From assembly GCA_030613375.1 (NCBI GenBank), contig JAUWMC010000007.1:1-37038 (forward strand): a stretch of DNA of 37,038 bases, in the 5' to 3' direction. The translations under genes and the position numbers were made by a program. Below are positions 1 through 37,038 of this stretch, piece after piece (the stretch's first letter is position 1; the number at the start of each line of letters is the position of its first letter). Under the pieces are notes generated by a model that saw only the letters and a list, made by a program, of their open reading frames with translations, was not told the DNA's origin and did not search any database. Origin of the DNA: Microcaldota archaeon (GTDB lineage: Archaea; Micrarchaeota; Micrarchaeia; Anstonellales; Bilamarchaeaceae).

Positions 1-3000
1 ATTTGCATTGTAGAATATTTTTCTGTTCCCACCACCGAGATATGTAGCTGCTATGTGGTACCATGTACTTGTGGAAACTGTGGAGGTTGTAAATTCACCT
101 ACGTTTCCTCCCACATCCATCTCAATTCCTGCGTGGCTTGCATCATCGAATACTAAGCCATAGGCTATCCAGGGGTCATCATCTAAGGGAGTGGATTTGG
201 ATACTATTCGTGCATATGCATCTACGCTGGATGGGTTTATCCAGGCTTCAAGGGTTAGGGCAGTTGTCAGGTCTAGTGTGGAATGGTCCAGTATATCTAT
301 GAACTCGCTTCCTGAGAAGCTGTAGCAGCCATCCACTTTTCCTGAGGTTGCAGTTGCACCTGTGTTTGTTCCGTTGTTTCCGTATTTGGTGGAGTCGTAT
401 ATTGTTCCGGAGGTTTCCTGGAGGTGGTGGACCATTACGTAATCGTTGTCCCAGACCCCTGTTGCGTTTTCGCCGGTAGCTGCTGCGGAGTTATTGTAGT
501 ACATGCAAATTGAGTTGTTTCCTGTTGAAAGGGTTGGGATTCCAATCCAGATGTCGGCTTTGCTTCCGGTGTAGTTTTCAAGCTCATATGCGAGTATTGT
601 GGAGCCACCGGAAGAGCAGTTTCCATTTATGAATCTTAGGTCATCGTAATCTGCTTGCATGTCTGAATCGTAAGTAAGATTTATGTAAGCCGGGAACTGT
701 GTGAGGGCTGCTATGGTGCCTGCACTTGAGATATTTATGTCTTTTCTTTTTTTCCAGCTGGAGTTCCACCAGCCTGCCTGGTTGTGGGCGTATTCTGTGT
801 TTTCTCCAAAATCGAATTTTATGTCGTGTTTTCCGAAAGTGAATACTCTGCTGGTTTCGTATCCTGTTTCTGTGCATTCGTAATCTTTTATGAATACTGA
901 ACCGTAGGACCATTCATAGCTTACTGGGGTGCTTCCGCATTTTATTTCAAGGAATTCAAGGTCTTGCTCTTCACCTTCCCAGGTGGTTGTTCCTACTGGG
1001 AAGATTCTGAGATCTGCTCTTCCTTCTGTATTGAACATTACTGTCCAGTTTCCTCCTATTGCTGGGTAGGATTGGGGGTTAAGAATATGGATTAATGCTT
1101 CGGCTTGTTCTTGTATTGTTGGGCTCATTGGTGGTGCCATGCTCTGTTGGGGCTCATCTTCTACATCAGGGTCTACTAATTCAACTATGTGATTTGGGCC
1201 TCCGGGTTCTGAAAGGGTTGCATTGACTGCTGCATTGTATGTGTTGTTTAGTTGGGAATCTGACTCTGGGCCGCGGGAGTGCAGGAATGAATCTATGATT
1301 ACTATGTCACCTTCATTGTATGTTGCATTGGGGTCAGTGCTTGAGTATCTGAATGTGACGTTTAAACCCATGTAAACGTAGGCGTATTTTGAGCCGTTGT
1401 AGGTGTAGCCGGTTGCTTCTGCCCACCAGGTGTAGTTTCCTGCATACATCTTTGCGCTTGCTGAATTTGTTCCATCCCAGCTGAGGGTTGCAATTCCACT
1501 TCCATCTGTTGCATCTGAACCGAGTTCTATGTTGTTTTGTCCTGAGATTACAGGGTCTGTAAGGTTTGCATAAAATGTAACTGTTACTCCGCTTGAGCTG
1601 TTGCTTAGTTGTGCTGTGAGGGTTTGGGAGTCTGGTGCTGTTGCATTTACCGAGTCTCTGTCTATGGAGCTTCCATCTGCTGGGGAGGTGGGAGTTATTA
1701 CATCTACTTCAACTACTGTGCAGCTTGCTGTGATTAGGTCTCCGGTTGGGTCTTGTGTTGAAGTTACTGTGTAGTTTGCTTCGTAGTAGCCTCCTGATTG
1801 TGCTACTCCTGGGGAGCAGTTGAATTCTACCTGCTGGGTTGCCTGGTGGCTCATGGTTCCGATTGAAGTTGGGTAGGCGTTCATGAAACTTGTTCCGTTT
1901 CCGGTTGTTTCTGTTACGGTTACTGCTGAGTTTGCACCGTAGGCTGTTATTAGGGCATCTTTATTTTCGGTTGTGCCTGGGGTTACTGAGCCTATATCTA
2001 GGGTTGACTGGTTCCATAAGAGGTATGAGGCGTTAATTATGCAATTTACTGTGATTGTATCTCCGCCTAAATCTTCATCGGAAATTACGCTGAATACTGC
2101 GGAGAAGGAGCCGGTTGAGGAATTGGAGCAGGTGAAGTTTGCAACGAACTGTTGGGTGTCACTCATGTCAATTCCATTTACCCAGTCGTTGGTGATTTCT
2201 GTGCAGTCGCCGGAATCGCAGGTTACGTTTACGTTGGTGTTTGTGTAGTTGGAGGTTATGTTTGCGGAGCCTGTGAGGTTTCCTTCGGACTGGAAGCCTT
2301 CGCCTAAGTCTAAGGTGGACTGGTTCCATGAAACTCTTCCATCCCCGCTTGTAACGTTGATTGGGATTATGCTAAACCAAGAGGTATTTGAGGTTGTGTT
2401 TACGAAGCCTCCAAAGGGGTAAGCTATTAACTCCAGAGAATCTCCGGCTGTTGCTTCGTAAATTACTGTTACTGTGTTTGTTCCAAAGCTTCCGGTTCCT
2501 GTACCAGTGTCTGCTGTTCCTCTTGTGTACATTGTCTGGTTGGAAGGGTGGATGTTGGTTACTCCGTTCTTTCTAATGAATGAATCTATTACGTGTCTTT
2601 CATTAAGGTAATCATCACTGCAGCCAAAGGTGTAGCTTATTTCGTACCAGCCCCCATTTACAAAAGTGATGTTGTCTGCTTCGGGGTGCGAATATGAATC
2701 ACCTACAATATCATCTGTGTCGAACTCTATTGCTCCTTCAGTTCCTTCTGCAATCTGCTGTTGCCCCCCTTCTTCATGGGTCTGGAATATGTCAACTGTG
2801 TTTAGTTTTTCTACAAGAATCCAGTTCATGTCTGCTGTAGTATCATGTTGTCCGGTTCCATCCACATTCTTTAAATCTACTCTTACTTCCACATACTCTA
2901 AGGCTGTGAGATTTACTAGGAGTACACCTGTATTGTGGTTCTGGTCTCCGTTTGTTGAGCTTCCTTCATCACGTACGTAAGAGTAAACAATGCTTGGGGT

Positions 3001-4797
3001 GATGTTCGTATCTCCGTTCTTTCTTAGCCAGGTTCTTACGATTCTTCTGTCTCCTGCCCCTATGAGTTTTGTGTTTACTGTGTAGTAGATTTTGTACCAG
3101 CCGGCATCATCTACTTGTATAGAAGTTCCTGAGTGGGTAAATCCATCTCCTACTGTTGTATTAGAATCCATTCCTACTGTCTGAGGAGTGTTTATGTCCA
3201 ATCCTCCGGTAGAATCATAGATTTGGGCAACATCCCGCTCTATTTTTTGTGCGTATATCCAGGAATCGGATGCGGTTACTGTGGCTCCTGCCTGTCCGTG
3301 CTCTTTTGTTCCTACAAGAGTAATATTATCTCCTGCTGAAGCATTTACTAAGAGGGTTGCTGAATTGGAGCATTTGTTCCTGTCTGTTTCTGTATCTCTT
3401 ACGTAGCATTTTGTTTCTGAAGGGGTTACTGCTACTCCATTTTTGATTATCCAGTTGCGCATTATTGCCCTATTATCTGCTCCGGTAGAGAGCCATGTTG
3501 TTCCATAGGATACTTTGTACCAGCCATCTTCTTCAACTGTGAGATTTGCATCTATTGTGTGGCTGAAATTGCCCCCGATTGTGGTTTCCCCTGCCATGTT
3601 TACTGAGATTGTTACAGTATCGCCATCCTGCCCATATGTGGTATCATAAATTTGTGCAATGCTCTCATTTGCGCCTGCCTGATTGTGCGCATAAGCAACC
3701 TCGTTCCCGAAACTGAACATGAGATGGTGCTTCCCTGAAGTGAGGACTTTGGAGGTTTCATATCCTGTTTCGTTGCAGGAATAGTTTTCCAAAAAGACAG
3801 AACAATTCCCGGAAATAGAACAATCCCCGCCAAGCCAGGTGTAATCAAGGCTTTGGTTGCCACACTTGATTTCCAGGAATTTAAGGTCGTAACCTGAATC
3901 AGAGTAGTTGGTCCAGGTGGTGCTGTTTATTGCGGTTATTGTAAGGTTGGCAATTCCGGTTGTATTGAACATCACTGTCCAGTTTCCGCCTACTATGGGA
4001 TAGCTTTGGATGTTCAGGACCGTGATTTCTACTTCAAAGGTCTGATTGGAAAGGTGGGGGACGGTCCATTGCAGTTTGTCAATCAGGCCATTATTGTTTA
4101 AATCAAGAAACTCAACTGAATAATCTGGATTGGATGTTATGTCCAGGCGCTCTGTGCCCACTAAATGGTAAATATGAATGCTCTGCCGGAAGGTTTCTTT
4201 TATGGATGCAGAAACAGCAACATTTTCATAATGGAATTCTGAGCCTACGGTAATGCGCGTTACTCCCTGGCGAATAAATTCACCCCTGATGAAAACGGGC
4301 TTTGAAGCAACATAATTTTGCACGTGCTCAATTCGTTCCGACCCCCGCAAAACAGGGCCTGCATCACGGAAGGGGAGCCAGGCTGCACTAAGGCTGGGCT
4401 CAGAATCAGGAAATAATCCTGGGGGTTTTGGTCCCTGCTGTTCTGGGGCATTCTTAGGGGGTTCTTCCTGCTCTTCGGATTCAGTAAAATTGAGAAATTC
4501 ATCCACATCAACAAATTCCTCTTTGGTTGTTTGGTTGTTTTGGGTTTCATTCGTAAAATTGAGAAATTCATTCACATCAACAAATTCCTCTTTGGTTGTT
4601 TGGTTGTTTTGGGTTTCATTCGTAAGATTGAGAAATTCATCTATGCCTACAAAGCCGGTGATATTTTCGGGGATGGTGCCGTTGGCAAAGGGGGTGTCAT
4701 TAACCAAGCCCGCACTGGAAAAGAGAACTATGAAAATCAATAACATTGGGAGGTATTGGATATGAGAACTCCGGATAGCAGGGCCTGTTTCACCCAT
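1..4797 (-). CDS. Giant multidomain secreted/surface protein, 3' end truncated by the window (>=1599 aa)
   Basis: My own reading: ATG at 4797-4795 (MGETGPAIRSSHIQYLPMLLIFIVLFSSAGLVNDT...), with the same frame (codons ending at 3,6,9...) staying open to position 1 wherever I translated it. N-terminal hydrophobic segment, many N-X-S/T sequons, DUF2341-like (WWNSSWKKRKDINISSAG...) and LamG-like (MVHHLQETSGTIYDSTKYGNNGT...WYHIAATYLGGGNRKIFYNAN) C-terminal part. Absent from the ORF track because no stop lies in the window. Confidence 0.88.
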   Translation of the reverse strand, partial: MGETGPAIRSSHIQYLPMLLIFIVLFSSAGLVNDTPFANGTIPENITGFVGIDEFLNLTNETQNNQTTKEEFVDVNEFLNFTNETQNNQTTKEEFVDVDEFLNFTESEEQEEPPKNAPEQQGPKPPGLFPDSEPSLSAAWLPFRDAGPVLRGSERIEHVQNYVASKPVFIRGEFIRQGVTRITVGSEFHYENVAVSASIKETFRQSIHIYHLVGTERLDITSNPDYSVEFLDLNNNGLIDKLQWTVPHLSNQTFEVEITVLNIQSYPIVGGNWTVMFNTTGIANLTITAINSTTWTNYSDSGYDLKFLEIKCGNQSLDYTWLGGDCSISGNCSVFLENYSCNETGYETSKVLTSGKHHLMFSFGNEVAYAHNQAGANESIAQIYDTTYGQDGDTVTISVNMAGETTIGGNFSHTIDANLTVEEDGWYKVSYGTTWLSTGADNRAIMRNWIIKNGVAVTPSETKCYVRDTETDRNKCSNSATLLVNASAGDNITLVGTKEHGQAGATVTASDSWIYAQKIERDVAQIYDSTGGLDINTPQTVGMDSNTTVGDGFTHSGTSIQVDDAGWYKIYYTVNTKLIGAGDRRIVRTWLRKNGDTNITPSIVYSYVRDEGSSTNGDQNHNTGVLLVNLTALEYVEVRVDLKNVDGTGQHDTTADMNWILVEKLNTVDIFQTHEEGGQQQIAEGTEGAIEFDTDDIVGDSYSHPEADNITFVNGGWYEISYTFGCSDDYLNERHVIDSFIRKNGVTNIHPSNQTMYTRGTADTGTGTGSFGTNTVTVIYEATAGDSLELIAYPFGGFVNTTSNTSWFSIIPINVTSGDGRVSWNQSTLDLGEGFQSEGNLTGSANITSNYTNTNVNVTCDSGDCTEITNDWVNGIDMSDTQQFVANFTCSNSSTGSFSAVFSVISDEDLGGDTITVNCIINASYLLWNQSTLDIGSVTPGTTENKDALITAYGANSAVTVTETTGNGTSFMNAYPTSIGTMSHQATQQVEFNCSPGVAQSGGYYEANYTVTSTQDPTGDLITASCTVVEVDVITPTSPADGSSIDRDSVNATAPDSQTLTAQLSNSSSGVTVTFYANLTDPVISGQNNIELGSDATDGSGIATLSWDGTNSASAKMYAGNYTWWAEATGYTYNGSKYAYVYMGLNVTFRYSSTDPNATYNEGDIVIIDSFLHSRGPESDSQLNNTYNAAVNATLSEPGGPNHIVELVDPDVEDEPQQSMAPPMSPTIQEQAEALIHILNPQSYPAIGGNWTVMFNTEGRADLRIFPVGTTTWEGEEQDLEFLEIKCGSTPVSYEWSYGSVFIKDYECTETGYETSRVFTFGKHDIKFDFGENTEYAHNQAGWWNSSWKKRKDINISSAGTIAALTQFPAYINLTYDSDMQADYDDLRFINGNCSSGGSTILAYELENYTGSKADIWIGIPTLSTGNNSICMYYNNSAAATGENATGVWDNDYVMVHHLQETSGTIYDSTKYGNNGTNTGATATSGKVDGCYSFSGSEFIDILDHSTLDLTTALTLEAWINPSSVDAYARIVSKSTPLDDDPWIAYGLVFDDASHAGIEMDVGGNVGEFTTSTVSTSTWYHIAATYLGGGNRKIFYNAN
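2355..3665 (-). repeat. Three tandem ~145-aa modules, C1q/TNF-like jelly-roll appearance, inside the surface protein
   Basis: Each module has AQIYD(T/S)... / GWYK(V/I)SY... / W(I/L)(I/R)KNG / YVRD... / (T/V)LLVN(A/L)(S/T)A.(D/E) / (D/N)W/SWI..(Q/V)(K/E)(K/L). Approximate units 3231-3665, 2798-3230, 2355-2797. Confidence 0.65.
4491..4640 (-). repeat. 69-bp in-frame tandem repeat (about 2.2 copies) encoding the 23-aa unit EEFVDVNEFLNFTNETQNNQTTK
   Basis: tgagaaattc recurs at 4491, 4560 and 4629 (period 69 nt). The first two copies are nearly identical; the third anchor is partial. Confidence 0.93.
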
Positions 4798-4815
4798 TGA
4801 AGTGATTTAGACCAC

Positions 4816-4830
4816 AGTATTTATAAAGAT
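4816..4830 (+). promoter_or_regulatory. Archaeal TATA-box-like element upstream of the 4850 gene
   Basis: tatttataaag about 25-30 nt upstream of the ATG, in the divergent intergenic region. Confidence 0.5.
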
Positions 4831-4849
4831 TAATTGTATCTTGTAAGTA

Positions 4850-6994
4850 ATGAAAAGCCTTTTCGGGCTATTGGCAATAATTGGCGTGATATTCTCTATT
4901 GCGAATGTTACAACTGAGGGAGGGAATGTAACTGGGCTGTTTCTGGATACGATCGAGAGCACTGGACAGTGGGATGGGTTATATGGGGAAGTTGATTTAG
5001 GTTCAGGGCTTATATACACCCATTTTACAATGGGGGGAAACATCTCTCCGCTGGATATGCTTGCACAAAACCCTCCATGTAGTTACAGCTGGCTTTCGAT
5101 GAATGTAATTGCGGTAAATTCAAGTATGATGACTTTTCCGCTTGCGGCTGGAAATCTGACAGAGCTTGATGCATTTATTGGGAGTGGGCAAAATGGCAGC
5201 GACACATTCACTTCATTAAGTGATTTTACGCTAACATACGGGGAATATAGTGATGTGCCAACCACCTATACTTATGCGAATGGGGGGCCTTCCCCGGATT
5301 TCATGGAAGGGTACCTGAATGATGCGTCAGGGAATCTTGTTTTTGTTGCTAATGTGGTGAACAATCGTCCGGACTGGAACGGAAGCACAAGCGATTATCA
5401 GATTATGCTCCCGAATAATGGTAGCGCAGTTCAGTATTGGATTTGGGTTGATGTGGATTATACCTGCAGCTCCGGTCCGGGGGGCCGGGACCACAAGCTT
5501 TTCATTCCGCCAATAGGCACATATACTGTTGATGCGGGAGAAACATTTAACTTTGGAGTAACAGTGGAGAACAGGGGGGATTACCGGGAAAATGATGTCG
5601 TTGCCAGTATCCTGAATTGCCCTGCAGGATTCAGTTGTGGAACCGGGAACATCTCCAGGATACTGCGCGGGGAAGAGGGTGAAGTGGCTATTCCGATTAC
5701 TTCCGGGCCGCCTGGCTCCTACCTGCTTACGGTGTGTGCGGAAAACGATTATGTAGAGTATTGCAGGGATTTCACCCTGAATGTGCTTCCGGAATGTGAT
5801 GAGGGGGATGGATGTGAGGGAGACGAATATTGCAAAAATGGGGAATGGGTGAAAAAGCATGATGCGGGGGGAGAATGTGAAGATGATTGTGAGTGCCTCA
5901 GCGGATTATGCAAAGATGGAATTTGCGTCCTCTGCGAAACAGATGAGGACTGTGAGGCTAATAAGGAATGCTCAGACGGGGTCTGTAAAAAAGTTGTGTG
6001 CCCATGCGGGATTGTAAAAAATCATGAATGCATTCCGTATGAATGCTGCTCGGATTCAGATTGTGAATCTGATGAGTTTTGCATAAACCTGGAATGTGTG
6101 CTTAAGGAATTGGAAATTATACTTATTGATGGGGAGTTGATTGTTGGTGAGGAAGGGCTTTTCCAGATTGTGAACAATAAGGGGGCAGAAGTTCCGTTTG
6201 CAGATGTATTTACAAATGAGGAAGACACCAGTGCTGATGAGCATGGATATGCATCGCTTCCGTTTACTCCAGATGGGCTTGTGTATGCGGATACGGAAGG
6301 GTACCAGCAGGTTGCGAAACTTTTTGATGTGATCCAGATTGGGGTTATTGAGATTCTTGCTGAAGATGTGATGGTTGGGGAGGAAACTACTATTACTATT
6401 GTTGACCAATATGGGGACCCGATTGTGGGTGCAGAAGTAACTATTGAAGGAAATGTTTTGATTACTGATGAAAACGGGCAGGTAAAATATACTTTCGATG
6501 AACCTGGGATCAAGAAAATAATGGCATTTAAGCCAGGATATTTGATAGGTAATACTGAATTAAGTGTTGGAGAACCTGGAATATTTCCAGCAGAAGGAGT
6601 GTGCAGGTTCCCATTCTGGCTTAGGTGGTTCAGCATTCCTGCTCCGGATATCATGTACCTTTGGATTTTCTCGTTGGTGCTGGCTACCATCAACTTCTTT
6701 GCATTCCAGAAGAGAATAAAGAGGGACTTCCTGAAACATCTGCTGAAACAGGGACTGGGGAGTTGGAAGGCAGAGCTGAAAAGCAGGAACCGAGATATGC
6801 ACTTCAAGAGCCTGGTTTATTCATTCCTTCCCCTCCTTCTTGCACTTCCAGGAGTTTACGTATTGAATATTTGTTTCATGAGCAATATTGTGATACTTGA
6901 AACAATTGCAGAAGCTGCAGTCATACTGAAAAGAAAGTTTGGAAAGAAAGTGAAAATAGATGAAGAATTAGAAGAAATGATGGAAGAAGTTTAG
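4850..6994 (+). CDS. Secreted/membrane-anchored surface protein: N-terminal signal, Cys-rich C-x-x-D-x-D-C repeats, carboxypeptidase-regulatory/Ig-like domain, C-terminal TM segments (714 aa)
   Basis: Open frame; hydrophobic N-terminus; CDEGDGCEGDEYCKNGEW...CETDEDCEANKECSDGVCKK; PIVGAEVTIEGNVLITDENGQVKYTFDEPGIKKIMAFKPGYL; hydrophobic C-terminal segments; TATA-like box upstream. Confidence 0.85.
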   Translation: MKSLFGLLAIIGVIFSIANVTTEGGNVTGLFLDTIESTGQWDGLYGEVDLGSGLIYTHFTMGGNISPLDMLAQNPPCSYSWLSMNVIAVNSSMMTFPLAAGNLTELDAFIGSGQNGSDTFTSLSDFTLTYGEYSDVPTTYTYANGGPSPDFMEGYLNDASGNLVFVANVVNNRPDWNGSTSDYQIMLPNNGSAVQYWIWVDVDYTCSSGPGGRDHKLFIPPIGTYTVDAGETFNFGVTVENRGDYRENDVVASILNCPAGFSCGTGNISRILRGEEGEVAIPITSGPPGSYLLTVCAENDYVEYCRDFTLNVLPECDEGDGCEGDEYCKNGEWVKKHDAGGECEDDCECLSGLCKDGICVLCETDEDCEANKECSDGVCKKVVCPCGIVKNHECIPYECCSDSDCESDEFCINLECVLKELEIILIDGELIVGEEGLFQIVNNKGAEVPFADVFTNEEDTSADEHGYASLPFTPDGLVYADTEGYQQVAKLFDVIQIGVIEILAEDVMVGEETTITIVDQYGDPIVGAEVTIEGNVLITDENGQVKYTFDEPGIKKIMAFKPGYLIGNTELSVGEPGIFPAEGVCRFPFWLRWFSIPAPDIMYLWIFSLVLATINFFAFQKRIKRDFLKHLLKQGLGSWKAELKSRNRDMHFKSLVYSFLPLLLALPGVYVLNICFMSNIVILETIAEAAVILKRKFGKKVKIDEELEEMMEEV

Positions 6995-8719
6995 CTACTT
7001 CCTCTTTTTTCCGCCTTTTTTTCTGGAAGATTTCTTTGGAGATCTTTTTAGTTTCTTTGCATCTTCCATGATCCTTTTGCGCTGGGAAGCTTTTTCTTCA
7101 ACTGAAGCTTTGTGCCTCTTGCTCTTTTCTTTTGCAGTTGCAACAATTTCCTCGAATTCCTCGCCTTCTTCGCTCATCTGCCTGTATTTAGACATCAGCT
7201 CTGAGCTTTCGCGCATCAACTGCTTTATGCGGTCGCGTACCTCAGTAATCTTTTCATCAATGCTTGATTCTTCCATTTCAAGCGCTCCAAGGTCCTCACG
7301 ATATTTGCCTTCAGCAGTATCAAGTTCTTTTAGGTATTTGCGCACGTATTCGATTTCTGCTGCTTTCTTTATGCGCTCTAATTCCCCCTCACTTTCCTGG
7401 ACATAATCCTGAATTTCGTCCATCTTGACCTGGTAATCATCAGAGTAATCCTTAAACCAGCCCTCGATTTTTTCTATTTTTTCTAGTTCCCCACGAAGTT
7501 CTTCAAGACTGCGCATTCTCCTTTCCAAGGTAGACTGAATATGCTCAACACGCTCGGAGATTATTGTGCGGGAATCAACAAGGTCATCAAGAGATTCTTC
7601 AACTTCCCGGACCTTTTCTTCCATGTCATCTATTGCAATCCTTCCCGCATCAAGGGTTTCCTTGAGCTGGGATTCTGTATGGTTCATAGATTGGAGCATA
7701 TCGCGAAGCTGCATCATACGACTCCTGTCGCGCATTACTTCGTCTTCACCTTTTGCAAGCTCACTGTCAAGCTCCTCGCTTGCGCCCCTGAGGTTGCTCC
7801 ATCCCTCATCAAGGCCCTTCTTGGTTTTGGAAAGCACTGCGCCTGCTTCTAAATCGAACTTCTTGAGTGCTTCCTGCATCTGGTCTATCTCATCTATTTT
7901 TCCTGGGAGGGTGGCCATGCGCTCTTTTGCCTCAAGAATCCTCTTCTCTTTTTCAAGGAGTGCATACTCTAAATTGTCGATGCTTGCTTCGAATTCCTTT
8001 TCCAATGAGAGGAATCCTTCCCTATGAATTCTTTCCTTTTCGCTTTCAAGGGTTTTGATCTCTTCCTTTCCTTCTCGGATAAGGTAGAGGTAATCATCAA
8101 GACGTTCCCTTAGCTGGGTGGTCTGCCTAGGATGGAGTTTTAGGTATTTGCTTTTTTCAAGCTTCTTTTTCATGGGCTTGGAAGGCTCTGTAACTACAGG
8201 CATTGGTGGAAGGGCTTCAACTTTATGGGCAGGCCGGGGTTCTTCAATCACTACTGTAAGAGGTTCATCCTCAAGCTTGAGTTTAGGAACTTCCTTACTG
8301 CTTTTTTTTGCGGGTTTCTTGGATTTTTTCTTGCCAAGAATCCCTGAGAAAATTGATTTTTGCTTTGGGCGAAGGGGGGCAATCTGCCCAATTTCATCTT
8401 CAAGATTTATAGGTGCCTCTTCAGTTATCTGAAGCTCTATTTCTTCGGGCTCTTCCCTAATAGACTTTGAGTATTTAGGTTTCTTGGGAACAGGAACTTC
8501 GTCCATTACCCAAGATGCATAAAGCGAGCCCATTCTGTGGACAAGGTTTACAACGCCTTCTTCCTCAAGAATATGGAGCCATTTTTCCACTTCCTTGCGG
8601 TTCATTTTCAGTTCTTTTGAAAGTTTTCCAACTTCCACGTCTTTTCGTGTAGAAAGTATGTCAATGAGCTTATCTATGTCCGTTGCAATAAGAAAGTCTT
8701 CCTCATCAACACCTATCAA
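6995..8719 (-). CDS. Winged-helix N-terminus plus long coiled-coil protein with Lys-rich tail (574 aa; TTG start)
   Basis: KLIDILSTRKDVEVGKLSKELKMNRKEVEKWLHILEEEGVVNLVHR looks like a wHTH; heptad-rich E/K/L central region; tail KKLKRSPKKSSRKKGGKKRK. An in-frame stop lies just upstream of the TTG. Confidence 0.8.
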   Translation of the reverse strand: MIGVDEEDFLIATDIDKLIDILSTRKDVEVGKLSKELKMNRKEVEKWLHILEEEGVVNLVHRMGSLYASWVMDEVPVPKKPKYSKSIREEPEEIELQITEEAPINLEDEIGQIAPLRPKQKSIFSGILGKKKSKKPAKKSSKEVPKLKLEDEPLTVVIEEPRPAHKVEALPPMPVVTEPSKPMKKKLEKSKYLKLHPRQTTQLRERLDDYLYLIREGKEEIKTLESEKERIHREGFLSLEKEFEASIDNLEYALLEKEKRILEAKERMATLPGKIDEIDQMQEALKKFDLEAGAVLSKTKKGLDEGWSNLRGASEELDSELAKGEDEVMRDRSRMMQLRDMLQSMNHTESQLKETLDAGRIAIDDMEEKVREVEESLDDLVDSRTIISERVEHIQSTLERRMRSLEELRGELEKIEKIEGWFKDYSDDYQVKMDEIQDYVQESEGELERIKKAAEIEYVRKYLKELDTAEGKYREDLGALEMEESSIDEKITEVRDRIKQLMRESSELMSKYRQMSEEGEEFEEIVATAKEKSKRHKASVEEKASQRKRIMEDAKKLKRSPKKSSRKKGGKKRK

Positions 8720-8728
8720 GCATACACC

Positions 8729-9253
8729 TCATTCAGTTACCATAGCAAATTTTCCTGAGAGCTTCATCCTTGCCCTCCTAAATGCTTCCCTTACTGCAGA
8801 TTCGCTACTCTTCCCGCCGTAAACCCGTACTGTGAACAGCGCCTGGCCTTTCTTGAGTCTTGCAGCCCTGTCTATTGGCTTTCCAAATGCCCTCCTCATT
8901 CCTTTTTGGATACGGTCTGCACCCGCACCTGCTACCATCTTGTTTTCACGGATGATGTGGTGGGGGTAAGGCCTTACAATGAAATAGTAATTGCCCGGCA
9001 TTCTGGTCTCAAGGATTTTGTTTGTGGACTGCCTTGCTGCCTCTATTGCATTATCCCTTAGTATGAGGATATCGTCTTTCAGTGCAAGGTGGTAAACTGC
9101 ATCATAATCATCCTTGTCAGTGCCCATCCTGTGCTGGTTTAGCTCCTTATGCGGCATAGTCTTGATGTATGACTTCCTTGGCTTTCTCTTTGAAAACCTT
9201 GTCCATGCAACCTTGTTGCCGTCTCTTACGCATCTAGCGGGTCTAATTGCCAT
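8729..9253 (-). CDS. rpl10e: 50S ribosomal protein uL16 (archaeal L10e)
   Basis: MAIRPARCVRDGNKVAWTRFSKRKPRKSYIKTMPHKELNQHRMG... MPGNYYFIVRPYPHHIIRENKMVAGAGADRIQKGMRRAFGKP: highly diagnostic. Confidence 0.95.
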   Translation of the reverse strand: MAIRPARCVRDGNKVAWTRFSKRKPRKSYIKTMPHKELNQHRMGTDKDDYDAVYHLALKDDILILRDNAIEAARQSTNKILETRMPGNYYFIVRPYPHHIIRENKMVAGAGADRIQKGMRRAFGKPIDRAARLKKGQALFTVRVYGGKSSESAVREAFRRARMKLSGKFAMVTE

Positions 9254-9307
9254 GTAAATCTCCCTCTCGGTACAGTTGTTTATTAAACTAGAAAAATATG
9301 TGCAGGA

Positions 9308-9320
9308 TTATTTATAAAGG
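9308..9320 (-). promoter_or_regulatory. TATA-like element upstream of rpl10e
   Basis: Minus strand CCTTTATAAATAATCC about 55-65 nt upstream of the 9253 ATG. Confidence 0.4.
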
Positions 9321-9335
9321 TATTGGGATGACACT

Positions 9336-9857
9336 TCAGAGTTCAGGCGGGCCAATGCGGCCGAAAACCTTTGTGCTTTTCTTGTTTTGGTTAATGTTTA
9401 CGAAAACACGCCTTTTCTTTTTGAGGAGTTCTTGAAGTTTGGAGGGAGATTCTCCATCTAAGTAAACATCATGTACATCATCTAGAGATCCCTTGAATCT
9501 GGGGGTTATCTTCCCTACAATAAGACGCTTCTTTTCCTCAAACTGCTTGAGGTCGAGCTTGGTCGGAAGATCTATTACTACGCGGGCATCGATCTTTAGA
9601 AGGGGTTTGATTAGCTTTGGGTCGGGCTTTACCTCCACCTGCACATACATTATGAAAGTTAGGTGATCGTAGATATCGTAATTGCTCCTTTTCCCGTTGA
9701 GCGCGTCAAGGTCAACTATGTGGATTAGTTCAATGCCAAGACGTTCTCGAAGCCGTTTTGCAATCTTGATTGCACTTCCCATTGGCTTGAGCGTTCCCAG
9801 CTGTTTTTTGTATGCCTTCTTTCCCTGTAGGTAGATAATTGGCACGTCCATGGTCAT
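9336..9857 (-). CDS. HisA/HisF-related TIM-barrel-like protein, short form (173 aa)
   Basis: IELIHIVDLDALNGKRSNYDIYDHL resembles the HisA/HisF LHVVDLDGA..G...N motif, followed by alternating predicted beta/alpha segments. Confidence 0.6.
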   Translation of the reverse strand: MTMDVPIIYLQGKKAYKKQLGTLKPMGSAIKIAKRLRERLGIELIHIVDLDALNGKRSNYDIYDHLTFIMYVQVEVKPDPKLIKPLLKIDARVVIDLPTKLDLKQFEEKKRLIVGKITPRFKGSLDDVHDVYLDGESPSKLQELLKKKRRVFVNINQNKKSTKVFGRIGPPEL

Positions 9858-11194
9858 GCGGAAGCACCTCCTTTGGGAACAAGTCTCTGGAATATTGGTG
9901 GGATTATTATTGTAGTAATGAAGGCCATTGCAGAAATTATTGAATATTCTGGAATTGTGAGTGCTCCACTATTGAGCCCGAATACTGCAATAATAAGTGC
10001 AACTTCACCGCGTGGAGACATTCCGAATCCTACGAGCGCGGAATTCCTTACATTGAGCTTTGAGATGGATGCACCAATGCCGCATCCAACCAGCTTTGTA
10101 ATGACTGCAATTGCTGAAATAATCAGGATTGGCCAGATGAACTGAATTACTGAACTTACATCCACGAGCATCCCAAGAGAAATAAAGAACACCGGGATGA
10201 ATATAAGTTCCAGGGAACGAGTGCGCTTGTCTATCTCTTCTGCATGTTTGCTGTAGTTGAGAAGGACTCCTGCAAGAAATGCTCCTACGATACTTGAGAG
10301 GCCTATGAATTCTGCGATGTATGCATAAAGGAATACGAATGATAAGACGTAAAGGAGAGTTTTCTCGTTTATTTTAACCACATTCACTTTCTTCTCCACG
10401 AAATATTTGCCCACCATTGAGCCTCCAAGAAGGAAGATGAATGCGTAGACAAGGACTGTGATAAATGGCTCAAGGGCTGCAGCATCCATAGAAGTCGGGA
10501 TGTTCATCACAAGGGAAAGGATGAGAAGGGAGAGGATATCATCGATAATTGCAGCGCCCATGATCATCTGGGCAAACTTTTTATCCATGAGGTTCATTTC
10601 CTTCAAAATAGCTGCAGTTACCCCTACACTTGTTGCAGTAAGGGCTGCACCCATAAACAATGCATAAAGAAATGCGCCTCCAGTGTATACTGCAAAGAAG
10701 TATCCTGCAATAAATGGGAAGATAATTCCCAAAATTGCAACTATGAAATTCTCTTTTGTGAATATTTTATGGATGCTGGATTCAAGACCTACCTTGAACA
10801 TCAGGATAATTGCACCAAACTGAGCAAATGTCTCCACAAGCTCCATGTGCTGGAATATTTCCGGGGCCTCGTGCGGAAGGAATGGGAATATTGCAGCCAT
10901 ATCCGGCCAGAACATCTGCAGGAACGAGGGACCCATCATAATCCCCAAAAGCATCAGGATGAGGACGGTGGGCTGTTTGAAGTAATTAACAATGCTTCTT
11001 GCAAGTATTGCAAGTAAAAGCAGGAACATCATTTCAAAGATAAGGTGCCCTTCCCCCTCTTCTCCTGGGAAAATACTTGTGCGGATTACGGATATGAAAA
11101 GAATTAGGAATAATGCTATGAGTGAGTAGTAGAACAGTGGCTTTAGTACTGCCTCCTGCATTTTTCCGAGCCCTTTCAGTATCCTATTCTGCAT
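9854..11194 (-). CDS. Kef/NapA-type Na+/H+ (cation/proton) antiporter (446 aa)
   Basis: About 12 hydrophobic segments; GAALTATSVGVTAAILKEM, AAIIDDILSLLILS, GMSPRGEVALIIAVFGL are CPA2-type motifs. Confidence 0.9.
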   Translation of the reverse strand: MQNRILKGLGKMQEAVLKPLFYYSLIALFLILFISVIRTSIFPGEEGEGHLIFEMMFLLLLAILARSIVNYFKQPTVLILMLLGIMMGPSFLQMFWPDMAAIFPFLPHEAPEIFQHMELVETFAQFGAIILMFKVGLESSIHKIFTKENFIVAILGIIFPFIAGYFFAVYTGGAFLYALFMGAALTATSVGVTAAILKEMNLMDKKFAQMIMGAAIIDDILSLLILSLVMNIPTSMDAAALEPFITVLVYAFIFLLGGSMVGKYFVEKKVNVVKINEKTLLYVLSFVFLYAYIAEFIGLSSIVGAFLAGVLLNYSKHAEEIDKRTRSLELIFIPVFFISLGMLVDVSSVIQFIWPILIISAIAVITKLVGCGIGASISKLNVRNSALVGFGMSPRGEVALIIAVFGLNSGALTIPEYSIISAMAFITTIIIPPIFQRLVPKGGASA

Positions 11195-11196
11195 TT

Positions 11197-12414
11197 TTAT
11201 TTACCTTTTATTTTGCTTATTGCATTTGCAAGCGTTGTTGAAACTTCTTTTCCGGTTTTCATATTTCTGAGCGTAACTTGTTTCTTTTCTACTTCTTTTT
11301 GCCCAATTATTATTACCCATGGAATGAGGAGAACTCTCGCATAATCAAATTGTTTCTTGATGTTTCTTCCGATTAGGTCAGTTTCTGCTGCAATTCCATT
11401 CTTTCTTAGGGTTTTTGCGATTTGCAAACCTTCATTGTAGACTTCGGGAAGGGTTGCTATAAAAACCTGAGTGTAAGTTTTCTTTTCCTTTTCTTCCCCT
11501 AATAGAAGGATAATGCGCTCGATTCCGAGGCTTATTCCTACTGCAGGGGCTCCCTGGCCATAAAGGTCTAATAGGCCATCGTACCTTCCACCCCCTGCAA
11601 AGCTTCCTTTGTATTCTCCGGTTCCCTTGAATTCATACACTGTTCCAGAATAATAGCCGAGGCCACGCACTAAAGATGGGTCAAATGTGAATTTGGGGAA
11701 AAGTTTCTGGAGCTCTCGCACTTCAGCTACGCCTTCAGGTGCGTATTTTTCCAGTGCATCTAGCTTTTCATTGTTTGAGCCCTTCATATCGAATATTGGC
11801 AGGATTTGGTCTGCGTATTCTCCGAACATGGGTTTGAGGGTTTTGTAAACGGACTTGTAGCCTATTTTGTCTATTTTGTCGAGTGTACGAAAGATTTCGT
11901 TGCGCTTTTTTGAGATTCCAAAATATTCTAGGAGTGAGTTGAGTATCCTGCGGTTGTTCAATAGGATGGTAAAGTCCTTTATGCCGAGGCGCTTGAAGAT
12001 AACGGTGGTCATTTCGAGCAATTCTGCTTCGGAGCGCATGGAAGAAGAGCCTACTATGTCCGCATCTGCCTGCCAGAATTCCCGGAACCTTCCTTTTTGG
12101 GGCTCTTCCCTTCTCCAGACCGGGCCTATCTGATAACGCTTGAACGGTTTGGGAAAAGAGGTGTTTGCTGCAACGCGGGAGAGGGGAACTGTTAGGTCAA
12201 AACGCATGCCTAATTCTGAGTTGGAGATTTCGAAAAGCTGGCCAGCTATTTCATCCCCTGATTTTGCATTGAGAGTGCTGAGGTACTCTAAGGCAGGGGT
12301 TTCCAAAGGCTGGAAGCCGAATTCCCTGTATGTTTCTGCTATTGTTGCGAAGGCCTTCTCCCTCTGCATCATTTGGGGGGGGAGAAAATCTCTCATTCCT
12401 TTCGCGCGCTTCAT
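11197..12414 (-). CDS. hisS: Histidyl-tRNA synthetase
   Basis: KRAKGMRDFLPPQMMQRE, class II motif 2 RRE.PQKGRFREFWQADADI, GLGYYSGTVYEF, AGGGRYDGL, G-SLGIERI. Confidence 0.96.
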   Translation of the reverse strand: MKRAKGMRDFLPPQMMQREKAFATIAETYREFGFQPLETPALEYLSTLNAKSGDEIAGQLFEISNSELGMRFDLTVPLSRVAANTSFPKPFKRYQIGPVWRREEPQKGRFREFWQADADIVGSSSMRSEAELLEMTTVIFKRLGIKDFTILLNNRRILNSLLEYFGISKKRNEIFRTLDKIDKIGYKSVYKTLKPMFGEYADQILPIFDMKGSNNEKLDALEKYAPEGVAEVRELQKLFPKFTFDPSLVRGLGYYSGTVYEFKGTGEYKGSFAGGGRYDGLLDLYGQGAPAVGISLGIERIILLLGEEKEKKTYTQVFIATLPEVYNEGLQIAKTLRKNGIAAETDLIGRNIKKQFDYARVLLIPWVIIIGQKEVEKKQVTLRNMKTGKEVSTTLANAISKIKGK

Positions 12415-12454
12415 GGAGCATTACCTCTGGCTGCTATCAAAAACAAAGACAAGG

Positions 12455-12466
12455 TTTATATAATAA
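12455..12466 (-). promoter_or_regulatory. TATA-like element of the hisS promoter
   Basis: Minus strand TTTATTATATAAACC about 45 nt upstream of the hisS ATG. Confidence 0.45.
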
Positions 12467-12482
12467 AGGGAATGGTGCGGAA

Positions 12483-12500
12483 ATGTAACCATGGTTACAT
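12483..12500. promoter_or_regulatory. 18-bp perfect palindrome ATGTAACCATGGTTACAT, candidate operator
   Basis: Direct inspection; located between the hisS (minus) and 12548 (plus) TATA-like boxes. Confidence 0.5.
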
Positions 12501-12503
12501 AAA

Positions 12504-12514
12504 TAGTTTATAAG
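12504..12514 (+). promoter_or_regulatory. TATA-like element upstream of the 12548 kinase gene
   Basis: agtttataagc about 35-45 nt upstream of the ATG. Confidence 0.45.
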
Positions 12515-12547
12515 CCCCGGACCCATATAACCGGGAGTGGGATTGGA

Positions 12548-13090
12548 ATGATTATCGGACTGACTGGAGAAAACTGTGCAGGTAAAGGAACGGTTGCAGA
12601 ATACCTCAAATCCAAAGGATTTCTTTATCGTTCTCTTTCTGATGTACTTCGCGAGGACCTTGAAAAAGAAAGCAAGAAAATAACCCGAGAAAACCTTATA
12701 GAGAAAGGAAATTCCCTCCGTGCAAAACATGGACCGGCTGCACTCGCAAAAAAGACCGTTGAAAGACTCGATGAAGGTAAGAATTACATAATAGATTCAA
12801 TTCGGAATGCGGCAGAGGCACAGGAAATCAAATCTTTCCCGAATTCTACTCTTGTTTACGTTTGTGCGCCTCCAAAAACAAGGTTTGAGCGCATGAAATC
12901 TAGAGGAAGGGAAAGCGACCCGCAAACTTTTGAGGAATTCGGGGTGCTTGAAGGAAAGGAGATGAAAAACGAGGATAGGACCAAGCAGAGTCTTGTGGAC
13001 GCATTTGAAATCGCGGACCTGAAGATTGAAAATGATGGGACAGTTGAAGAATTGCACAAAAAAATAGATGAACTTCTTGGATCACTTTGA
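12548..13090 (+). CDS. P-loop nucleotide kinase, UPF0200 / dephospho-CoA-kinase-like (180 aa)
   Basis: MIIGLTGENCAGKGTVAEYLKSKGF (Walker A), SDVLREDLEK, IIDSIRNAAEAQEI, RFERMKSRGRESDPQTFEEF. Confidence 0.82.
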   Translation: MIIGLTGENCAGKGTVAEYLKSKGFLYRSLSDVLREDLEKESKKITRENLIEKGNSLRAKHGPAALAKKTVERLDEGKNYIIDSIRNAAEAQEIKSFPNSTLVYVCAPPKTRFERMKSRGRESDPQTFEEFGVLEGKEMKNEDRTKQSLVDAFEIADLKIENDGTVEELHKKIDELLGSL

Positions 13091-13639
13091 TTCTTCGCCT
13101 TCTTCCATATCAGAAAAGGATTCTGCATTCATTTCAAGAACCTCCTTAGAACCCTCTTTCTTCACCGATTCTTCTTTTGGAGGAACTTTTCCCGGCTCAA
13201 AATATGCCCTAAACTTATCCGTAAGAAATAGTTTGGAGCTTCTCCCGTATTTTCTCTGGAGAATAAAACCAGTTTCTACGAGCTCTCTCACATCATCGTA
13301 GATCATCGTCCCAATCCGCTTCACAACTTGGGATTTGAGGATTCCGTTGTGCCTTGCAACATATGAGAGAGTACGGAGCGCAGACTTGCTTATCATTACA
13401 GCCTGCGCAAACTGCCTAACTGAATCAACATAATCATCTTTTACGCGCATCAGATATGATCCATCTGCTTCAAAAATTTCAATCGAACTTCCCTCCTTCC
13501 CGTATTCCTTCTGGAGCTCTTCAATCATTCCGCGAATATGGCCTGCTGAAGCTATTCCTGTAAGTTTTTTGAGCTCAGGGACTGAAAGCTCCCTTCCACT
13601 CATGAATAATGCCGCTTCTATCAGGCGCTTGGATTCCAT
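13082..13639 (-). CDS. scpB: Segregation and condensation protein B (185 aa)
   Basis: IEAALFMSGRELSVPELKKLTG... ALRTLSYVARHNGILKSQVVKRIGTMIYDDVRELVETGFI; adjacent to scpA. Confidence 0.88.
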   Translation of the reverse strand: MESKRLIEAALFMSGRELSVPELKKLTGIASAGHIRGMIEELQKEYGKEGSSIEIFEADGSYLMRVKDDYVDSVRQFAQAVMISKSALRTLSYVARHNGILKSQVVKRIGTMIYDDVRELVETGFILQRKYGRSSKLFLTDKFRAYFEPGKVPPKEESVKKEGSKEVLEMNAESFSDMEEGEESK

Positions 13640-14301
13640 CCGTTCACCTTAATGAATATTTCTCCCCAGAAGTTGTCCTGCCTAAGCCCTACTGCCTTTT
13701 CCTGCGCGAGATGTAAGAGGGGCGATAGAGTAAGGATTGTTTCTTTGGGGGTTTTCTGATTTACGAGAGTTGAAAAAAGCACTAGATTTTCCTCATCCAT
13801 CTCATCCTTCATCCTAGAATAAAGTTTCTCCATTTCCTTTTCAATATCATACTCCTGGATAGGTATCTCCATTATTTCCCTTGGCTTTATTTTCGGCTTC
13901 CGCACGCGTTCCTCATCATCATATTTGATTACGCTCTCCATTTCAACTATGAGTTCGTTGAGTGTAACAGGTGCCTTTGGGGGGATCCTTGCCTTTATCT
14001 GCAGTGCCGGAATCTCCTCTCCTTCAATATCAATCGGCTCAGGAGGCATTTCAATCTCCTCAGGCTCCGTATAAACCCTGAGCGCGTTGCTTTTGTATTT
14101 GAGAAGAATTGCAGAAGCAAGGATTAGGTTTGCTGGAATATGGAAGTCAAACTTCTCCATTTCCTTTACCATCTTCATGAATCCATCTGCCACCGCCACT
14201 ATTTCTATGTCCCAGGGATCCAGTTTCTCAGTTATCACTAAGTCTATAAGGAGCTGCTTCCAGCTGGGCTTTCGCACTATGGACGCGAGGGGGAGGTCCA
14301 T
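13621..14301 (-). CDS. scpA: Segregation and condensation protein A (kleisin, 226 aa)
   Basis: LLIDLVITEKLDPWDIEIVAVADGFMKMVKEMEKFDFHIPANLILASAILLKYKSNAL is the classic ScpA N-terminal region; overlaps scpB by 19 nt. Confidence 0.92.
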   Translation of the reverse strand: MDLPLASIVRKPSWKQLLIDLVITEKLDPWDIEIVAVADGFMKMVKEMEKFDFHIPANLILASAILLKYKSNALRVYTEPEEIEMPPEPIDIEGEEIPALQIKARIPPKAPVTLNELIVEMESVIKYDDEERVRKPKIKPREIMEIPIQEYDIEKEMEKLYSRMKDEMDEENLVLFSTLVNQKTPKETILTLSPLLHLAQEKAVGLRQDNFWGEIFIKVNGWNPSA

Positions 14302-14357
14302 ATAGAGAATTAGGTTGGAAGACTTATAAATCTTTACTGTATTTTATCTTTAGAAGG

Positions 14358-15473
14358 GTGCGATTTATGCGAACTATGAAAGCAGACATTATAACTGGAA
14401 ATGAACCTCTCTCAAAGGCACTGGATTCAATATTAAGGACCGGAACCGCGGTGATGGTTGTCAAAAACGGGAGGTACTACGGCCTAATCGATGACAGGGA
14501 TATAAGACCTAACATAATCGATTCCAGCAAGACTAAGGCAATAAACGCTGCAGTGCGCGCACCGCATCTCAAAGAAGAGATGGCGCTTGAAGATTATATG
14601 CGCGCATTCATGGCAGGCCATTTCAAGGCACTTCCAGTTGTAACGAAGGGCAAGATTGTTGGGGCAGTGAGCCGTGCAGATGTGATGAATGAGATGGCTA
14701 GACTTGGGAATGTGCCTAAAACCAGCGTCTCCGCACTTATGGCAAGCCCAATCTACACAATAGATGAAAAAGAAACAGTAGGTGTTGCGAGAAGCCTGAT
14801 GAAGAAACTCGGAGTACATCACCTTGCAGTAACCAGCAAGGGAAGAGTAATCGGCTCGATTTCCCCATTTGACCTTGTGATGCTCGTGCTCAAGCCAAGG
14901 GGCAGGCAGAAATTCATGCTCACTTCTGATATTGAACATCCTAATTCCAGGCTTGTGAAGGATTACATGAGAGAGACTCTCATTACGGTAAGGGCCAGCG
15001 AACCGCTTGAAAGCGCTGTGCGCAAAATGGCCAAGAGGAATGTATCCAAGCTTATTGTGCTGGAAGGAGGCCGTGCAATAGGAGTACTCACTGCCTTAGA
15101 TGTAATGAAATTCATGCTCGGCCTGATTGTTGAAGGGCCTTCGGTATTCATAAGTGGCCTTCCTGAAGACGACATGTTTTATTACGAGGACATAACGGAA
15201 ACAATGAAAAACACCGTAAAGAAGTTCACAAAGAGCTTTGAAATGGGGGATGTGAACATCCACTTCAAAAAGGGGAAATCAACCTACCAAATGAGCACGA
15301 GGCTTGATGTTGAGCATGGAAATCTCGTAGTGCAAAGTGAGGGGTATGAACTCAAAACGGTTGTGAACAAAAACGTGTCCGAAATAAAAAGACTTCTGAC
15401 CAAAAGAAAGAATTATAAACAAAATAAAAGAAAACATTACAGGACAGAGGGCTTCTATGAAAGGACAGGTTAG
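14358..15473 (+). CDS. Four-CBS-domain protein with putative C-terminal S30AE (HPF/RaiA-like) domain (371 aa)
   Basis: Repeated CBS motifs (VMVVKNGRYYGLIDDRDI; LPVVTKGKIVGAVSRADVM; HHLAVTSKGRVIGSISPFDLV; LIVLEGGRAIGVLTALDVM); C-terminus GDVNIHFKKGKSTYQMSTRLDVEHGNLVVQSEGYELKTVVNKNVSEIKRLLTKRK. Confidence 0.82.
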   Translation: MRFMRTMKADIITGNEPLSKALDSILRTGTAVMVVKNGRYYGLIDDRDIRPNIIDSSKTKAINAAVRAPHLKEEMALEDYMRAFMAGHFKALPVVTKGKIVGAVSRADVMNEMARLGNVPKTSVSALMASPIYTIDEKETVGVARSLMKKLGVHHLAVTSKGRVIGSISPFDLVMLVLKPRGRQKFMLTSDIEHPNSRLVKDYMRETLITVRASEPLESAVRKMAKRNVSKLIVLEGGRAIGVLTALDVMKFMLGLIVEGPSVFISGLPEDDMFYYEDITETMKNTVKKFTKSFEMGDVNIHFKKGKSTYQMSTRLDVEHGNLVVQSEGYELKTVVNKNVSEIKRLLTKRKNYKQNKRKHYRTEGFYERTG

Positions 15474-15915
15474 CAACGAATTGCTTGTGGTTGTAGGCTT
15501 CATGCTCCTTATCATGATCCCACTTCTCTACATCATGTTCTTCAAAATGGATGCAATACGCGCAGACCTTTCAATGCTTCAGGTACACTTCTCTGTTGCC
15601 CGCATCGCCTTCCTTGTAAACGCAGTCGGGTACATGGGAGATGGGTCTGCTATGATTACTGAGATATATGTTCCTGAAACCGTGGAATCCGTAACAATTG
15701 GAGGGGCTAGTGAGCACGAGGTGGTTTTCACCATGCTTAGCCAGGGAGAAACCAATGAAATTGTACAACCTACCGCATTTCCAATAGAAATTGGCGATGA
15801 TCCTGTCCAATTTGCAGGAGATGATCGAGGTGGAGGCGGAAGGTATAGGTTAGAGATGGAAAACGTAGGCGGAACAATAGTGCTTTCTGCACAGCCCGAT
15901 CCTAGAAATCCTTAG
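15457..15915 (+). CDS. Archaeal type IV pilin-like protein with class III signal peptide (152 aa)
   Basis: MKGQVSNELLVVVGFMLLIMIPLLYIMFF: Q-x-S-x-E-L type class III signal peptide followed by hydrophobic helix. Confidence 0.78.
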   Translation: MKGQVSNELLVVVGFMLLIMIPLLYIMFFKMDAIRADLSMLQVHFSVARIAFLVNAVGYMGDGSAMITEIYVPETVESVTIGGASEHEVVFTMLSQGETNEIVQPTAFPIEIGDDPVQFAGDDRGGGGRYRLEMENVGGTIVLSAQPDPRNP

Positions 15916-17153
15916 AGAACTCTTTTTCCTTTTACTTCCTTCACTACTTTTGAATCGTCCACAACCAGATTCCCTCTCAAGAATACCTTCTTCACTCTTC
16001 CTTTCAGCGTGAATCCTTCGTATGGAGTCCATCCACACTTGGATTCAAAATCATCTGCACTGACTTTCCATCCTTCCTTCAAGTCAACGAGAGTAATGTC
16101 CCCATCATATCCTTTTCCAATTCTTCCTTTTGAATTGAGCCCAAATATCTTTGCAGGATTTTCCGCCATTCTGTTAATTATCCAAGGAAGCTCAATCTTT
16201 CCTTCATTGTATGCATTCAAGAATAAAGCAAGGGTGGTTTCCAACCCGGGGAATCCTGCTGAGCTTTTTTTCTTGTCCTGAGAAGTGTGCGGGGCATGGT
16301 CGCTCCCCACAGAATCCACAAAGTAAAGTGCGCCCCAGAGTTCCCTTCTTTCTGCCTCGCTTCTTAGGGGAGGATAAACCTTTGAGAATTTTCCGAGTCG
16401 TTTTCCGTCTTTTTCCCTGGAAAGGAATAGATAATGTGGTGCAACCTCCACAAGGGATTTTTTCCAGATTTTTGCAAGGTGCACTGCCTCAAATGTAGTT
16501 GTGTGTGCAAAGTAAACCACTCGATCAGTTTGCTCTGCAAGCAATCTTGCTTTTTCCACTGCAATTTTTTCTGCGATCTCTGCTCTCCCCTTCTTCATTT
16601 TTTCTATTGCTTCGAGGGTTTCAGCATCTTCTGCATGCACAATAAGCGGCTTTTCCTTTGGGAAACTGGAGAAATGCTTCAGTATGCTGTAAACATCATC
16701 CACTAAGAGATTTCCAGTGGTTTTTCCCATGCACAATTTCATGGAATTTGGCTTTGCTTTTTTTACTTCATTAAAATTGTTTTTTGTTGCTCCAAAGTGA
16801 AGCCCATAATCGCATACTGCTTTCTTTTTTGCAATCACCTGCTTCTGCTTGAATGATTTTACGGTTGTGGTTGGAGGAGTTGTATTCGGCATATCCAAAA
16901 CTGTTGTGAAACCTCCTGCAAGCGCAGCCCTGGTTCCGGAATGAAAATCCTCTTTGTATGTGAGCCCGGGATCTCGCAGGTGCACATGCGGGTCAATCAA
17001 ACCGGGAAGCGCAAAAAGCCCATTTGCATCAATTCCTTCCCCTTTGAATTTCCCTATTCCTGTTATCTTGCCTTTCTCAATAAGAATATCTTTTATGACT
17101 ACCTTGCCGCCCAGGTAAAATTTGGCGTTCTTTATTATCATCTCGACCCTCAA
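15912..17153 (-). CDS. pyrC: Dihydroorotase
   Basis: LPGLIDPHVHLRDPGLTYKEDFHSGTRAALAGGFTTVLDMPNTTPPT; VDSVGSDHAPHT; PG-ETTLALFL. Confidence 0.95.
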   Translation of the reverse strand: MRVEMIIKNAKFYLGGKVVIKDILIEKGKITGIGKFKGEGIDANGLFALPGLIDPHVHLRDPGLTYKEDFHSGTRAALAGGFTTVLDMPNTTPPTTTVKSFKQKQVIAKKKAVCDYGLHFGATKNNFNEVKKAKPNSMKLCMGKTTGNLLVDDVYSILKHFSSFPKEKPLIVHAEDAETLEAIEKMKKGRAEIAEKIAVEKARLLAEQTDRVVYFAHTTTFEAVHLAKIWKKSLVEVAPHYLFLSREKDGKRLGKFSKVYPPLRSEAERRELWGALYFVDSVGSDHAPHTSQDKKKSSAGFPGLETTLALFLNAYNEGKIELPWIINRMAENPAKIFGLNSKGRIGKGYDGDITLVDLKEGWKVSADDFESKCGWTPYEGFTLKGRVKKVFLRGNLVVDDSKVVKEVKGKRVL

Positions 17154-17185
17154 AGAAAGATAGGATTAAGCAAATATAAAGTTAT

Positions 17186-20100
17186 CTAAATCGGAATAGG
17201 TACGATAAGTGCGACATTCTTGAGGAACATGAGCCAACCTTTGTTGTACCACTTGGTCCTCTTCTCAATTACCTTAAGTAGGTCCCTGAATGCTTCTTTT
17301 TCCCCTGGACCCATCTTGCTGTCAGTAACCTTCTTGTGCTCTTTTCCATCCACAACTGTTATTTCCTCCTGCTTCCCGATTTGCTTGTTTGCCTGCTCAT
17401 ACCACGGGGGAAGAGAACTCCTTTTCTTTTTGATTGCCTTGATGAAGTCTGAAGTTTTTACATTTCTTTCCTTGCCGCTTTTGAATGCTTCCCTCCAAGG
17501 AATAGCAGCGGCTTCTTCAACGATTGCCTTGAGGTCTGCTGATGCATACCCGGAAGTTGCAAGCGCAAGGCGCTTATATGGGATTCTTTTAGACATTGGC
17601 CTCTTTTTTGCGTGAATCTTAATGATTGCCTCCCTTGAGCCAAAGTCAGGCTCCGGAACGAAGAGTGTTTTTCCGAAACGGCCGGATCTCCTCAATGCAG
17701 GGTCAATATCCCAGGGAGCGTTTGTTGCTGCGATTATGAGAACGTTCTGGTTGTTTGCCTCTACACCATCCATCTCATACAGCATCTGGTTTACTGCCAT
17801 CTTCATGTATTGTGCCCCTTCCTGCGCATCCCTCCTTCCTCCAATGGCATCTATTTCATCGAAAAAGAGGATACACGGTGCGTTTTTCCTTGCAGTCTCA
17901 AACACTTTGTGAATATTCTTTTCTGTATTACCAACGTACATGTCCAATAAGTCTGAAAGTTTAGCATTAATGAATGCAGAATCACATTCCCCTGCTGCTG
18001 CTTTTACTATGTAGGTGTTATGAACAATCAAACCGCCGAAACCAGCAACAAATGTGTGATTATCGGCTATGGTAAGGTCATAAACATACTCATCAACTTC
18101 TGTTACGTTGATCTCTACTATTTTATCCCACAATACTTCGGATTCTGCAAGTGTGCGCAATTGCTTTAGTTCATTAGAAACAGACTCCCCCAGAATTCTC
18201 TTTAGGAAATTCCTGCTCATTGTTTTTTGGAGCTCATAACGATAGCCATTTTTTGAGCCATAAAACTCAGTTTTGTTGAGTCCAGAAGCTAGTCGTGTCT
18301 CCTTCAAAAGAGAGTGGATATTGGGTATAATATCGGTATTGGTATGTCCTGAAATGCCTTTATCAGTCCAAAACTTAAGTTTAGAGATTTTTCTCTTGCT
18401 CATAAACCCAATCTTTTCTTCGAACTGTCGAAGGTTTTCGTTAGTAGAAATATATATTCTCCAGTAAGTGTGATCATTATCCTTAATGCGCTTAGGCTTT
18501 ATCCTAGCAACAATTCCAAAACGCAATAACAGATATGAAAGTTCATTGGCAAATTGTTTACTGGCTGTAGAAAATTCTATTTCTGGTATGTCTCCACGCA
18601 CGCACGCTTCACATTCAAATACTGCCGACAAGAAACTACTTGCAACTTTAAGTGGGGCACCCAGTACGGTTTTGGGAACTCTGGTATTCCTAGAACCTTG
18701 CAGCTTAAACCCATGGACTTCTTCTAAGAACCGCATAAGGGTAACTGAACCGATTTCAACTCGATATACTCCTTCAGAAGTATCCGGTTTAATTCTTGGA
18801 CTTAGGCCAAAAGTATCTTCAGTTGTTTGAGCCACTTGAGCAATAAGATCCTGGTTTGAATTCGAAAAAAACATTGTTCCATAAATAGAAGAACCTTCTG
18901 AAAGCATTAAGCCAAAATAGCGAGAAGTATTTTCATCCAAATTGTAGATGGGATTGATGCTTCTTGTATGGAGATGATTAGGAGATGCGCAATACTGGAG
19001 CATTTCTTGTCCGTTATTCTCAAATTTCCTAAAATCTTTAAGTAACACCTTGGGTTCCAAAACTGGAGTGGTCTTGAGTTCCCTAGGAACTGCTACATAC
19101 GCTCCAACTGAAAGTTCAGATGCTTTGGTTTTTTTTGCTCCGTTGGAAATGGAGATGAATGGATGTTCTGGCGTTACAGAAATTTTTCGTCCAGAGTGGG
19201 TGGTTACTTCATAGATTTTTCCTTTGTATCGCTGTCTGTAAATAAAGTCCACATCTTTTTTCTCCATTTTAAGGGTCTTTTTATTTAATGAAAGGACTTC
19301 AATTCCAGGTTGCTCAATTATAGTTTCATTTTCATTCAGAATCTTTTTGTTCTGGGATGTATGAGACTCATAAATGTCTTTAATGTCCTTAATTTTTCCA
19401 TCTGCAAGCAGCACGGGAGTATTTCCCTTTACACATTTCCCGCAACCAGGAGGACCATACATGATGATTCCTCCCCCTCCAAGCTTTCCATATTTCCTTG
19501 CAAGCTCGGGCTTTGCCATCGGGTAAATAACTGCTTCGCGGATTTCCTCTTTCATCTTTTCCATTCCCGCGACATCGGTGAAGTTCATATCTGGTTTCCT
19601 GAGAACCTTAATTTCTGAGGTTCCTCCTTCTTTTCCGCCTCCGCCTCCGGAGCCTGCGGTCTGCTTCTTGGTTTTTGCGGATTCAAGATGGCTCTTTGCT
19701 TCTGCAAGCTCGGGATTCAGCTCCAACGCTTTCTCATAATCAGAAACTGCACCGTCCACGTCCCCTGCATATTCAAATGCAAGGCCCCTGAGATGGTATG
19801 CTTCAGAAAAGTCTGGCTTGAGTTGTACTACCTTTGTGAAATCCTCCACTGCCTTTTCATAATCTTCCAGGGAGGCATAAGAAAGTGCGCGGTTGTAGTA
19901 TGCTTTTAGGTAATTCGGATTTAGCATGATTGCCTTATCATAGTCCTTGATTGCACTCGTGTAATCCTGTTTTCGGTAAAATGCGTCTCCCTTGTTGTTG
20001 AAGATGATTGGGTTCTTCGGATCCAGCTCTGCAGCTTCCGTATAGTCCGCAATGGACTTATCATAGTTCTTGAGCTGGTAGTAGCTTAATGCACGGTTGA

Positions 20101-20245
20101 AATAAGCTTCAGAAAATAGCGGGTTGAGCAAAATTGCCATGTTGTAGTTTTCAATTGCTTTCTCGTAATCTCCTTTCTCATAATAATCATTGGCGATCTT
20201 GTAATAACTCCCTGCATCTACTAATTGGGGTTTTTTCTCTGCCAT
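17186..20245 (-). CDS. N-terminal TPR repeats fused to Vps4/VCP-like AAA+ ATPase, interrupted by an intein (1019 aa precursor)
   Basis: About five TPR units (YNMAILLNPLFSEAYFNRALSYYQLKNYDKSI...); AAA: FTDVAGMEKMKEEIREAVIYPM, GPPGCGK/T, ILFFDEIDAIGGRR, IIAATNAPWDIDPALRRSGRF. Confidence 0.93.
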   Translation of the reverse strand: MAEKKPQLVDAGSYYKIANDYYEKGDYEKAIENYNMAILLNPLFSEAYFNRALSYYQLKNYDKSIADYTEAAELDPKNPIIFNNKGDAFYRKQDYTSAIKDYDKAIMLNPNYLKAYYNRALSYASLEDYEKAVEDFTKVVQLKPDFSEAYHLRGLAFEYAGDVDGAVSDYEKALELNPELAEAKSHLESAKTKKQTAGSGGGGGKEGGTSEIKVLRKPDMNFTDVAGMEKMKEEIREAVIYPMAKPELARKYGKLGGGGIIMYGPPGCGKCVKGNTPVLLADGKIKDIKDIYESHTSQNKKILNENETIIEQPGIEVLSLNKKTLKMEKKDVDFIYRQRYKGKIYEVTTHSGRKISVTPEHPFISISNGAKKTKASELSVGAYVAVPRELKTTPVLEPKVLLKDFRKFENNGQEMLQYCASPNHLHTRSINPIYNLDENTSRYFGLMLSEGSSIYGTMFFSNSNQDLIAQVAQTTEDTFGLSPRIKPDTSEGVYRVEIGSVTLMRFLEEVHGFKLQGSRNTRVPKTVLGAPLKVASSFLSAVFECEACVRGDIPEIEFSTASKQFANELSYLLLRFGIVARIKPKRIKDNDHTYWRIYISTNENLRQFEEKIGFMSKRKISKLKFWTDKGISGHTNTDIIPNIHSLLKETRLASGLNKTEFYGSKNGYRYELQKTMSRNFLKRILGESVSNELKQLRTLAESEVLWDKIVEINVTEVDEYVYDLTIADNHTFVAGFGGLIVHNTYIVKAAAGECDSAFINAKLSDLLDMYVGNTEKNIHKVFETARKNAPCILFFDEIDAIGGRRDAQEGAQYMKMAVNQMLYEMDGVEANNQNVLIIAATNAPWDIDPALRRSGRFGKTLFVPEPDFGSREAIIKIHAKKRPMSKRIPYKRLALATSGYASADLKAIVEEAAAIPWREAFKSGKERNVKTSDFIKAIKKKRSSLPPWYEQANKQIGKQEEITVVDGKEHKKVTDSKMGPGEKEAFRDLLKVIEKRTKWYNKGWLMFLKNVALIVPIPI
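18017..19435 (-). mobile_element. In-frame intein (473 aa) with LAGLIDADG-like endonuclease region, inserted in the AAA Walker A motif
   Basis: Host GPPGCGK | CVKGNTPVLLADGKIKDI (block A)... VTPEHPF (block B TxxH) ... FGLMLSEGSSIYG and FLSAVFECEACV (LAGLIDADG-like blocks C/E) ... VYDLTIADNHTFVAGFGGLIVHN (F/G) | TYIVKAAAGE. Cys at codon 271 (19435-19433), terminal Asn at codon 743 (18019-18017). Confidence 0.93.
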
Positions 20246-20351
20246 CTCACCACTGCCCGACTCGTGCTTAATCTCCTAATGTTGAGTAAAATAATTAATA
20301 AAGGTTACGAACCCAAATTCCAGAAACGAATCCTCTCCATATAAGAATAAA

Positions 20352-20371
20352 CCCACCACATGGGTGGTGGG
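20352..20371. repeat. Hairpin: 8-bp perfect stem CCCACCAC/GTGGTGGG, 4-nt loop, extendable by GAATAAA/TTTATTC across a 4-nt bulge (20345-20382)
   Basis: Direct inspection. Confidence 0.9.
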
Positions 20372-20394
20372 AGACTTTATTCAAGCTAAAGTCT
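20372..20394. repeat. Second hairpin: 8-bp perfect stem AGACTTTA/TAAAGTCT, 7-nt loop
   Basis: Direct inspection; shares nucleotides with the extended form of the first hairpin. Confidence 0.9.
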
Positions 20395-20616
20395 TGTGAA
20401 CTGCCCGCAACCGAAAGGAGCAGACTTCCTGCTTCATATGAGATGCTTGCCCTTGCGGGTAGAGGCCTCTTCTCAGACAGGCTTTACTTCCCTCAGTCCC
20501 TGAGGTAGGTCCAATGGACAGATATACTTTCATAATGCCGCTTATAAAGAAATGGAAGGAGGTGTTTTCCAGTGCTTCCAGTAGGTATTTTAAAGTATTT
20601 TCCCTGAAATCATTCC

Positions 20617-21123
20617 ATGAGCTCAAAGAAAGGCCAGGCAGCCATGGAATACCTCATGACATATGGCTGGGCAATTGTAGCACTTGTCATAGTAATTGCG
20701 GCCCTTATGGCCACGGGAGCGTTTAATCCTTCTTACCTGATTGCTGAGGAATGTACGTTACAGCCGGATTTGAGCTGCACAAGCCATGTTCTCTATCTGG
20801 ATACTGGGGGAACACCAACCCTTGAATTCCGCATCAACAACGGGCTTGGATATGATATAATGCTCACCAGCGTGAAGGTAACCTCAAGTGACAATGTCCC
20901 TTATGATACCTCATACGACGTAGTGATTCCACAGGGGACTACCTCTGACATAATCATGCAGCTGGATGAGATGCTTACGCACAAAGATGAAGTTGAAAGA
21001 ATGAAAGTAAGCCTAAAGTACATAAGCTGTGCCCCGGAAGTTAATCCAGACTGCCTTTCAAGCGGCCCTGAGCACGTTGTAAGCGGAAGAATAGTTGCAC
21101 ACACAGCAGAAGAGGATGTCTAG
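20617..21123 (+). CDS. Archaeal pilin-like protein with class III signal peptide (168 aa)
   Basis: MSSKKGQAAMEYLMTYGWAIVALVIVIAALMATGAF: diagnostic QAAMEYLMTYGWAI motif. Confidence 0.87.
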   Translation: MSSKKGQAAMEYLMTYGWAIVALVIVIAALMATGAFNPSYLIAEECTLQPDLSCTSHVLYLDTGGTPTLEFRINNGLGYDIMLTSVKVTSSDNVPYDTSYDVVIPQGTTSDIIMQLDEMLTHKDEVERMKVSLKYISCAPEVNPDCLSSGPEHVVSGRIVAHTAEEDV

Positions 21124-23465
21124 GCTTCCTTTTCTTCTTCAATTTTTTCTACTTTGAATTCCCCTTCTTTTATTTCCCTGATTCTTGAGATTTTCTTTAC
21201 TTCCTCAATCATTTCAGGGTCCAGCTCGATTTTGGGGGAATAAAGATCTATTTCCGCGCCCTGGGAAATCTTTGCTGCCGCCTTTGCCTGCCTTATTTGT
21301 GAAACGAGTTCGCGCATCGGTTCAACCTTTTCATATTCCTGTGGGAATCTGTTTCCAACCTTTGGCCAGGGGGTGAAGTTGATTGTATCTCCTTCCTTTC
21401 CTCCAAACATCTCATGGTAGATTTCTTCGGAAATGTGCGGAGAAATCGGAGCAAGCATCTTTATAAAAGAGTAAAGCACTTCGTGAAGCACATACTGGGC
21501 TGCTTTCTTTGATTCATCATCTTCCCCGTATGTGCGGTACTTTACATACTCAAGATAATCATCGCAGAAATCATGCCAGAAAAAGTCCTGGAGTTTTCTT
21601 ATGCATCTATGAAATTCATAAGTTTCCATCCCATCCGTGCATTCTTCGATTGTTTTGTTCAGTTTCTCCATCATCCACTTGTCTACGAGCTTCAGTTCAG
21701 GTTTTGTGGAATCATATCCTTCTAGGTTTTGGTTCACGAACTTGGACGCGTTCCATACCTTGTTCAGGAAAGACTTGGAGAACTTGATGTCTTCGTAGGA
21801 AAATGGTCTGTCCTTGGCCATTGCGCCGCTCATTGCTGCCCATTGCCGGATTGCATCCGCAGTGTATTCATTAAGCAGGTCCATGGGAGAGATCACATTT
21901 CCAAGGGATTTGCTCATTTTCCTTCCATCTGGAGCAAGCACGTTCCCGTTTAGAAGAATAACATCCCAGGGCTTTTTGCCCGTTATGCCAATTCCCGAGC
22001 GATAAATGGTGTAGAATGCCCAGGTACGAATTATTTCCACTCCCTGCGGGCGCAATGCTGAAGGATACAATCTTTCCCATCCTTCTCTGTCCGGCCACCC
22101 TGCTGCAATTAGCGGAGTAATAGAAGAATCTACCCAGCAATCCAATACGGATTCCTCAGGCTTCATTTTTCCCCCGCATTTGCATTCTTTTTCAGGGGCC
22201 TTATCTGGATAAAATGGAAGCGAATCTGCTTTTGCGGTTTCCCCGCACTTTTCACAGTAGTAGAAAGGTATTGGAGTTCCAAAATGCCTCTGCCTAGAAA
22301 TTACCCAATCCCATTCAACAGAATCTGCCCAATCATCCAAATAGTTGATTCCGAAATCCGGAACCCATTGCACTTCCCGGGCCATTGCCTTGATTTCATC
22401 GCGGTGTTTGGTAATATCTGCAAACCACTGCTTGCTCATTGCATATTCAACCGGAGTCTTGCAGCGATCGTGAACTTTTACAACCTGGGGAAGGGTTTCC
22501 TGCTTCACTATTTTTCCTTCGGCCTTAAATTTCTCAATTATTTTTTCCTTTGCAACTGCGGGTTTGAGGCCATCAAATTCTCCGGTTCCAGTTAGCTTCC
22601 CGTGCCGGTCCAAGATTGAAATGACCGGGAGCTTGTGCCTGTACGCCCAAACAATATCCTGCTTGTCACCGAAGGTACAAACCATCAGGAGACCAGTTCC
22701 ATATTCCTTATCCACATCTTTGTCCGGAAAAACAGGTACTTTCTTCCCAAGTGCAGTAGTAACCTCTTTTCCTTCAAGATTTTTGTAGCGCTTATCATCC
22801 GGATGGTACATCACTGCAACGCATGCATACATCAACTCAGGACGAGTGGTTGCAATAATCAAATCCCCATCATTCGGGCCCTTGAAAATTACGTGGTTGA
22901 GTAACGCATCCCTTTCCAAGTCTTCTGTATCTGTTTTTGCAAGCGCGCTGTGGCATTTGTAGCACCAGAAAACAGGATGTTCGTCCCTGTAAATCATGTT
23001 CTTGTCATACATGATGTGGAGGGAAAGCTGCACTTTTCTGTGGTAATCCTCATCCAGGGTCCTATACTGGTGCTCCCAATCAGGAGAGAACCCCATCCTA
23101 ATCATAGAATCCTTCATTTTCGCAATCATCTGGTTTGTCCAGTCCACGCATTTTTGCTTGAATTCTTCACGGGGAAGCCTTCCGTATTTCTTCTCTACCT
23201 TTGTTTCTGTAGGAAAACCTTGGGTATCCCAGCCCTGTGGATAGTATACGTTAAATCCCTGCATTCTTTTGTAGCGCGCTACAAAATCGAAATATGCATA
23301 GGAGAGGGCATGACCCATGTGCAATTCTCCGCTTGTAAAAGGCGGAGGTGTGTCTATTGAATACACCTTCCTGTCATCGAGCCCATGGAACGTGTAGGTT
23401 CCTCTTTTTTCCCATTCATCCTGCCATTTTTCCTCAATGGCCTGTGAAAATCTTTTATCGAGCAT
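21120..23465 (-). CDS. valS: Valyl-tRNA synthetase (781 aa)
   Basis: PPPFTSGELHMGHALSYAYFDFVARYKRMQGFNVYYPQGWDTQGFPTE; KMSKSLGNVISP; class I motifs. Confidence 0.95.
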   Translation of the reverse strand: MLDKRFSQAIEEKWQDEWEKRGTYTFHGLDDRKVYSIDTPPPFTSGELHMGHALSYAYFDFVARYKRMQGFNVYYPQGWDTQGFPTETKVEKKYGRLPREEFKQKCVDWTNQMIAKMKDSMIRMGFSPDWEHQYRTLDEDYHRKVQLSLHIMYDKNMIYRDEHPVFWCYKCHSALAKTDTEDLERDALLNHVIFKGPNDGDLIIATTRPELMYACVAVMYHPDDKRYKNLEGKEVTTALGKKVPVFPDKDVDKEYGTGLLMVCTFGDKQDIVWAYRHKLPVISILDRHGKLTGTGEFDGLKPAVAKEKIIEKFKAEGKIVKQETLPQVVKVHDRCKTPVEYAMSKQWFADITKHRDEIKAMAREVQWVPDFGINYLDDWADSVEWDWVISRQRHFGTPIPFYYCEKCGETAKADSLPFYPDKAPEKECKCGGKMKPEESVLDCWVDSSITPLIAAGWPDREGWERLYPSALRPQGVEIIRTWAFYTIYRSGIGITGKKPWDVILLNGNVLAPDGRKMSKSLGNVISPMDLLNEYTADAIRQWAAMSGAMAKDRPFSYEDIKFSKSFLNKVWNASKFVNQNLEGYDSTKPELKLVDKWMMEKLNKTIEECTDGMETYEFHRCIRKLQDFFWHDFCDDYLEYVKYRTYGEDDESKKAAQYVLHEVLYSFIKMLAPISPHISEEIYHEMFGGKEGDTINFTPWPKVGNRFPQEYEKVEPMRELVSQIRQAKAAAKISQGAEIDLYSPKIELDPEMIEEVKKISRIREIKEGEFKVEKIEEEKEA

Positions 23466-23507
23466 GAAAATACCTCAGAAATTGGTCTTATTCTGCTTAT
23501 TAAACTT

Positions 23508-24272
23508 TTAAAACTGGTCGGAGGGGATCCTTAGTCCATCCGTAGCAGCAATTGTCTTCACTCCAGTTTCCTCTTCTATCTCCTTTGCTTTCTTTTCTGC
23601 TGGGTAGGATTGCATCTTCATGCCCATGTGTGTGAGGATTGCAAGCTTGGGCTGCACCCTTCCAATAAGCTTGGAAGCATCTTCTGCAGTGAGGTGCCCG
23701 TGATACTGATCCGGAAATGGCTTCATTACGTTCAGAATGAGCAGGTCGCATCCATCAAATAGCTTGTCCATTCCCCCATAATACTCCGTATCTCCAGTAT
23801 ATCCAATATATTTCCCGTCCATTTCAAGGATAAAACCGAACGCGGGAAAAGTATCATGAATTGCTTTGGTAAATGTGAATTTTCCTCCTTCAAAATCAAA
23901 AGATTCTCCTGGCTTTGCATTCACGATTTTTTCAACCTTGGTGAGGTGAAATTCACTTATTCTTTGCCCATCGGTTTTTCCTTCAAGTGAATCCTCTGCC
24001 GCAATTAAAATTCCGCCTTTTTTGAGCCCATAGTTGCTCATTCCTTCAATCAAAACTCCTGCATCGCTTATGTGGTCTATGTGCGAATGCGTAACTACGA
24101 GTACGTTGGTTTTGCGAGGTACCAGGCCGAGTTTTCTCATGTGAACGAGTGCTCCGGGCCCGGGGTCCACATGAATATTTTTTGAACCGGAAATGATAAA
24201 CCCTCCGGTTGCGCGGGTCTGGTTGATTAAATTTATTCTTCCTCCGCCTGTTCCAAGAAAGATGATTTCCAT
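23508..24272 (-). CDS. Metallo-beta-lactamase fold hydrolase (RNase Z-like, 254 aa)
   Basis: EIIFLGTGGGRI, VVTHSHIDHISD, GYTGDTEYY, LAILTHMG. Confidence 0.87.
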   Translation of the reverse strand: MEIIFLGTGGGRINLINQTRATGGFIISGSKNIHVDPGPGALVHMRKLGLVPRKTNVLVVTHSHIDHISDAGVLIEGMSNYGLKKGGILIAAEDSLEGKTDGQRISEFHLTKVEKIVNAKPGESFDFEGGKFTFTKAIHDTFPAFGFILEMDGKYIGYTGDTEYYGGMDKLFDGCDLLILNVMKPFPDQYHGHLTAEDASKLIGRVQPKLAILTHMGMKMQSYPAEKKAKEIEEETGVKTIAATDGLRIPSDQF

Positions 24273-24348
24273 TAGGAAGGTTATGCTAGAGAATCTATAA
24301 ATCGCTTAGCATTTTACAGCTCATGCAAACTTCATCAGAACAAGGATC

Positions 24349-25422
24349 TCAGCACTCTTTGCTGGAGTTGAGTTTCAGATTCTTTTCTTTTACTGAGTCC
24401 TTTACTATTTTCTGAAGTGTATTGAAGCTTGAGGCGATTTTGCTTTTTGTTCCCGGATACTGGTCCTCTAAAGAATTTAGCTCGTGGCGAACAGACCACC
24501 TTAATGCGCTGGTTGCGTGAGGGCAGCAGCACCCTGAATTGTATTGATGCCCATGTAGGAATGCGTAAGCGGCCACTTCCTTTTCCCGGATATTCCTCAA
24601 GGGGCGGATTCTTGGGATAAATTTTTCATTTTCGATCAGGGGTTCATTGAATCTTGCAAATCTGAGGGGCTCATTCCGGATTAGGTTGAGCATTGCAGTT
24701 TGCGCAACATCGTCTAGATTATGACCGATTGCAACCTTGTTTAAGCCGAGTTCACGGGCTTTGGTGTTGAGGATTTTCCTGCGAAGCACTCCACAATAGG
24801 AGCAAAGATTTTCCTTCCCTTTTTTTCCGATTTCGGAAATAGTTGTTCCGTGCTCTTCTTTGAATGTGTAAACATGCTGCGTAATTCCAAGCTCTTCGCA
24901 CCTTTTGCGTGCGTTTTCTATTGCCTTATCCCGGTATCCCGGAATTCCTTCGTCTATTGTAAGTGCAACCATCTCAAATGGAAGAGACTCCCGTATTTTT
25001 GAGAGTGTGTGGAGGAGCGCATAGGAGTCCTTGCCTCCGGAAAGCGCAATCCCAACATTATCACCTTTATTGAGCATATGGTATTCGCGGACAGTGCGCT
25101 TCACCCTCTTCTCAAAAAGTTCTTTGAAGTGCTTGGAACAAAGATGCTGGTTTGCATAAGGAAGGTAAATTACTGGAGTAGACTTGCAATGTGCGCATTC
25201 TTTGGAATATTCAGCACGCTTCCAGTGGCCCCGTGGTTCTTGTGGGCTGGAAAGCGGAGGGACGTGCTTATAGTAGATTATTTCCACTTCCTGGCCCTTT
25301 TGGACTGAAGCAGTTTCAGGAACTAATTTTTCATCTATGGATAAGAATACAGCTTCGGCAGGAATGCCCAAATCATGCAAAAGCTCTATGAGCCTCATTT
25401 CTGAAGAAGCAGCAATCTTCAT
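24349..25422 (-). CDS. tRNA thiolation enzyme of the TtuA/Ncs6 (TIGR00269-like) family with N-terminal beta-grasp sulfur-carrier-like domain (357 aa)
   Basis: LSGGKDSYALLHTL PP-loop; CAHCKS, LCSKH, CSYCGVLRRKILN, GHNLDD, CCPHA Cys motifs; N-terminal RLIELLHDLGIPAEAVFLSIDEKLVPETASVQKGQEVEIIYY resembles ThiS/MoaD. Confidence 0.85.
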   Translation of the reverse strand: MKIAASSEMRLIELLHDLGIPAEAVFLSIDEKLVPETASVQKGQEVEIIYYKHVPPLSSPQEPRGHWKRAEYSKECAHCKSTPVIYLPYANQHLCSKHFKELFEKRVKRTVREYHMLNKGDNVGIALSGGKDSYALLHTLSKIRESLPFEMVALTIDEGIPGYRDKAIENARKRCEELGITQHVYTFKEEHGTTISEIGKKGKENLCSYCGVLRRKILNTKARELGLNKVAIGHNLDDVAQTAMLNLIRNEPLRFARFNEPLIENEKFIPRIRPLRNIREKEVAAYAFLHGHQYNSGCCCPHATSALRWSVRHELNSLEDQYPGTKSKIASSFNTLQKIVKDSVKEKNLKLNSSKEC

Positions 25423-25510
25423 GTGCTAATTTGGGGGCTTATATTGATAAAAAGCTTTCCAAAAAAAGATGCAGGGATTACTATCTAGGTGGCCCTATGA
25501 GTTCTCTGGG

Positions 25511-25729
25511 CTAAAATGCGTTCATTGCAGCAAGAGAGAGATAAGCTACAAGCACACATGAAAGCAGCACGAAAAGCATCACAAAACACGCAGAGAGCAC
25601 TCCAAGCACGATCTGCTTAGGGTCAACTGCAGGGCTTGTGTTTCCATTCTGCATATTTGCTGCCATGGCCGCTGCAAGCTTCACTGCAGCCTCAGTATTT
25701 GCTGTCACATATCCAAAGTTTTCTTCCAT
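25511..25729 (-). CDS. Small single-TM protein of unknown function (72 aa)
   Basis: Isolated ORF with a hydrophobic C-terminal segment (IVLGVLSACFVMLFVLLSCVLVAYLSLAAM); TATA-like tatttaaa upstream on the minus strand. Confidence 0.55.
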   Translation of the reverse strand: MEENFGYVTANTEAAVKLAAAMAANMQNGNTSPAVDPKQIVLGVLSACFVMLFVLLSCVLVAYLSLAAMNAF

Positions 25730-25826
25730 GATTATATTAAGTATAGAAAGGTATTTAAATGTGTATTTTTATGGTTAAAAGAGTAAAAGATGGATGTTAT
25801 AATATTTTCCTTATAATCCCTAAACC

Positions 25827-27071
25827 ATGAAGATAAAATCCGTATTTGCACGGGAGATAATCGATTCACGGGGAAACCCCACAATCGAAGTTGATTTGAA
25901 AACAGAGGGAGGCGGCTTTGGGCGAGCTTCAAGCCCTTCAGGCGCTTCTAGGGGGCTGCACGAAGCAGTTGAATTAAGGGACGGAGGGCCAAGGTTCCAT
26001 GGAAAGGGAGTGCTCAAAGCAGTAGAAAACGTGAATAAGTTGATTGGACCCGCACTGTACGATATGGAAGCAAGCCCGCAGGAAGACGTGGACCAAAAGA
26101 TGATGGAGTTGGATGGCACCAAGAGCAAAGAGAAACTGGGTGGAAACGCGATGGTTGCAGTTTCCATGGCAAACCTGAAGGCTGCCGCATCCACAAGGAA
26201 GATGGCGCTCTACGATTTCCTTGGAGGGGAAAGACTTCCAATTCCCTTGCTAAACATAATCAATGGAGGAAAGCACGCAGGAAATGGATTATCTGTACAG
26301 GAATTCATGATTATCCCTGCAAGGACTGAATGTTTCTCAGATGGGCTGCGGGCGGCATGTGAAATTTACAAAACCCTAAATGAAAAACTTGTGAAGAAAT
26401 ATGGGAGAACCTCGCGCAACGTAGGAGATGAGGGAGGATTTGCACCCCCTATGAGCAGAAGTGCGGAAGCTCTGGATGCGATTTCTGAATCCATTGAAGA
26501 ATGCGGATATTCAAAAACTGTGGGGATTGGAATGGATGCAGCTGCGTCTTCTTTCTACAGAGAAAGTGACGAGAAATACTTCATGGACGGGAATTACCTA
26601 GAGAAGGGACAACTGATTGACTATTACGGAGGTCTTTTGGAGCAGTATCCAATTTACAGCATAGAAGACCCGCTCTTTGAGGAGGATTTCGAAGGTTTTG
26701 CGGAATTCACTGAAAAATACGGGAACAAAATCCAGGTTGTGGGAGATGACTTGGTTGTTACCGATGCAGAGAGAGTACAGAAAGCAGTGGAGATGAAAGC
26801 GATGAATGCGCTCCTCCTCAAGGTCAACCAAATTGGAACTGTAACCGAAGCAAGAAAGGCTGCACAGACTGCAACGGATGCAGGGATGCAGATCGTAGTA
26901 AGCCACCGCTCAGGGGAAACCGAAGATAGCTTCATTGCAGATCTAGCTGTAGGAATAGGCGCGACTCAGATAAAGACAGGCGCTCCTGCAAGGGGTGAAA
27001 GAACTGCAAAATACAACCGGCTGCTCAGAATTGAGGAAAAGGTTGGAAAACATTATGCACAAGTATGGTGA
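25827..27071 (+). CDS. eno: Enolase
   Basis: IDSRGNPTIEVDL, GASRGLHEAVELRDG, NIINGGKHAGN, QVVGDDLVVTDAERVQ, LLLKVNQIGTVTEA, VVSHRSGETED. Confidence 0.97.
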   Translation: MKIKSVFAREIIDSRGNPTIEVDLKTEGGGFGRASSPSGASRGLHEAVELRDGGPRFHGKGVLKAVENVNKLIGPALYDMEASPQEDVDQKMMELDGTKSKEKLGGNAMVAVSMANLKAAASTRKMALYDFLGGERLPIPLLNIINGGKHAGNGLSVQEFMIIPARTECFSDGLRAACEIYKTLNEKLVKKYGRTSRNVGDEGGFAPPMSRSAEALDAISESIEECGYSKTVGIGMDAAASSFYRESDEKYFMDGNYLEKGQLIDYYGGLLEQYPIYSIEDPLFEEDFEGFAEFTEKYGNKIQVVGDDLVVTDAERVQKAVEMKAMNALLLKVNQIGTVTEARKAAQTATDAGMQIVVSHRSGETEDSFIADLAVGIGATQIKTGAPARGERTAKYNRLLRIEEKVGKHYAQVW

Positions 27072-27438
27072 GGATGTGAAAAACTCGTTCATCTCATTCA
27101 CTTCTGGGCCAATAAGCTGGATAGGGGGAATAATGCTTATTTTTGGAACATATGATGCATTTTCAGGAAATGGGATCCTGCTTATAGGTTTCGGATTCTC
27201 GCTTATTTGTTTTGGGGAAGGGATGAACCTGCTCAGGAAGATGAAAAAGGCGGAAATAGAGCTATTGCATGAAAACATAATCAAGGACATGCTCAAGAAC
27301 ATGGCATTTCCATTATTGTGGATATTGATATTCTTTGCAACTGGGCTGGAGCTTCTGCTCGCCCTCTCAATTGCAACTGGAGTAAAGGCAATAGTGAAGA
27401 ACTCGAGAACTGCAGCTACTTTTTATATGACTTCTTAG
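27055..27438 (+). CDS. Small membrane protein, about 3 TM segments (128 aa)
   Basis: ORF 26995-27438 overlaps eno; the ATG at 27055 (MHKYGEDVKNSF...) is the more plausible start. Confidence 0.55.
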   Translation: MHKYGEDVKNSFISFTSGPISWIGGIMLIFGTYDAFSGNGILLIGFGFSLICFGEGMNLLRKMKKAEIELLHENIIKDMLKNMAFPLLWILIFFATGLELLLALSIATGVKAIVKNSRTAATFYMTS

Positions 27439-27865
27439 GTTTCTTGCGGCGCGAAGAAGGGCGCGCAGGGTTGATTATCTGACGGATATCATTTGGCATC
27501 TTCTCACTGAATTCAGTATTGTACATCTTCTTGTTTTTTCCTGTTTTCTTTCCCCTATCGATAAGATGGGAAACAAACGGGAAAATCTTTTGGTCTATTT
27601 TTTCCTCCCGGTATTTGGAAATTGTGTAAATTAGGTAGAATCCAATCGAGATTCCAGTCCACATAAAGAATACTGTAAATATTTTCGCTTCATCTGTAGT
27701 TGGAACGAGGTCCCCATAGCCTACTGTAGTAAATGTCGCAGTCATGAAGTAAACGGAGTCCACCCAACTCCACTGCTCCAAGTTATGATACATCATCACA
27801 CCAAATGAATATAGAATTGTAATGAGCAGAAAAGCAAAAATGAGACTCTTGGTAATCTCTTCCAT
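27416..27865 (-). CDS. Two-TM potassium channel-like protein (TVGYGD selectivity filter)
   Basis: MEEITKSLIFAFLLITILYSFGVMMYHNLEQWSWVDSVYFMTATFTTVGYGDLVPTT. ORF could start upstream at 27937; ATG at 27865 preferred. Confidence 0.88.
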   Translation of the reverse strand: MEEITKSLIFAFLLITILYSFGVMMYHNLEQWSWVDSVYFMTATFTTVGYGDLVPTTDEAKIFTVFFMWTGISIGFYLIYTISKYREEKIDQKIFPFVSHLIDRGKKTGKNKKMYNTEFSEKMPNDIRQIINPARPSSRRKKPKKSYKK

Positions 27866-27951
27866 AGAGAAAAATCCCCTGGAACCTTTTAAATACCTTT
27901 TGGGCAAACAATAGTTCCTTAGAAGATATTTACACACTTAGAGGTATTATC

Positions 27952-28140
27952 ATGGCAATAACGGTATGTGACAGATGCGGAGAAAAGAATGCAAAGCTGG
28001 ATCACTGCAACTACTGCAAGAAAGCATGCTGCAATCTGTGCATCAAAAGCTCAAAAAGAGTAGGGAAAGGGGGAAAGGCATACATCTGCAAGGACTGCTG
28101 GTCCAAGATGGACGTAAGGAAAAAATTCAAGGGCTTATAG
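27952..28140 (+). CDS. Small Cys-rich putative zinc-binding protein (62 aa)
   Basis: CDRCG...CNYCKKACCNLC...CKDC. Confidence 0.72.
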   Translation: MAITVCDRCGEKNAKLDHCNYCKKACCNLCIKSSKRVGKGGKAYICKDCWSKMDVRKKFKGL

Positions 28141-28141
28141 C

Positions 28142-30982
28142 TCAAACTTTTTTTACCTTTATTCTTATAGGCCTTCCATCTACTTCCCAGGATTTTGCAT
28201 CCTTGTCTTCTTCAAGGTCAGCGAACTCTATGGATTTTGAGTTTGTACTTTTCATTATCTCCTTCTTATTCTTCTCTGCAATTCCCTGGAACTCGTCCTC
28301 AAGGTCCATAATTACAGATACCTTTTCTTTTTCCACGAGCTTGAGGCCCTTTCTAAGCATCTGCACCCTTCTTGCAAGCTCATTGGTTATTGCTTCTGAG
28401 AAGAGCTCTTCACTTATCTCGCAGTCCAGATAGATTTTCCCTTCAGGAACTTCCGCGGATGCGAAATGTTGTGCATCACTCCCTGCGGAAACGCTCTTCA
28501 CATTAATCAGCTTTGCAAGTATAGGAGCAAGCGTGTTCACTGAGTCCACAACTTCCTGGGATTCAGATTGAACATAACCTTCTGAAAGCGGCCAGCGGAG
28601 CTTTACCTTCTTTTCCTGCCTCAATTCCAAAAATGCGGGAAGAAGCTCCTTCATATGTTCAAAGTCCTTTTCGAGCGCAGGGTCGATTTCTCCTTCGCGC
28701 ATTTCAGCAAGTGGATAAAGGGAGATTGATTCCTCCCCCTCATGAGTCCTGTAGAACTTCTGGTATATGAATTCAGGTATGAATGGAGAAATTACTGAAA
28801 GCATCTTCAAAACCCCGAGCACGGATGCGTACACTACGAAGAGCGCGCCATCTCCTGTGCCCTTGGATATACGATTCTTTGCAATCTTCATGTAAAACTT
28901 GCTCAAGTCCTCAACCAGAAAGTTTTTGAGCACCTTGGTCGCATTATTCAGTTCATATCGCTCAAACGCAGCATTGAATTCCTTTCTTGTGTTGTTAAGC
29001 CTCGAAAGAAGCCATCTGTCTTCCACTTCAAGCTCTGCTTCCTTTATCTTTTCCTTAGGGTAAAAGCGCGTGAGATAATTATACATGTTGAAGAGCACGT
29101 CCAGCACCCCATGGGACTCCTTTAGGGAAATCCAGTTGAATTTCTGCTCGTCCCAGATTGTATTAGAAAGGCCCCAAAGCCTAAATGAATCTGCCCCGTA
29201 TTTTTCCAGGATATCTTCGACAGGAACGAAATTCCCCACGGACTTACTCATCTTCTCTCCCTTCTCGTCCACGAAGAATCCGTGCATAATCACTCTTTTG
29301 TATGGACATTTTCCGTCCTTTACTATGCCCGAACCAAGAAGGGAATAAAACCATCCTCTTATCTGGTCCTGCCCTTCAAGTATACAATCAGTTTGTCCAT
29401 AAATTTCCTTTTCCTTCTTGCTCAAGGAGGCCCAAACTGCGTTTCCAGAATCAAACCATACATCCAGAACGTCCGGGACCCTGCGCATCTCCTCTCCGCA
29501 CTTTTTGCATTTGAAGGTTTTCTCATCTATGTACGGGCGGTGGAGCTCCTTTATCTCCCCCAGCTCTTTCCGGTCTGAAATAACCTTTATTCCATCACAG
29601 GATTCGGAAGTACACCTCCAAATTGGAAGCGGAATTCCCCAATACCTCTGCCTGGAAATGCACCAATTTGGGGCATCGCGCACAAAGTCCTTGAACCTGT
29701 TCCTTGCAAATTCAGGATGCCATGCAGTCTGCTCAATTTGCTCCTGCATTTGATCCTTGAGTTTTGAAACCTCGATGAACCACTGCTTGGTTGTAAGGAA
29801 GATAAGTGGGTTCTTGCACCTCCAGCAATGAGGGTACCTATGCTTTATTCTTGATTCGTGCAAAAGAAGCCCTACCTCCTTTAGAATCTCAATTATTTTC
29901 GGGTTTGCGGCACGCACGTTCTTTCCTTTGAGCTCGCCTGCTTCCTTAGTGTATTTTCCCTGGAGATCCACAGGACAAAAAGGCTCTATCCCGAACCTTT
30001 TTCCGATTATGAAATCTTCTGGACCGTGGCCTGGTGCACAATGCACAAGTCCTGTACCTTCTTCAAGCGTAACAAACTCATCACTGAAAACGACCCTGCG
30101 GTTTGCCTCCTTTTTGATTTTGTCCTGAAACGGGTGCTCATACTCAACCTTCTCAAGCTTCTTCCCAATGAATTCCTCGAGCACAGTTCCTGTTTTTTCG
30201 GTTAGCTCAAGAACGTAATCCAGGCGATCTTTCGCAACAATCCATACTTCATCGTCAACTTTTACGCGCACATATGGAAGGTTTGGGTGTACCATTACTG
30301 CCATGTTTGCAGTGAGTGTCCAAGGAGTTGTTGTCCAGATTATGAAGAACTCATTATCGCGATCCTTTATACGAAACTTCACGAATATGCTGGGATCTGT
30401 TTCCTCCCCGTACTCCAGCTCATAATTTGCCATCGTAGTTTCGCACCTGTGGCAGTAAGGAAGTACATAAACACCCTCAGTAAGAAGTCCTTGATCATGA
30501 GCTTTTGCAATTGTTCCCCAGGAAGATTCAATATAATCGTCCTTGTAAGTTATGTATGGATTATCCCAGTCCATCCAGACCCCAAAACTTTTGAACTGCC
30601 CGCTCATTACGCCAATGTATTTTACAGCGAACTCCTTGCATTCATCTATGAACTTTCCTATTCCATATGTTTCGATTTCCTGCTTATTCTTGATTTTGAG
30701 CTCCTTCTCCACCTTAACTTCAATTGGGAGGCCGTGGGTATCGAATCCTGGCTGGATCCTTACATTATATCCCCTGCCCCTCCAGAATCTGCAGATTGTG
30801 TCCTTTGCGCATTTATTCCAGCCTGTTCCTGGGTGTATCTGCCCTGTTGCATAAGGAGGCCCATCGCAAAAGTAATAGTGCTCGCCCTTCTTGCGTGAAG
30901 CCTTTACCTTTTCGTATATCCCGTTCTTTTCCCAGAACTCAAGAATTTCCTTCTCGATTGCCTTGTGATCATACATTACCAA
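28142..30982 (-). CDS. ileS: Isoleucyl-tRNA synthetase (946 aa)
   Basis: FCDGPPYATGQIHPGTGWNKCAKDTICRFWRGRGYNVRIQPGFDTHGLPIE; EKMSKSVGNFVPVEDI. Confidence 0.95.
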   Translation of the reverse strand: MVMYDHKAIEKEILEFWEKNGIYEKVKASRKKGEHYYFCDGPPYATGQIHPGTGWNKCAKDTICRFWRGRGYNVRIQPGFDTHGLPIEVKVEKELKIKNKQEIETYGIGKFIDECKEFAVKYIGVMSGQFKSFGVWMDWDNPYITYKDDYIESSWGTIAKAHDQGLLTEGVYVLPYCHRCETTMANYELEYGEETDPSIFVKFRIKDRDNEFFIIWTTTPWTLTANMAVMVHPNLPYVRVKVDDEVWIVAKDRLDYVLELTEKTGTVLEEFIGKKLEKVEYEHPFQDKIKKEANRRVVFSDEFVTLEEGTGLVHCAPGHGPEDFIIGKRFGIEPFCPVDLQGKYTKEAGELKGKNVRAANPKIIEILKEVGLLLHESRIKHRYPHCWRCKNPLIFLTTKQWFIEVSKLKDQMQEQIEQTAWHPEFARNRFKDFVRDAPNWCISRQRYWGIPLPIWRCTSESCDGIKVISDRKELGEIKELHRPYIDEKTFKCKKCGEEMRRVPDVLDVWFDSGNAVWASLSKKEKEIYGQTDCILEGQDQIRGWFYSLLGSGIVKDGKCPYKRVIMHGFFVDEKGEKMSKSVGNFVPVEDILEKYGADSFRLWGLSNTIWDEQKFNWISLKESHGVLDVLFNMYNYLTRFYPKEKIKEAELEVEDRWLLSRLNNTRKEFNAAFERYELNNATKVLKNFLVEDLSKFYMKIAKNRISKGTGDGALFVVYASVLGVLKMLSVISPFIPEFIYQKFYRTHEGEESISLYPLAEMREGEIDPALEKDFEHMKELLPAFLELRQEKKVKLRWPLSEGYVQSESQEVVDSVNTLAPILAKLINVKSVSAGSDAQHFASAEVPEGKIYLDCEISEELFSEAITNELARRVQMLRKGLKLVEKEKVSVIMDLEDEFQGIAEKNKKEIMKSTNSKSIEFADLEEDKDAKSWEVDGRPIRIKVKKV

Positions 30983-31037
30983 AACACCTGTTAAATAAGA
31001 CTAGAATAAAGAATAGGAAGAAATAAAAAAGAAAGTC

Positions 31038-31733
31038 TCAGAATACTTTCTCTCCTACGAACACTTTTATTCCATTCGGGGTGATCTTGAAGGGTATCTT
31101 CTCTCTCTTGTGATCTGTTCCCCTCATCTTATACACTTCCACCGCTTTTACCCTCTGCTCTGCCTTCCCAAGGTTGTAGAGGTTGATTATTCCATCCAAT
31201 ACGAAGTGCTCGATATCAAATTTAGAGGTTGCAAGATCCTGGTTCGCAGCTTCCACAGTCATTATTGCGGTGATGTCCAGATTCCTAAGGAGCGAGAAGA
31301 ACTCAAACATTGTCTGCCTGTATTCGGATTCGTCTTTGAACGCGAGGCGGACCATGGTTGAGGAGTCTATTACCGCCCTTTTTATGTCGTTGTTTGCAAT
31401 CCTCTCCTCAAGCAATTCTGCAATGTCTTCTAGCCTGAACTTGTCCGGCTTGATTATTTCCATCTTCTTTGAGGAAATAAGATCTGCCATGTCCGTAAAT
31501 CCTGTAAAGGTTGCGCTCATGTTCTCGATTATGTCTTCAGGGGTTTCCTCTAAGGTGATATATACTCCGTTCTCGCCCATTTGGGCTCCCCTGTAAATGT
31601 ATTCAAATGAAAATGATGTCTTGCCTGCACCCGGGCCTCCGTTCAGCGCAATGTGCCTGTGGAGCGGGATTCCGCCATTGAGAACTTCATCCATGCCTGC
31701 AATTCCTGTTTTTACCCTTTCCATGTTCACCAC
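31038..31733 (-). CDS. KaiC-domain RecA-superfamily ATPase (231 aa)
   Basis: RVKTGIAGMDEVLNGGIPLHRHIALNGGPGAGKTSFSFEYIYRGA; RAVIDSSTMVRL. Confidence 0.87.
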   Translation of the reverse strand: MVNMERVKTGIAGMDEVLNGGIPLHRHIALNGGPGAGKTSFSFEYIYRGAQMGENGVYITLEETPEDIIENMSATFTGFTDMADLISSKKMEIIKPDKFRLEDIAELLEERIANNDIKRAVIDSSTMVRLAFKDESEYRQTMFEFFSLLRNLDITAIMTVEAANQDLATSKFDIEHFVLDGIINLYNLGKAEQRVKAVEVYKMRGTDHKREKIPFKITPNGIKVFVGEKVF

Positions 31734-31796
31734 TTTCTATAGGAAATACATAGAGAATATTTATATGCTTAATTATCTAAAGCCACATACAGATGG

Positions 31797-32777
31797 GTGG
31801 CATTTATGGAAACAGACTTTCTTCCCTGGACAGAAAAGTACAGGCCTAAATCATTATCAGAAGTTATGGGGCAGGACGAGACAGTGAAATCTCTGAGTGC
31901 ATTTGTAAAGGCAAAGAACATGCCGAACATGCTTTTTGCAGGCCCTCCCGGAATCGGGAAGACTACTGCAACCCTTGCAATGGCCCATGATTTGTACGGA
32001 AAAAATCTTGAAGGAAACCTGCTTGAGCTCAATGCATCCGATGAAAGGGGAATCAACGTAGTGCGAGGGAAAATTAAGGACTTTGCAAGAAGCGTTTCCA
32101 TGGGCGAGAATGTTCCATTCAAGCTTATATTTTTGGATGAAGCAGATGCACTTACCCCTGATGCTCAGCATGCGCTTAGGAGAACCATGGAGATATATTC
32201 TCCAGTAACCAGGTTTGTACTTTCCTGCAATTATTCATCTAAAATTATTGAGCCTGTGCAGAGTAGATGTGCGGTTTTCCGTTTTCTTCCGCTTACTGAT
32301 GTGCAAGTGCATAAAATGATTAAGCATGTTGCGAACAAGGAAGGGCTCAAGGTTGATGAAAAGGCTGAGGAGGCGATTACTTATGTTTCTCAGGGAGATA
32401 TGAGAAAGGCGATTAATGCACTTCAGGGAGCAGCAATCCACTCAAAAACAATTACTGAAGATACTATTTACAAAATTTCCTCCCGTGCACGCCCAAAGGA
32501 GATACGGGAAATGGTAGATGCTGCATATGGAGGAAAATTCCTGGATGCAAGGAAAATGCTCCTGGATCTGAGTACGCAGTACGGGCTTTCTGGCTCGGAC
32601 ATTATCCGCCAGATTTACAGGGAAGTAGTTAATCTTGAGATTCCTGAGAAAAAGAAGGTTGTGCTCGTGGACAAAATTGGGGAATACGATTTCAGGCTTG
32701 TGGAGGGAGCTAACGAGCACATACAAATTGAGGCACTTTTAGCGCAGATTATGCTCCTTGGGATGGAGAGGGAATAA
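31797..32777 (+). CDS. rfcS: Replication factor C small subunit (clamp loader)
   Basis: PWTEKYRPKSLSEVMGQDETVKSLSAFVKAKNMPNMLFAGPPGIGKTT; LIFLDEADALTPDAQHALRRTMEIYS; SRCAVFRF. Start GTG 31797 or ATG 31806. Confidence 0.96.
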   Translation: MAFMETDFLPWTEKYRPKSLSEVMGQDETVKSLSAFVKAKNMPNMLFAGPPGIGKTTATLAMAHDLYGKNLEGNLLELNASDERGINVVRGKIKDFARSVSMGENVPFKLIFLDEADALTPDAQHALRRTMEIYSPVTRFVLSCNYSSKIIEPVQSRCAVFRFLPLTDVQVHKMIKHVANKEGLKVDEKAEEAITYVSQGDMRKAINALQGAAIHSKTITEDTIYKISSRARPKEIREMVDAAYGGKFLDARKMLLDLSTQYGLSGSDIIRQIYREVVNLEIPEKKKVVLVDKIGEYDFRLVEGANEHIQIEALLAQIMLLGMERE

Positions 32778-33436
32778 TGGCCAAGAAGAAGGAAGAAAAA
32801 CCTCAAGTGAAACCTGCACAGTCAACTTCAATGAAGTACCTAAGCAGGAACAGGCTTGCTGCACTTGTGGACGGGACATTTGCAATTGCAATGACACTTC
32901 TTATCCTGGAAATCCAGGCTCCAACTATAATAGCTTCGGCTGCTTCCGAGGTTGTTGAATCCTCGCTTTTGGGCATGTGGCCCACCTTCTTTGATTACGG
33001 GTTAAGTTTCCTTATCCTAGGATTCTTCTGGCTCGCGCACAATAAGCAATACAAGCATGTAGGGAGAACGGATGACAGGTATATCTGGCTTACACTTCTC
33101 GGGCTGATGTTCGTTGTACTTATACCCTTTTCTACTGAATTGATTGGAAGCTACAGTGACACTACTGCATCCGAGATATTCTTCCACATGAATATTCTGG
33201 CAATACTCGGATTCACCTACCTCCAAATGAGGCATGTGGACAACCACAGGGCCCTTGTTGATGCAGACCGGTTTGAGCATGAATCATTCAAACGTGGGAT
33301 GGACGTTACACGGATGTTCATATTTGTTACTCTAATTGGAATGGGATTGAGCTTCGTAATTCCTGATTGGAGCAATGTTGTTTACGTACTTGTTCCCATT
33401 TGGGGCCTGGTAAAAAAGAAAATGAAAAAGGATTGA
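32777..33436 (+). CDS. TMEM175 (DUF1211)-like cation channel family protein (219 aa)
   Basis: SRNRLAALVDGTFAIAMTLLILEIQAP matches the TMEM175 R..aFsDGvFAIa.TLLvLeI motif; multiple TM helices. Confidence 0.83.
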   Translation: MAKKKEEKPQVKPAQSTSMKYLSRNRLAALVDGTFAIAMTLLILEIQAPTIIASAASEVVESSLLGMWPTFFDYGLSFLILGFFWLAHNKQYKHVGRTDDRYIWLTLLGLMFVVLIPFSTELIGSYSDTTASEIFFHMNILAILGFTYLQMRHVDNHRALVDADRFEHESFKRGMDVTRMFIFVTLIGMGLSFVIPDWSNVVYVLVPIWGLVKKKMKKD

Positions 33437-33437
33437 G

Positions 33438-33977
33438 CTAAACCCGTTTTGCTTTTTTCCTTTCTTTCTGCTGGAGCTCTAGCTGTGCAGTACGCTGGGG
33501 GGAAAAGCGTGCGCTATTTCCTGGCTGCTCAAGAAGTTCCCTCAACTTGGGGTTTTTCACAATAATCCGATCAACCTGATTTTGTTCATTATCAGTATCG
33601 TGTATGAATGGGCTTACTGCTTCTCCGTTTGATTTGGCAAAAACATAATCCTCGTCTTCCCAGTATCCTGCTTTCTTCAAATCCTGACGCAGGTCAGAAA
33701 CAACAATCAGGCCCATGTCCATTTTGAATAATTTATCCTTTTTTTCAGGTATTTTTATTTTGCTGCTATAGGGATCTCCTGCAAGCAGTTTGTGCTCATG
33801 ATTCTGAATTAGCTGCTTCATTTTTTCATTACTAGTGGTTACCTCATACGTAGTGCTGAAAAATCCGCTGGACTCAACATTGTAAGAACTAGACTTTATC
33901 GGTGGGTCCATAGTAGCTAGATCTATCTTGAGTGCCTTCCAGGCTGAGCTATTGAGTTTGTATTTTGCTTCAGACAT
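33438..33977 (-). CDS. Hypothetical protein (179 aa), no family recognised
   Basis: Open frame filling the space between the TMEM175-like gene and tRNA-Glu. Confidence 0.6.
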   Translation of the reverse strand: MSEAKYKLNSSAWKALKIDLATMDPPIKSSSYNVESSGFFSTTYEVTTSNEKMKQLIQNHEHKLLAGDPYSSKIKIPEKKDKLFKMDMGLIVVSDLRQDLKKAGYWEDEDYVFAKSNGEAVSPFIHDTDNEQNQVDRIIVKNPKLRELLEQPGNSARFSPQRTAQLELQQKERKKAKRV

Positions 33978-34023
33978 ATGATCTCTCCTGCATTACTTTC
34001 TGCAGGAAGATTAAAAATAAGTT

Positions 34024-34098
34024 TGCTCCCGCCGGGATTCGAACCCGGGCTGCCGGAGTGAAAGTCCAGTGTCCTTGACCGGGCTAGACTACGGGAGC
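34024..34098 (-). tRNA. tRNA-Glu (anticodon TTC), discriminator A, no encoded CCA
   Basis: Minus strand GCTCCCG-TA-GTCTAGCCCGGTCAAGGAC-A-CTGGA(CTTTCAC)TCCGG-CAGC-CCGGG(TTCGAAT)CCCGG-CGGGAGC-A folds as a cloverleaf. Confidence 0.94.
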
Positions 34099-34133
34099 TA
34101 ATATGAAAGTAGTTAGAAGTTTTAGAGGAGTAG

Positions 34134-34143
34134 TATATATAAA
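34134..34143 (-). promoter_or_regulatory. TATA-like box of the tRNA-Glu gene
   Basis: Minus strand GATTTATATATACTACTCC about 38 nt upstream of the mature 5' end. Confidence 0.5.
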
Positions 34144-34159
34144 TCTCACGTTCAGCATC

Positions 34160-34501
34160 TCACAAATTCCGTACGAATTTGTTCCTCTTGTTCACCAAGA
34201 TATTCTTGGGAGTTATGGGTCTATCCGTCAGCTCAAATCCCATGATACTGATTTCGTCTCCAGGATTTATTAGATGGGCGGAAGCTCCGTTCATGCAGAT
34301 GGTACCAGAACCTCGCTCCCCCATCATAACATAAGTTTCTAACCTGGCGCCATTAGTAGTGTCCACGACCAGAACCTTTTCTCCTAGCCACAAGCCAACT
34401 CTTTCCATTAAATCTTCATCTATTGCAATGCTGCCAATATATTCCACATTTGCATCTGTAACTGTCGCTTTGTGGATTTTTGATCTCAAAAGCCATCTCA
34501 T
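34160..34501 (-). CDS. panD: Aspartate 1-decarboxylase, bacterial pyruvoyl type (113 aa)
   Basis: MRWLLRSKIHKATVTDANVEYIGSIAIDEDLMERVGLWLGEKVLVVDTTNGARLETYVMMGERGSGTICMNGASAHLINPGDEISIMGF; G-S self-cleavage site in YIGSIAID. Start at 34501 preferred over the longer ORF, which overlaps tmk. Confidence 0.9.
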   Translation of the reverse strand: MRWLLRSKIHKATVTDANVEYIGSIAIDEDLMERVGLWLGEKVLVVDTTNGARLETYVMMGERGSGTICMNGASAHLINPGDEISIMGFELTDRPITPKNILVNKRNKFVRNL

Positions 34502-34556
34502 GGGAAAAGGTAGGCTGGGATAATTTAATAAATACATATAAATGCCAAAGAACGCT

Positions 34557-35138
34557 TTATTCTTTGAGAAGCTTAAGGATTTCTTTATGCAGCTCTTCAG
34601 GAGATTTTGTGGCGTCGAGCACAACCCAGTTGGGGCAGAGAAATGAATCTTCTTTTAAAGTGAGAAAACGCTCGCGTACGTGCTTGAGGTATTCAATATC
34701 CTCATCGTACCTGTCAGGAGATTTCCCTTCCTTTTTCTTTTGCTTTATTTTTCGTTCGTGTGCAACTTCTGGGGGCAGATCCAAGAGGATTACGGTATCT
34801 GGACGCACAAAATTTATATCAGAAACTAGATCCTTGGCCTGTCCATATGGAAAGTGTTTATCATATGCAATTGTGGAGAATACGTATCGGTCGATTATGC
34901 AGGTTTCAAGTGTATCTGCAAGCTTTTCCTGCTCATTTGCAATATCTGCAAGAAACAGGAGGAAAAGGGATTTGGGTTCTATTGAACGCTTCTTTTCCAG
35001 GTATTCACGGATTGAGGGGAATTCCGGAGTTGGATATTTGAAGTGCGTGAAATCTATCTTATCTTTAAGGAGGGCAATCTGAGTATCTTTTCCACATCCA
35101 TCTTGCCCCTCAAATACTAATTTTATGTTATCACCCAC
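34557..35138 (-). CDS. tmk: Thymidylate kinase-like protein (193 aa)
   Basis: KLVFEGQDGCGKDTQIALLKDKI; CIIDRYVFSTIAYD; VILLDLPPEVAHER. Confidence 0.88.
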   Translation of the reverse strand: MGDNIKLVFEGQDGCGKDTQIALLKDKIDFTHFKYPTPEFPSIREYLEKKRSIEPKSLFLLFLADIANEQEKLADTLETCIIDRYVFSTIAYDKHFPYGQAKDLVSDINFVRPDTVILLDLPPEVAHERKIKQKKKEGKSPDRYDEDIEYLKHVRERFLTLKEDSFLCPNWVVLDATKSPEELHKEILKLLKE

Positions 35139-35250
35139 CGATTATTAGAAGAAAATTATATCATGCACGGAATAGAATAAATACCTTATCTATGCGCGCG
35201 TAGGGGGGATTTAAATGGGTATTTCTGCCTAAACCCTGAAAGGTGGGATT

Positions 35251-36147
35251 ATGGACTTAATATCGTTCAGGGACCTCAAAAAAGAAGAGGTCGAGGACTA
35301 TTTCGCGAGAGCGGAAGAGATGGATAAACAGCTTGAATCCGGAAACGTGGAAAAGCTGGATGGGATTGTGGCAACGATGTTTTTTGAGCCATCTACAAGA
35401 ACTAAGCTTTCCTTCCAGAGTGCTGCGGAAAGGCTTGGGTTGAAGATTATTGATTTTGTAGGGGAGACGTCCTCTTTGAAGAAGGGGGAGAGCTTTGAAG
35501 ATACAATCAAAACCATAGACGGGTATGCAGATATTATTGTAATAAGACATCCTCTTGAAGGAAGCGCAAGGGTTGCTGCGGAATTTGCGGATTCTCCTGT
35601 TGCGAACGGAGGGGATGGGGGAAATCAGCATCCATCTCAGACCCTTCTGGATCTTTATACACTCAAAAAAATGAAAGGAGATATTGGTGCTTTGAATGTG
35701 CACTTAGTTGGAGACCTTAAGCACGCGCGCACCATGCGCTCTTTGCTTTATGGGCTGGCGATGTTTGGAGCTAAGGTAAAGCTTGTTGCTCCTGCAGGAC
35801 TTGAGATGGCGCGGGATGCGATTGCGGATGTGAAGGAGAAGTTCGAAGCGAATGTTGAGGAAACAGATATAATTGACTTCAAAGGAGCGGATGTAGTGTA
35901 TGTGTGCAGGATTCAGGAGGAGAGATTCGAAGATAAGTATGAAGCAATGAGCGTGAAGAAGAAATTCACAATCAAGCCCGAATACCTGCAAGGTGTGAAA
36001 GAGGATATGATTATTTTGCATCCTCTTCCAAAGATTGATGAAATACCTCCAGAAGTAGACAAGAGCAAATATGCAAAATATTTTGAGCAGGCAAAGAACG
36101 GAATCCCGATGAGGATGGCTATTATGAAGAAAATGCTTAAGGGGTGA
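35251..36147 (+). CDS. pyrB: Aspartate carbamoyltransferase catalytic subunit
   Basis: ATMFFEPSTRTKLSFQSAAERLG; DIIVIRHPLEGSA; PVANGGDGGNQHPSQTLLDLYTL; ILHPLPKIDEI. Confidence 0.97.
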   Translation: MDLISFRDLKKEEVEDYFARAEEMDKQLESGNVEKLDGIVATMFFEPSTRTKLSFQSAAERLGLKIIDFVGETSSLKKGESFEDTIKTIDGYADIIVIRHPLEGSARVAAEFADSPVANGGDGGNQHPSQTLLDLYTLKKMKGDIGALNVHLVGDLKHARTMRSLLYGLAMFGAKVKLVAPAGLEMARDAIADVKEKFEANVEETDIIDFKGADVVYVCRIQEERFEDKYEAMSVKKKFTIKPEYLQGVKEDMIILHPLPKIDEIPPEVDKSKYAKYFEQAKNGIPMRMAIMKKMLKG

Positions 36148-36152
36148 ATGAG

Positions 36153-36587
36153 ATGGCAATAACTGTTGATACACTCGATCAGGGTACTGTGGTGGACCAT
36201 ATCCAGCAGGGAATGGGAATCCGCGTAATGGACTTGTTGGGAATAGATAAGAATTATCCGCACAGGGTTGCGCTTGTGATGAATGTGATAAGCAAAAAGA
36301 GCGGAAAAAAGGACATCGTAAAGATCGAGGGGATTCTTGTATCCGAGGAGAAAACCGATGCGATTGCGCTTATTTCCCCGCATGCAACCGTAAACCATAT
36401 CCAAGATGGGAAGGTTGTGAAGAAAAAGATGGCAGAGCTTCCGGAAAAGATGGAAGGTGTGGGAACATGCCCGAATCCGAAGTGCATCTCCAATCACCAG
36501 AGCGTGCCAAGCAGGTTTGCGCTTGATGGAGAAGAGTACAGATGCGGGTACTGTGAAAGGAAATTTAGGGCATCTGAACTTGTTTAA
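36153..36587 (+). CDS. pyrI: Aspartate carbamoyltransferase regulatory subunit
   Basis: GTVVDHIQQGMGIRVMDLLG; CPNPKCISNHQ...CGYC zinc motif. Alternative GTG start at 36144 would overlap pyrB. Confidence 0.94.
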   Translation: MAITVDTLDQGTVVDHIQQGMGIRVMDLLGIDKNYPHRVALVMNVISKKSGKKDIVKIEGILVSEEKTDAIALISPHATVNHIQDGKVVKKKMAELPEKMEGVGTCPNPKCISNHQSVPSRFALDGEEYRCGYCERKFRASELV

Positions 36588-36592
36588 ACATA

Positions 36593-36615
36593 AAAAGGCA
36601 CAAATAGTGCCTTTT
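36593..36615 (+). terminator. Hairpin aaaaggcac-aaata-gtgcctttt between pyrI and prs, terminator-like
   Basis: 9-bp perfect stem, 5-nt loop, directly after the pyrI stop. Confidence 0.55.
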
Positions 36616-36642
36616 ATAACTATTTCTTTCCTTTTTTATAGT

Positions 36643-37038
36643 ATGAAGATTGTCTGCCCCTCTTTTTCAGATGTGTACGAGCCAAACGTGGAGATAAAAA
36701 ATTTCCCGGATGGGGATAGCTATGTGAGGGTACCCTCTGCGAAAGAGGTTGAAGGGAAGGACGTCGTTGTGTTTAACCGACTCTACCCTGAACAAGATTC
36801 CGCGATTTTCCAGACGATTCTCGTACTGCGTGCGCTTAGGGAGCATAAACCAAAAAGTATTACGCTTGTTGTTCCCTATTTGCCTTATTCCAGGCAAGAT
36901 AAACTGTTCAAAGAAGGGGAGGTAAAGAGTGCGGAGATTCTGTGCGAACTGCTGAAGAAAGAGGGGGTAGATAAACTCGTTACCTTCGATTGTCACTTCC
37001 TGAAGAAAGAGGGGGAATTTGAGTATGGGGGCCTGAAG
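36643..37038 (+). CDS. prs: Ribose-phosphate pyrophosphokinase, N-terminal part (truncated by window end)
   Basis: NFPDGDSYVRVPS; LVVPYLPYSRQDKLFKEGEVKSAEILCELL; VDKLVTFDCH. Confidence 0.92.
   Translation, partial: MKIVCPSFSDVYEPNVEIKNFPDGDSYVRVPSAKEVEGKDVVVFNRLYPEQDSAIFQTILVLRALREHKPKSITLVVPYLPYSRQDKLFKEGEVKSAEILCELLKKEGVDKLVTFDCHFLKKEGEFEYGGLK

Follow-up and report, generated by a model that had tools for sequence, protein, structure and literature searches.

The guide RNA of TnpB normally lies inside the 3′ end of the tnpB gene itself. TnpB cuts TAM-adjacent DNA with an RNA that consists of the right end of the transposon and about 16 nt of flanking sequence, and in this way is believed to bring the transposon back to sites that it has left (PMC8612924); the 5′ end of the omega RNA is trimmed by TnpB out of its own mRNA (PMC10278001). 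IS605 derivatives without tnpB are already known in archaea, namely the PATEs (PMC3119063). The literature searched, key subscription papers lying outside it, contained no promoter-fused solo TnpB omega RNAs, and none in Micrarchaeota.

The window analyzed here is a stretch of 37,038 nt that makes up the entire contig JAUWMC010000007.1 of a Microcaldota archaeon (assembly GCA_030613375.1), the genome being a 1.16-Mb archaeal MAG of 90 contigs that is 94% complete. It carries a 194-bp insert that, judged from its sequence, can be assigned securely to the IS200/IS605 superfamily (IS1341-type) as a derivative without tnpB, that is, an omega-RNA locus.

Borders of the element and the adjoining insert

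The insert is located in a divergent intergenic region (20246-20616) of this Micrarchaeota MAG, as the first-pass annotation had stated, between a TPR-repeat protein gene on the minus strand (17186-20245), which is orthologous across Micrarchaeota and whose named relatives are from Candidatus Micrarchaeota, and a pilin-like gene with a class III signal peptide on the plus strand (20617-21123). The empty site anticipated in relatives was found in five congeners, where it spans about 50 bp of the orthologous intergenic region and lacks the insert. Alignment with these sites delimits a tnpB-less element of 194 bp (20396-20589, minus strand) inserted 3′ of TTTAA (20590-20594), the left flank and putative TAM or target motif; TTTAA is also the TAM used in experiments by the archaeal SisTnpB1 of Sulfolobus (PMC10640517). 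The right end terminates in TTCAC (20396-20400), the boundary between scaffold and guide and a terminus also seen in tnpB-linked scaffolds. The bases that follow it (AAGACTTTAGCTTGAATAA) are the host flank of the congeners' empty sites, on which the alignment placed them unprompted in the five congeners. Because these bases match the empty sites, the host sequence after TTCAC sets the borders at 20396-20589, the target as TTTAA and the predicted guide as AAGACTTTAGCTTGAATA. The junctions (TTTAA / element / AAGACTTTAG) show no target duplication relative to the empty sites and are ambiguous by a few bases. The region 20345-20530 described previously is real, but the homologous element is 20396-20589, and the guide proposed to follow GTGGTGGG (TTATATGGAGAGGATT) has to be given up, because that stretch belongs to a second insert and the guide starts directly after TTCAC.

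Read on the minus strand, the order is TTTAA, 6 bp, the TACTGGAAGCACTGGAAAAC box, TTTATAA, 33 bp, the scaffold, TTCAC and the guide. No tnpB ORF is present at the site, and the left-end subterminal hairpin of full elements is absent, the host flank meeting the promoter box within 6 bp. A MITE with terminal inverted repeats was rejected, as the region contains neither inverted repeats of at least 12 bp nor a target duplication; palindromes near both ends, which are a trait of PATEs, are not found either, the right-end hairpin being present and the left-end one absent. None of the relatives has an orthologue of the solo element at the same site, and there is thus no evidence of its vertical retention.

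The predicted guide (AAGACTTTAGCTTGAATAAA, 20376-20395, minus strand) is host flank homologous to the congeners' empty site, although its last base may belong to the second insert. At up to two mismatches, no target was found in the genome other than the own locus, and the search at three mismatches gave one match versus three control matches. The second insert (20288-20376) is 89 bp long and unrelated to the element; the congeners lack it, and the genome has no further copy of it. It carries a palindrome (CCCACCACCCATGTGGTGGG, 20352-20371), flanked by GAATAAA/TTTATTC, as well as a minus-strand T-rich tail; it appeared terminator-like in a terminator scan, and the palindrome may act as a terminator. 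The guide can also form a hairpin with this adjoining insert. The arrangement GAAGCAGGAAG...AGTTCACA followed by two hairpins is indeed present on the minus strand, and both hairpins exist, but they are not part of the right end to which they had been attributed: the one at 20372-20394 is partly host flank, and the one at 20352-20371 lies in the separate insert. The ORF tail that had been likened to a TnpB C-terminus (GTEGSKAC...SHMKQEV) is also present, and matches the C-termini of genuine TnpB proteins of relatives, for example ATSGTEGSKAC (L015) and ATAGTAGSQAC (L013).

Scaffold, promoter and related loci

The TnpB omega-RNA scaffold is 113 nt long (20396-20508, minus strand) and was matched at 81.6 bits (E 5.3e-19) by the covariance model R1, which was trained on 12 tnpB-linked scaffolds only, with the window left out. 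In the R1 alignment, 90% of the cells are paired and 11 of the 20 pairs show two-sided changes; its covariation score was reached by none of 500 shuffles. Among relatives, a full tnpB of the congener G004 gives the best match, with its 3′ end (blastn, 76%, E 5.7e-18), and a match in the same genome is the 3′ end of the tnpB at C21 (76%, E 3e-8). By these sequence comparisons, homology of the region to tnpB 3′ ends is far beyond chance. Homology to tnpB right ends of the same and related genomes bears out the solo IS200/IS605-type right end or omega RNA, without tnpB or tnpA at the site, that the first-pass annotation had proposed; the lack of homologous TnpB right ends, which it had named as an argument against itself, is contradicted by both the blastn and the covariance-model matches. 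In Rfam, the region had no match that reached the gathering threshold; relaxing the limit to E 10 added nothing above chance level, apart from one tRNA elsewhere.

In the window, none of the 13 pairs of helices 1-3 has been lost despite seven changed paired positions relative to the G004 tnpB scaffold, whereas 8.4 pairs would be expected to be kept under random changes (P 0.0006); helix 2 pairs through a shifted register (TGAGA/TCTCA). The kept pairing points to constraint along both lineages, those of the window and of G004, which may have acted before or after the loss of tnpB. Folded on its own, the sequence gives a minimum-energy structure that is no more stable than those of shuffles (z 0.09), and the plus-strand fold (z -3.2) is the complement of the scaffold.

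No tnpB lies upstream of the scaffold, and a promoter is found there instead (20542-20583, minus strand), a region that the first-pass annotation did not contain. This putative promoter consists of a TGGAAA box, TACTGGAAGCACTGGAAAAC, and a TATA box, TTTATAA (20542-20548), laid out as in the resident tnpB promoters, and matches the tnpB 5′ regions at C30 and C65 by 86-88%. In tnpB genes of the group, the start codon follows this box and TATA at a distance of about 30 nt; in the window, the scaffold occupies the place of the tnpB gene behind the promoter, the TATA box lying 40 nt upstream of it. The intervening spacer (20509-20541, minus strand) contains a hairpin in the fold (GTCC-ATT-GGAC, 20509-20519), and the transcription start is predicted at about 20515-20521 from the archaeal TATA-to-start distance. 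The match over 20542-20582 was also considered as a transposon left end and rejected: the box precedes host genes as well (a radical-SAM-like gene at C5, and C83) and many loci of G098, and is therefore a type of promoter that does not mark the end of a transposon.

Several observations concern promoters more generally. A motif about 20 nt upstream of the TATA (TGGAAACACTGGAAAC in the source genome, G000, and ACTGGAAAGTTACCC in G098) is found not only with tnpB genes and solo omega RNAs but also with ordinary genes of Micrarchaeota (L082, L003, L018, L019, L021 and L251-L264), and may be an undescribed general promoter element. At L018 and L019, which are from two congeners, a tiny conserved stretch, ATGGAATGGNCNTGGGAAAANGAACTGGA, stands behind the promoter match, as a very short gene or RNA. 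The same promoter sequence occurs three times in G098:C1 (342815, 368804 and 394793), exactly 25,989 bp apart, which points to a tandemly repeated unit of 26 kb, or else to an artefact of assembly. In the congeners, a single bidirectional TATA (CTTTAAAA) appears to serve both the pilin-like gene and the TPR gene, an arrangement that is split by the insertion in the window (20290-20595).

The genome has four tnpB genes, of which those at C65, C30 and C34 are intact and that at C21 has a single stop, and no Y1_Tnp (TnpA) was found in it. Beside the four tnpB-linked scaffolds there are four tnpB-less ones, the further three lying at C40, C38 and C30. The solo copy at C40 (ATTAA / element / TAAACC) has an own empty site in relatives and a host-derived guide. 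A tnpB-less copy at C30 (G000:C30:35642-36053, L127) keeps the left-end hairpin; it lies 3′ of ATTTAA, with a complete tnpB element immediately before it. The right ends of the resident tnpB elements are GTCAC or GCCAC in all four cases, not TTCAC; of their scaffolds, only the one at C21 is closely similar to that of the solo element (76%), and the closest scaffold overall follows the tnpB of another species (G004); the cognate nuclease may therefore be missing from the source genome.

Among 99 relatives, R1 matched 118 scaffolds, 77 of them behind a tnpB match (one tnpB query) and 41 not, including nine that are cut by the contig start. Upstream sequences were compared for 30 solo scaffolds, 24 of which are distinct. 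A TATA-like sequence starts 28-42 nt upstream in 11 of these 24, the average in other 15-nt windows being 0.9; not one of the 25 tnpB-linked scaffolds has it there (Fisher P 9e-5). This P value should be read as a guide only, since the TATA criterion was broadened following an initial inspection and the copies of any one genome are non-independent. This spacing would place the transcription start of solo scaffolds near the 5′ end of the omega RNA. In G098, a genome of two contigs, three loci have the promoter and the 5′ part of the scaffold in common (82-100% over 138-171 bp) and differ in flanks and guides, which indicates that promoter-plus-scaffold units have multiplied in this genome, in which no TnpA match was found. 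Other solo scaffolds have upstream features of their own: a hairpin, GCAACAAGGCTGAAAGTGCTGGTTGC, directly upstream of what is left of the final tnpB codons in three genomes (L128, L130 and L134), and a structured 5′ extension, CTGCAT..TGTATTGCGYAAAGCCG..AGTGCAGRGGCGGA, in three distant genomes (L136, L142 and L144). Five weak solo matches (L139, L146, L152, L155 and L157) were rejected as tnpB copies that are truncated, as contig ends or as likely false positives.

Explanations of the locus

The reading to which we lean, if only somewhat, is that the locus is the surviving, tnpB-deleted derivative of a TnpB transposon, in which the promoter leads straight into an intact omega-RNA scaffold, and that it is an expressed guide-only mini-element, probably working with TnpB in trans. 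The tnpB-type promoter would start transcription about 10 nt before the scaffold, so that an omega RNA of nearly mature size would be made without processing from a tnpB mRNA; as transcription of the solo locus would start near the mature 5′ end, the 5′ trimming step by TnpB would not be needed. The transcript would be ended by the palindrome at 20352-20371, and the guide trimmed to 16-20 nt. TnpB supplied in trans would then load the omega RNA and cleave DNA in which the site is empty (TTTAA + AAGACTTTAGC...), and repair of the cut from an occupied copy would keep the element in place. Self-cutting would be avoided, because the target at the own locus is preceded by the right end and not by a TAM.

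The main rival, which we regard as a serious contender though short of an even chance, is an inert relic: a full tnpB element was inserted, most of its left end and tnpB were deleted, and promoter and right end were left by chance, silent or without effect. The loss of the left-end hairpin, the second insert adjoining the element, the lack of an orthologue in congeners and the different right-end type of the resident TnpB elements all agree with it, and archaeal IS605 derivatives that have lost tnpB by core deletion are known as PATEs (PMC3119063). What chance retention does not readily account for is that the scaffold helices are intact, that the promoter spacing recurs among independent solo copies, and that the promoter-plus-scaffold repeats of G098 indicate that such units persist and multiply. 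The first-pass annotation's term relic fits the protein part, which is gone, but not the intact helices and promoter or the recurring architecture; the expressed guide-only element is favoured.

Promoter or leader donation is improbable. According to this explanation, the insertion matters mainly as leader and promoter of the TPR gene, the ancestral bidirectional TATA having been displaced by about 330 bp; the promoter of the element does face the TPR gene, the TATA common to the congeners is now distant from the TPR start, and a TATA-like sequence lies just upstream of the TPR gene at about 20291-20299 on the minus strand, but it would be left unexplained why the scaffold is kept and why unrelated loci have the same architecture. 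A 5′ UTR riboswitch or other cis-regulatory RNA, suggested by a structured RNA upstream of the TPR gene and in sense with it, is refuted by the empty sites, since the leaders of the orthologues that were compared (five congeners) lack the insert, contrary to the riboswitch-like conservation that had been set against the transposon reading, and both the Rfam result and the homology to tnpB 3′ ends speak against it.

If the favoured reading of an expressed guide-only element is extended to the related loci, the window may hold one member of a class of guide-only mobile elements in Micrarchaeota, made up of a promoter start at the scaffold 5′ end, a right end and a host guide, with no protein. 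Such elements would persist and multiply by borrowing the TnpB (and end-mobilising factors) of other elements and would restore themselves at empty sites; this generalization is a tentative one, and we consider it rather doubtful. Independently of this generalization, the locus, with at least three more guide-only copies in the same genome, indicates that guide RNAs can persist beyond the loss of their nuclease, and perhaps exploit it as parasites, and a nuclease-less guide RNA with its own promoter shows that guide and nuclease can separate, as in CRISPR-Cas12. Short structured inserts in archaeal intergenic regions that are blank in annotation would be explained by solo omega-RNA elements, and a solo omega RNA offers a simple test of whether TnpB guided in trans keeps non-coding mobile elements in a genome.

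Comparison with known systems

Solo IscB-type omega RNAs away from the nuclease were reportedly described by Altae-Tran and colleagues in 2021, and such guide loci are said to possibly act in trans; the nuclease family differs from that of the present locus. The sotRNAs, or omega RNAs, of Halobacterium salinarum (RF02656 and RF02657; PMC12558985) are likewise archaeal TnpB-associated guide RNAs, but they overlap tnpB, unlike the present locus, and neither family is among the Rfam matches of the region up to E 10. The PATEs of Haloquadratum (PMC3119063) share with this element the lack of a transposase gene, an IS605-type right end, the absence of a target duplication and a core deletion. They are described by their ends, whereas the present element has no left-terminal palindrome and keeps a promoter and a full omega-RNA scaffold.

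The RNA itself most resembles the omega RNA or reRNA of ISDra2 (PMC8612924, PMC10097598) and of AmaTnpB (PMC10278001), in which the scaffold also ends at the right end, a terminal stem-loop stands just before the guide, and the guide comes from the host flank; the scaffold lengths are 116 nt in ISDra2, 106 nt in AmaTnpB and 113 nt here. In contrast to both, the present scaffold does not lie at a tnpB 3′ end and has its own promoter directly upstream, so that processing from an mRNA would be unnecessary.
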